Shown here piece after piece: positions 1-39,277 of a stretch of DNA of 39,277 nt (position 1 is the first letter of the stretch; every line of letters starts with the position of its first letter). A program made the position numbers and the translations under genes. This DNA is from a virus, in the IMG/VR virus record IMGVR_UViG_3300005617_000019, positions 1 to 39,277 of that record; one strand, written 5' to 3'. The notes under the pieces are model-generated. The model was given only the letters and a program-made list of their open reading frames with translations. It ran no database searches and was not told the DNA's origin.

Positions 1-110
1 TCGGGCCGCCGGCGTAGTAGCCGCCGCCGCCAAACACGAGCAGACAGACGAGGAGCAGAATGATCAGCATAGGGGTCACCAGGACAGCATCGACGCCACG
101 AGACACGCCA
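1..110. repeat. 110-bp terminal direct repeat, left copy
   Basis: Bases 1-110 are identical to 39168-39277. This shows that the sequence is a closed circle cut inside a gene; the unique length is 39,167 bp. Bases 1-70 are the 5' part of the 50-aa membrane-protein gene that is complete at 39085-39237. A short exact overlap is typical of assembler closure of a circularly permuted genome, as expected for headful packaging, and need not be a physical terminal repeat. Confidence 0.95.
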
Positions 111-216
111 ACCCGATGCAGGTAATCCGCGTCGGGGCCGGCGGGTTCTGATAGGCGTCAAGCACGAAACAGCAGAACGCGAACACGAGCAGGATGAGAT
201 GCACGATCGGCGTCAT
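76..216 (-). CDS. 46-aa two-helix membrane protein (holin-like candidate)
   Basis: A 46-residue hydrophobic protein starting MTPIVHLILLVFAF. It has two likely membrane segments, about residues 4-20 and 31-45, joined by a Pro-rich loop (YQNPPAPTR). The ATG at 216 was chosen because AAGGAGGG lies about 8 nt upstream; upstream codons in the frame belong to the regulatory element at 217-306. It lies between the fibre-stem gene and another tiny membrane protein, and short two-helix proteins of this kind are common around phage lysis genes. A holin role is inferred from size, topology and position only. The gene crosses the join of the circle, so its 3' end is repeated at 39243-39277. Confidence 0.7.
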   Translation of the reverse strand: MTPIVHLILLVFAFCCFVLDAYQNPPAPTRITCIGLACLVASMLSW

Positions 217-306
217 CGGTCGACCCTCCTTCGATGCGGTGGTCTCGCGGTACCTGCGTCGGCAGTGCACGTCGACGCGCGAATACTCGTCGTCGTCGTC
301 GTCCGT
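217..306 (-). promoter_or_regulatory. GAC-tract/double-CGCG element A, upstream of a start codon
   Basis: Read on the minus strand: a GACGACGACGACGAG tract, then TATTCGCGCG, then CAGGTACCGCGAGA, then CACCGCATCGAAGGAGGG and the ATG at 216. The distal CGCG ends 29 nt before the ATG and the two CGCG motifs are 30-32 bp apart. The same architecture occurs at 17791-17877, 23515-23612 and 29550-29640, each directly before a start codon. It fills the gap between two late genes. A promoter or leader function is inferred. Confidence 0.6.
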
Positions 307-312
307 CTTCAG

Positions 313-960
313 CTACAGGATCCCGTGACTACTCTCGATGTACCAATGCGCCGCGCCATCGCTGATCAGCACGATCGACGGACACACCGGGATCACACTC
401 CCCGGCACGGTGTACGCCCCCGCAATCAGATCCACCGTGTCACTCCCATCGGGCACGATCGACAGATCCTTTTCGCCGAGGTTCTTGATCGTCAGCATCC
501 GCTGCGTCGCGTCGGCGGCCGGCAACAGATTGACAAGGAACGGATCCGTCCCGCTGGGATTGGTGACGAGCAGCACCTGGTCGTCCGGGAGCGCCGTATA
601 CCCGCTCACCGTCACCGCGGTCAGGGTCGGCGGCCCTTGCGTGTCGAGCGTGGCAAACAGCGATTGCCCGATGTCCTCGACGTCGTCCTGGGTCCACACT
701 TCCGCGCCGTCGGGATCGGTCAACACCAACTTGTAGCCGTCGACGTCGAGAAACACCACGGCCCGGCCGCTCGCGTCGAGCTCGATCGGGTTCGTGTTCG
801 CATGGCCGATCGCCAGGTCGACGTCGGTGTACGTCGGCTTCGGCGTCGACGTGCCGGCCGCATAGGTATGCAGCAGGTACAGCGCGGCGGGGTGGCCGTC
901 GTTGTCGAACAACTGCAGTTTCGGGGCGCCGAGCAACGAACCGGGAACCGTGACAGGCAT
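313..960 (-). CDS. tail fibre/spike stem-type protein
   Basis: 215 aa. Residues 1-90 carry the signature of phage fibre or minor-tail N-terminal stem domains: YLLHTYAAGTSTPKPTYTD, then ANTNPIELDASGRAVVFLD, then GYKLVLTDPDGAEVWTQDDV. This pattern (cargo in, properties listed, default value, description of TDPDG) recurs in many podovirus tail proteins. The C-terminal half has a beta-rich segment (LVTNPSGTDPFLVNLLP, SIVPDGSDTVDLI) resembling small fibre-associated domains. It follows the ejection-protein genes by 3 bp (TAG at 964) and is the last recognisable virion gene before the small membrane proteins. No receptor-binding or enzymatic domain is visible, so it may be an adaptor for another fibre. 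Confidence 0.75.
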   Translation of the reverse strand: MPVTVPGSLLGAPKLQLFDNDGHPAALYLLHTYAAGTSTPKPTYTDVDLAIGHANTNPIELDASGRAVVFLDVDGYKLVLTDPDGAEVWTQDDVEDIGQSLFATLDTQGPPTLTAVTVSGYTALPDDQVLLVTNPSGTDPFLVNLLPAADATQRMLTIKNLGEKDLSIVPDGSDTVDLIAGAYTVPGSVIPVCPSIVLISDGAAHWYIESSHGIL

Positions 961-963
961 ACG

Positions 964-2082
964 CTAGCGTCCCTTCAACCCGCGACTCGCCAGCGCGGTC
1001 TGCACTTCCGCCGGCGTCGCGGTTTTTAACTGGCGCGCGAGCTCGCCGGCCGCCTTCGCGGCGTTCGCGGCGGCGTCTTGCGTCCAGCCTCGGGCGCGGA
1101 GTTCCCGAAAGGCGGCCCACTCGGGCGCGGTGAAATGCAGCTTGCCGCTCACCTCGACGACGCGGATCGACGTCGGCGATTGACTCGCCTGATAGGCCGC
1201 GCGCCGCGCCGCCAGGGCGGCCTCGTTGTCCGCGCGGGCGTTCGGGAGATCCGGATTCCCGCCCGGTCGACCTTCCAGCTTGCCGTTGACCATGCGGATC
1301 GCGGGCGGCTCACTCGGCGCGGATGACTCAACAGGGGCCGGCGTGTCAACAGGCGTAGGCGCGGGTGTGGCGCGGGCGGCCACCGCGCGTGCCTGCGCGG
1401 CGGCCAGGTTCGCGTTAAATTCCGCTGAGGGCGGCGGGGCGATCTGCGGTGCGGGCGTCCGAGTGGGCCTCGGTGCTGGCGGCGCGGCGACAGGTGCCGC
1501 GGCAGGCGCCGGCGTCTGCGTGACGCGCGGATAGCCGGGTAACGACACATGGCCTGCGTCCGGCGGCGGCGCGGGCGTCGGACTCATCGCCGTCCGCATC
1601 CGTTGGGCGAAATCGACGGCCTTCCCCACCCGCGGCGAGACCATCCCGATCACGTCCGGCGAGACGGCATCCCCGACCGCCGCGACGCCGTTGACCGTGC
1701 CGCGCACGGCGCCTTTCGCCATCCCACTCGCGGCTTTGGCGACGACGGGTAATGCCTGCTCGGCCACCTTGGGCGCGAAATACATGGCCGCGGCTTGAAT
1801 CCAGAATTTCGGGTCACTGAGATCCCGCTTCAGCGATGCGCCGATCCGCGTCATCGCGTCGACGGGATCGCTCCGGAGGTCGCCCAACGTGACGCGCTCC
1901 GGGTCGGCGCCGAAGCCTAATCCCGGCTCCGCGGCACTCATCCGCGCCTCGGGATGCGCGCCGGCGGGCGGGTTGGCTTGCGCGTGCAGCTTGGCCGCCG
2001 CGGCCGAGATGTCGGCCGTGCTCATCGACGCGGGAAATTCGACGTTCCCCACGCCAGGGATTTCAACGACGGTCTGAGCCAT
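964..2082 (-). CDS. probable DNA-ejection/internal virion protein
   Basis: 372 aa. The N terminus (VVEIPGVGNVEFPASMSTAD) is the short beta/helix start seen on many podovirus internal virion proteins. A glycine/alanine-rich amphipathic stretch follows (about residues 90-150), then a long Pro/Ala-rich linker (about 170-255). The C-terminal helical region (FRELRARGWTQDAAANAAKA) looks like a small helical bundle. The ATG overlaps the TAA of the previous gene by one base (TAATG), so translation is coupled. Its position as the last of four consecutive genes at 964-5638 with gp7/gp20/gp16-type features suggests it enters the cell with DNA. No transglycosylase motif was found. Confidence 0.6.
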   Translation of the reverse strand: MAQTVVEIPGVGNVEFPASMSTADISAAAAKLHAQANPPAGAHPEARMSAAEPGLGFGADPERVTLGDLRSDPVDAMTRIGASLKRDLSDPKFWIQAAAMYFAPKVAEQALPVVAKAASGMAKGAVRGTVNGVAAVGDAVSPDVIGMVSPRVGKAVDFAQRMRTAMSPTPAPPPDAGHVSLPGYPRVTQTPAPAAAPVAAPPAPRPTRTPAPQIAPPPSAEFNANLAAAQARAVAARATPAPTPVDTPAPVESSAPSEPPAIRMVNGKLEGRPGGNPDLPNARADNEAALAARRAAYQASQSPTSIRVVEVSGKLHFTAPEWAAFRELRARGWTQDAAANAAKAAGELARQLKTATPAEVQTALASRGLKGR

Positions 2083-3614
2083 TAGGGGATCGGCTCCACT
2101 TTGCCGGTGGCGGGGTTGAAGCGGTGCGTGGGCTTCGGCGGGCCGTCGCTGCTGGTTTTGCCGCCCATGCGGCCTTTTATCGTGGCGATCTGCTCATCGA
2201 GGGCTTTCGTGCGGTTCGCCATATCCGTCTTGAGCAGCCGCATGACGGCGACCGTCTGCTTGAGCGTCGCGTTGGCTGGATTGAAGGCGTCGACTTCGTG
2301 CCGCGCCGAGTCTGACAGCGTGCCCGAGAGATTCGGGTTGCTCGTGATCTTGGCGATCTCATTGACCGCCACTTGTCGCGCGGCGTCGTACTGCGCTTGA
2401 TTCGGACTGCCGAGCAGTTTCCCGCTCGCGGCGCGGATGAAGGTATTCGCCAGTGGCGATCCGGTGTCGACCACCTTCCCGGCCGTGTCGAGGAAGAGAT
2501 CGATATTCTTGGTCGCGGTCTGCTCAAAGGCGCCGATCGCGTCGCGCTGCCCTTGCAGGTGTTTGAGCGACTGACTATCCGCGCCGAAGCCCGCGCGATT
2601 GGCGGCCACGTCCAGCGACGTGCGCATCGGCTCACCGGTACCCGACCCGATCTCGGCCGCGCGATTGATGATGGCTTTGCGCGTCGTCTTGTCGCCCATC
2701 CCCAGTGGGGGGAGTTGGCCCGTCTTGACGTAATTGAGCGCGGCGGCGTCGAGGCCCGCCGGCGTCAGATCGAGCGGCGCCGATTCGGCCTTCGCCCGCG
2801 CGCCGGCCGCTTGCGCGCGCACCATCGCCGCATCGGCTTGGCGCCCGCTGTTTTTCAGCATCCCGGCTTGATAGGCTTCGGTCGACTGCTGCGCCTTCGC
2901 CTGGCGCTCGTTATCCGCGATCCGATCCTTCGCCTGCGAGTCCGCGGTCAGTTTCTTGATCTCGTCCTCGAGCGCCTTCTGCTTGGCCGCAAGCTGATCC
3001 TTCGCGCTCATCGTCCCTTGCCGCAGGGCGTTGGCCTTCGCGGTTGCCTCGGGGCCCGCCTGCGTCGGCAGATCGTCGGTCGGAATCCCCAGCTTCTTGA
3101 GCGCCTGGTGCGCGCTCGCCAGCGCCGCCTGCTGACTCGCGGGATCCGTCGCGTCAGCTACCGGCCCGAGGTGATCGGCGATCGTGTCGTTGATTTTCCG
3201 GTGATAGTCGAGCATCGCCGCGTCGGTCTGCAGCTTCGCGCGCTGCTGTTCGCGCAGCGCCTCCTGCAGCTTGAGTCCGGCTTCGGGGTTCGTCTGCATG
3301 ATCGCGGGGATCGCCGACTCCAGATCGCCACCGCTGTCCTGCAGCGCCGATCGCGTCGCTTGCCGATCGGCGGTCTCGCGACTCGCTTTGTCGACCTCGA
3401 GCCCGAGCTGCTGCGTCCGCAACCCCATCTCCTGCTGCTGGAGTTGCTGCTGCTGCTGGAGGTGGTGCGCCTGTTGGATCTGCGCGGGGATCTGTCCGAG
3501 GCTCGCGAGCGCCCCGCCCCAGATCTGCCCGCGCTGTTCCGCCGCACGCGCCGCACTCTGGCCCTGCTGTTCGATCAGGCGCGTGATCTGCTCCGTGTAT
3601 TGCGCTTGCGACAT
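2082..3614 (-). CDS. coiled-coil ejection protein candidate (gp20/gp16 position)
   Basis: 510 aa, highly helical. Residues about 40-75 are Gln-rich (HHLQQQQQLQQQE), and heptad-like patterns with many Ala, Gln and Lys extend to about residue 270. A second helical part includes LKHLQGQRDAIGAFEQTA and RLLKTDMANRTKALDEQI. The pattern near residue 400-450 (QAQYDAARQVAVNEIAKI ... LSDSARHEVDAFNP) resembles the C-terminal region of long internal virion proteins of other podoviruses. It is coupled to both neighbours (the gene before ends one base upstream at 3615; the next starts in its stop codon). Assignment rests on composition and gene order; sequence similarity to P22 gp20 or gp16 is not obvious. 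Confidence 0.6.
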   Translation of the reverse strand: MSQAQYTEQITRLIEQQGQSAARAAEQRGQIWGGALASLGQIPAQIQQAHHLQQQQQLQQQEMGLRTQQLGLEVDKASRETADRQATRSALQDSGGDLESAIPAIMQTNPEAGLKLQEALREQQRAKLQTDAAMLDYHRKINDTIADHLGPVADATDPASQQAALASAHQALKKLGIPTDDLPTQAGPEATAKANALRQGTMSAKDQLAAKQKALEDEIKKLTADSQAKDRIADNERQAKAQQSTEAYQAGMLKNSGRQADAAMVRAQAAGARAKAESAPLDLTPAGLDAAALNYVKTGQLPPLGMGDKTTRKAIINRAAEIGSGTGEPMRTSLDVAANRAGFGADSQSLKHLQGQRDAIGAFEQTATKNIDLFLDTAGKVVDTGSPLANTFIRAASGKLLGSPNQAQYDAARQVAVNEIAKITSNPNLSGTLSDSARHEVDAFNPANATLKQTVAVMRLLKTDMANRTKALDEQIATIKGRMGGKTSSDGPPKPTHRFNPATGKVEPIP

Positions 3615-4352
3615 TTAGGGCACCGTCGGCCTTCCGAGCGCGGAGAGGTTATAGAGCTTGTTGTAGCTGTTATTTTCGTTGCCCCACAGCGACGCCCGAT
3701 TGAAGTCGGCCGACTGCAAGCCCTGATCGAACACCTTGTTGTAGTTCTGGCTCGCGATGCCGCCGGCGTAGCCCGCCAGATCTTTCAGGGTGCCGCCGGT
3801 GAGCAACGTGCCTTTCGCCGCGGCGCTGCGATCGATCGCCTGCAACCCTTGATCACGCGCGAACTGATAGCCGGGTTGCGCTTCCGCTTGCGCGGCCGTC
3901 GGCGCGGTGAAGCGTTCATCCCAGGGCGTGAGCAAGCCGCCGAAGCCGCCCCCCCCGAGACTGCCAAGCGCGCCGCCCTGCCCCGCTGGAGCGCCTTCCG
4001 GCAGCATGAACTTCGAGACGATGTAGCTGGGATCGTCGCCGAGCTCGCCCGACGAGATTTTCCCGATCCAGTACTGCGGGTCGCGCGTGAGGGACGGATT
4101 GGCGCCTGGCTGACTGGCGTAGTACTGCACGTAGGCCGCGACCGAGGCCGGATCGTTCCGGTTCAGCGTCGGCGGCCCTTGGCTCGTCGTCGTGGCCGCC
4201 GGCGTGATCCCGCCGAGCGGGAGATCCTGGCCTGGCACGAGGTTCGTGCCCGGCGCGAAGATCGGATTCTGATTGACCGCCCCCGCGTCGCGCGGGAGTC
4301 CAGTTTGCCCCGTGCCCACGGTGCCCGGCGCGTTATCGGTGATCCAGCTCAT
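3615..4352 (-). CDS. P22 gp7-type DNA transfer (ejection) protein
   Basis: 245 aa. Residues about 150-235 hold the hallmark of phage DNA-transfer proteins: PGYQFARDQGLQAIDRSAAA, then KGTLLTGGTLKDLAGYAGG, then a helix ending in NENNSYNKLYNLSALG. The N-terminal half is flexible and Pro/Gly-rich, with one helical stretch (DPASVAAYVQYYASQ). The ATG at 4352 forms an ATGA overlap with the preceding gene; an open frame extends further upstream but is out of character (Arg-rich) and lies inside that gene. Proteins of this family are packed in the P22 head and form part of the channel for DNA entry. Confidence 0.75.
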   Translation of the reverse strand: MSWITDNAPGTVGTGQTGLPRDAGAVNQNPIFAPGTNLVPGQDLPLGGITPAATTTSQGPPTLNRNDPASVAAYVQYYASQPGANPSLTRDPQYWIGKISSGELGDDPSYIVSKFMLPEGAPAGQGGALGSLGGGGFGGLLTPWDERFTAPTAAQAEAQPGYQFARDQGLQAIDRSAAAKGTLLTGGTLKDLAGYAGGIASQNYNKVFDQGLQSADFNRASLWGNENNSYNKLYNLSALGRPTVP

Positions 4353-5638
4353 GCCATTCTCCCTACCGCGGTGCCGACGACGGGCGCGCCGGTCGGCGCC
4401 GTGCGGCCGAGGGTCGACAGCGCGCCGCCCTGTGATCCTTGGCCCGGCACGAGGGTCGCGCCCTTGTCGAGATAGTGCTGCACTTGATTCGCCGGCACCT
4501 GGCCGCGGACGCCGTCCGGCCCGATGATCCACGTCGGCGACTCGCGCGTGTTCGCGATGAACTGCGCCGCCGGGCTATGCGGACTGACCTGCGGATCGCC
4601 CAGCGGCGTGATCGAGCCGGGCGATCCGCCGGGCGGCGTCGCGGGCATCCCGTTGCTGTTGTAGTCCTTCTGATCGCCAATCCCGAGCCCGTAACTGAGC
4701 TTGGAGAGCGCGCCGGTCCCCGCCGCCAGATAGGGCGCAAAATTCTTCTGCTCGAGCGCGGCCTGGCTCTTCGCGAAGTCGAGCGCGTCTTTCGTGCTCT
4801 GCGCTTGCAGATCGGCGGCGTGCTCGGAGGCGTTGGACTGGATCAGCGCGCCGCCGAGATTCCCCGCCACGCCGATCGCCGCCGGGAACCAGGACGAGTT
4901 CGCGATGTTCTTGAGCGTTGAGCCGATGCCGCCACTACTCGCCGTGTTGCTCACCGTCGAGGGCCCGATGAAATTGCCGGCCGCATCCCAGGATCCATTG
5001 CCCGCCGCCGCATCCACGATCGCCGCGCCCGTCCCGACCGTCGGCGCCGTCACCCCCACCCCCACCGGCACCGTCCCCATCGCGCCGGTCCCGAGCCCCG
5101 CCACCGTGTCCGCGCCGACGCCAAAGGAGCCCGCTTCGATCCCGCCGGGAATCGTGGCGCCCGCGCCGACATCGGCGACCGCGCCGCCGCCCCCGCCCAG
5201 ACTCGCCAGCGCGCCGCCTTCTTCGGTGCCCGCGGTGCCGGCGCCGCCAGCCACCGGCGCCGCGCCGGTCACCGCGGACAGCGTGCCAAACGACAGCACG
5301 CCGAGCGTGATCGCCAACATGCCGTATTTCTCGAACCAGCTCCGGTCCTTGGGCACGAGGTCCCCGTCTTTGAGTTCCCACCCGTAGGCGCCGCCGCCGC
5401 CGTCGTGCTCCCACCCCGGCCGGCCGCCGCTGGGGAGCTCCCCGTATTTCTTGTAGGCGTACTGCGCGCTGAGCACCTGCCAGGCGCCGGGCTCGTTGGG
5501 CGCCTGCTGCTTGGCCCAGGTCCACGCTTCGAGCGCGTGCGCGCCCGTTTCCGCTTCGCCGGGTTCCAGCGGGCGCCGCGCCTGCGGGTTGGTCGGGTCG
5601 GGCGGACTCGCGGTCGGCGACGTGCCTTCAATACTCAT
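4349..5638 (-). CDS. ejection/pilot-type virion protein with central hydrophobic segment
   Basis: 429 aa. Residues about 1-100 are soluble and Trp/Tyr-rich (WEHDGGGGAYGWELKDGDL). A hydrophobic helix follows (YGMLAITLGVLSFGTL), then a long Gly/Ala/Val low-complexity region to about residue 240. Near residue 290 the segment KSQAALEQKNFAPYLAAGTG matches a motif common in phage internal/pilot proteins, where a helix precedes an N(F)xPYxxAGxxAL turn. The membrane-compatible segment fits a protein that inserts into the cell envelope during DNA entry. It ends by ATGA overlap with the gp7-type gene. It resembles no P22 protein by length alone, so the call depends on the motif and the neighbours. Confidence 0.6.
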   Translation of the reverse strand: MSIEGTSPTASPPDPTNPQARRPLEPGEAETGAHALEAWTWAKQQAPNEPGAWQVLSAQYAYKKYGELPSGGRPGWEHDGGGGAYGWELKDGDLVPKDRSWFEKYGMLAITLGVLSFGTLSAVTGAAPVAGGAGTAGTEEGGALASLGGGGGAVADVGAGATIPGGIEAGSFGVGADTVAGLGTGAMGTVPVGVGVTAPTVGTGAAIVDAAAGNGSWDAAGNFIGPSTVSNTASSGGIGSTLKNIANSSWFPAAIGVAGNLGGALIQSNASEHAADLQAQSTKDALDFAKSQAALEQKNFAPYLAAGTGALSKLSYGLGIGDQKDYNSNGMPATPPGGSPGSITPLGDPQVSPHSPAAQFIANTRESPTWIIGPDGVRGQVPANQVQHYLDKGATLVPGQGSQGGALSTLGRTAPTGAPVVGTAVGRMA

Positions 5639-5648
5639 CGTGCTGCTT

Positions 5649-6431
5649 TCATGGCGCCACTGTCAGCGCCGCAAAGGTCGAGGCGACGGCCGCGCCGGCC
5701 CGCGCGACCGCCGCGCCGATGCACGTGACGCGCCGCAGATCGTCGGGCGCCTCGAACATCGCAAACGGATCCGCCTGGATCGCCGCCATCAGCTCCGGCG
5801 GCACATAGCGGTTGTAGACGTAGATAAAACTGATGTCGCCGTTGAAGTACTCGCCGCCGTGCCCGCCGATGAGACTCGTCGGGTCGATGACCGGCACATT
5901 GCCCGGCGACGCCGTGAACCCGTCGAGCACGCCATTCATCAGCACGTAGACCGGCTTGGCGTACCCGGCGGACGTGCCGATCAGGATCGGCGTATTGAGC
6001 GTCAACGTCGTCGCTGTCGCCTGCACGTTGTAGTTGGTGAAGGTCGGCCCGGTCTGGACGTACAAGCCCGTGTTGCCGGAGGCGTAGATCGTGCCGAACC
6101 CGGACACGCTGTTGACGCGCACGCCGGCGAGGATCGCGTACGGGCCGGCGGATCCCGATCCGCCGCCATAGCCGAAGCGCGGATGATCGAAGTTGGCGAT
6201 GTCGCTCGAGCCGTTGAACCGCACGCCGCCGCCACACGCGGTGGGGACCCACGTCGGCGTGCCGTTGCGGAAAAACCCTTGCGTCAAGCTCACGCAGTCG
6301 GTCACGAGCCGCCCGGATCCTTCGTTGAGGAGATAGGCTTCGACCAGCCCCGAGGCGTACGGGTGCGACAGGTCCGGCGTCGAGCCGGCGCGCGGTTTCA
6401 TGCGACAGGGGCCGGGCGTGGTCACGGCCAT
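5649..6431 (-). CDS. LamG/concanavalin-type lectin-fold virion protein
   Basis: 260 aa. The middle reads as a jelly-roll lectin domain: a GGGVRFNGSSDI strand near residue 65, AILAGVRVNSVSGFGTIYAS near 97-120, then VLMNGVLDGF and GGEYFNGDISFIYVYNRYVP near 190-210. The last is the typical closing pattern of LamG/ConA-like domains (a displayed activity strand, then a helix PPELMAAIQADPFAMF). Phages carry such domains as carbohydrate-binding decorations or fibre parts. The start ATG follows the previous TAA without a gap. Binding specificity cannot be inferred. A short hydrophobic Ala-rich tail of about 25 residues ends the protein. Confidence 0.7.
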   Translation of the reverse strand: MAVTTPGPCRMKPRAGSTPDLSHPYASGLVEAYLLNEGSGRLVTDCVSLTQGFFRNGTPTWVPTACGGGVRFNGSSDIANFDHPRFGYGGGSGSAGPYAILAGVRVNSVSGFGTIYASGNTGLYVQTGPTFTNYNVQATATTLTLNTPILIGTSAGYAKPVYVLMNGVLDGFTASPGNVPVIDPTSLIGGHGGEYFNGDISFIYVYNRYVPPELMAAIQADPFAMFEAPDDLRRVTCIGAAVARAGAAVASTFAALTVAP

Positions 6432-7052
6432 TTAGGTGGTGCTCAAGCTGTCCCCGGTCACGACGAAGCAATCACAGGCGACGGCCTGGCCGGTGCCGGA
6501 ACAATCGGCGACCACGCGCAACCGTTTGATCGCGCTGCAATCGACCTTGGCCTGGTAGTACTCGGCCAGGGTGTACATCGTCGACGCGCCGGTGCTCTGG
6601 GCGTTGAGGAGGTTGTCCTCGAGCGTCACGGAGGTATTCGCGACGATGCTTTTCACGCGGCCCCACTCGGAGTTGCCGATCGTCGTGTTGTCGAAAAAGA
6701 TGAGCGCGCCGGCCGCGATGTTGGTCGTCGACGCGCACGTGACGATGTTCTGGCCGGCGGCATTGGTGCCGGTGCACGCTTCCGCTTCGGCGACCGTCAC
6801 GACGCTTTGAAACTGCGCGACGGGGAACCAGTAGCCATCGCCCGACGCCTTCACCGACGCCTCGATCCGGAAGATCGCGCCGAGGGTCAAGGCAATCGCC
6901 GTGCGGCGGCCCAGGTGGATCCCGAAAAACGCGGCGAACACGGTCGAGACGTCGATCGCGCTACTGATCACGACGGTATTGCTCGCGATCGATTGCAGGG
7001 CCAGGACCGACGTGCCGGCGGTTTTGCTCCAGGTCGTGACGGTGGTCGGCAT
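6432..7052 (-). CDS. virion-associated protein of unknown function
   Basis: 206 aa, beta-rich, Thr/Ser/Ala-rich and without Lys-rich or enzymatic motifs. The start MPTTVTTWSKTAGTSVLALQ and a mid-section ACTGTNAAGQNIVTCASTT followed by RVKSIVANTSVTLEDNL resemble small phage structural proteins in which a coordinate-type value is introduced by a transition segment. Four Cys residues lie in the last part (CSAIKRLRVVADCSGTGQ ... ACDCFVV). The gene lies between the fibre gene and the lectin-fold gene, which suggests a tail or decoration role. I do not recognise the family. Confidence 0.65.
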   Translation of the reverse strand: MPTTVTTWSKTAGTSVLALQSIASNTVVISSAIDVSTVFAAFFGIHLGRRTAIALTLGAIFRIEASVKASGDGYWFPVAQFQSVVTVAEAEACTGTNAAGQNIVTCASTTNIAAGALIFFDNTTIGNSEWGRVKSIVANTSVTLEDNLLNAQSTGASTMYTLAEYYQAKVDCSAIKRLRVVADCSGTGQAVACDCFVVTGDSLSTT

Positions 7053-7058
7053 AGATCC

Positions 7059-8249
7059 TTAGTAGTTCTGATTGAACGAGCCGTAGTACCGATCGTCGGT
7101 GAGCGAATAGATCAGGGTGACGAGGTCGACCTTCGCCGCCGTGACGGTGATCACCGGCGCGGTCCCGCCCGGCCACTTCACGCCGCCCGCCGAGCCGCTC
7201 GCCGGCCAGGTGACAGTGAAGGCGCCGGCGCCGCTGTTGAGGAGGATCACGTAGCGCCCGCCATCTTTGGGATGGGTGAGCGTCAGCGTGACGTTCCCGG
7301 TGAGCGTCAGGTAGTGCTCGTTGCCGGCGTCGAAGTCGAGCGTCTTCGTCGTGCCGGAGTTGCCATCGGCGACCAACGGCGAGTAGTACTGCCCGACGAA
7401 CTTGGCAACCGCCGTGCTGTCGGCGGCCCCGCCCAGGCCGGTCCGCGCAAACTGCGGGGTCGACGTCGTCGCGAGATTCTGCGGCGTCGAGAGGACGACG
7501 GTGGAGCCCGCGCCGTTGTCGGTAACGACGATCTGGCTCGTGGTGCCGGTGAGCACGCGCTCGTTGGTGAGCGTCGCATCCGTCGCGAGCGCGACGTACT
7601 GCGCCGTGGACGGCGCGCCGGTGCCCGCGGCGGTCAACACGGTGCCGGTGAGCGTGAGCCCCGTACTGATCGTCAGTTCCTGAAAGTCCCCCGCGCCGGC
7701 CGCGCTGCCCCGCCCGAGGAGCACGGCGGCGCCCGACGCCGGGACGAGATTCGCCAACGGCAGATCGCCCGAGACATCCGCGGCGAGCGCGACCGCGCCA
7801 AAGGTCGGCAGGCCCGCGGCGTTGCCGTGGAGCACCGTCGTCGTCGTCCCGAGCGAGGCGAGCGGCGCGACGTCGGCGACCCCGTTCCCGACCACGATCG
7901 CGCCCGCGGTCAACGATCCGGTATGCGTGACGGTGCCGGTGCCGCCGCTGGCGTCCAGCGTCGTGCCGGTCATGGTCAAGTTGGTGCCGAGGGTGATCGC
8001 TTGCGCGATGCCGGTCCCGCCGGCCGAGCCGCGGCCGAGGAGTTTGGACGCGGCGAGACTGATCCCGGCGACGCTGGCGAGAAGATGCCAGGTCGTGTCA
8101 TAGCCGTAGCTGTCGCCGGTGTCCGTCTCGTACCAGACGTAGAGCACCGGGACCGCCGTCCCGCTCACGATCGGCGGATCGGGGACGAAGGCGAGGCGTT
8201 CGGCATTGGTGCCGTAGTGCAGGTAGGTCGGGAGACTCGTATCGCTCAC
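7059..8249 (-). CDS. tail fibre-like beta-repeat protein
   Basis: 396 aa starting at a GTG (8249) that gives a GTGA overlap with the upstream gene; a longer frame to 8366 is Arg-rich and lies inside that gene. Residues about 1-60 (LPTYLHYGTNAERLAFVPDP ... YVWYETDTGDSYGYD) form a fibre-head motif often seen in phage tail proteins. Repeats follow: LLGRGSAGGTGIAQAITLG near residue 75 and VLLGRGSAAGAGDFQELTIS near 175, each followed by a TGT/TLTGTTL strand pattern. The C terminus has YLTLTGNVTLTLTHPKDGGR and a beta-sandwich-like end. This is a typical elongated fibre or side-tail protein. There is no hydrolase motif. Confidence 0.7.
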   Translation of the reverse strand: MSDTSLPTYLHYGTNAERLAFVPDPPIVSGTAVPVLYVWYETDTGDSYGYDTTWHLLASVAGISLAASKLLGRGSAGGTGIAQAITLGTNLTMTGTTLDASGGTGTVTHTGSLTAGAIVVGNGVADVAPLASLGTTTTVLHGNAAGLPTFGAVALAADVSGDLPLANLVPASGAAVLLGRGSAAGAGDFQELTISTGLTLTGTVLTAAGTGAPSTAQYVALATDATLTNERVLTGTTSQIVVTDNGAGSTVVLSTPQNLATTSTPQFARTGLGGAADSTAVAKFVGQYYSPLVADGNSGTTKTLDFDAGNEHYLTLTGNVTLTLTHPKDGGRYVILLNSGAGAFTVTWPASGSAGGVKWPGGTAPVITVTAAKVDLVTLIYSLTDDRYYGSFNQNY

Positions 8250-8704
8250 GGCGCCACCCACGGAATCAGGATCGGCGCCCCGGCGCCATCGGTGACGATG
8301 AACGGCCCAACGGTGACGGGCACGTACTGGAGCAGCGCGCTCCCACTCCAGCCGATCACGATCCACCAGGCGTTGCTACTCAGGTCGGTCAAGATCGTCG
8401 TGAGCTGGTACTGGGTGCTCAGGACCACGGTCGGCGCGCCGTCGATCGTGTCGCCGGCACAGGCGGTGACGATCACCGGGTTCGCCGTGCCGTCGATTTT
8501 CTTCACGGTCAGGCGTCGCGTCAGGTACGCCTTCCGCACGGTCTGCACCGACGGCACCGTGATCACGACCGCGCCGTCGGTCGCGTCGACGATGAGACAG
8601 TCATCGGCCGCGACGACCACATACGGGGACTGCGCGGCCGTCACCGTGCGGACGGAGGCCGAGGCGTCGACGCCTTGCTTCCGGGCAACAGGCGGGGCCC
8701 TCAT
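8246..8704 (-). CDS. small tail/fibre-associated beta protein
   Basis: 152 aa. The core (YVVVAADDCLIVDATDGAVV, then ITVPSVQTVRKAYLTRRLTV) is a pattern common in phage fibre-associated proteins, where a beta-helix-like domain starts with VTAAYTVLAADDxxIxVD. The last 50 residues (WWIVIGWSGSALLQYVPVTV ... LIPWVAP) are hydrophobic beta. It is coupled by ATGA to the 560-aa protein before it and by GTGA to the fibre after it, so the three are probably made and assembled together. Exact role unknown. Confidence 0.6.
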   Translation of the reverse strand: MRAPPVARKQGVDASASVRTVTAAQSPYVVVAADDCLIVDATDGAVVITVPSVQTVRKAYLTRRLTVKKIDGTANPVIVTACAGDTIDGAPTVVLSTQYQLTTILTDLSSNAWWIVIGWSGSALLQYVPVTVGPFIVTDGAGAPILIPWVAP

Positions 8705-10383
8705 CGGGTCCCCTTCGAGACGTCCACGTAGGCGCTGATCAAACTGCAGTCGACCGGATCGGAGACCACGACTTCAAACACGCGATCGCGCGCCTGCCCC
8801 AGCTGCTGCCAGCGCACGCGCGTCGTGGTCGCGCCCAGGGCGCCCAGCGTCGTCCAGTGCTCGCGGCTCCAGGTCAGGCCGCCGTCGTCGGACCAGCGGA
8901 GCATGATCTGCGGATCGCTCCCTTGGCCCTCGGCCAGCCCCGCCCCGACGGTCGCGAGCAGCTCGAAGCGGTTGTAGATGAGGCGCACGTGATCGACGTT
9001 GAGGTGCGGCGATCGCCGCATGCGGCGGATCGTCACCGTCTGGAGCGGCAGCGGGACGAAGGGCTCCGGCTCGCCCGGCTGAAACGAGGCGATCCCGACC
9101 GCTTCATACGAGCTGCCGCCGTAGGCGCCCGTGTTCACGCCATACGCGTAGGTGCCATCGGCCGGGGCAATCTGGGAGGCGAGGATCACGCCTTCGGCCG
9201 ACGAGCTCGCGGCGCAGTCCAGGGCGACGCGCGTCGTCCAGTCGAGCGGGACCGTGCTGTAGCCCCACAGCGCATCGACGGAGACCGAGCCGCCCCCGAT
9301 CAGCAGTTCGGACGCCTGTGTCGTCGTGATCGCCGCCGTGGTGTAGGGCCGCGTCGCCCCGCTGGCCGTGGCGACCTGGTCGAGCGCGCTGGTGAGCGCC
9401 ACGCCCGAAAACTCCGCGACACTCAGCGCGGACGAGCTCGCGTCGCCGGCCATCGACAAGGTAAACGTGTGGCCCGCGCCGCCCGCGCAGTTCTGCGCGT
9501 AGAAACAGGCGGCGTGCCCGGTGCCGCCGGTATTGTTCGCCCAGGCGACCGCCCAGGTATTCCCCTGGCTGTCGGTGATCGAGGCCCCGGTGAGCGTGAG
9601 CCCTTTGGTCGTGCCGATCGCGACCAGGAGGTGGCCCGAGGTCGTCGTGATCGCCGGCGTGGTGATCGACGCCGGCATGACGACGGAATAGACGCCGGTC
9701 TGCTGGACGTACGCGATCCCGCTGCCTTTGAAGGACGCGATCCCGTAGCTTTCGCTGGTGCTCAGGCTCGAGCCGAACGCATAGGCGTAGGGATAGGCGC
9801 CGATCGCGGTGACCAGGGCATAGGCGAGGATGACCCCGCCGTGGTTGAACCCGTCGGCGCGGTACAGATCCGTGAACCGGCCAATACTGCCCGGCGGTTC
9901 CGCGCCGTGCGAGACCGAGCCCGAGCCGATGAGGAGCTGCCCGGCCGTCACGCCGGCGAGCGATCCCGAGCCGATCGGCGGGATCGCGGTCCCCGGCCCG
10001 GCGTTGCTCGTGTGGGCGGTGGCGTTGAGCGAAAAGATCGGCGCGATGTTGGCGAACTCGGCGACGGTGAGCGCGCAGCCGTCCGGCGCGCCGCTGGGCA
10101 ACGTGAAGGTCACCGTATGCCCGGCCCCGCCCTGGATGTTCTCGGCGTAGTAGAGCCCACCACTGCCGAAGGTGCCGTGGCTGTTTCCGTCGAGCCAGGC
10201 AAGCTGCCAGGTGTTGCCGTAGTTGTCGCTCACCGGCGATCCGAAGAGCGCGACCGCGGACTTGCGCGCCGCCATCGCACACAGCCACTGCCCCGGCGTG
10301 GTCGTCATCGCCGGCGTCGTGACGCCCGCGACGCCGTACGCTTGGGCGCTCTGCGCCTGCACGAAGGTGGGCGTGAGACTCAC
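8701..10383 (-). CDS. duplicated decoration-type protein fused to the gp10 C-terminal domain
   Basis: 560 aa with a GTG start that makes a GTGA overlap with the gp10-like gene. Residues 10-222 and 223-435 are two copies of one module: both have TTPAxTTT, an SDxxGNTW strand, GGAGHT, LxVAEF, ELLIGxGSVS and a closing SYxxxGIASF. Residues about 448-560 are different: IRRMRRSPHLNVDHVRLIYN, an Asp-box SDDGGLTW at 498-505, then TRVRWQQLGQARDRVFEVVV and SDPVDCSLISAYV. This end matches the C-terminal domain of P22 gp10 (RVLWKRVGRIRKN ... SPVTLSGAQIRV, from memory) and of related uninterrupted gp10 proteins. So the C terminus of gp10 appears to be carried by this polypeptide. The duplicated module is presumably surface-exposed. 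Confidence 0.75.
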   Translation of the reverse strand: MSLTPTFVQAQSAQAYGVAGVTTPAMTTTPGQWLCAMAARKSAVALFGSPVSDNYGNTWQLAWLDGNSHGTFGSGGLYYAENIQGGAGHTVTFTLPSGAPDGCALTVAEFANIAPIFSLNATAHTSNAGPGTAIPPIGSGSLAGVTAGQLLIGSGSVSHGAEPPGSIGRFTDLYRADGFNHGGVILAYALVTAIGAYPYAYAFGSSLSTSESYGIASFKGSGIAYVQQTGVYSVVMPASITTPAITTTSGHLLVAIGTTKGLTLTGASITDSQGNTWAVAWANNTGGTGHAACFYAQNCAGGAGHTFTLSMAGDASSSALSVAEFSGVALTSALDQVATASGATRPYTTAAITTTQASELLIGGGSVSVDALWGYSTVPLDWTTRVALDCAASSSAEGVILASQIAPADGTYAYGVNTGAYGGSSYEAVGIASFQPGEPEPFVPLPLQTVTIRRMRRSPHLNVDHVRLIYNRFELLATVGAGLAEGQGSDPQIMLRWSDDGGLTWSREHWTTLGALGATTTRVRWQQLGQARDRVFEVVVSDPVDCSLISAYVDVSKGTR

Positions 10384-11519
10384 GCGGGCACCTCGTCGGC
10401 GTACAGGTCACTGCGCATCTCATAGATCAGGCCGGTCGATCGCGCCCCGACCAGGTGCTTGGTGAAGGCGAAGGCGTGACAGCGGCCGACGTCCAAGGTG
10501 TAGCGCAGCGCCAGGTCGTCCCACAGCGCCCGCTCGTGCCAGAGGTCGGTCGAGACGTCATACACCCAGGTGACGTGATCGCCCGTCGCCGGTCCGGTCG
10601 GAAACACCAGGACGTAGAACGGATGGCCCTGATCCTGATAGGCCCAGCCGATCGCGTTGGTCAACGCGCCGTAAGTCGCCCAGATCGCTTCGATCGCGTG
10701 CGTGCTGATCCGCTTGGGACTGGCGCCGTCGAGCCGATAGACCACGCCGCCGCCGTGTTGATTCGCGCCGAGCCAGCAGACCGCGTTGTCGATCTGACAG
10801 GCCGAGTAGGGCGCGAGAATCCCCTGCTCGAGAAACCCGCCCTGGTTCGGTTGAAAAGGGAAATTCGCGTAGCCCGAGTTGTACCAGACCTCGGTCGTCA
10901 GTCCGCCGAAGAGGAACACCTGCCGGTGATCGACCAGCAGCGCCACGATGCGATTGCTGGATTCGGAGACTTGCGCGACGTCGAGCGCCGCCCACAGTTG
11001 GCCGTCTTCGAGCGTGGAGATGTAGAACTTGCCCGAGTGCGCCTCGAGCACGAGAAAGTAGCCGTCGCAAAACGCGCCCATCACTGCGATCGCGGGAAAG
11101 GCGGTGAGCGTCGGATCGATCGGATCGAAAAAGTTGGTGGTGAGATTGAAGATGTAGCCGCTGCCGCCCGAGACGACGAACACCTGCTGCCCGCCGTCGC
11201 CGTTGCTACTGAGCGTCGCCGGCGCGGGACTGTTGACGACCGTCCCCCACTGGCGCGATCCGCCGTTACTCAGGACTTCGAAGAAGTTGGCGCCGGCGAC
11301 GACGAACAGCCGGCCGTTGAGCGCCAGCATCCCGCGGACGGGGCTGTCGCGCAGTTCGGTAAAGACGCGATGGCCCGGCCGCGGCCGGTAATAGACGGCA
11401 CTCTGCCCGCTCGCGTGCCCGTCGACCCGTTCGGGGTACCAGTTCACGCAGCGTTCCGCATCGGCGATCGGACTCGCCGCGGTGTAGCTCGGGCCGACGA
11501 AGCTGGCAAAGACCCCCAT
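10380..11519 (-). CDS. gp10-like packaged-DNA stabilisation protein, propeller part only
   Basis: 379 aa. The N terminus (FVGPSYTAASPIADAERCVN, WYPERV) is the classical start of the Phage_stabilise (P22 gp10) family. Blade-like repeats follow: MLALNGRLFVVAG, QQVFVVSGGSGYIFNLT, GYFLVLEAHSGKFYISTLED, VFLFGGLTTEVWYNSG and AVCWLGANQHGGGVVYRLDG followed by KRISTHAIEAIW, matching the P22 gp10 stretch ending in ASIEKIL. In P22, gp10 binds gp4 and plugs the portal channel. It is shorter than P22 gp10 (472 aa): the protein stops after GLIYEMRSDLYADEVPA, where family members normally continue into a C-terminal domain. That domain is found at the end of the next gene. Confidence 0.85.
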   Translation of the reverse strand: MGVFASFVGPSYTAASPIADAERCVNWYPERVDGHASGQSAVYYRPRPGHRVFTELRDSPVRGMLALNGRLFVVAGANFFEVLSNGGSRQWGTVVNSPAPATLSSNGDGGQQVFVVSGGSGYIFNLTTNFFDPIDPTLTAFPAIAVMGAFCDGYFLVLEAHSGKFYISTLEDGQLWAALDVAQVSESSNRIVALLVDHRQVFLFGGLTTEVWYNSGYANFPFQPNQGGFLEQGILAPYSACQIDNAVCWLGANQHGGGVVYRLDGASPKRISTHAIEAIWATYGALTNAIGWAYQDQGHPFYVLVFPTGPATGDHVTWVYDVSTDLWHERALWDDLALRYTLDVGRCHAFAFTKHLVGARSTGLIYEMRSDLYADEVPA

Positions 11520-11522
11520 CCA

Positions 11523-12128
11523 TTACTCGAAGAGGCCCGTGCTCACGTTCAGCAGAGCGTAGGCGACCGAGATCCGCAGGGTGTTGGCGGGATCGCCTTC
11601 CGTGTAATTCGACGCGCCGAGATAGTCATCTTTCACATACAACCCGACGTCCGTAATCTCCGCCAGCAGCATGCCGGCGCCGAGCTCGGTGACGACTTCG
11701 CCCGCAAACGATCCCGCGCCCGGATTGGAGACGAACGGGAACACAAATTGTCCGGGCACGATCGCGGGTGTCCCCGTGAGCGCGGCGTTGGTGGTCAGGA
11801 TCGCCGAGGCGTACTTGGAATTGGTCGGCCCCCAGACGAGGTTCAGGGAGCTTTCGACGCCGCCGACCAGGACGTAGGCCCCGGCGAGCGTATCGAGCAC
11901 GACCCACGCGGAGAGGGGGACGATCACGCGATCCGCGCCCGCCGCCTCGACCACCAGAACGCGATCGGTCGGCAACGTTTTGATCTGCGCGTCGGTGAGC
12001 ACCACCGTTGCCTGATGCGTCAGGCTTCCGCCGCCGCTGCCCGCGTACAGCTCCGTGAAGTTGGCCGCAATCGCGGCGCGGTTCTGCTCCGTGAAGACGC
12101 CGACCGACGGGATCGCTTGTTCGGCCAT
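11523..12128 (-). CDS. neck/tail-region protein of unknown function
   Basis: 201 aa. It begins AIPSVGVFTEQNRAAIAANF, a short helix, then becomes beta-rich with VVLTDAQIKTLPTDRVLVVE near residue 43, a segment often found in phage proteins that start with a small beta-roll. The C-terminal half (VFPFVSNPGAGSFAGEVVTE ... YTEGDPANTLRISVAYALLN) ends as a beta sheet. The gene lies between the gp10-like protein and the gp4-like adaptor, so a role in the tail machine or a decoration is plausible. No family recognised. Confidence 0.65.
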   Translation of the reverse strand: MAEQAIPSVGVFTEQNRAAIAANFTELYAGSGGGSLTHQATVVLTDAQIKTLPTDRVLVVEAAGADRVIVPLSAWVVLDTLAGAYVLVGGVESSLNLVWGPTNSKYASAILTTNAALTGTPAIVPGQFVFPFVSNPGAGSFAGEVVTELGAGMLLAEITDVGLYVKDDYLGASNYTEGDPANTLRISVAYALLNVSTGLFE

Positions 12129-12136
12129 GATCAGGC

Positions 12137-12406
12137 TCAGACGTAGAGCGCAAAGCAGCCCGACGCGGCCGTATTGGTCGCGTTGACCCGCACCGCCTGG
12201 ATCGGCAGGATCGCGCCGGCGATCGCGGTGAGCGCCAGCACCGCCCCGCCGGGCTGGACCGGCGCGATCGTGCCGGCGACGCCGACATAGATCGCGTCAC
12301 ACGGCACGGGATAGGCCGCCGCGCTGGCGGTCGTCCCATCGAAGTTCACGGTGTCGGACTTCGTGATCGCGACCCAGCGCGAATACTGCGGCGTGGTAGT
12401 GGGCAT
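12137..12406 (-). CDS. 89-aa structural-region protein
   Basis: 89 aa, starting MPTTTPQYSRWVAITKSDTV at an ATG two bases after the previous TAA; an upstream extension of the frame is Arg-rich and overlaps the adaptor gene. The sequence NFDGTTASAAAYPVPCDAIY followed by VGVAGTIAPVQPGGAV is typical of small phage proteins sometimes annotated as head or capsid-associated (spike) proteins: the SDTVNF start with a DAIYVG strand recurs in them. It is about 90% beta by appearance. The role is inferred from position beside the adaptor. Confidence 0.65.
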   Translation of the reverse strand: MPTTTPQYSRWVAITKSDTVNFDGTTASAAAYPVPCDAIYVGVAGTIAPVQPGGAVLALTAIAGAILPIQAVRVNATNTAASGCFALYV

Positions 12407-12408
12407 GA

Positions 12409-13161
12409 TTAAGATCCCTGATCCGAGAGAATGTCGTAGCTCCCGCCCGCGCCGCCGAGCCAGATCCGATCCAGGCCCAGGTCGGTCATCCGCACTTGCG
12501 CCGCCTGCACGTCGAGCAGGGCCTGCCGCGCGTCGCGACTCACCCGCGCCGCAATGTCGTCGGGCACATCGAACGGGCCGATACACTTCTCCGCCAGCCC
12601 GAGCCGCAGCGCACTCAGCCAGCCCGGCGGACAGACATAGACGTCATCGAGCGTCAGCACCTGCGTCGGCAGCACGTCGGCGTACACCACCAAGCTGTTC
12701 GCGCTCGTCGTCGGCACGGGGTAGAGCTCGATCGTCCCGAGCGGGACGCCGGGGGTGTAGTGCAGCCAGGTCCCCGGACTCGACGCCAACGTCTTGATCG
12801 GCAGCGCGTCGTACTCGTCGTCGGTGAGCACGCTCAGCGGAATCTCGATCGCGGGACTGCCCGCCAGCAGCAGCGTCGCCGAGAGCCGCAGCGGCCGATC
12901 GGCCGGCGTCGTATCGAAGTCGCCGCCCGGCCCGATGGTGTACGGCGTGGTCGGCCCGCCCTGGTTCGCGACCAGCGGATAGACCGTGCGCGACGCGACG
13001 ACGACCATCAGCGCCTGGGTGCTCCAGTCGTCGAGCAGTTCCTGCACGAGCTCGAGGCCCGTCGCCGCGAAGGCCGGCGTGAGCGGTTCGCCCGGTGCCT
13101 GCACGCGGACACTCTGCAGCGCCCGCGTGATGAGCGACCGGACGGTGAGCGAGAGCGGCAT
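12409..13161 (-). CDS. P22 gp4-like head-tail adaptor
   Basis: 250 aa. The first 60 residues (LTVRSLITRALQSVRVQAPG, then GLELVQELLDDWSTQALMV) are the helical core of P22 gp4-type tail accessory factors, which form the ring under the portal. The middle adds a beta domain (PLRLSATLLLAGSPAIEIPL, EYDALPIKTLASSPGTWLHY). A closing segment (LYPVPTTSANSLVVYAD, then PPGWLSALRLGLAEKCIGPF) matches the pattern of conserved adaptor proteins in phage genomes. It is longer than P22 gp4 (166 aa) and equals the length of the environmental relatives with an inserted beta domain. It precedes the gp10-like gene by three short genes, the P22-like order. Confidence 0.8.
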   Translation of the reverse strand: MPLSLTVRSLITRALQSVRVQAPGEPLTPAFAATGLELVQELLDDWSTQALMVVVASRTVYPLVANQGGPTTPYTIGPGGDFDTTPADRPLRLSATLLLAGSPAIEIPLSVLTDDEYDALPIKTLASSPGTWLHYTPGVPLGTIELYPVPTTSANSLVVYADVLPTQVLTLDDVYVCPPGWLSALRLGLAEKCIGPFDVPDDIAARVSRDARQALLDVQAAQVRMTDLGLDRIWLGGAGGSYDILSDQGS

Positions 13162-13812
13162 TTACGCCACCACGGGCACGACGGCCTGGCCGACGCTGTA
13201 GGTGACCGTCATAAACGACCGGCCCGCGGCGCCCGCGCCCGGCGTGACCGTGCAGACGCCGATCACGCTGCCGGCGCTCACGTAGTAGGGCCCGGCCTTC
13301 GTGCTCGTGGCCTGCCCGAAGACGCCGGTCGCCGAGACGAGATACGCGCCGTTCTTCCCGCCCCACGCCGCCGTGCCGCCGGCCGCGCGCAACGCTTCCC
13401 CGACCAGCAGATCGGTGCCGCTCAGATCGGTCGAGACAAACCAGCCGGTCGCCGCCTGGGCATCGCCACAGGTGAAGCGGCTGGAGGCTTTCGACCAGAG
13501 GACCGAGGAGGTCACGACGATATCGACCAGCGTCGCGCCGGCGGGAATGACCACCGTCCCCGTGCTGGTGGTCATCGTCGCGTCTTCGACAAACGCCACG
13601 GTTTTGCTCACGAGGATGCCGCCGGCCGCGTCGCCCGTGATCGTCGGACTGGTGAGCGTGGGCGTCGTCAACGTCGCGCCCGCCCCGATCGCCGTCGTCC
13701 CGGTGATCGTGGGGCTGGTGACCGTCGGACTGGTCAGCGTGGGCGTCGCGAGCGTGAAGGAGTTGAGCGTGGAGAGCGGGAGAAACGCGCCGCCGTTGGT
13801 GACATCAGCCAT
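13162..13812 (-). CDS. TLTSPT-repeat structural protein
   Basis: 216 aa. Residues 20-60 contain five tandem copies of a seven- to eight-residue unit (TPTLTSPT, SPTVTSPTIT, TPTLTSPTIT), the repeat typical of phage fibre or decoration shafts. The rest has a beta-sandwich-like appearance (DIVVTSSVLWSKASSRFTC, AAWGGKNGAYLVSATGVFG, VIGVCTVTPGAGAAGRSFM). Six bases separate it from the previous gene; its TAA touches the ATG of the adaptor gene. Such repeats vary in number between relatives by slippage. Function unknown; a head fibre is possible because it lies between coat and adaptor genes. Confidence 0.65.
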   Translation of the reverse strand: MADVTNGGAFLPLSTLNSFTLATPTLTSPTVTSPTITGTTAIGAGATLTTPTLTSPTITGDAAGGILVSKTVAFVEDATMTTSTGTVVIPAGATLVDIVVTSSVLWSKASSRFTCGDAQAATGWFVSTDLSGTDLLVGEALRAAGGTAAWGGKNGAYLVSATGVFGQATSTKAGPYYVSAGSVIGVCTVTPGAGAAGRSFMTVTYSVGQAVVPVVA

Positions 13813-13818
13813 GAGCGT

Positions 13819-14229
13819 TCAATCCTTTTTCGCGCGGGGCGGGAGTTTCGGGGCCGGGACGTCGGTCACCATGTCGAAGTCGGAGGCGCCGTCATACTTC
13901 GCGCGTTCGATCTGCGCCTTGGCGCTCATCGATCGATCGGCGCCGGCGGATTCGGCGGAGGCTTTCGCGATCTCGTTCTGCTGGCGGTCGTAGTGCGCGC
14001 GGGCCAGGTCGGGCGATTCCTGCCAGTCGGACGAGAGCCGCTCGTGATCCGCCTGCGTCTTGGCGATCGTCTTCTCTTGATCGGCGTCCTGGTACTTGCC
14101 GGTCGATGCCTTGAACAGTTGTTTGGGATAGGCGACGTAGACGTACGGGCCTTCCCAGCGCCGCATGTCGTGCAGCGGGATTTCGATCAGTTCCTGCGTG
14201 CGCTCGTCCCGCATGTGCGTGCGTTCCAT
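13819..14229 (-). CDS. 136-aa charged protein, head region
   Basis: 136 aa, hydrophilic and rich in Lys, Asp, Glu and Gln. It starts MERTHMRDERTQELIEIPLH; the ATG at 14229 has GAGG five bases upstream. The middle (RRWEGPYVYVAYPKQLFKAS) has several aromatic residues, followed by a helical stretch (ADQEKTIAKTQADHERLSSD) and a Pro/Lys-rich end (PAPKLPPRAKKD). Small charged proteins between coat and adaptor are frequent, but I do not recognise this one. It could be a head completion or assembly factor. Confidence 0.6.
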   Translation of the reverse strand: MERTHMRDERTQELIEIPLHDMRRWEGPYVYVAYPKQLFKASTGKYQDADQEKTIAKTQADHERLSSDWQESPDLARAHYDRQQNEIAKASAESAGADRSMSAKAQIERAKYDGASDFDMVTDVPAPKLPPRAKKD

Positions 14230-14289
14230 AGAACCTCGTGAGAAGACGCGCCGACACCCGGAGGCGCCGGCGCGAGAGACAGACGGGCC

Positions 14290-14901
14290 TTACGCGATGC
14301 TGACGCCGGCGGTGATGCCCGAGAGCACCAGCCAGAGCTTGTTCACGGCCTTGATGTGCAAGGTCGAGCCGATCGCGCCGTTGAAGGTCGCGACGTCCGA
14401 ACTCGTCGTCGTGCCGAGAAACCCGCCGGGGTTGGTGATGGTGTACGCCTGGGCGTCTTTCGCCATCAGGATCAGTTCGATGCCTTCGTTGGCCGAGGTC
14501 GGATTGGCCAGCGTCATCGCGCCGGCGGTGCCGGTGATGAGCTGCACGAACTGATTCTGTTTGGTCGCCGGGATCGCAATGGCGCCCGCGGCGCCGTAGG
14601 TCACGACGTTCCAGCAGGGTTGGGCCGGGAACGTGATCGCCGTCCCCGGGGGGCCGGCGGGATAGTCCGCGCCGTCGCCGACGAACACGGCCGAGCCGAT
14701 CCCGTGCGCCTGGCAGTAGGTGCCCTGGTCCCCGCCGCGGACGGGAATCACGAGCCCGACCGCGTCGGCCGTCTGTTTGAAGAACTCGCCGTCGACCTGC
14801 ACGATCTTGCCTTTGGCAAAGCCGGTCGCCGACACGACGCGCAGGGAGGTATCGCCGGTCGCCGAGGCCGCGCCGAGGGTGGTCGCTGTGAGTGTGGCCA
14901 T
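14290..14901 (-). CDS. capsid decoration-type beta protein
   Basis: 203 aa. It starts MATLTATTLGAASATGDTSL followed by RVVSATGFAKGKIVQVDGEF, a beta-roll pattern often seen in phage proteins that follow the coat gene. The C-terminal half (LITGTAGAMTLANPTSANEG, TSSDVATFNGAIGSTLHIKA) resembles small capsid decoration domains. It begins four bases after the coat gene. The pattern KxxLVxVDGEFF... has a relative in many environmental phages, usually unannotated. A head-surface role is inferred from position. Confidence 0.6.
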   Translation of the reverse strand: MATLTATTLGAASATGDTSLRVVSATGFAKGKIVQVDGEFFKQTADAVGLVIPVRGGDQGTYCQAHGIGSAVFVGDGADYPAGPPGTAITFPAQPCWNVVTYGAAGAIAIPATKQNQFVQLITGTAGAMTLANPTSANEGIELILMAKDAQAYTITNPGGFLGTTTSSDVATFNGAIGSTLHIKAVNKLWLVLSGITAGVSIA

Positions 14902-14904
14902 GTC

Positions 14905-16137
14905 TTAAGCTCCCTGGATCGCGACGATCCACTCCGGGCGGTAGGCTTTCCAGCCATACACGCAGTCAATGCGGGCCATGTTCTGATCGGTGAGAATCGA
15001 GTACTGCTTCACGAGCCGCAGCGCGAAGCCGAGGGGCTTGCTCGAGATGCGTTCAGAGAGCGCGCCGCCTTCGGGTTTCACGAGATCCGCCATCACCATG
15101 ACGACGGCTTCCTTCACCCAGGCGAGGCCGACCGCGCCGGACACCGCCGAGGCGCCGATGACGGTAATCACCGCGTTGTCGACCGGCGAGCTCGTGACGG
15201 TCTGGAGCGGGCCGCTCGTGATGATCGCCGGGCTGATGACGATGGTCATCGCGCCGGTCGTATCGTTCACGGTGTTGACGACCACGAAGGTCTGCAGCCC
15301 GTTGGTGCTCGCGTAGTTCTCGGGGTTGACGCTGTAGACGCCCTGCGTGCCGGCGACGGCCGACGCGCCCAGCGTGAAGCGATCGCCCTTACTGAGCGAG
15401 GAGACGCCGGAGCCCCAGCCGTCAGTGATCAGGCTGGTGCCGGTCTGCGTCGCGCCGTTCACGAGCGGCGTGCCCGAGTAGGTGCCGACCGTGTGCCGCG
15501 TGACGTTCTGATCCCAGTACCACTTCTTGAAGCCGAGCGTGTTCGATCCGTAGACGCCGGATTCGAAGCTGTCGGAGATCGTGCCCTGCGGATTGAACAG
15601 CGCGAAGTTGGCGGCGACAATCGCGGCCTGCTGATCGGGGTTGGTGATGATCATGCGCGACGGCGGCGCGGCCATGTTGGAGAGCAGCGTGTTCGCCCCG
15701 AGGTACGTGGTGTTGCTCGTGATGTTGCTGCCCGGGGTGCCGATGCTGTTGTAGGTGTCGTTGGCGATCCGGCTCAGCCCGTCGAAGTCGATCGTGTTGG
15801 CCAACTGCACGGCCTGCGGATCGACGTAGCGCGGGTAGTAGTCGTCGACGTCCACCGTCATCTGAAATGACGAGAAGGAGACCGCGGTGTTCGCCTGGTC
15901 GGTCAGGGTGACGGGGACCGTCTGATCCTGAATGCCCTGGCCCTGGAACGCCTGGCCCTTGGTGGTGGTGAAGCGCTGCGGCAGGCGGAGGAAGATCGTG
16001 TCGCCCTGCTTGGCGCCGTTCTCGATGAAGTCGCCGTCGTAACTGCGGTCGACGTTATTGGCGAACTTGAGGTTGTTGATCGCGATCCGGCCGACGCGCT
16101 TGAGCACGTTGGTCGGGGTGACGAGTTGATTGGCCAC
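14905..16137 (-). CDS. major capsid protein, P22 coat type
   Basis: 410 aa; P22 coat is 430. The start (TPTNVLKRVGRIAINNLKFA) leads into NGAKQGDTIFLRLPQRF and a VPVTLTDQANTAVSFSSFQM strand, as in P22-type HK97-fold coats. The segment SRMIITNPDQQAAIVAANFA near residue 160 and the insertion-domain-like TSLITDGWGSGVSSLSKGDR also fit. The closing pattern MARIDCVYGWKAYRPEWIV corresponds to the end of P22 gp5, where a CRIALWYGVNATRPEA pattern stands (from memory). It lies ten bases after the scaffold gene, the P22 order portal-scaffold-coat. It would assemble with the scaffold into a procapsid. Confidence 0.88.
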   Translation of the reverse strand: MANQLVTPTNVLKRVGRIAINNLKFANNVDRSYDGDFIENGAKQGDTIFLRLPQRFTTTKGQAFQGQGIQDQTVPVTLTDQANTAVSFSSFQMTVDVDDYYPRYVDPQAVQLANTIDFDGLSRIANDTYNSIGTPGSNITSNTTYLGANTLLSNMAAPPSRMIITNPDQQAAIVAANFALFNPQGTISDSFESGVYGSNTLGFKKWYWDQNVTRHTVGTYSGTPLVNGATQTGTSLITDGWGSGVSSLSKGDRFTLGASAVAGTQGVYSVNPENYASTNGLQTFVVVNTVNDTTGAMTIVISPAIITSGPLQTVTSSPVDNAVITVIGASAVSGAVGLAWVKEAVVMVMADLVKPEGGALSERISSKPLGFALRLVKQYSILTDQNMARIDCVYGWKAYRPEWIVAIQGA

Positions 16138-16146
16138 GGGCGGTCC

Positions 16147-17187
16147 TTACCATCGGCCCCCGCCTTTCGCGGCGTCGATCTTGTTCATGGCGCGGATGTA
16201 CTCCGGGCCAAACTCCAGATCGTCCACCGGGACAGGGGTCGCACTGGCCGTACCGCCGACTCGATTAATCGGAGGCTTGGCGCTGGATGGTCGGACCGCA
16301 GGCGCTGAATCGAGTGCTGGTTGGACAGCACGCGCGGTCGTTTCGAGCAAACGCCGCATCACGCGAACAGCGGCGGGCGAGGCGTCGACGTCGGCCGACT
16401 CCTGCACGAGCTGACGCGCTTCCTGGGGATGCGTACCCAGGTAGCGCATGAGGGCCGGGCCCTCGGGTGAGTCGAGTATCGCCTGTTCCATGACGGCGGG
16501 GATCGGGAGGCCGCCCGGCCGGTTGTGCACGCCGACGGCCGCCAGCGCCGCGTCCCAGGTCGGGAGCGCCGCCGCGTAGTCGGGATCCGTGGCGATGGTT
16601 TGCTGCAGACGTTCGGTGTGCGCGGAGACGCGCGATTCGGTGCGTTGCGCCTGCTCGCGTTGGGCCGTCAGACTCGCGAAGCGGGCATCGGTGCGCGCGT
16701 CCGTGTAGTCCTCGTACGTCTGGTCGGGATGGGCTTCCGCCCACGCGCCAAAGTCAGGGAAGGCTGGACGCGCCGGGACCGTCGGGCGTGTAACTGGCGC
16801 TGTGGGCGGCTTCCCGCCTTCGAGCGCGGCGAGGCGCTGCCGCAACTGTTGGGCTTCTTCGCGGGCCTGGCGCGCCTCGTCCTTCGCGATCGCCTCTTTC
16901 GCCGTGGCTTGCGCGACGCGAGCGGCCGGGTCGGTGCGGGGTTTCTTGCCGTCCTTCGCCGGTTCCGCCGGCGCGAACTTCCCCGCCTCATCGCGCGCCC
17001 GGGTATCAATGGATACCGGCGTGTCGGGGCTGTCGGGGGGCGTGTCGGGGCTGTCGGGGGGGGCTGGCGTCTCGACGGTCGCGGCGCGATCAGAATCAGA
17101 CGCCCACGGGTCGACCACCGGCGCCGCGGCGGGATCCGCGGCAGGTTCAGGCGTCAGATCGGGCGACAGGTCATCAGCCAGAACCAT
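16147..17187 (-). CDS. scaffolding protein
   Basis: 346 aa, acidic and helical. The first 70 residues are Asp/Pro/Ala-rich with a tandem PPDSPDTP repeat. Then DEAGKFAPAEPAKDGKKP is the typical start of phage scaffolds, followed by a coiled coil (ARVAQATAKEAIAKDEARQA, REEAQQLRQRLAALEGG). A Trp-containing middle (FPDFGAWAEAHPDQTYEDYT) and helices follow. The C-terminal end (DDLEFGPEYIRAMNKIDA) is a short amphipathic helix, which in P22 gp8 binds coat protein. It sits immediately before the coat gene. Its length is close to P22 gp8 (303 aa). Confidence 0.82.
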   Translation of the reverse strand: MVLADDLSPDLTPEPAADPAAAPVVDPWASDSDRAATVETPAPPDSPDTPPDSPDTPVSIDTRARDEAGKFAPAEPAKDGKKPRTDPAARVAQATAKEAIAKDEARQAREEAQQLRQRLAALEGGKPPTAPVTRPTVPARPAFPDFGAWAEAHPDQTYEDYTDARTDARFASLTAQREQAQRTESRVSAHTERLQQTIATDPDYAAALPTWDAALAAVGVHNRPGGLPIPAVMEQAILDSPEGPALMRYLGTHPQEARQLVQESADVDASPAAVRVMRRLLETTARAVQPALDSAPAVRPSSAKPPINRVGGTASATPVPVDDLEFGPEYIRAMNKIDAAKGGGRW

Positions 17188-17200
17188 CAGTGTGCGCTTT

Positions 17201-17482
17201 TCAGAGGCCGACGAAGATCCAGCGTAAGCGGGCGAGAATCCCCATCTGCTGAAACCGGATGATCGCCCCGAGGGCCACCGCGTCCTGCCGATCCACGTAG
17301 GCCCGTTGGTCCTCCGCCATCACGATCACCTGGGCGCGCTGGGTTTCCAGCGCTTGGAGGATGGCCGCTCGGTCGTCGATCAACGTGTCGCTGAGATGGT
17401 TCATCACCAGTTCGAGATTCGCCAGCCGGGCGCTCAACTGGTCGTATTTGGTCCGCGCCGTCTGTTGCTCGAGGCTGTTCAT
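17201..17482 (-). CDS. 93-aa helical protein with C-terminal membrane-active helix
   Basis: 93 aa. The ATG at 17482 (MNSLEQQTARTKYDQL) was chosen because AGGA lies five bases upstream; earlier in-frame ATGs lack this. Residues 1-70 form a continuous coiled coil (YDQLSARLANLELVMNHLSD, AAILQALETQRAQVIVMAED). The last 20 residues are hydrophobic with a basic break (GAIIRFQQMGILARLRWIFV). It is located between a small gene and the scaffold. The layout (coiled coil with hydrophobic tail) resembles haemolysin XhlA-type or small tail-anchored proteins, but no family is certain. Confidence 0.6.
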   Translation of the reverse strand: MNSLEQQTARTKYDQLSARLANLELVMNHLSDTLIDDRAAILQALETQRAQVIVMAEDQRAYVDRQDAVALGAIIRFQQMGILARLRWIFVGL

Positions 17483-17557
17483 GGGGATCCTGTAACTGCG
17501 CATTGGGCGCGGGCGTCGTCCAGTCGCCGCGACGATGGCGAAACCGGGCACTGAGAC

Positions 17558-17761
17558 TCATGCCGCCGGGTCCCCTTCGATGACGTTCCAGCCGTGCCGG
17601 TGGAGCTGGTGCGCGGCGTTGACGTGCATCGGCCGCCAGGCGGGCTGCTCCGCCTCGACGCGGTTGGCGATCGCCTTCACCGCATCCAGGATGGCCCAGA
17701 GGGTCGGACTGCGATCGGTGTCGTAGGCGTCGCGACAGCGCGCGAGACGGACATCTGGCAT
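17558..17761 (-). CDS. 67-aa protein of unknown function
   Basis: 67 aa, MPDVRLARCRDAYDTDRSPT then LWAILDAVKAIANRVEAEQP, then a basic and His-containing end (PMHVNAAHQLHRHGWNVIEG). It is soluble, helix then short beta. The ATG at 17761 lacks a strong ribosome site. It follows the portal gene downstream, but a plus-strand insert (17791-18102) separates the two, so the operon reads through 340 bases before this gene. I see no motif. Codon use is like its neighbours. Confidence 0.5.
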   Translation of the reverse strand: MPDVRLARCRDAYDTDRSPTLWAILDAVKAIANRVEAEQPAWRPMHVNAAHQLHRHGWNVIEGDPAA

Positions 17762-17790
17762 AACTAAGCCATTCTTACGGCAGAAGAATC

Positions 17791-17877
17791 CGACGACGAC
17801 GACGACGATCTTTCGCGCCTCGACGTGCACGCAGACGCAGGTACCGCGAGAGCACCGCGCACGGGTAAATTTGACCG
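17791..17877 (+). promoter_or_regulatory. GAC-tract/double-CGCG element B, upstream of a start codon
   Basis: Plus strand: CGACGACGACGACGACGATC, then TTTCGCGCCTCGACGTGCAC, then GCAGGTACCGCGAGAGCACC. The distal CGCG (17844-17847) ends 30 nt before the ATG at 17878, and the two CGCG motifs are 30 bp apart. The stretch from CGCGCxTCGACGTGCAC to CAGGTACCGCGAGA is nearly the same as element A at the other end of the late operon. Here it stands on the opposite strand to the operon and serves only the small cysteine-rich gene. Confidence 0.65.
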
Positions 17878-18102
17878 ATGACCGACGACGACGACGACGG
17901 CATCCGGGGCGAGCCGTGGTGCCGCGAGTTCGAGGCGCACAAACCGCTCCACGAGTTCTGTAGCGATCATCAGGCGATGTGGTGCCGGGCGTGCGATCGC
18001 GGCTGTCCCGACTGCTTCGACGATCCGCACTGCCCCGACTGTCACTGCTCGCTGTTTACCGACGAGCATGATTGGGACTGTAGTTACGCGGGCGACGACT
18101 AG
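17878..18102 (+). CDS. cysteine-rich zinc-binding protein (B-box-like), plus-strand insert in the late operon
   Basis: 74 aa on the opposite strand to all neighbours. It begins with five Asp residues and has ten Cys (15, 28, 36, 39, 43, 46, 52, 55, 57, 68) and six His. The order C15-H21-C28-H31-C36-C39-C43-C46, with HKPLHEFCSDHQAMWCRACD, resembles a B-box-type zinc finger (H-x-PL-x-FC-x2-D/H-x4-C-x2-C). A second knuckle, CPDCHC, follows. Its stop codon overlaps the end of the portal gene tail to tail, and element B lies directly upstream, so it has the look of a moron: an independently expressed insert. Zinc binding is inferred from the spacing; no target is known. Confidence 0.65.
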   Translation: MTDDDDDGIRGEPWCREFEAHKPLHEFCSDHQAMWCRACDRGCPDCFDDPHCPDCHCSLFTDEHDWDCSYAGDD

Positions 18103-20657
18103 GCCGCAGGCTCCGGGTCCGGCGCCAGGTCGGCGGCCTGCTGGCCCTGCTCGAGGGCGTGCGCCTGTCCCTGGTCGCTCTGCTCGAGCGCGTGCTGCTG
18201 ACTCTGATCCGCCAACGCGGCGTCGCCCTGCACCCCGGCCGCGGCCTGCTCGAGCGTCTGCGCGTGCTGACGTTCGGCCATGTCGCGTTCGTGTTGCCGC
18301 TGGAGGTCGTTCTGCACATGCTCGTGCGTCCGCGTGTGCTGTTCGAGCCGATCCTCTTTCGCGACGCCGGTCAGCATCTCGACGACCTGGACTTCCCGAT
18401 CCTTGTCGGCTGACTGCGCGCTGATCGACGCGACCGCGAGCTTCGTTTCGGCGTCGAGCGTGGCTTTCCACCGCTGAAACTCCGCGTCCATCGTCGCGAG
18501 CTGCATCTTCGCCTGGTTATCGAGCTGCGCCTTCTGGAGCATCCCGGCTTGTTTGGCCTGGTCGGTCTCGATGATCTGCTGCGCCTGCTGGAGCTGTTGT
18601 TGGAGCTGCTGCAGTTGCGCTTTCACCTGCGGCGGGATCTCCGTGTCGCCCTGGTCATCTTCATAGGCGGCCTGCAGTGGCGGCGGGAGGCTCTTCTTGG
18701 CGATCTCGGAAATCTTCAGCGCACCCGGGTAGTCCTGTTCCGCGAGCCACGCGGGCGCAATCGCGGCGGCCATCTCGGGCGGGACGACCTGGAGCACGTT
18801 GGCGATCGCGGCGGAGGCTTCCGCTTTGCGCGTCGGGTAGCTCTTCCCCACTGTGACGGCCACGCCGTATTCGCCGGCCGCCAGGTCGATGTAGGTGTAG
18901 CCCGGGGGGACCGGATCGCCCTTCTGCCACTCGCGCGGGTGCCCGGTGCGCGGATCCACCATCGGCGGGAGCGGGGTCGGCGTGCCGTCCTTCGCCGTCT
19001 TGTACGGAAAGTTGAGCATGACGAGCGCGCGCTTCTCGTCGAGCCCGACCGCCGGGACGATGCGCTTGGGCCGGTCGAGAATGCGCGGGATCAGGTCGCG
19101 GAGAATCTTCCCCTCGTAGGCGATCGAGATGGTCGCCAGGTTGTCGAGGCCGCCGGAACTCCCCGTCTCGCTCTGCTGCTGCAGCGCCTGGATCGCTTTG
19201 CCGCTGCGCTCGTGCGGATCGAGTTGCCCCAAGGCGACCGGGGGAATCCCGGACGTGGAGTGCACGTCGTCTTTCGCTTCGTGCGCGGCCATCGTGATCG
19301 ACTGGATCGCCGGTTCCGCGACGTTGCGCTGCGGCGGCGGCAGCGCGTTGCCGCTGGCATCCCGCACAATGGCGACCGGCAGGATCGGGAAGTTGCGGGT
19401 GTTGGCCTGCTTCCACCAATCGAGGTACGGCGCGATCGTTTCCATGTACCCGATGTACGGGGCCTTGGTCGCCAAGCCGATCGTCTCGACTTGCGCGCTG
19501 CGCATCACGTTGTAGCTGACCGCGGCGTCTTTGGCGGGGCGCACGATGCCGGTCCAGCGCCGCTCGCCGTCGACGTTGGCTTCTTCCCAGACGACCGGCA
19601 CGATCGGGATGTAGGCGCCGTTCCACTCCTGCGGCTCTTCGAGGTATTCGACCGCGTTGATCTTCGCCCACAGCACTTTCCGCGTCTTCACCTTGCGCGA
19701 GCGTCCGCCCTTGAGCAGCCGCGCGCCGGGCGGGAGCTCGTCGTCAAACGCGGATCGCCCGTCTTCGAGCTCGACGCGCGTCCGGTAGCTCTCGACGACT
19801 TGCCAGTACTCTGCGATCCGGATGGTCTGCCCTTCGTGCTCGTCGTCGGTCGTCGTCGCGCCGGCCGCGCCGGCCGTGAACACCCATTTCGGCGCGGTCG
19901 CGCCCGTCGCCGTCAGGGCCGCGGGATCCTGGGCCGCCAGCTCCGAGTCGCCATACTCCCGGACGTAGTCGGGGTAGCTCAGGTCCTGGGTGATGAAGAG
20001 ATAGCGCCCGTCGGAAAAGTCCGGCTCTTGCGCGTTGGGGTCCCAGAACACCGAGCCTTGATTGAGAATCCGGCGATAGACGATGTCCTGGTCGTTCCAC
20101 GCGGCGTCATCGGTGGGGGTTTCGAGGCAGTATTCCGTGTCGATGCGATAGGCGCCCATCCCCGACTTTTCCGCGCGGTCGCAGGCCCAGTTGCGCGCGA
20201 TCGGCGCGCGGCTCTCCGCTTGAATCCCCCGTGCGATGTCCTCGTAGACACTGGCCGTCTGATTGGTCGCGCCGTTCCCCTTCGCCGAGAACTCGAGCGC
20301 CAACCGCGCTTGCCGGCGTTGACTGGCGACCTGCTGACACGGCCCGCGCAGTTGGTTGATCACCAGCGTCGGCCGCGCGGGACTGCCGGGCAACCCGCCG
20401 GCGGCGTCCTGGCCCTTGCGGTTCTTGGTGACGGTCGGATCCCACTGTTCGCCGAAGTCGACGAACTTGAGATCGTCCACTTCGCGCTGCCGTTGCTCGG
20501 AGAAGAACGCCGCCGACGCCGCAAACTGCGCGAGCGCGGTCGCGTGATCTTTTTTGAGCTTCTCGCGCTCCGCCGGCGGACGCGCGTCGAGATCCTTGGC
20601 GACCGTGGAGGGGCCGGCGTCCGTGTCGAAATCCGTGGCGGTGAGCTTCAGGGCCAT
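18099..20657 (-). CDS. portal protein, P22 type, with long C-terminal helical extension
   Basis: 852 aa, among the largest portals; P22 gp1 has 725. The N-terminal third has the P22-portal pattern: KFVDFGEQWDP near residue 65, RPTLVINQLRGPCQQVASQR near 95, then QAESRAPIARNWACDRAEKS and GSVFWDPNAQEPDFSDGRYL. The middle includes YNVMRSAQVETIGLATKAPY and SGIPPVALGQLDPHERSGKA (the crown/stem region with a long helix IQALQQQSETGSSGGLDNLA). From about residue 660 to the end lies a Gln/Ala-rich helix (VKAQLQQLQQQLQQAQQIIE), as in the P22 barrel but richer in His and Gln. It starts 16 bases after the terminase. It forms the DNA channel and head-filling sensor. Confidence 0.88.
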   Translation of the reverse strand: MALKLTATDFDTDAGPSTVAKDLDARPPAEREKLKKDHATALAQFAASAAFFSEQRQREVDDLKFVDFGEQWDPTVTKNRKGQDAAGGLPGSPARPTLVINQLRGPCQQVASQRRQARLALEFSAKGNGATNQTASVYEDIARGIQAESRAPIARNWACDRAEKSGMGAYRIDTEYCLETPTDDAAWNDQDIVYRRILNQGSVFWDPNAQEPDFSDGRYLFITQDLSYPDYVREYGDSELAAQDPAALTATGATAPKWVFTAGAAGATTTDDEHEGQTIRIAEYWQVVESYRTRVELEDGRSAFDDELPPGARLLKGGRSRKVKTRKVLWAKINAVEYLEEPQEWNGAYIPIVPVVWEEANVDGERRWTGIVRPAKDAAVSYNVMRSAQVETIGLATKAPYIGYMETIAPYLDWWKQANTRNFPILPVAIVRDASGNALPPPQRNVAEPAIQSITMAAHEAKDDVHSTSGIPPVALGQLDPHERSGKAIQALQQQSETGSSGGLDNLATISIAYEGKILRDLIPRILDRPKRIVPAVGLDEKRALVMLNFPYKTAKDGTPTPLPPMVDPRTGHPREWQKGDPVPPGYTYIDLAAGEYGVAVTVGKSYPTRKAEASAAIANVLQVVPPEMAAAIAPAWLAEQDYPGALKISEIAKKSLPPPLQAAYEDDQGDTEIPPQVKAQLQQLQQQLQQAQQIIETDQAKQAGMLQKAQLDNQAKMQLATMDAEFQRWKATLDAETKLAVASISAQSADKDREVQVVEMLTGVAKEDRLEQHTRTHEHVQNDLQRQHERDMAERQHAQTLEQAAAGVQGDAALADQSQQHALEQSDQGQAHALEQGQQAADLAPDPEPAA

Positions 20658-20672
20658 GTGGCACTCATTCTG

Positions 20673-22106
20673 CTAAATCTCGCTCCAGTGCGTCGGCTGC
20701 AGCCCGCCCCAGGATTGCTTCTTCGTCGGCGCAATCTCGGGCGTCCCAAACGTGAGGGCCAGCGCGTCGGCGAGATCCGGCGACCGTCCCAGCCGCGCCT
20801 TGATCTGGTCCTTGGGTTCGAGTTGGAACTTCCCGTTGACGAAGGTATAGGTCGGCGACGACAACTCCGTGATGAGTTCCGGCACATTGGGCAGCCACCC
20901 GCCGGCTTTCACCCACTCGGCCATGGTGAACCACATCTCGGCGCGGCGATTCTTATAGCGGCCATCGAGGCCCGGCGCGTGGAATTGCACATTGACCGGC
21001 GGATGCTCGGCATCACTCGCGCGCAGCACATCGGAGGCGCCGGCCGCCCAGCCGCCCGTGGCATCCATGATCGTTGCGGACGTGTCATAAACCAGCCGCT
21101 GCGCCATGACTTTCGCGGCGATGTCGGTCGAGACGGCGGTATCGCGGCCGTGCCGCATGATGACGGGCGCGAACGCGCGCTTGCCCTGCCGGGGGAAAAT
21201 CACGGTCCGATCATCCCCGTAGCGCGCGACGTCGACGCCGAGCCGCGCCTGCGCCCACTCATACGCCCCGGCCGGGAGCTCGCGCTGCATCGCGGCGCGG
21301 ACTTCTTCCGGCCCAAGCAGCGAGTTGAGCGAGGACGGCGGGAACTGCCCGAGGATGTAGGACATCACCCACGGATTGTCGCGGCCGTAGGTGTCGATCT
21401 GATGTTGCGCCCACGCGACATCGATGCGCGGCGAGCGCGCGGGATCTTCCGGGTCGCCGGTGATGCGGATGATCGTCCAGAGGTGCGCCAGTTGCGTCGA
21501 CGCGGCGTAGAGCATCCCGTCGAGCGAGAGCGGATTGCCGGCCTGGATGATCTTGCCGAAGGTGCAGTTGCTCAGCGCCTGTTCCGCGGCGCGCAGCACG
21601 GTCGCGGGAATCGCGCCGGACTCATCGATCAGCGCCAGCACGAATTGCGAGTGGAGGCCGGAGAGCGTCTTGCCTTGTTCGTCGGGCGTCGCGCTTTTGG
21701 GCCAGGAGCGCGCGGAGAGAAACCACGTTTCCGGGTGATCGTTGGCGACGATGCGCTCCTTGTGCCAGGTGAACGCGGACTTGAGAAACGCCGATCGCCC
21801 CTGCCACTTGGCCAGCTCGGGCCACAGGTTGTCTTCCAGGTTGGCGCTCGTGATCGAGACGGCCGCGCCTTTCGGATGCTCGCCGCGATCGCCGTAGCAG
21901 GCCAGAAAGTTCCAGCCGCACCAGGCCAGGCCGGCCGTCTTCCCGGGGCCGGCACACGCCTGCAGGCTGATGCGTTGCTTGGCGGGATCGGCGAACGCGC
22001 GGAGCAGCTCGAGTTGCCAGGCATCCGGCTCCACGCCGAATTGCTCGCGCACGAACGTCGCCGGGTCCTCGCGCCACTGCCGAATCTTCGCTTGGGCGGG
22101 CGTCAG
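20673..22106 (-). CDS. terminase large subunit, probable CTG start
   Basis: 477 aa from a CTG at 22106 that forms a CTGA overlap with the small-subunit stop. The next usable start is a GTG at 22052, but the 18 residues in between (LTPAQAKIRQWREDPATF, V) continue straight into REQFGVEPDAWQ and match the usual N terminus of phage large terminases. There is no ATG, GTG or TTG upstream in frame. Walker A is CAGPGKT (residues about 51-57) and Walker B LALIDES (D161, E162). The RNase H-type nuclease has D292 (LGVDVARYGDD), D348 (IMDATGGW) and D444/D447 (SPDLADAL). It cuts and pumps DNA into the prohead through the portal. Confidence 0.9.
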   Translation of the reverse strand: MTPAQAKIRQWREDPATFVREQFGVEPDAWQLELLRAFADPAKQRISLQACAGPGKTAGLAWCGWNFLACYGDRGEHPKGAAVSITSANLEDNLWPELAKWQGRSAFLKSAFTWHKERIVANDHPETWFLSARSWPKSATPDEQGKTLSGLHSQFVLALIDESGAIPATVLRAAEQALSNCTFGKIIQAGNPLSLDGMLYAASTQLAHLWTIIRITGDPEDPARSPRIDVAWAQHQIDTYGRDNPWVMSYILGQFPPSSLNSLLGPEEVRAAMQRELPAGAYEWAQARLGVDVARYGDDRTVIFPRQGKRAFAPVIMRHGRDTAVSTDIAAKVMAQRLVYDTSATIMDATGGWAAGASDVLRASDAEHPPVNVQFHAPGLDGRYKNRRAEMWFTMAEWVKAGGWLPNVPELITELSSPTYTFVNGKFQLEPKDQIKARLGRSPDLADALALTFGTPEIAPTKKQSWGGLQPTHWSEI

Positions 22107-22654
22107 GGGATCAGCCTCGACCCGGCGACGAGATCCTCAAGCGAGATGCGATGCTCGACGACGTCTTTCAAGAGGCCGAACCGTTTGGCGAGCAGGGCGA
22201 GCGGTTCGACCGGGTCAATGATCTTGATCTTGTGAATCGTATCGAGATGCCCGTCGCCGGCGACCGCGTTCTTGATGATGACCTCAATCCCGCCGATGGT
22301 CGCCGCGGCGGCCTGCGAGAGCTCCGACATGGCCAGCAGATTCCCGTCGACATCGAACAGCCGGCGGATGTCCTGAAAGCCGAGCAGCCGCAGGCGATCG
22401 ACGACCATCTGCCCCGTCAGATCCGCTTTATCCAGTTGGAGTTTGGCGCCCCACGCGACGGCCGCGCGAACCTTAACATTCCTTAACAGGCGGGAGCCCT
22501 GGACGGCGGCCGTCTTCGCGCTGTATCCACACGCCTTCGCCGCGCGGGTGCCGTTGCCGTGAATCAGGTATTCACCGACGAACCGCCGTTGCTTCTGGGT
22601 GAGCCGACCGGCGCGATGTCCCTCGTACCGCGCCTCGTTCTGTCTCTTTTTCAT
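22103..22654 (-). CDS. terminase small subunit
   Basis: 183 aa from ATG 22654 (ATGA overlap with the gene before). The N-terminal helix-turn-helix (LTQKQRRFVGEYLIHGNGTR, AAKACGYSAKTAAVQGSRLL) is the Terminase_2-type DNA-binding domain, with the standard GYSxKTAxxQGSRLL end. The remainder is the oligomerisation part (ADLTGQMVVDRLRLLGFQDI, RRLFDVDGNLLAMSELSQAA) and ends with LALLAKRFGLLKDVVEHRIS. It recognises the pac site and brings the large subunit. It belongs to a family different from P22 gp3 but is common next to P22-like portals. About 180 aa is normal. Confidence 0.9.
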   Translation of the reverse strand: MKKRQNEARYEGHRAGRLTQKQRRFVGEYLIHGNGTRAAKACGYSAKTAAVQGSRLLRNVKVRAAVAWGAKLQLDKADLTGQMVVDRLRLLGFQDIRRLFDVDGNLLAMSELSQAAAATIGGIEVIIKNAVAGDGHLDTIHKIKIIDPVEPLALLAKRFGLLKDVVEHRISLEDLVAGSRLIP

Positions 22655-22968
22655 CCCGTCCACCGTCGCTGCAACGTCCGCAGCCGCAGCACCGTCCGCA
22701 CGGTGACGCCGGCGCCCACGCGCCACGGCAGCCAGCGCCAGCGATAGCCGAGCGCGGCGGCGATCTCCGCCTTCAGATAGCCCTCGTCCACCAGGGCCGC
22801 GACGACACGGGCCGCCTCCCGGCCGGCGACATGCGCGCCGAGGAGCGGACGACCCGCGCGTTGGGCGGTGCGGTAGGTCTGCTGATAAATCCGATTGACG
22901 CCGACGCAGGCGGCGCAGCGGCAGCCGACCTGATAGGTCCGTCGGATCGCATGGGGACGATCACCCAC
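22651..22968 (-). CDS. HTH DNA-binding protein with N-terminal CxC..C motif
   Basis: 105 aa from GTG 22968. The N terminus has CRCAACVGVNRIYQQTYRTA after a short basic start (RPHAIRRTYQVGCRC), then ARVVAALVDEGYLKAEIAAA, a helix-turn-helix, then basic Arg-rich residues to the end. This architecture (H/RTYxxGCRCxxC followed by an HTH) recurs in phages of Actinobacteria and other high-GC hosts, where it is annotated as a DNA-binding protein. It lies first among the recognisable late genes and is coupled by ATGA to terS. It may act as a late regulator or in packaging initiation. Confidence 0.65.
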   Translation of the reverse strand: MGDRPHAIRRTYQVGCRCAACVGVNRIYQQTYRTAQRAGRPLLGAHVAGREAARVVAALVDEGYLKAEIAAALGYRWRWLPWRVGAGVTVRTVLRLRTLQRRWTG

Positions 22969-23095
22969 GCCGGCGTCGACCTCGCAGATAGCACCAGGGC
23001 TCGTCGCTCGTCTCGTCGAGCTCGCGCGCCTGGCTTGTGTCGATGCCGTCGAGGATTAGTCGTCGGTGGGAGACGCGCCGGAATCTTTCCCGCAT
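22961..23095 (-). CDS. 44-aa small ORF upstream of the HTH gene
   Basis: A 44-codon frame with a clear ribosome site (AAAGG seven bases before the ATG at 23095). It encodes MRERFRRVSHRRLILDGIDT then SQARELDETSDEPWCYLRGR and a basic end. It overlaps the next gene by eight bases, as most genes here do. The sequence is charged and has no motif. It is either a leader peptide for the late operon or a small basic/acidic protein. Evidence is only position, ribosome site and overlap. Confidence 0.4.
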   Translation of the reverse strand: MRERFRRVSHRRLILDGIDTSQARELDETSDEPWCYLRGRRRRG

Positions 23096-23182
23096 GTCGC
23101 GCCTTTCTGTTCGGGGGAGCAGAGTCGACGCCTGTTGGTAGTGTCGGCTGGATCGGTTGACCTTGAACGGGGACAGGTCCGC

Positions 23183-23202
23183 ACAGGACCGTCTAGTCCT
23201 GT
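23183..23202. promoter_or_regulatory. operator-like inverted repeat ACAGGAC-N6-GTCCTGT
   Basis: A perfect 7-bp inverted repeat (ACAGGAC, CGTCTA, GTCCTGT) with a further GGACAGG copy 12 bases to the left. It is located in the 152 bases between the divergent late operon (start 23095) and the accessory operon (start 23248). The spacing of the half-sites, about 13 bp centre to centre, suits a dimeric regulator. The partner could be one of the HTH proteins at 22651, 23248 or 27175; none can be preferred. Confidence 0.5.
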
Positions 23203-23247
23203 CTAATCTGGTATAGGCCGCTCTTTTCGGACGTGGGAGGGTGCATC

Positions 23248-23613
23248 ATGCGGAAGCGCATGTATCCCGCTCAGGTGTCGTCCGTCCCGCTCAGCGTGCT
23301 CTCGCGCCTGTTGGAAGTGGCGCATGTGGCGCATCGCTTGAGCTGTTCGGAGCGGCACGTCCGACGGTTGCTGCGCGACCAGAAGTTGCCCGCGGTCTAC
23401 CTGGATGGGATGTGGCGGGTAGAGCCCGACGACCTGCAGGCGTACATTGAGTCCCATCGGTGGGGCAACCAACAAGCGACGACGACGCAAGAGCCGGACG
23501 ACGCCGACGACCGACGGACGACGACGACGGACGACGACGCTCATACGCGAACTCGACAGGCATTGCCGCCTCAGGTACCGCGTAAACCTCGCACGGGGAG
23601 GCTCGCCGGCTGA
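23248..23613 (+). CDS. excisionase-like HTH DNA-binding protein
   Basis: 121 aa from ATG 23248 (GGGAGGG seven bases upstream). Residues about 15-75 are an HTH_17/MerR-like winged helix: LSRLLEVAHVAHRLSCSERH, VRRLLRDQKLPAVYLDGMWR, VEPDDLQAYI. This is the usual single-domain excisionase/regulator fold. The C-terminal 45 residues are low-complexity (Asp/Thr/Arg: RRTTTTDDDAHTRTRQ) and are encoded inside element C, so the tail may be a by-product of that element. The TGA overlaps the ATG of the RNA ligase by one base (TGATG). It is probably the operon's own regulator. Confidence 0.75.
   Translation: MRKRMYPAQVSSVPLSVLSRLLEVAHVAHRLSCSERHVRRLLRDQKLPAVYLDGMWRVEPDDLQAYIESHRWGNQQATTTQEPDDADDRRTTTTDDDAHTRTRQALPPQVPRKPRTGRLAG
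23515..23612 (+). promoter_or_regulatory. GAC-tract/double-CGCG element C, upstream of a start codon
   Basis: Plus strand: GGACGACGACGACGGACGAC, GACGCTCATACGCGAACTCG, then TCAGGTACCGCGTAAACC, GGGGAGG and the ATG at 23613. The CGCG motifs are 33 bp apart and the distal one ends 30 nt before the ATG. It lies wholly within the 3' end of the HTH gene. It shares CTCATACGCGAA with elements E and F and CAGGTACCGCG with A and B, linking the two subfamilies. Confidence 0.6.
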
Positions 23614-24272
23614 TGCAGAAAATCCCGACGCTGTTCGTGCGTGACGACACGAAGAACGGCCGCCCGGTGACCGATCAGGTCGCGCCCGGCTGCCAATGGG
23701 TGCTCGACGGCGAAGGCTGGGCCACGGTGAAGTACGACGGGACCAACGTCAAGATCGACGGCGGGAACCTCTTCAAGCGCCAGAAGCCGAAAGACCGCGA
23801 CTACGACGACGCGGCCTATGTGCCGTGCGACCGCGCGAACCCGGCGGATCGGTGGGCGTTCGAAGGACTCGACGCGGCCGGGACGGATCCGCTCGCCGAT
23901 GGGATCTACGAACTCGTCGGCCCGAAGGTGCAGGGGAACCCGTACCACCTGGACGGGCATCGCTTGATCCGGGTCGTCCCACACGGCAGCGACTTGGTGA
24001 TCCGAGAAGTGCCGCACGAACCGCGCACGTTCGCCCAGTTGCGGGCCTTTCTCACGATGTCACGCATCGAAGGGATCGTCTTTCACCATCCCGACGGCCG
24101 CATGGCGAAGATCAAGCGGCGTGACTATGGCCTGCCGTGGCCGGTGTCGACGGTCGGCGAGCCTGCACAGACGCTCGGCGCGGTAGATCCCCATGCCTGT
24201 AGCACGGGTCCAGTGTCCACGCGCGGGAAAACTTCGTCGTCGTCTTTGTCTTCGTCGGAGGGTGTTTCATGA
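23613..24272 (+). CDS. RNA ligase, nucleotidyltransferase superfamily
   Basis: 219 aa. The AMP-accepting lysine is K40 in motif I (VKYDGTN, K-x-D-G-T-N), as in the single-domain RNA ligase families such as DUF5565. Other motifs follow: YELVGPKVQGNPY (residues 98-110, motif III region), IEGIVFHH (151-158, motif IV) and MAKIKRRDYGLPW (163-175, motif V). The enzyme seals RNA with ATP. Phage RNA ligases commonly repair tRNA cut by host anticodon nucleases; whether this one does so is inference. The last 35 residues are low-complexity (Ser-rich) and coincide with element G. It is coupled to the small genes that follow. Confidence 0.82.
   Translation: MQKIPTLFVRDDTKNGRPVTDQVAPGCQWVLDGEGWATVKYDGTNVKIDGGNLFKRQKPKDRDYDDAAYVPCDRANPADRWAFEGLDAAGTDPLADGIYELVGPKVQGNPYHLDGHRLIRVVPHGSDLVIREVPHEPRTFAQLRAFLTMSRIEGIVFHHPDGRMAKIKRRDYGLPWPVSTVGEPAQTLGAVDPHACSTGPVSTRGKTSSSSLSSSEGVS
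24176..24258 (-). repeat. GAC-tract/double-CGCG element G, at the 3' end of a gene (reverse orientation)
   Basis: Minus strand: GACGACGACGAAGTTTTCCC, GCGCGTGGACACTGGACCCG, then GGCATGGGGATCTACCGCG. The CGCG motifs are 41-43 bp apart. It closely matches element H (32368-32442), which has the same CCCGCGCG, TGGGGATCTACCGCG and overall spacing. It overlaps the 3' end of the RNA-ligase gene and points against it. Function unknown. Confidence 0.55.
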
Positions 24273-24457
24273 TTCCCCCCTACACCGTGATCGTCGATCG
24301 CGCCGTCCCGCCGCGCGAAGTCTGGATTGAAGGCCGGGATCTGCGCGTGGAAGTGGCCGACGGGATGATCAAGCTCGTCGCCGTGGGCGAGCGGCCGATT
24401 CAGATCGTCGTGCATGAAGCGGAGACATCGCTGCCGTTTCATGTGGTGCCGGTGTAA
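24269..24457 (+). CDS. 62-aa small protein, accessory operon
   Basis: 62 aa: MIPPYTVIVDRAVPPREVWI then EGRDLRVEVADGMIKLVAVG and a beta end (RPIQIVVHEAETSLPFHVVP). All-beta by appearance, with no Cys and no membrane segment. It is coupled by ATGA to the RNA ligase and abuts the next gene (TAA then ATG). The conserved pattern IVVHEAETSLPFHVVP suggests a packed domain. No family recognised. Confidence 0.65.
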   Translation: MIPPYTVIVDRAVPPREVWIEGRDLRVEVADGMIKLVAVGERPIQIVVHEAETSLPFHVVPV

Positions 24458-24838
24458 ATGGACGACTACACCGCCTACGGCGTGCTCGAGGACCTGCCGA
24501 CGCTGGTCCGCAAGCAACGCGCCCTGGAAGCGAAGATCGTCCCGCTGGCCGGCTACCTGAACGACGAGCAGCAGCTCCGCAAAGAGATCGACGCGCGCCT
24601 GGTCGCCGCCGGGATTCCCGCCAACGACGGCGTGACCTGTCTCGGGTATGACGTTGTCCACCACGAACGCCAAGGGAACGCGAAGCTCAACCCGGACGCC
24701 CTGACCGCGGAGCTTGTCGTGGCGGGACTCGATCGCGCCGATGTCGCCCTGATGATTACCGCGTGCACGGAGCGGGGCGAGCCGTCGTCGTGGGCCAGCG
24801 TGAAACCCTCGAAAGGCGCGAAGGTCCGAAAACCATGA
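24458..24838 (+). CDS. 126-aa helical protein, accessory operon
   Basis: 126 aa. Residues 8-50 are helical (LEDLPTLVRKQRALEAKIVP), followed by an N-D-G turn (AAGIPANDGVTCLGYDVVHH) and a helical part (LNPDALTAELVVAGLDRADV). The end WASVKPSKGAKVRKP is basic. This combined pattern (short helix hairpin, then YxVxHxxRxGxxKLN, then a WASVKP-type end) recurs in phage genomes as a conserved uncharacterised protein near recombination genes. The ATG at 24458 directly follows the previous TAA. Confidence 0.65.
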   Translation: MDDYTAYGVLEDLPTLVRKQRALEAKIVPLAGYLNDEQQLRKEIDARLVAAGIPANDGVTCLGYDVVHHERQGNAKLNPDALTAELVVAGLDRADVALMITACTERGEPSSWASVKPSKGAKVRKP

Positions 24839-25005
24839 TTCTGACGTTCAACGGCACGCTCGCCGATTTCCAAGTCCTGATCGCGATCTTGCGGAACGAA
24901 GATCCCGATCAGATCGCCGCGCTCACCGCTCAACTCGCGACCGCTCGTGCCACGCTCGAAGCCGCGGAGGCCGCGGATGTGGTGCCCCTTCACCCGACTG
25001 CATAG
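24835..25005 (+). CDS. 56-aa helical small protein
   Basis: 56 aa, ATGA overlap with the preceding gene: MILTFNGTLADFQVLIAILR then DPDQIAALTAQLATARATLE. A short beta strand, then two amphipathic helices; the second looks like a leucine/alanine coiled coil. It has the character of a small oligomeric partner protein. Too short for a family call. Confidence 0.6.
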   Translation: MILTFNGTLADFQVLIAILRNEDPDQIAALTAQLATARATLEAAEAADVVPLHPTA

Positions 25006-25015
25006 GAGACGACAC

Positions 25016-25288
25016 ATGCCTTCACCGATCCTCGCTGACCTCGCCGCGGAAGTGACCGCCTCGACCACCGTCATGGCCAGCGCCTCGGCGCTCATTCGGG
25101 GGATCGCCGCCCGCGTCCAGGCCGCCGTCGACGCGGCCCTGGCCAATGGTGCGACCGCCGAAGAACTCGCGCCCGTGCAGGCGGAAGTCGACGCGCTGAA
25201 AGCGTCCGACGCCGATCTGACCGCCGCGATCACCGAGAACACGCCCGCCGCGTCCGGTGGGATGAACGCCGCGCCGAAGCACAAGTAA
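25016..25288 (+). CDS. 90-aa coiled-coil phage protein
   Basis: 90 aa from ATG 25016, with GGAG nine bases upstream. It is helical throughout: ADLAAEVTASTTVMASASAL, IRGIAARVQAAVDAALANGA, then ELAPVQAEVDALKASDADLT and a flexible end (NTPAASGGMNAAPKHK). The pattern EVTxxxTVMxSAxxLIxGIAxRI ... LAxxVAANTPA is common among small phage proteins of this size, which usually lie near structural or lysis genes. A gap of 149 bases follows with no gene. Confidence 0.7.
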   Translation: MPSPILADLAAEVTASTTVMASASALIRGIAARVQAAVDAALANGATAEELAPVQAEVDALKASDADLTAAITENTPAASGGMNAAPKHK

Positions 25289-25437
25289 GCCCCGCGATCT
25301 CTCGTCCAGGCGTGCGCCGCGGGTTGCGCTGGGAGCCCGATCCGTCGGCGTGCGTCTGTTTTATTCACCCGCGTTGTTGGAGTCGTCGCCTATGGCCCCC
25401 CGTCCGCCACCCATCGTCGGTCTGAAAGCTGGTTCGT
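25289..25437 (+). promoter_or_regulatory. 149-base leader before the exported-protein gene
   Basis: No convincing gene. It contains a GC-rich stretch able to form weak hairpins (GCGCCGCGGGTTGCGCTGGG), then CGTGCGTCTGTTTTATTCAC, the only T-rich run nearby, which could be a weak terminator or a promoter-like sequence for the exported protein. A 38-codon frame starting at 25392 overlaps the next gene in another frame and has no ribosome site. Confidence 0.3.
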
Positions 25438-26715
25438 ATGTCCGCCTCGTCTTGGGGACGTCGTCTCCTCCCCCTCTGTCTGATCCTCCTCGTCGCCCCC
25501 GCCGCTAGCGCACAATTCGCGATTCACGGGCACCCGCAAAAAGCCACGTACGCCAGTCCGGCCGAGTGGCTCGCCGTCGACAGTCAGTGCTGGATCGGGA
25601 ATCCTGATCCGCTCCAGGCCGGGCATATTCACGTCGTCCCGAAGGCGCCCGCGTACGCCCAGATCACCGACTACGCGCCCTTCGACGTGCCGATCACGAT
25701 CAAAGCGCACAAGATCGCGGGGATCGTCGGCCTCGTGCGCGGCGAGCATGTGCGCCGCATCGTGTGGGACGCCACGGGCACCGAGGAACTGCCCGTCATG
25801 CGGGGCAACCCCGACGGCCTGGTCGAATGGACCGGCGTCGCCACCGTCGATCTGACGCTCGGCGACGATGGGCCGGGCGGGCTGCACATCTTCCTGACGC
25901 CGCTGCATGGCTGGCTCGAAGTGCGGATCTTCACCCGGACGGTGTTGGACGATGGATCGCAACTCGACGCGAGCGCCGTCTTCCCGCTCTACTCGGCGAT
26001 CGATCTGAGTGCGCCCGAGAAACCGGCGGCGGAGCAAGGCAATCCCGGCGTGCATCATCGGGCGGCCTGTGTGTTCTCCGATCCGAGCGGGACGGCGATC
26101 GCGGGCGAGGTGATCACGGAAATCGACAACTACCTGCCCTTGGTGCCGATCACCGCGCCGTACCCCACGATCGCGAATGTCTACAACTACACCGCGCCGG
26201 CCGGCGTGGCGCTCACGAGCGAACTGTTTGAACAGCGGCTGGATCCCGACCTGCATCACGGCGTCATGGGCTCGCTGATTCGCCAGGACGTGATCCCGCC
26301 CGAGTTGAACAAGCAGCTCGTGACGCCGATCGTGTTGGACCCGGCGGTGATGGGGACCGGCGCGCATAAAGCGATGGTCGTCTGGACGCAGCCCTTTCCC
26401 ACCCAGGCCGTCTCGGCGGTGATCGTGTTTCCGGTGACCGTCGGGACGGGCGTCCCGGTACCGACGACCTGCACCGATCCGACGGCGACGAATGTCGGCG
26501 GGCTGTTGCCGTGCATCTTCCCGCCGCCGCCGGTGTTGATCTGCAACGATCCGGCGGCCTTGAATGACGGCGGGCCGCTGCCGTGCGTCTACAACCCGCC
26601 GCCACCGGCGCCGGTGTGGACGACGTTCGACGCGATCGTGCAGCGCTTCGGGACCGAGGATCGCTATCGGATCTGCGACACGGTGACGCACTGTGTGGAG
26701 ATCGTGATTCGTTAA
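25438..26715 (+). CDS. exported protein with signal peptide and Cys-Pro repeat tail
   Basis: 425 aa. Residues 1-25 form a signal peptide (SWGRRLLPLCLILLVAPAAS, with cleavage expected after ASA-Q). The middle 320 residues are beta-rich (VRIFTRTVLDDGSQLDASAV, PGVHHRAACVFSDPSGTAIA) without metal-binding or catalytic motifs. Residues about 340-400 carry two CxDPxAxNxGGxLPCxxxPPPP repeats (CTDPTATNVGGLLPC, CNDPAALNDGGPLPC). The last 30 residues end in a paired Cys pattern (RICDTVTHCVEIVIR). It is the terminal gene of the plus operon and its stop overlaps the convergent gene. Secretion by the host is predicted; a lysogenic-conversion or envelope role is inferred. Confidence 0.7.
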   Translation: MSASSWGRRLLPLCLILLVAPAASAQFAIHGHPQKATYASPAEWLAVDSQCWIGNPDPLQAGHIHVVPKAPAYAQITDYAPFDVPITIKAHKIAGIVGLVRGEHVRRIVWDATGTEELPVMRGNPDGLVEWTGVATVDLTLGDDGPGGLHIFLTPLHGWLEVRIFTRTVLDDGSQLDASAVFPLYSAIDLSAPEKPAAEQGNPGVHHRAACVFSDPSGTAIAGEVITEIDNYLPLVPITAPYPTIANVYNYTAPAGVALTSELFEQRLDPDLHHGVMGSLIRQDVIPPELNKQLVTPIVLDPAVMGTGAHKAMVVWTQPFPTQAVSAVIVFPVTVGTGVPVPTTCTDPTATNVGGLLPCIFPPPPVLICNDPAALNDGGPLPCVYNPPPPAPVWTTFDAIVQRFGTEDRYRICDTVTHCVEIVIR

Positions 26716-27074
26716 TGCACCGTCCGCCCCGCGTCGCCGTCGAGCGCCTCGACGTCGGCGCGGGACAACAACACGCCGCGCGGATACTTGGCCCCGTTCC
26801 GTTGAAAGCTCGGCAAGTCATCGATCCGCAACGTCATCACTTCCCCGCCGGGGTTGCATTTCAAGGTGTGGGACTTCTTGATCGCCGCACTCAACCAGAC
26901 GATCTCCACCTCCGCTGGCGGCAACCCGGCGCGCGCGCGAATCGCTTGCAGGACCGGCAGCGCCTCCGCCTGGTCGGCCTCATACACGTCGATCACCGCC
27001 GCCCCGAGGAACTGATCCCCCGTCGGCCGCTCCGGATCGGTGAAGGACAGCCAGTAGGTGCGAGTCTCACTCAT
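26712..27074 (-). CDS. conserved phage protein with CNPGGEV motif
   Basis: 120 aa from ATG 27074. The sequence TRTYWLSFTDPERPTGDQFL then GAAVIDVYEAD is followed by EIVWLSAAIKKSHTLKCNPG and GEVMTLRIDD. This pattern (YWLSFxDPxRPxGxQFLGAxV ... CNPGGEV) is a recurrent uncharacterised protein in phages and in phage-like genomic regions. It is soluble, alpha/beta, about the usual length (110-130). It is coupled by ATGA to the 35-aa membrane gene upstream and ends tail to tail with the exported protein. Function unknown. Confidence 0.7.
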   Translation of the reverse strand: MSETRTYWLSFTDPERPTGDQFLGAAVIDVYEADQAEALPVLQAIRARAGLPPAEVEIVWLSAAIKKSHTLKCNPGGEVMTLRIDDLPSFQRNGAKYPRGVLLSRADVEALDGDAGRTVH

Positions 27075-27178
27075 TCGAAATAGCCACCAAATCCGGCGCA
27101 CGTCGACAGGTATAAGCCGGCGCACAGCACCCAGAACAGCCCGATCGCGAGCGCGCGGATCAGGTGCGCGTGTTTCAC
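27071..27178 (-). CDS. 35-aa single-helix membrane peptide
   Basis: 35 aa starting at a GTG at 27178, with GTGA overlap to the double-HTH gene and ATGA overlap to the next. The sequence KHAHLIRALAIGLFWVLCAG then LYLSTCAGFGGYFE has one membrane helix (residues about 7-26). The coupling at both ends supports translation. Role unknown; small one-helix proteins often modulate host membrane enzymes. Confidence 0.6.
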   Translation of the reverse strand: MKHAHLIRALAIGLFWVLCAGLYLSTCAGFGGYFE

Positions 27179-27723
27179 AGCGCCTCCAGATCGACCCGCC
27201 GAATCTTCCACCCGCGATCTTTCACCGCCGGCAGCCGTCCCTCGTGAATCGCCCGGACGAGGAACGTGCGGGACCACCCGGAAGCGTCCACCGCCTCCGA
27301 CAGCGTGAGGATCGGCCGTGTCGGACCTGTCGGGGGATCTGTCGGACCTGTCGGACCGATCGGGGCGCTGCCGACCAGCGCGGCGCGGATGCCTTGGAGG
27401 ATCTCGACGAGCCCCGCAATGTCGACCGGCGGCCGCTGGGTCAGCCCGTGGCCGTTGCCCGAGTCGGGGATCGTCGCCAGATAGGGCGTGCGGACCTCCA
27501 CGGACCCGCCCAACGCGAGATCGCGGACCTGCGAGGCCCGATACAGGGTCGGGAAGCCCGGCCGCGCCTTGGCCTCGAGTTTCCCGGCGCGGGCGCGCCG
27601 TTCGATTGTGCGTTCGTCGACGCCGAGCATCTTCGCCGCTTCAGCTTTGGTGATCCACGCCGACGCCCCGACAGGGCCGACGACAGTGTCGTCGGGGGTT
27701 CCACGGGACACGATCGGCGGCAT
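27175..27723 (-). CDS. double helix-turn-helix regulator
   Basis: 182 aa with two excisionase/MerR-type HTH domains. The first (residues about 20-75) is AWITKAEAAKMLGVDERTIE, RRARAGKLEAKARPGFPTLY, RASQVRDLA. The second (about 137-180) is LTLSEAVDASGWSRTFLVRA, IHEGRLPAVKDRGWKIRRVD. Between them is a Pro/Gly-rich linker (GPTGPTDPPTGPTRP) built from a tandem DNA repeat. One HTH of this kind is the usual length; two on one chain suggest binding to two adjoining sites or DNA bridging. It sits downstream of the replication initiator. Confidence 0.75.
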   Translation of the reverse strand: MPPIVSRGTPDDTVVGPVGASAWITKAEAAKMLGVDERTIERRARAGKLEAKARPGFPTLYRASQVRDLALGGSVEVRTPYLATIPDSGNGHGLTQRPPVDIAGLVEILQGIRAALVGSAPIGPTGPTDPPTGPTRPILTLSEAVDASGWSRTFLVRAIHEGRLPAVKDRGWKIRRVDLEAL

Positions 27724-27989
27724 TAGTGGCGCCTCACAAAAAACTTTTCCGCGCGCACGAGCAGCGCGTGTTGTGTCGGGTCAAGCGCCGCTTTGTCGGC
27801 GGCCGTCATGCACCGCAGGCCGAGACCGTCAGTGAACAGCAGCCAGGCGCCGCAGTACACGCACAGCGTCGTATCACCGGACGCAGGCGGGCGTGACGGG
27901 CGCGTGTCGGCCTCGCCGTGCGCGTCGATCGTGTCGCCGCAAGTGGGACACGTCAGCGCCGGCATCCGCCAAATGACAGGATCGGTCAT
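27723..27989 (-). CDS. 88-aa zinc-ribbon protein
   Basis: 88 aa: MTDPVIWRMPALTCPTCGDT with C-P-T-C, then CVYCGAWLLF with C-V-Y-C, separated by about 35 residues, the classic zinc ribbon. The C terminus (RCMTAADKAALDPTQHALLV) is helical. It is coupled to the replication initiator before it (ATGA) and to the double-HTH gene after it (TAATG). Such small ribbons commonly bind nucleic acid or RNA polymerase. Function not known. Confidence 0.7.
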   Translation of the reverse strand: MTDPVIWRMPALTCPTCGDTIDAHGEADTRPSRPPASGDTTLCVYCGAWLLFTDGLGLRCMTAADKAALDPTQHALLVRAEKFFVRRH

Positions 27990-28660
27990 CCGGTTTTCCT
28001 CTCCAGGCCGAGCCCCTTGCGCAGCGCGTCGGCGAGCTGGCCCCACTGCGGCGTCGGCCGCTCCGGGCGTTCGAGCGGCGCGTTGATGTCCGCGAGCAAG
28101 CCAAGCGTTTGTTGATGCAACGGCGCGGCGTCCGGCGGTCGACTTTCGCCTTCGTCTCTTTCTGAGTTTTCCACAGGGGAAGACAGCGGCGCGCGCCGCG
28201 CGACGCTCTTTGGATCTAATACGGGATCTAATACGGGATGGTCTGCCACTTTGGCAGTCAGATCGGACAAAGTGGCAGTCAGATCGGACAAAGTGGCAGT
28301 CAGATCGGATCCGGTTTGAATGCCAAAGTGGCAGTCAGATTTGTGATCAGGCACCACGACTTTCGCCATCGTCGCCGAGGTCGCCAGCCGATCCAGCACG
28401 ATCCGATAGACGGTCGGCCAGCGATGGGTGTGCGCGCCGACAATCCACCCGTCCGCCTCGAGCCGACGCAAGCAGCGGGCGATGGTCCGCAAGGATAAAT
28501 CCGGGATGCGACTTTGGAGCTTCTCAATACTCGGGCAGGCGTTCGTTCCCGTCTCGTAGTGCGCGAAGGACGCGAGCGCCAGGAGCACGCGACTATCCGA
28601 CGACGTGTGAAAACCCGTCGTCAGGGCGATCCGTTCCGCGATGGAGAGGCGGTAACTCAT
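27986..28660 (-). CDS. probable replication initiator (winged-helix, iterons inside the gene)
   Basis: 224 aa from ATG 28660. Residues about 10-95 are a winged helix-turn-helix (SRVLLALASFAHYETGTNAC, SIEKLQSRIPDLSLRTIARC, LRRLEADGWIVGAHTHRWPT), the N-terminal type of replication-organiser proteins. Residues 108-137 are three or four repeats of SDLTATL, and 141-150 is a VLDP repeat; both arise from tandem DNA repeats (28204-28345) that look like initiator-binding iterons, as in lambda O. The rest is Pro-rich with a small C-terminal helix (WGQLADALRKGLGLERK). No helicase or DnaC gene accompanies it, so host helicase loading is presumably recruited directly. Function inferred. Confidence 0.65.
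   Translation of the reverse strand: MSYRLSIAERIALTTGFHTSSDSRVLLALASFAHYETGTNACPSIEKLQSRIPDLSLRTIARCLRRLEADGWIVGAHTHRWPTVYRIVLDRLATSATMAKVVVPDHKSDCHFGIQTGSDLTATLSDLTATLSDLTAKVADHPVLDPVLDPKSVARRAPLSSPVENSERDEGESRPPDAAPLHQQTLGLLADINAPLERPERPTPQWGQLADALRKGLGLERKTG
28204..28345 (-). repeat. iteron-like repeats, candidate replication origin
   Basis: Three 21-bp tandem copies with the core TGGCAGTCAGATCGG at 28252, 28273 and 28294 and a fourth, partly conserved, at 28329 (TGGCAGTCAGAT). The first and fourth are flanked by inverted TGCCA/TGGCA (CTGCCA-CTT-TGGCAG at 28243-28257; TGCCA-AAG-TGGCA at 28321-28333). Two copies of GGATCTAATACG (12 bp) lie just left, at about 28212-28235, and are the AT-richer part. 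This arrangement (iterons plus an AT-richer repeat inside an initiator gene) is typical of theta origins. Confidence 0.6.
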
Positions 28661-28701
28661 CGCCCGATCCGAGCGCAGTCTTTTGCGACAGTTGCACGGG
28701 C

Positions 28702-28716
28702 TACCACCCTCTGGTA
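28702..28716. promoter_or_regulatory. operator-like inverted repeat TACCA-N5-TGGTA
   Basis: TACCACCCTCTGGTA: a perfect 5-bp inverted repeat with a 5-bp spacer, in the gap between the initiator gene (start 28660, minus) and the plus-strand membrane ORF (28768). It lies about 42 bases upstream of the initiator start, a suitable place for a repressor of replication. Binding partner unknown. Confidence 0.45.
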
Positions 28717-28767
28717 ATTTGATCGCATCTCGCACCTCGGGTTCTCACGCTCGGCTCCCATCTGGAC

Positions 28768-28998
28768 GTGGGCCGTTTGCACCGGACCACGTCCCCTCTC
28801 TTCGACTCCCCTCAGTTACGCAAAGGCCGCCTCGTCGTCGGGATCCTCTTCGTCCTCGTCATCGAGATCCTCGGGATCTTCGAGCTCGTCGTCGTCGGGC
28901 TCTTCTTCGCGATCCTCACGGGGTTCGTCTTGGAAGCGCCAGAACGGCAGAACAAGAACGACGAAGATCTCTATGCGCGAATAGGCTCCCCGGCGTAG
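28768..28998 (+). CDS. 76-aa single-helix membrane protein (opposite strand)
   Basis: 76 aa, possible GTG start at 28768 without a good ribosome site. Residues about 20-52 are strongly hydrophobic (RLVVGILFVLVIEILGIFEL, VVVGLFFAILTGFV) and the end is polar (PERQNKNDEDLYARIGSPA). From 28831, 34 consecutive codons end in G or C, the pattern of real genes here; the opposite frame (a 76-aa acidic protein) does not. The last 17 codons lie within element F. It stands between two minus-strand genes with its own direction. Start position uncertain. Confidence 0.45.
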   Translation: MGRLHRTTSPLFDSPQLRKGRLVVGILFVLVIEILGIFELVVVGLFFAILTGFVLEAPERQNKNDEDLYARIGSPA

Positions 28999-29032
28999 GC
29001 CCGACGGTTTCCCTACCGCGTCGCAAGCTGAG
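28955..29032 (+). repeat. GAC-tract/double-CGCG element F, at the 3' end of a gene
   Basis: Plus strand: GAACGACGAAGATCTCTATG, CGCGAATAGGCTCCCCGGCG, TAGGCCCGACGGTTTCCCTA and CCGCGTCGCAAG. The CGCG motifs are 41 bp apart. Over 28976-29025 it is almost identical to element E (33447-33497), differing at about four positions. It ends 22 bases before the stop codon of the minus-strand gene at 29043. It also encodes the last residues of the plus-strand membrane ORF. Confidence 0.55.
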
Positions 29033-29042
29033 TGCTCTTCCG

Positions 29043-29549
29043 TCATGGCCGGTCACTCGCGTCGACGGCTTCGCGGAGCAGCCGCGCACCGGTGTCGCAT
29101 TGATTGAACGGCTGCTCGCGACACTGCGTGCAGATGTCGAGATGTTGATGGTACGGCGTCGCATCCACGGCTGGGAGATCACCACGCTTGCCCACCGATA
29201 GCCCTACCGCATCGACGGCCGGTGATCGTTCGAGCGTCGCGCGGACGCGCCGGCACATGGCGTGGTGTCCGCGCAGCGCGTCGGCCTTCGACGTGTAGCG
29301 ATCCATCTCGCCGTCGAGCACGCCGCCAAAGACCATCGTTTCCCACAGCGCGGGCGGGCCGTCGCCCCAGCTGTGATCCAGCCCCAGGAACACGGTCGAG
29401 ATCCGAATCTCCAGCGCGTTCGGGCCTTCGTCCTTGTCGTACGCGAGATGCCGCTCCGCGGTCTGCATCCACCGCCCCCAGGTCAACAGGTCGTCACAGG
29501 GCTGCGGCTCGCCGTGTTCGTCGAGGATGTATCGGCCGGGCATCGTCAT
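29043..29549 (-). CDS. conserved phage protein with Zn-knuckle-like C terminus
   Basis: 168 aa from ATG 29549, which lies 29 nt after the distal CGCG of element D. The first 105 residues match a recurrent uncharacterised phage protein: RYILDEHGEPQPCDDLLTWG, RISTVFLGLDHSWGDGPPAL, WETMVFGGVLDGEMDRYTSK, ALRGHHAMCRRVRATLE. The end (HLDICTQCREQPFNQCDTGA, RLL) has a Cys pair and a third Cys as in small zinc knuckles. About 110 aa is the usual size of the first part, so this looks like a fusion with a knuckle protein. Role unknown. Confidence 0.7.
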   Translation of the reverse strand: MTMPGRYILDEHGEPQPCDDLLTWGRWMQTAERHLAYDKDEGPNALEIRISTVFLGLDHSWGDGPPALWETMVFGGVLDGEMDRYTSKADALRGHHAMCRRVRATLERSPAVDAVGLSVGKRGDLPAVDATPYHQHLDICTQCREQPFNQCDTGARLLREAVDASDRP

Positions 29550-29640
29550 CCGACAAACCTGCTTCGATGCGGTGTTCTCGCGGTGCCTGAGTCTGATTGA
29601 ACGTCGAGGGCGCGGATCATCGTTCGTCTCGTCCGTCGTG
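29550..29640 (-). promoter_or_regulatory. GAC-tract/double-CGCG element D, upstream of a start codon
   Basis: Minus strand: GACGGACGAGACGAACGATG, ATCCGCGCCCTCGACGTTCA, then CTCAGGCACCGCGAGAACAC and CGCATCGAAGCAGG. The CGCG motifs are 32 bp apart and the distal one ends 29 nt before the ATG at 29549. The stretch CACCGCATCGAAGxAGG is shared with element A. The tract is less regular than in A to C. Confidence 0.55.
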
Positions 29641-29645
29641 TTCTT

Positions 29646-29813
29646 CTACCGTTCGTCCTCTTGTCGTCGTTGCAAGTCCAACAATTCCGCGTGCCGCTTC
29701 TCGGTGATCTTCACGAACTGTTCGAGGGGCAGATGCACGAACAGATGGAACCAGAGCCACACGCCGATCCCGACGCCCGCGATCACGCCGAGGATCGCGG
29801 TGACCCAGCCCAT
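29646..29813 (-). CDS. 55-aa single-helix membrane protein
   Basis: 55 aa, ATG 29813 directly after the previous TGA. Residues 4-24 form a membrane helix (VTAILGVIAGVGIGVWLWFH), followed by a charged coiled-coil-like end (EQFVKITEKRHAELLDLQRR, QEDER). Adjacent genes are contiguous or overlap, which supports translation. This is the topology of small membrane anchors and of some spanin-like or superinfection-exclusion proteins, but no family can be named. Confidence 0.6.
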   Translation of the reverse strand: MGWVTAILGVIAGVGIGVWLWFHLFVHLPLEQFVKITEKRHAELLDLQRRQEDER

Positions 29814-30062
29814 TCACGACTCCCCCACCGGCAGAATCGGAATCCGTAACGATCGCGTCGGCTCCCGACGGGTCAACACTTCCGCCAGCAAGGCCAACCG
29901 CCCCGCCCCAAAGGCGATCGCTTCCGGCGTCGTCAGATCGGTTTGATCCACCATCCCTTGTTGCAGCTGGCGCCAGAGTTCGGGCGTGGGCATCGCTTGA
30001 TACGCCGCATACGCGGTGCGCCAGTGGAAGCGGGCGGCGTCGCGAAAGTCGTCCTCAGACAT
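29814..30062 (-). CDS. 82-aa helical protein of unknown function
   Basis: 82 aa: MSEDDFRDAARFHWRTAYAA, then YQAMPTPELWRQLQQGMVDQ and a mixed end (LLAEVLTRREPTRSLRIPIL, PVGES). Helical and soluble. It overlaps the gene before by nine bases and touches the next. The pattern HWRTAYAAYQAMP ... LTTPEAIAFGAGRLALLAEV could be a small helical bundle. No recognised relatives. Confidence 0.6.
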   Translation of the reverse strand: MSEDDFRDAARFHWRTAYAAYQAMPTPELWRQLQQGMVDQTDLTTPEAIAFGAGRLALLAEVLTRREPTRSLRIPILPVGES

Positions 30063-30276
30063 ACGGATTGGGCTCCCCCAACCGCCGCAAGCGCATCGCC
30101 TCGTCCGGCAGATCGTGTTCCGCGCACAACGTCGCGAGGGCGGCGAGCTCCTTCGCGCTAGGCGCGTCCCACGGGCGATCCACGAAGGTCCGGAATAACC
30201 GCTCGACGGCTTGGCGCAGATGCGCGCGGCGCGTCTCGCGATCGGCGCTGGGGCTGTAGGCGAGGGTGAGTTTCAT
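30055..30276 (-). CDS. 73-aa protein of unknown function
   Basis: 73 aa: MKLTLAYSPSADRETRRAHL, RQAVERLFRTFVDRPWDAPS, then AKELAALATLCAEHDLPDEA. A short beta start followed by two helices. Coupled by ATGA to the gene upstream (30273). Nothing in it points to a function; it belongs to a run of small genes behind the recombinase. Confidence 0.6.
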   Translation of the reverse strand: MKLTLAYSPSADRETRRAHLRQAVERLFRTFVDRPWDAPSAKELAALATLCAEHDLPDEAMRLRRLGEPNPYV

Positions 30277-30431
30277 GGGGTGTCCTCCTCGTCGTCGACA
30301 TAGCCGATCCAGACTTCGCCGTGCTCGTAGCAGATCGCGTCCTCGTCGACGCCGTTGACGACCGCCAGACCGGCGGCCGGGGCCTGCGTGCGTAACTCTT
30401 CAAGCGCGTCGATCAACTCATCGAGCGTCAT
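30273..30431 (-). CDS. 52-aa acidic protein downstream of the recombinase
   Basis: 52 aa: MTLDELIDALEELRTQAPAA then GLAVVNGVDEDAICYEHGEV and WIGYVDDEEDTP. Strongly acidic, helix followed by beta, about pI 3.5 by composition. It begins with ATGA overlap to the recombinase stop and ends with ATGA overlap to the next gene, so its frame is fixed at both ends. Small acidic proteins may act as modulators of DNA-binding partners; that is inference. Confidence 0.65.
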   Translation of the reverse strand: MTLDELIDALEELRTQAPAAGLAVVNGVDEDAICYEHGEVWIGYVDDEEDTP

Positions 30432-31135
30432 ACACTCGCCTTCAAAGTCCGCGCAACGTACTCAAACCGCCACGGTGTGCCGCGTCGCGTCGTCCAGCCG
30501 TGCCGGTTCAAATCCTCCGCAATCCGTCGCACGGTATAGCCATGCGCGTGCAGTTCGAGAATCCGCGCGATCAACCGTTGCTCCACCGGCGCCGGCTCCA
30601 GGTGCACACCATCGGCCGCGAGCTGCGAGCCGTAGGGCACGTTGCCGATCCGTTCCCGCCGGCCGCGCTTCACCGCCAACGCGCCCGTCGTCCGCGCTTT
30701 GATCAGCAGCCGTTCGTATTGCGCGAACCCGTCGATAATCCACCGCAGCAGCACACTCGCCGGGTCGTTGTCGGTGCCGCCTTCGCCGGCCGCCGACACG
30801 ATCTGCGCGCCGCGCTTGCTCACCGACCGCTCGACAATGGCGACCTCAAGCCCATCGCGACCCAGCCGATCCCGTTTCGCGACCACGAGCACGCAGCCGC
30901 GCCGCAGCGCCCCGACCGCCTCGACCAGCACCGGCCGATCGGCCATCGCCAGCGCGCCGGACACGCCCGCGTCCTCGTAGATGGCGCGCACGTCGAGCCC
31001 TAACCGGGCCGCCGTCTCCGCGATGCTCGCGCGTTGTGCCTCCAGGCCCAACCCGGAGTCCGCCTGCTTCTCCGTGGACACCCGCACGTAGCCGATAGCG
31101 TACGGCCGGTTTGTGACGTGACCCAACGGTGACAT
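30428..31135 (-). CDS. serine recombinase (resolvase/integrase family)
   Basis: 235 aa from ATG 31135. The resolvase domain is complete: AIGYVRVSTEKQ with the nucleophile S20, AQRASIAETAARLGLDVRAI, YEDAGVSGALAMADRPVLVE, VAKRDRLGRD, RWIIDGFAQYERLLIKART. A short C-terminal part follows (VEQRLIARILELHAHGYTVR, RIAEDLNRHGWTTRRGTPWR), the Recombinase HTH. It lacks the long zinc and coiled-coil region of large serine integrases, so it is either a compact integrase or a resolvase. An upstream in-frame extension to 31339 is Ser/Pro-rich and probably not translated. It probably controls integration or dimer resolution. Confidence 0.85.
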   Translation of the reverse strand: MSPLGHVTNRPYAIGYVRVSTEKQADSGLGLEAQRASIAETAARLGLDVRAIYEDAGVSGALAMADRPVLVEAVGALRRGCVLVVAKRDRLGRDGLEVAIVERSVSKRGAQIVSAAGEGGTDNDPASVLLRWIIDGFAQYERLLIKARTTGALAVKRGRRERIGNVPYGSQLAADGVHLEPAPVEQRLIARILELHAHGYTVRRIAEDLNRHGWTTRRGTPWRFEYVARTLKASV

Positions 31136-31621
31136 CACAGGCGGGCGAAGGTCGGCGGCCCTAGGGCTTGTGGTCGCGCACTTTCGCCCCAACGGGACGC
31201 CCGACGGTATCGCCGCGTACCCTCCAGAGAGCCCGGCCGGACTTTCGCTTGGTGAGCTGGACGGTGTGTTAGGGATCGGACTGATCGCCCGGTCGACCTG
31301 TGGTAAATCTTTTTGGTGCATGGCGGGACAGCCCTTCACTGTCCATCAAGTCATGCCGCGCTCGTCCCCGCCGCGTGGTCTTACTCCCGCGCGGCGGGCT
31401 CCCTCCGACGACGCCTCAGAGGGGCCCCTCCCGCATCTGCCGCACACCCCGACGCCGGTACAGGCTGTGCTCTGCCTCTGTCGAGAGGCCGTGTAAGTTG
31501 TTGCAGGTGAGGGGATCGACGCGGCGGGCGGTGACTGTTGTCTGCCAAAGTTGACGAATCGTCAACCGTCGGTAGGCGGTAGAGTGTATGTTATGTAAAC
31601 CTGTCGACATGGCCGTAGACC
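31136..31621. promoter_or_regulatory. 485-base non-coding region between recombinase and regulator (candidate att/control region)
   Basis: No convincing gene: the frames here are short and of unusual composition. Visible sites: the palindrome GAGGGGCCCCTC at 31419-31430, the palindrome GTTGACGAATCGTCAAC at 31550-31566, and an AT-rich patch at 31585-31600 (TGTATGTTATGTAAAC). Location directly upstream of the serine recombinase gene is where serine-integrase attP sites usually lie. The operator-like palindrome is 250 nt from the recombinase in the direction of the regulator. Neither site can be assigned without data. Confidence 0.45.
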
Positions 31622-31873
31622 TTACGCCGATTTCCGCTTCCGGCCGTCGACCGGCATCGGTCCCGTGTCCTTGCCTACCGCAGTTGGCACCCAGGCCCCC
31701 GGCGCGATGCCGGTGTGGTGCGCGATAACGACCGCGACCGCCAACGACGGCGTCCGGCGCCGTCGGAGAAACTGATTCACGTACGTGTAATGCACCCCGA
31801 AGATCCGGGCGGCCATGCGCTGCGTGATGCCCGAGGTGTCGATCCAGTGCTTTAACCGGTCGGCGGCGTCCAT
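31622..31873 (-). CDS. XRE-family repressor-like protein (left arm of the switch)
   Basis: 83 aa from ATG 31873. The HTH is in residues about 5-55 (RLKHWIDTSGITQRMAARIF, GVHYTYVNQFLRRRRTPSLA) with a flexible basic end (TGPMPVDGRKRKSA). The ATG lies seven bases after a TACGAT box preceded by TTGATC with a 17-bp spacer, so a leaderless mRNA is likely. It is divergent from the XRE gene at 31977, 103 bases away. Small XRE proteins of this size act as Cro-like or repressor-like regulators. Confidence 0.7.
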   Translation of the reverse strand: MDAADRLKHWIDTSGITQRMAARIFGVHYTYVNQFLRRRRTPSLAVAVVIAHHTGIAPGAWVPTAVGKDTGPMPVDGRKRKSA

Positions 31874-31880
31874 GCGCGCC

Positions 31881-31909
31881 ATCGTAGCCAGATTGCCTAC
31901 GCGGATCAA
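31881..31909 (-). promoter_or_regulatory. promoter of the leftward XRE gene
   Basis: Minus strand: TTGATC (31904-31909), 17-bp spacer, TACGAT (31881-31886). Transcription would begin about seven bases later, at the ATG 31873, with no leader. Four of six bases match the -10 consensus. The same 7-base distance from -10 box to start codon occurs at the two promoters near 36.0 and 36.25 kb. Confidence 0.5.
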
Positions 31910-31976
31910 GGATTTTGTGATGACAACTGATGGCCTTTTAGCTACGGGCGCCGTGGTATCTGTGTACTCGCCTGTT

Positions 31977-32378
31977 ATGAGTGACTTACACGCGCTCTAC
32001 ATCATCCGCACGAACATCGGCGGGCTGTTGCACGCGCGCAAACAGAACCAGGTGGACCTGGCGAGTTGGCTCCAGAAAGACAAGTCCTGGATCAACAAGT
32101 TCCTCAACGGCTCGCGCGAAATTCAACTGAAGGACCTCGACCGCATCGCGGACTTCTTCGGCCTGGCCACCTACCAGCTCTTTCAGCCGGGCGTGGTCGC
32201 CGGCACCGAGCGCCGCACGGGCCGCGAACGCCGCAGCGGGCACGATCGCCGCGTCAGCAACCTGCACCGCCAAATGATCAGCGTGGCCGGCGAGATCGAG
32301 CGCCTACGGCCCCGCCGCCCCCAGACCGCGCCGCCCGGTCAGCGGTCGAAGGAACCCGTACGCGGTTCGTCGCGGTAG
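31977..32378 (+). CDS. XRE-family regulator (right arm of the switch)
   Basis: 133 aa from ATG 31977. The XRE HTH spans residues about 5-70: HALYIIRTNIGGLLHARKQN, QVDLASWLQKDKSWINKFLN, then REIQLKDLDRIADFFGLATY. The C-terminal half is basic (ERRTGRERRSGHDRRVSNLH, RQMISVAGEIERLRPRRPQT). It is divergent from the 83-aa XRE gene, so the two are the likely lysis-lysogeny pair. Downstream are element H and the 102-aa gene. Which of the two maintains lysogeny cannot be decided from sequence. A start near GTGTACT is weak, so its promoter is uncertain. Confidence 0.75.
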   Translation: MSDLHALYIIRTNIGGLLHARKQNQVDLASWLQKDKSWINKFLNGSREIQLKDLDRIADFFGLATYQLFQPGVVAGTERRTGRERRSGHDRRVSNLHRQMISVAGEIERLRPRRPQTAPPGQRSKEPVRGSSR

Positions 32379-32442
32379 ATCCCCAGGCCCAACGGCACGT
32401 CCGGCCAGGTCCGCGCGGGAGAATCTCGTCGTCGTCGTGCGT
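32368..32442 (-). repeat. GAC-tract/double-CGCG element H, at the 3' end of a gene (reverse orientation)
   Basis: Minus strand: GCACGACGACGACGAGATTC, TCCCGCGCGGACCTGG and GGGCCTGGGGATCTACCGCG. The CGCG motifs are 41-43 bp apart. It overlaps the stop codon (TAG) of the XRE gene. It is closest to element G. It points against the upstream plus-strand gene. Confidence 0.55.
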
Positions 32443-32527
32443 CCTGTAGTTCTGCTTTCCCAACCCTGTACTGAGGTGTAGACTTTTCCCCCGATCCGCC
32501 GTTCCGGAGGATCAGGGAGTTCTCTGT

Positions 32528-32836
32528 ATGGCTTCACTGTTAGCCTTGGCGAAAAAGTGGCGCACCGAGTCGGCGAAAACCGCCCCCGAGACGGTCCAGC
32601 CCTTCGGCACGATCACGGAGTTCCAGGTCTATCCCCAACTCCGCTACGCGGACGTCGAGGGGATTGGGACGGTCACGATCGATCAGACCGGCAACATGGT
32701 GGGCGCGAGCCCCGTCGAACGCTGCACCTACCGCGGCGAAACGACCTGGATCCCGCTTGAGCTGATTCGGAATATCCGGCTGGATCCCTTCGTTGTGCCG
32801 ACGGAAGGGAAAGTCGGGCGCCCGCCCAAGGAATAA
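32528..32836 (+). CDS. 102-aa protein of unknown function
   Basis: 102 aa: MASLLALAKKWRTESAKTAP, then FGTITEFQVYPQLRYADVEG, DQTGNMVGASPVERCTYRGE and a basic end (TEGKVGRPPKE). Beta-rich, one Cys. It has AGGGAG about nine bases before the ATG and lies after the XRE gene, possibly in the same transcript, 149 bases away. It ends 50 bases before a strong terminator hairpin. No family recognised. Confidence 0.6.
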   Translation: MASLLALAKKWRTESAKTAPETVQPFGTITEFQVYPQLRYADVEGIGTVTIDQTGNMVGASPVERCTYRGETTWIPLELIRNIRLDPFVVPTEGKVGRPPKE

Positions 32837-32886
32837 CGACCTCCAGGACGATCAGGGTGTGACCTTCCCTGTCCGTCCGTCACGGT

Positions 32887-32924
32887 CGCCGGGTCGTGTG
32901 GGTGGGGATTCACACGATCCGGCG
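32887..32924. terminator. bidirectional terminator hairpin
   Basis: CGCCGGGTCGTGTG, a 10-base loop, CACACGATCCGGCG: a 14-bp stem with one G-T pair. It lies between the convergent ends of the plus-strand gene (32836) and the minus-strand operon (32934). It has no T-run, so it works as a structural barrier or with Rho-like help. It is the strongest hairpin visible in the window. Confidence 0.65.
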
Positions 32925-32933
32925 GCCGGCCCC

Positions 32934-33164
32934 TTACTCTCTCCCTCCTTCTGGTGGGGTGACCGGGACAGGGAGAGCGGCCCGACTCAGGTCTGAAATG
33001 ATCCGCATGATGGCTAGCGAGACGGACTGTTCTGGATGCCAGTTAATCGCGATCTTCTGCTCATCGGTCAGCAAAGTATTCAGGTGGCAGATGATGTTGC
33101 TGAGAGCTAGCAACGTGTCACCGTCTTCCGTTTCGATATGCCTCCAGACCTCGGCCTTAGTCAT
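32934..33164 (-). CDS. 76-aa helical protein, end of the replication-type operon
   Basis: 76 aa from ATG 33164: MTKAEVWRHIETEDGDTLLA, LSNIICHLNTLLTDEQKIAI, NWHPEQSVSLAIMRIISDLS and a Pro-rich end. Helical, with two Trp and two His. Overlaps the preceding gene by eight bases. Length and composition suggest a small regulatory or inhibitor protein. No family recognised. Confidence 0.6.
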   Translation of the reverse strand: MTKAEVWRHIETEDGDTLLALSNIICHLNTLLTDEQKIAINWHPEQSVSLAIMRIISDLSRAALPVPVTPPEGGRE

Positions 33165-33390
33165 CGTTTGTGTCTTCCTGTTTGGGCGTCTCCTCGGGTG
33201 GGCTGGACACCGTGAGGAGGGCTTCGAGTTCATCGGCGCACGTCGTCCAGACTCGTCGTTCCTTGCGGAAGGCGTGCCCGTTGCCCGCATAATCGCCGCC
33301 CTTGTCGTATTGAGCGGTCAGACGATCCGCTTCTCTAGCTTTCAGTCGCCACTCCGCAATCAGACTTCGGAGTCGTCGGTCGTCAGCCAT
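33157..33390 (-). CDS. 77-aa helical, acidic-tail protein
   Basis: 77 aa from ATG 33390, preceded by GGGGGCGTG; exactly the same leader and first codons (GGGGGCGTGATGGCTGAC) precede the gene at 33812. Sequence: MADDRRLRSLIAEWRLKARE, ADRLTAQYDKGGDYAGNGHA then EELEALLTVS and an acidic end (PPEETPKQEDTNDD). A similar Arg/Trp/Lys-rich start with a WTTCADELEALL end recurs in phage small proteins with an unspecified role. The repeated leader indicates recent duplication or common control. Confidence 0.6.
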   Translation of the reverse strand: MADDRRLRSLIAEWRLKAREADRLTAQYDKGGDYAGNGHAFRKERRVWTTCADELEALLTVSSPPEETPKQEDTNDD

Positions 33391-33412
33391 CACGCCCCCA
33401 GAAAAGAAAAAT

Positions 33413-33500
33413 ACAACGACGCACGACGACGACAAAAAGACTCATACGCGAATAGGCTCCCCGGACGTAGGCCCGACGGTTGCCCTACCGCGTCGCAAAC
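33413..33500 (+). repeat. GAC-tract/double-CGCG element E, between two minus genes
   Basis: Plus strand: GCACGACGACGACAAAAAGA, CTCATACGCGAATAGGCTCC, CCGGACGTAGGCCCGACGGT and TGCCCTACCGCGTCGCAA. The CGCG motifs are 42 bp apart. It abuts the stop codon of the gene at 33501 (8 bases away) and points towards it. It is nearly identical to element F. Confidence 0.55.
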
Positions 33501-33812
33501 CTAGTGGCCTTCCACCTTCGCGAGCGCCTTCACGGCAAATAGGATCGGGCAGTCGCTGTCGTGGAAGTACACGTCCTTCTTGCAAAACACGCACGCATCG
33601 CTGTCGTTGATGATGGAGTGCACGATCGTCACGAGCGCGGCGACCAGCTCCGGCGCCGCGGCTAGGAGTCGCGCGGTCACTTCGTCGTCAAAGTCCGACC
33701 GGGTGAGGGAATGTCGGGCAATCGTCTCGCTGTCGGTCGCCTCGGTACCGCGCACCACGAACCAACTATCATCGCGGTGCGGATTCTTGACGACGCGCCA
33801 CGAGTCAGCCAT
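33501..33812 (-). CDS. 103-aa protein with CxxC-type motif
   Basis: 103 aa from ATG 33812 with a GGGGG ribosome site: MADSWRVVKNPHRDDSWFVV, RHSLTRSDFDDEVTARLLAA, APELVAALVTIVHSIINDSD, then CVFCKKDVYFHDSDCPILFA. The C-V-F-C with a following H-x3-C is a zinc-knuckle-like pattern. The start (SWRVVKNP ... DSWFVV) is beta. Uncharacterised phage proteins with this LLAAAPELVAAL helix are frequent. Element E follows its stop codon. Confidence 0.65.
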   Translation of the reverse strand: MADSWRVVKNPHRDDSWFVVRGTEATDSETIARHSLTRSDFDDEVTARLLAAAPELVAALVTIVHSIINDSDACVFCKKDVYFHDSDCPILFAVKALAKVEGH

Positions 33813-33823
33813 CACGCCCCCTG

Positions 33824-34252
33824 TCAGGTCCGCACAAACACGACGGGATAATCCCCGTCAATGTAGCGCGTCCCGTGGATCCGGAAAAACCGCGTCCCCT
33901 CCACGCGTAACCGTCCGCGCTCAATCGCGTCGTGCGTGGCGAAGCTCACCGTGATCCCATTGCGGGGATCGTGTCTGACCGTCCAGTCGTCCCGGCCGGC
34001 CAGATGATGCGCTTCTGCGCGCAGCGGGTCGAGCTCGAGGCACCGGCGGAGGCGTTGGCCGGTATACCGATCCGTCCAGTTGTCGCGGGCTTTGACGGCC
34101 AGCGCCCACGCCCGCAGCTCACGTTGATCGGCGAGCCGCGCGGATTTACTGGCAATCGCGCGATCGAGGCGCGTTTGTAGCTCACCTTTTGGGGTCGCGT
34201 GGGGCCGGGCGTTCACCTGGTCGAGTGTCGGGAGGTCGCGGATCGTCCTCAT
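33824..34252 (-). CDS. HNH-like nuclease-fold phage protein
   Basis: 142 aa from ATG 34252 (ATGA overlap with the PD-(D/E)XK gene). Residues about 45-115: ELRAWALAVKARDNWTDRYT, GQRLRRCLELDPLRAEAHHL, AGRDDWTVRHDPRNGITVSF, ATHDAIERGRLRVEG. The AHH, then N and H arrangement corresponds to a beta-beta-alpha HNH core without the zinc cysteines usual in such phage proteins. Its C terminus (TRYIDGDYPVVFVRT) is a conserved beta hairpin. It may nick DNA during replication or recombination; activity is inferred. Confidence 0.7.
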   Translation of the reverse strand: MRTIRDLPTLDQVNARPHATPKGELQTRLDRAIASKSARLADQRELRAWALAVKARDNWTDRYTGQRLRRCLELDPLRAEAHHLAGRDDWTVRHDPRNGITVSFATHDAIERGRLRVEGTRFFRIHGTRYIDGDYPVVFVRT

Positions 34253-35064
34253 GCGACCGCCTGGGCGGGCTTCGCCGGTTTGCGCGACTTCGCGCGGTAC
34301 GCCTGTTCGTTTGAATAGGTCCATTCCCACAGCGCCCGCGTCGCGAGAAACACCGGCAGGAGCTCGGCCCGCGCCGGCACGTCCAGCACTTCAAAATCCG
34401 GGTCGCCTTGCACCTTGGGGAGTCGCACGACGAGCGACCGCACGGGCTCGAGGTAGCCCATCTCCACCAGCGCCGCGGAATACGCCGCCGCCTGAAGCGT
34501 CGATTCCCCGTAAATCGCCTTGCCGGTTTTGAAATCGACCATCACGAGCTGCCCATTCACCCGCGCCAGTAGATCGAGCGTGCCCGCGAATTTGTGCCGC
34601 TTGGAATAGACGACGCGCTCGATCAGCACGGGTTTGAGATTGACACTGACCGCCCAGGCTTGAAAGGCGCGCACCGCGATCGCCGCCGGGGCACTGATCG
34701 CGGGCTTGGGCCCCGCCGCTGCGCCGATGGCCGTGCGGAGAATCCACTCGATCATCAGATGCGCCTGGGTGCCGATGTCGCCGGCCTTCTCCAAGGTCCG
34801 CTGATGCGCCTTCACGGTCCCGAGCCGCGCCTCGAGCGCCGCGACCACCCAGCTCGCCGGGTAGTGCTGCAAATCCGCGCCGAGCTCGACAAACAGCGCG
34901 CCGGCGGTCTCCAGACAGGCTTGGCGCTCCATTTTGGCGGCCCACGGCGCGATCGCGGGCTTATTAATGGCGCCGAGGACGTGAGTCACACTCGGATACA
35001 GTTCCCCGTCGACCTCGTAAAACCGCCCGCTCGGGCCGTCCTTCCGCGTGACCGTGGCGCTCAT
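34249..35064 (-). CDS. PD-(D/E)XK nuclease (RecB/Cas4-like)
   Basis: 271 aa. Motif residues: E149 (LIERVVYSKRHKFAG), D164 (GTLDLL), D177 and K179 (VMVDFKTGK), then QAAAYSAALVEMGYLEPVRS, the typical Q-Y helix of the RecB-type nuclease family. The first 110 residues are the usual N-terminal part of phage members (SVTHVLGAINKPAIAPWAAK, GDIGTQAHLMIEWI). It has no Fe-S cysteine cluster, so it is not a Cas4. Its position with HNH and ssDNA-binding-like genes indicates phage recombination or DNA end processing. Confidence 0.82.
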   Translation of the reverse strand: MSATVTRKDGPSGRFYEVDGELYPSVTHVLGAINKPAIAPWAAKMERQACLETAGALFVELGADLQHYPASWVVAALEARLGTVKAHQRTLEKAGDIGTQAHLMIEWILRTAIGAAAGPKPAISAPAAIAVRAFQAWAVSVNLKPVLIERVVYSKRHKFAGTLDLLARVNGQLVMVDFKTGKAIYGESTLQAAAYSAALVEMGYLEPVRSLVVRLPKVQGDPDFEVLDVPARAELLPVFLATRALWEWTYSNEQAYRAKSRKPAKPAQAVA

Positions 35065-35471
35065 CGGCGCACCCCCGCGTCATCCAAATCAATTTCCAGT
35101 TCGTCGGTGAACACCTTGGGGAGCCCCGAGGGCCGCGGCGCACTGGCGATCGCCGGCGCCTTGATGCGAATGACCTCGAAGGACTCCGATCCAAAGCTGG
35201 CCGTCGTCACATAGAGCTGGACCTTCACGCCGGTCCAGTCTTCCGTAATCGAGGAATGGGCGATCGCGATGAGACTCCGCGCGTTCGTCCGGTTGAGGAG
35301 CAGCCCCTTTGCCTTGTTTTTGAAATAGACGATCGCCTTGCGCTCCGTGCCGACGCCCGCGCGCTTGCGGACGTCTTCAAATTCGACGCGATCGATGGTG
35401 ACCGTGGGGCTCGAGCCCTGGAGCTCGTGCGCTTTGACGAACCGCGACGGGAAGACGCTGTTGATGTCCAT
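35061..35471 (-). CDS. conserved phage replication/recombination-associated protein
   Basis: 136 aa from ATG 35471 (TAATG overlap with the preceding gene). The sequence MDINSVFPSRFVKAHELQGS, KNKAKGLLLNRTNARSLIAI, TEDWTGVKVQLYVTTASFGS with RIKAPAIASAPRPSGLPKVF is a recurrent family of phage proteins next to nuclease and recombination genes, beta-barrel-like (OB-fold possible) with a disordered acidic end (DELEIDLDDAGVRR), a shape like an ssDNA-binding protein tail. Function inferred from company and shape. Confidence 0.7.
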   Translation of the reverse strand: MDINSVFPSRFVKAHELQGSSPTVTIDRVEFEDVRKRAGVGTERKAIVYFKNKAKGLLLNRTNARSLIAIAHSSITEDWTGVKVQLYVTTASFGSESFEVIRIKAPAIASAPRPSGLPKVFTDELEIDLDDAGVRR

Positions 35472-35809
35472 TACGAGCACCTCCCGCACCACCCGCAGTT
35501 CGGCCCGCAGGCGTCACCCTCGCGCTCGGCGCGCCACTCGGCCTCGAGCTCCTCGTCGCGCTCGGCGAGGATCCGCGCGTCGGTGTCGGCGTTGTCCTGG
35601 ATCAGACTGTCGAGCATCCGGCCGGTCGCCGGGGCGGTGAGGAAGGTATGGAAGCCGGCGCGGCGCCGCGCTTCCGTGCAGTCGAGCGGCGTGCCGTCCC
35701 ACCCGTCGACGTGGCGCGCCAGGGCGACCCCGCACGCGCAGTGCGACGCGGGCACGATCTCGACGGAGGCGTAGGGGACGGTTTCGGACTGGAGGAACTT
35801 AGGGAGCAT
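35471..35809 (-). CDS. 112-aa Cys-rich-ended protein, first gene of the operon
   Basis: 112 aa. The start MLPKFLQSETVPYASVEIVP precedes HCACGVALARHVDGWDGTPL with C-A-C-G, and the end is ACGPNCGWCGRCS with four Cys. A helical acidic stretch (ARILAERDEELEAEWRAERE) lies between. A metal-binding protein is likely; the Cys pairs are spread along the chain. It is first in the leftward operon, 136 bases after a strong promoter, and the leader between holds an operator and a hairpin. Function unknown. Confidence 0.65.
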   Translation of the reverse strand: MLPKFLQSETVPYASVEIVPASHCACGVALARHVDGWDGTPLDCTEARRRAGFHTFLTAPATGRMLDSLIQDNADTDARILAERDEELEAEWRAEREGDACGPNCGWCGRCS

Positions 35810-35945
35810 GGGCGCCTCGTTTCGCTTGGCGGCTTGGCTCCCGTAAGATACGGGTAGCCCGCGTGGCCGAGCCTGCTTCGGTTAACGGGTTAGGCGTCGT
35901 TGGGGTCTGAACCACCCCGGCGGCGCCGCTTCTTCTGACTTGCAA

Positions 35946-35975
35946 AGTATACGGGTATCCCGTTATGCGTGTCAA
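35946..35975 (-). promoter_or_regulatory. leftward promoter of the replication-type operon
   Basis: Minus strand: TTGACA (35970-35975), 18-bp spacer, TATACT (35946-35951). This is the best sigma70-type match in the window. Operator 2 (35950-35964, TACGGG-TAT-CCCGTT) lies across the -10 and spacer. Transcription starts about 135 bases before the first gene, leaving a leader with an operator (35849-35863) and the hairpin GGGGT/ACCCC (35902-35918). Confidence 0.7.
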
Positions 35976-35983
35976 GCACTGAT

Positions 35984-36013
35984 TTGACTTATTTTACGGT
36001 TCTCCCGTAATAT
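35984..36013 (+). promoter_or_regulatory. rightward promoter of the small regulator
   Basis: Plus strand: TTGACT (35984-35989), 18-bp spacer, TAATAT (36008-36013). Operator 3 (35995-36009, TACGGT-TCT-CCCGTA) overlaps the -10. The -10 covers the first base of an ATG at 36012, so the expressed start is probably the GTG at 36021, exactly where transcription would begin. Confidence 0.65.
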
Positions 36014-36020
36014 GTCGCCT

Positions 36021-36218
36021 GTGACCATTGCCGAGGAAGTCCGCGCGCTGCGTGCGGCGCTGGACGAAGACACCGCGACGTTTGCCGCGCGCTGGCATCG
36101 ATCCAAGCGGACGATCGAGGACTGGGAGCAAGGCCGGTACGACCCGGACCCGCTGGCGCTCGACGGGATCCGGAAACTCGCCGCGCGCAAAAAGAAATCG
36201 GCCGCCCGCGCACGATAG
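36021..36218 (+). CDS. small HTH regulator of the operator cluster
   Basis: 65 aa from GTG 36021: TIAEEVRALRAALDEDTATF, AARWHRSKRTIEDWEQGRYD, PDPLALDGIRKLAARKKKSA. The helix-turn-helix RSKRTIEDWEQGRYDPDPLA is the Cro/C1-like pattern of short antitoxin-type regulators (as in NadS-like and HigA-like proteins). It has no leader: the predicted transcription start is the first base of the GTG. It is flanked on both sides by its likely operators, which fits an autoregulator. It may be the antitoxin for the HicA protein that follows; inferred. Confidence 0.65.
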   Translation: MTIAEEVRALRAALDEDTATFAARWHRSKRTIEDWEQGRYDPDPLALDGIRKLAARKKKSAARAR

Positions 36219-36221
36219 CCC

Positions 36222-36250
36222 TTGCAGTGTATACGGGAATCCCGTATACT
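36222..36250 (+). promoter_or_regulatory. hicA promoter with palindromic operator
   Basis: Plus strand: TTGCAG (36222-36227), 17-bp spacer, TATACT (36245-36250). The 21-bp palindrome at 36229-36249 fills the spacer and -10, so a bound regulator would shut it off. The ATG of hicA (36258) lies seven bases after the -10, as for a leaderless mRNA. Confidence 0.7.
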
Positions 36251-36257
36251 CTCTGTA

Positions 36258-36443
36258 ATGAAGGTGCGCGACATTCTGAAGCGGCTGGCCGAGGACGGTT
36301 GGGTCTTGAAGACGACCGCCGGCAGCCATCGCCAGCTCACGCACTCGACGAAACCCGGCAAGGTGACGGTCAGCGGCAAGCCGGGTGATGACATTCAGGG
36401 ATGGCTGCTCGCGAGCATCTGGAAACAGGCAGGACTGAAATGA
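36258..36443 (+). CDS. hicA: HicA-type mRNA interferase toxin
   Basis: 61 aa, the normal length of HicA. The sequence KVRDILKRLAEDGWVLKTTA, GSHRQLTHSTKPGKVTVSGK, SIWKQAGLK contains the family's signature, including the catalytic H24 in GSHRQ and the basic beta-sheet face. HicA is a dsRNA-binding-fold ribonuclease that cuts mRNA. Its usual antitoxin HicB is missing: the next gene does not resemble it. It is transcribed from its own repressible promoter, and its stop overlaps the next gene (ATGA). It may serve in phage exclusion or lysogen maintenance; inferred. Confidence 0.8.
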   Translation: MKVRDILKRLAEDGWVLKTTAGSHRQLTHSTKPGKVTVSGKPGDDIQGWLLASIWKQAGLK

Positions 36444-36670
36444 CGAACAGCACGCACGCGGCGACGGAGGCGGAAGTCCTGCGATTGGTGGGGGCGCTCG
36501 AGGCCGCCGTGCAGGACCTGGCCCGCCTCCGGCAGTTGTGCGCCGAGGTCTACCAGGTGGCCGGCGAGCTCGGGGCCGACGCGCCGGTGCTGGATAACCT
36601 CTGGGCCGCGGCGGACGGGAAGCCGCTGCCCCACGCCTCACTGTTGCCGTACGTGAAGGCCCGCGCATGA
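36440..36670 (+). CDS. 76-aa helical protein after hicA
   Basis: 76 aa, ATGA overlap with hicA: MTNSTHAATEAEVLRLVGAL, EAAVQDLARLRQLCAEVYQV, AGELGADAPVLDNLWAAADG, KPLPHASLLPYVKARA. Helical; a similar pattern of about 70 aa with VLDxLxxAANGxPxPHxxLLPF is known from phages of high-GC hosts, with no function assigned. It lacks the HicB fold (no partial RNase H, no ribbon-helix-helix). It is the best-placed candidate for an unusual antitoxin, but there is no direct evidence. Confidence 0.6.
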   Translation: MTNSTHAATEAEVLRLVGALEAAVQDLARLRQLCAEVYQVAGELGADAPVLDNLWAAADGKPLPHASLLPYVKARA

Positions 36671-37014
36671 GCGATGCGCGTCAGGCCGGCATCGTCCTGT
36701 TCTACGTGCAGGCGCCCGACGATCAGCAGCAGGCCCGGCGGTTCGACATCATTCAAGGGATTTTGCGCGCCGACAACGGTTGGATCTACGCCTGGAAGCT
36801 CGGCCACTCCTATCGCGATTTCACGACGATGGACAAACTGCAGCCGGGTTGTCGCGTGTCGTTCGAGGTCATGCCGGATCAGCCCTATCTAGCCACCGGC
36901 CTCTCCTGCCATTACGCGCGGGCCTGTGACTGCATCGTGTCCGGCAATCCGCTGAAGCCGAAACAGCACGACGCCGATCCGCACGCGAAGGATTGCGCGA
37001 TCTACCAGAGATGA
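36667..37014 (+). CDS. 115-aa beta-rich protein, last plus-strand gene
   Basis: 115 aa, ATGA overlap with the 76-aa gene. The sequence GIVLFYVQAPDDQQQARRFD, IIQGILRADNGWIYAWKLGH, SYRDFTTMDKLQPGCRVSFE and CHYARACDCIVSGNPLKPKQ ends with a basic/Cys pattern (PHAKDCAIYQR). A cold-shock or OB-type barrel is possible from the strand order but not shown. It ends 84 bases before the convergent late operon. No family recognised. Confidence 0.6.
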   Translation: MSDARQAGIVLFYVQAPDDQQQARRFDIIQGILRADNGWIYAWKLGHSYRDFTTMDKLQPGCRVSFEVMPDQPYLATGLSCHYARACDCIVSGNPLKPKQHDADPHAKDCAIYQR

Positions 37015-37098
37015 TCCCGGTTCGAGTCCGGGGCGTGCCGCGGGCGCACGTGACGCGGAGTCGGTAACTCCGTCGGTGAAGGCATTCATCAGCCCGCG
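37015..37098. other. convergent intergenic region with tRNA T-arm-like hairpin
   Basis: Three hairpins, each with a 5-bp stem and 7-base loop: CCCGG-TTCGAGT-CCGGG (37016-37032), CGTGC/GCACG (37034-37050) and CGGAG/CTCCG (37056-37072). The first is a perfect tRNA T-arm, GGTTCGAGTCC, followed by an acceptor-like GCGTGCC. No anticodon or D arm fits upstream in the right distance, and the preceding bases are coding. So it is a tRNA 3' fragment or a coincidence; it could be an attachment core or a terminator. Confidence 0.4.
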
Positions 37099-37278
37099 CT
37101 AGTGCTGCGCCGGCCGCTGCAACCCCTGACACTGCTGACAGACCAGGATCCGCCAGCCTGTCCGCTGCGCAGCATTGGGCCGGAACACCGGCACGGCACA
37201 CCGGCACCACACGTTGAGCCGCGCCAACCGCTCCACATCCACGTCGCGCGGCCGGGCGGGACCCCGCCGGATCACCAT
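37099..37278 (-). CDS. 59-aa small zinc-finger-like protein (last gene of the late operon)
   Basis: 59 aa from ATG 37278, overlapping the previous gene by seven bases: MVIRRGPARPRDVDVERLAR, LNVWCRCAVPVFRPNAAQRT, GWRILVCQQCQGLQRPAQH. C-R-C and C-Q-Q-C, 20 residues apart, suggest a zinc finger; the rest is basic. It closes the leftward late operon. Confidence 0.55.
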   Translation of the reverse strand: MVIRRGPARPRDVDVERLARLNVWCRCAVPVFRPNAAQRTGWRILVCQQCQGLQRPAQH

Positions 37279-37556
37279 CGGCGGGGCGGCAGGTCGAGCC
37301 CGGTCAACCCGAGCTGCTGCGCGGTCTGGTTGTAGTCGATCAGGTCCGCGCCTTCCGCAATCGTCAGCGGTTCCCCCGGACAGTCGGCCGCATGGACGAT
37401 CGCCACGGAGCCCGGCCCGAGCGCCCCACACGTCATACACCGCCAGATCGGCGCGGGGATGTGGCGGGCCGCGAGCGCGCTCAGGCGCTCGAGCTCCGCT
37501 TCATCGGCGACCAGCTGCCGCGCCAGATCCGCCGCCGTGTCTTCCGCGGCGCTCAT
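37272..37556 (-). CDS. 94-aa Cys-containing protein
   Basis: 94 aa from ATG 37556, ATGA overlap with the preceding gene: MSAAEDTAADLARQLVADEA, ELERLSALAARHIPAPIWRC, then CGALGPGSVAIVHAADCPGE. Helical N terminus followed by a C-x2-C, H, C pattern near residues 40-60, a possible zinc site. Late-operon location, between the regulatory-domain protein and the last gene. Function unknown. Confidence 0.6.
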   Translation of the reverse strand: MSAAEDTAADLARQLVADEAELERLSALAARHIPAPIWRCMTCGALGPGSVAIVHAADCPGEPLTIAEGADLIDYNQTAQQLGLTGLDLPPRRW

Positions 37557-38284
37557 AGAAAGCTCCCCACCCGGAAGGGCGCGACGATCACATTGGATCG
37601 CGCCATGACCGTATGAATGTCGCCGCGCCGCAACGCGCCGGCCGCCACGAACCACGCGACAAGTTCGTCGGCGCGGGGCGAGTAGTTCGCCAGCGGCGAG
37701 CCGGCGTAGTAGTACCAGTTTTCGGGGAGTTGCAACGGCGCCAGGGTGTCCCCGGTCGGCACGTAGTTATCGTCCACGCCCCGCGAGATGCAGAGGATCG
37801 GCGTCGACAGGTACCAGACGTCGTGGATGCAGCAGCCGACGCCGAGGGTGTACTGGATCTCCCCTTCCACGCCATCGACGAACGGCCAGGCGTCCGGGCC
37901 ATTGCGCGCGCCGAAGTTGACCGAGATCCAGCCGTTCCGGTCGATCGCAAACTCGGTGAGCGTCGTCGTGATCGGCCAGTCGCGGATGTCGGGCGTCCCG
38001 GCGGTGATGATCGCCGCGCCGACGTCGATCGCGTCCCCGGTGACGGGCGGGACCGGCGGCCCGCTCTCGAGCGCGACGACGACGGTCCCATCACTCCGGA
38101 ACTGCCAGTCGAAGGTGCGCGCCGTATACCCCAGCGCGCTCACCGTCCCGTCGTAGGTGCCCGCGGGAATGTGCGCGTGAATCTCGCCGGCCGTGTTGGT
38201 CGTCGCCGAGGTCGCGAGCGTGATCGTCGCGCCGGGGATCGCGCCGCCGGCCTGGTCCTGGACGTGAAACTTAATGGTCGGCAT
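37553..38284 (-). CDS. 243-aa protein with carboxypeptidase regulatory-like domain
   Basis: 243 aa from ATG 38284. Residues 1-75 are a carboxypeptidase-regulatory-like (Ig-type) domain: MPTIKFHVQDQAGGAIPGAT, TTNTAGEIHAHIPAGTYDGT, SALGYTARTFDWQF. Residues about 90-243 form a second domain (DIRDWPITTTLTEFAIDRNG, WISVNFGARNGPDAWPFVDG, RADELVAWFVAAGALRRGDI) that I believe recurs as an uncharacterised protein of environmental phages. Neither has a catalytic motif visible. It is coupled to both neighbours. It may be a surface or envelope-contact protein. Confidence in the first domain is higher than in the second. Confidence 0.6.
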   Translation of the reverse strand: MPTIKFHVQDQAGGAIPGATITLATSATTNTAGEIHAHIPAGTYDGTVSALGYTARTFDWQFRSDGTVVVALESGPPVPPVTGDAIDVGAAIITAGTPDIRDWPITTTLTEFAIDRNGWISVNFGARNGPDAWPFVDGVEGEIQYTLGVGCCIHDVWYLSTPILCISRGVDDNYVPTGDTLAPLQLPENWYYYAGSPLANYSPRADELVAWFVAAGALRRGDIHTVMARSNVIVAPFRVGSFL

Positions 38285-39005
38285 GGGGATCCTTGGTGAC
38301 TTTCTGGTTGATCGCTTCCGCGAGATCGTGCGTGTGCTGGCCGACGGCGGCGGCCTGGGTGACGCTGTGCAGCGTGTCATCGCCCACCGTGCGCGCTTCG
38401 GTCGCCGCGGCGCTCGCCAGCGTCTGCGCGTCCATCAGGCGCTGATTGAGGTCGGCGATCTTGTGGTTGGCGTGGTTGGCTTCGACTTCCGCGGCTTTGC
38501 TGGCGGCGGTGCTCTCGGCGATCGCCTCGATGACCTGGGCGTTGTGCCCCGCTTGCGTCTCGCGGATGCGCGCCGCTTCCGCGATGCTGTTGTCGCGGGT
38601 CCGTTTGGCTTCCTCGGCCTGCTCGATCCGCACGGCGTCGGCCGCGATCCGCGTCTCTTCCCGCGCCTGGGCGGTCGCCAGGGCCGAGGCCAGCCGGAGA
38701 TTCTCGGCGGTGTGCAGCCCTTCGAGCCGCAACCGATCGGCCGCCGCTTCCGTGGTGATGCGGGTGGCTTCCGCCTCCGCTTTCGCACGGGCGATGATCT
38801 CGGCGGTCGCGGCGTCCCGTTCGGCGCTGGCTTGGCGGGCGGCGTCCCGGCGATCCTCGAGCTGCTCGAGGCGCAGCTGCGCGTCGCGCGTGGCGACGTC
38901 TCGGCGGATCTGTGCGTCGCGGCGATCCTTGAGCCAGGCCGTCCCAATCGTCGTCAGCAGGAGGACCACTTGCCCGATGACCAGGGCGAAGGACGGATCA
39001 CTCAC
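38271..39005 (-). CDS. membrane-anchored long coiled-coil protein
   Basis: 244 aa from GTG 39005 (GTGA overlap with the 27-aa peptide). A single membrane segment (residues 4-25, FALVIGQVVLLLTTIGTAWL) is followed by an almost continuous charged coiled coil rich in Ala, Arg and Glu (DAQLRLEQLEDRRDAARQAS, EEAKRTRDNSIAEAARIRE). A Thr/Ala-rich end follows (GDDTLHSVTQAAAVGQHTHD). This topology (cytoplasmic or periplasmic rod on an N-terminal anchor) resembles i-spanin/Rz-like proteins but is longer than usual. Its position after tiny membrane genes supports a lysis-related role; inferred. Confidence 0.6.
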   Translation of the reverse strand: MSDPSFALVIGQVVLLLTTIGTAWLKDRRDAQIRRDVATRDAQLRLEQLEDRRDAARQASAERDAATAEIIARAKAEAEATRITTEAAADRLRLEGLHTAENLRLASALATAQAREETRIAADAVRIEQAEEAKRTRDNSIAEAARIRETQAGHNAQVIEAIAESTAASKAAEVEANHANHKIADLNQRLMDAQTLASAAATEARTVGDDTLHSVTQAAAVGQHTHDLAEAINQKVTKDPHADH

Positions 39006-39085
39006 CGCACGCCGATCGGCGGCGGCCGGGTCAGGACGCGGACCCACGGCCACGGCAGCACCAGGACGAGCACGAGCGGCGTCAT
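39002..39085 (-). CDS. 27-aa Pro/Leu/Val hydrophobic peptide
   Basis: 27 aa: MTPLVLVLVLPWPWVRVLTR followed by PPPIGVR. It has a short hydrophobic stretch and a Pro-rich end. Its ATG overlaps the stop of the 50-aa membrane gene (ATGA), and its stop overlaps the GTG of the coiled-coil gene (GTGA). Both overlaps match the genome's habit, which is the main evidence for translation. It may be a lysis-related micropeptide or just a coupling ORF. Confidence 0.45.
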   Translation of the reverse strand: MTPLVLVLVLPWPWVRVLTRPPPIGVR

Positions 39086-39237
39086 CACAGATGGCCCCGG
39101 CCGCCGCCGAAGAGCAGGAACAACACCACGATCAGCAGCACCAAACCGATGCCGCCGCCACCGTAGGTCGGGCCGCCGGCGTAGTAGCCGCCGCCGCCAA
39201 ACACGAGCAGACAGACGAGGAGCAGAATGATCAGCAT
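39085..39237 (-). CDS. 50-aa two-helix Gly-rich membrane protein (DUF3309-like)
   Basis: 50 aa: MLIILLLVCLLVFGGGGYYA, GGPTYGGGGIGLVLLIVVLF, LLFGGGRGHL. Two membrane helices with a Gly/Tyr loop. The GGGIGLVLLIVVLFLL pattern resembles the DUF3309 family of tiny membrane proteins found in high-GC bacteria, where no function is known. A frame extending upstream to 39273 belongs to the preceding gene. Its first 70 bases are repeated at the left end of the window. It follows the 46-aa gene by five bases. It may be holin-like. Confidence 0.65.
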   Translation of the reverse strand: MLIILLLVCLLVFGGGGYYAGGPTYGGGGIGLVLLIVVLFLLFGGGRGHL

Positions 39238-39277
39238 AGGGGTCACCAGGACAGCATCGACGCCACGAGACACGCCA
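39168..39277. repeat. 110-bp terminal direct repeat, right copy
   Basis: Identical to 1-110. It repeats the 5' part of the 50-aa membrane gene and the 3' end of the 46-aa gene. See the left copy. Confidence 0.95.

Follow-up and report, generated by a model that had tools for sequence, protein, structure and literature searches.

A probable lambda-type replication origin within a winged-helix initiator gene of an uncultured phage group

In phage lambda, gene O contains four 18-bp iterons and an adjacent 38-bp AT-rich stretch (PMC3349717), an arrangement that provides the precedent for replication origins located inside a gene (PMC3349717; PMC3985674; PMC7466680). The Stx phages P27 and 933W resemble ori-lambda in having dyad iterons midway along the gene, six in number as compared to four in lambda, with an A+T-rich tract adjacent to them (PMC3349717; PMC7466680; PMC5043065). 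In-gene DNA repeats directly after the winged helix have also been reported for replication protein O of Pseudomonas phage MD8 (PMC8508860), and similar HTH_36 genes named 'primosomal protein I' have them as well. Iteron plasmid origins combine an array of initiator repeats of about 21 bp with an A+T-richer tract, and their iterons bind initiator monomers (PMC5043065).

The 39,277-base virus record that was analyzed here in its entirety, referred to as the window, encodes terminase, portal, major head and connector genes together with a serine recombinase of the phage integrase type (30428-31339; phrog_95, 4.7e-36), and is therefore read as a temperate phage that, to judge from these genes, is podovirus-like in morphology. 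Within the gene of a predicted winged-helix protein, four sites with the palindromic form CTGCCA-N3-TGGCAG follow one another as palindrome, half-site, half-site and palindrome (Table 1), spaced in coding order by 35, 21 and 21 bp. Since relatives keep these DNA sites while the encoded amino acids change, the array is very probably the start of replication, namely a lambda-type intragenic origin of theta replication contained in the gene for its initiator. This reading draws on features of the sequence: the array itself, the retention of its DNA sites by relatives, its location in a linker predicted to be disordered and the kinship of the encoded protein to phage initiators. It is a new example of a layout known from phage lambda, not a new principle.

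Table 1. Features of the putative initiator gene and the array within it (window coordinates; sites numbered in coding order)
Feature	Position	Strand	Sequence and basis
Putative replication initiator gene, winged-helix (HTH_36), O-like	27986..28660	-	ATG start, 224 aa
Winged-helix DNA-binding domain, residues 1-92	28385..28660	-	AlphaFold2 pLDDT mostly >90; Pfam match
Predicted disordered linker, residues 98-193, encoded by array and second element	28082..28369	-	AlphaFold2
C-terminal helix, residues 206-216 (QWGQLADALRKGL stretch)	28013..28045	-	AlphaFold2; candidate helicase or loader contact
Site 1, palindrome with one mismatch	28320..28334		Window strand ATGCCAAAGTGGCAG; coding CTGCCACTTTGGCAT; read DCHFG
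Site 2, half-site	28285..28299		Coding CTGCCACTTTGTCCG; read TATL
Site 3, half-site; 15-mer of site 2 repeated 21 bp away	28264..28278		Coding CTGCCACTTTGTCCG
Site 4, perfect palindrome	28243..28257		Window strand CTGCCACTTTGGCAG; coding CTGCCAAAGTGGCAG; read TAKVA
Two 12-bp repeats, candidate strand-opening or second element	28212..28235		GGATCTAATACG; coding CGTATTAGATCC twice
DnaA-box-like sequence	28167..28175	+	TTTTCCACA; only TTWTNCACA in the window; role uncertain

The array most likely works like ori-lambda, with which it shares a winged-helix-type initiator and the position of the repeats in the linker-encoding part of the gene. The initial annotation had stated that lambda O has the same design, and this agrees with the iterons and AT-rich stretch inside O and with the finding that lambda O passes the shuffle test applied below. 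However, the iteron sequence of the window is unrelated to that of lambda, two full palindromes flank two half-sites at spacings of 21 and 35 bp, and the A+T richness is weaker. Moreover, a P-type gene was sought alongside the initiator gene and not found, and the window is therefore not filed under a strict lambda O/P system. The sites differ from plasmid iterons in being dyads, as in lambda.

The winged-helix, phage-initiator-like identity proposed earlier for the gene product was upheld by a match to Pfam HTH_36 above the cutoff (E=3.1e-6, residues 22-73) and by matches to the PHROG family 'replication initiation O-like' and other initiation families (E=3e-5 to 7e-4). The profile match of the O-like family (PHROG 391, E=3.1e-5) is the only link of the protein to lambda O, and no Rep family was found by Pfam. 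The gene may alternatively begin at an upstream GTG at 28735. Searches with the window protein gave no matches in 50,697 phage records and, by tblastn, none in 72,556 plasmids, and a search of the PDB by sequence with the family profile returned no solved relative. In genome contigs, a first profile detected no relatives of the initiator and a second one two distant partial matches. Comparison of the predicted structure with viral models returned mostly helix-turn-helix phage proteins, some of which are named replication initiator or replisome organizer. The AlphaFold2 confidence falls below a pLDDT of 50 in residues 98-174 and 177-193 of the linker, and C-termini similar to the C-terminal helix of the window protein occur in L002, L014, L300, L008 and L306.

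PHROG scans of the window ORFs, covering the small ORFs in part, recognized no P, DnaB, DnaC, helicase, primase or polymerase. Downstream of the initiator gene lie a zinc-ribbon-like ORF and an excisionase-like protein (27175-27723, minus strand) with two HTH_17/excisionase-like domains, and neither matches P, DnaC or DnaB. Excisionase-type matches are also found downstream of the initiator in two relatives, L306 (4679-5326) and L303 (5278-5997).

The repeats are present where the initial annotation had placed three exact 21-bp copies and a partial one. There are three exact copies of the 16-mer TGGCAGTCAGATCGGA (28252, 28273 and 28294) and one with three mismatches (28329), and at up to three mismatches it matches six times in the whole window compared to 0.42 times expected. 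The 21-bp unit TGGCAGTCAGATCGGACAAAG has two exact copies and a third that is 81% identical, and the longest exact direct repeat is a 37-bp tract of period 21. This tract comprises only about 2.8 copies, so that three exact 21-mers were a slight overcount. The TGCCA/TGGCA inverted repeats that had been noted on both flanks are real and correspond to sites 1 and 4, and the half of the palindrome that sites 2 and 3 keep is, on the coding strand, CTGCCACTTTGTCC. When codons were shuffled among synonymous positions only, leaving the protein unchanged, the 63 pairs of identical 10-mers in the initiator gene were reached in none of 500 trials (mean 1.7, maximum 19). No comparable excess was detected in 12 other window genes, the largest being 15 pairs against a shuffle maximum of 11 (16147-17187). 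Because a recent tandem duplication could also give rise to such an excess, the gene was compared with its relatives.

The two closest relatives, L001 and L014, the latter first found by a scan for the DNA pattern, are 81% and 72% identical, respectively, to the window protein over the first 101 residues. All three genes contain the four-site array, with spacings of 15, 21 and 21 bp in L001 and 35, 21 and 22 bp in L014. The 14-mer CTGCCACTTTGTCC is identical at both inner sites in the three genes, while the four-fold degenerate sites of the N-terminal domain are only 47-58% identical among them. The palindrome of site 4 is the same in L001 and a one-base variant in L014, and the spacer TCCGATCTGA is changed to TCCATCGGTA in L001. 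Translated, the palindrome gives DCHFG and TAKVA at its two sites in the window gene, TAKVA again in L001, and DCQNG in L014. Its translation in different frames indicates that the DNA, not the peptide, is conserved. These observations favor the earlier proposal that the amino-acid repeats are a by-product of DNA function, as in L001 and L014 the core persists in other frames and between altered spacers, while SDLTATL and VLDP do not persist as such. None of 11 relatives retains the amino-acid repeat with the DNA repeat lost, and the reverse case was found. The same DNA pattern scan also matched the winged-helix genes of the distant phages L072 and L105 and, weakly, that of L044.

A similar organization was found in nine further relatives (L002, L008, L300, L302, L303, L305, L306, L307 and L308), each of whose genes exceeds all of its own synonymous shuffles. 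Three to five dyad or half-dyad sites directly follow the winged helix in 12 of 12 genes of the clade. The dyad arms are specific to the lineage (GGCTCA, GGATCA, TGCTCA, GCGTCAC, CCGCCAC, GTGCCAC, GCGCCAC and CCGTCA, with CTGCCA in the window group), and common to them is an inner YCA...TGR, in many cases also a preceding GATYTGA. The C-terminal part of the L308 protein (gene 2379-3500) matches the DnaA N-terminal domain in Pfam above the cutoff (1.4e-7), and the four best PDB matches of its model, including 4tps and 2wp0, are all DnaA domain I. Since the C-terminal domain of L303 (2983-3762) is similar to it (BLASTP 4e-5), L303 probably carries DnaA domain I as well. DnaA domain I contacts DnaB. 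Apart from this shared domain, the clade proteins differ from DnaA in having no AAA+ domain or DnaA domain IV and in a DNA-binding part that is a winged helix, and in the window protein the C-terminus is just a short helix. A separate feature of three relatives is a second open frame overlapping the 3' part of the initiator gene (L001 4145-4444, L002 5446-5808 and L014 842-1150). Its product (PTFAQTVVIIQTMP...) is 50-63% identical among them, and at this place the main frame, too, is rather well conserved (43-57%). The window initiator gene is without this stretch, and no clear copy was found elsewhere in the window.

Next to the array, the two 12-bp repeats described earlier as AT-richer are present in the window. 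They are not kept as a pair in L001 and L014, although in the wider clade a comparable element occupies this place. Positions 28200-28250 are about 52% A+T, as compared to 33% overall, and two other places in the initiator gene reach 55%. In L002, L008, L302, L306 and L307 an ATCCC(C)(T/A)GTA-type tandem (ATCCCCTGTACG type) lies 3' of the array. In L008 the unit encodes IPCT and DPLY, in L302 SPVR and DPLY, and its occurrence in two frames within one gene suggests that this second element, too, acts at the level of DNA. The 12-bp pair of the window has the same position and resembles the tandem (ATCCCGTATTAGATCCCGTATTAGATCC on the coding strand), but the assignment is less certain for the window because L001 has one copy and L014 a divergent version. 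GC skew, named in the initial annotation as a check, has neither an extreme nor a switch at the array. Scans for promoters and terminators gave no match near it, and tRNA and Rfam scans gave none. The DnaA-box-like TTTTCCACA is present close to the iterons in three of the 12 clade genes (window; L002 5306; L302 3327) compared to 0.42 expected, and the observed number was reached in 3 of 500 shuffles. It is absent from the two closest relatives, L001 and L014, and was set aside as evidence for an origin.

It is improbable, although the best placed of the alternatives, that the sites are intragenic operators at which the winged-helix protein or another regulator represses or blocks transcription of its own operon, and that they do not function as an origin. 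Palindromic dyads to which winged-helix dimers bind are a usual form of operator, and the best PDB fold matches of the initiator model are the regulators Fur, PerR, MarR and TubR (generic winged helices, all with E > 1e-3). However, the sites are located over 300 bp into the gene, away from its promoter, and no second copy of the dyad stands upstream of any gene in the window, L001 and L014 contigs, where palindromes with at most one mismatch are confined to the initiator gene. In addition, the sequence relatives of the protein are initiators beside helicase genes, and one of them, L308, carries DnaA domain I. The sites may also serve both as operator and as origin. The presence of TubR, a winged-helix plasmid partition protein, among the fold matches would fit a partition or segregation (centromere-like) or other cis site with a TubR- or ParR-like adaptor. 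This reading is less probable again, considering that no ParA- or TubZ-like gene was found among the window ORFs scanned, that the serine recombinase points to an integrating phage and that replication genes are the neighbors in annotated relatives. Least credible is that the DNA repeats are a by-product of an amino-acid repeat (SDLTATL, VLDP) that is itself useful or neutral, arising for example from a recent tandem duplication. In favor of it, the 21-bp period preserves the frame, and tandem duplication by itself could yield more repeats than synonymous shuffling does. Against it, the window gene and L014 read one DNA site in different frames, the core stayed constant while the L001 spacers changed, silent positions are kept in the core but only about half identical elsewhere, and the array-encoded stretch is predicted to be disordered.

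For the array as a lambda-type origin, we infer a mechanism modelled on lambda O with P and DnaB (PMC3985674; PMC5043065; PMC7466680), in which origin activity would begin with dimers of the window protein binding the dyad sites through the winged helix. The resulting complex would bend the DNA and open the neighboring tract at about 28205-28240, and the C-terminal part of the initiator might bring in the host replicative helicase, either directly or via a host loader. Since the linker encoded by the array is predicted to be disordered, the protein would tolerate whatever the DNA sites spell. For the clade as a whole we suggest, as a tentative and rather doubtful extension, a two-part origin within the initiator gene. 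Fast-changing dyad iterons would match the phage's own recognition helix, and a slower, strand-specific second element (of the ATCCCCTGTACG type, or of an AGAACC type in another clade) would be read by a conserved host factor. The initiator C-terminus, with DnaA domain I in L308 and probably in L303, would bring in DnaB without a dedicated phage loader, the protein being a minimal stand-in for DnaA.

Similar results were obtained for other O-like genes. In a set of 18 such genes from annotated phages, lambda O among them, 15 exceed all 300 synonymous shuffles, and their repeats lie mostly between codons 60 and 150. In a dereplicated, diverse set that likewise includes lambda O, 45 of 54 genes pass the repeat test with 100 shuffles each and 9 fail. 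A held-out set of greater divergence had only 6 passes and 7 failures among its 13 genes, which indicates that the in-gene repeat layout is common but not universal. The gene adjoins a DnaB-like helicase, primase/helicase, replicative helicase or P gene in PseuP_224, VSN-002, SI8, AV001, AB1 and MD8. The reported in-gene repeats of MD8 were confirmed by the synonymous-shuffle test. MD8 differs from the window in its repeat sequence, in its adjoining P gene and in having an AGAACC-type element downstream instead of the ATCCC type.

AGAACC was found in the linker region of 32 of the 54 genes compared to 12.2 expected from synonymous shuffles, and its reverse complement in one gene. Tandems of AGAACC or GAACCRTC, as in L136, L151, EBPR podovirus 2 and Juno112, lie on the coding strand in all three frames and encode EPS, RTV and LNR motifs, and 39 of 40 genes have AGAWCC/GAACCRTC on the 3' side of the repeats. 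The excess of AGAACC was not reproduced in the held-out set (3 of 13 genes, 4.4 expected), where GAACCRTC gave only a hint (3 compared to 0.7 expected, shuffle maximum 4). As, in addition, the surveyed genes are not independent of each other, this motif is a lead for some clades only.

The analysis places a probable origin and its likely recognition site in an uncultured phage group from sequence alone, and repeats in excess of synonymous shuffles, combined with one site read in several frames, provide a general test. The 45 O-like genes that pass offer numerous naturally matched winged helices and iterons from which recognition rules might be derived, while DnaA domain I on L308 suggests a route to helicase recruitment where no loader gene is recognized.

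Outside the initiator region, the adjacent window ORFs 10380-11519 and 8701-10383 (minus strand) match the N-terminal and C-terminal parts, respectively, of the head-closure (Hc3) family phrog_578, so that the connector gene appears to be split in two. An RNA ligase-like gene is located at 23613-24272 (plus strand; phrog_14301, 1.3e-43). A small ORF at 36219-36440 (plus strand) matches a phage toxin family (phrog_353, 7e-15) and looks HicA-like. It is overlapped by the next ORF (36401-36670, plus strand), with which it possibly forms a toxin-antitoxin pair.
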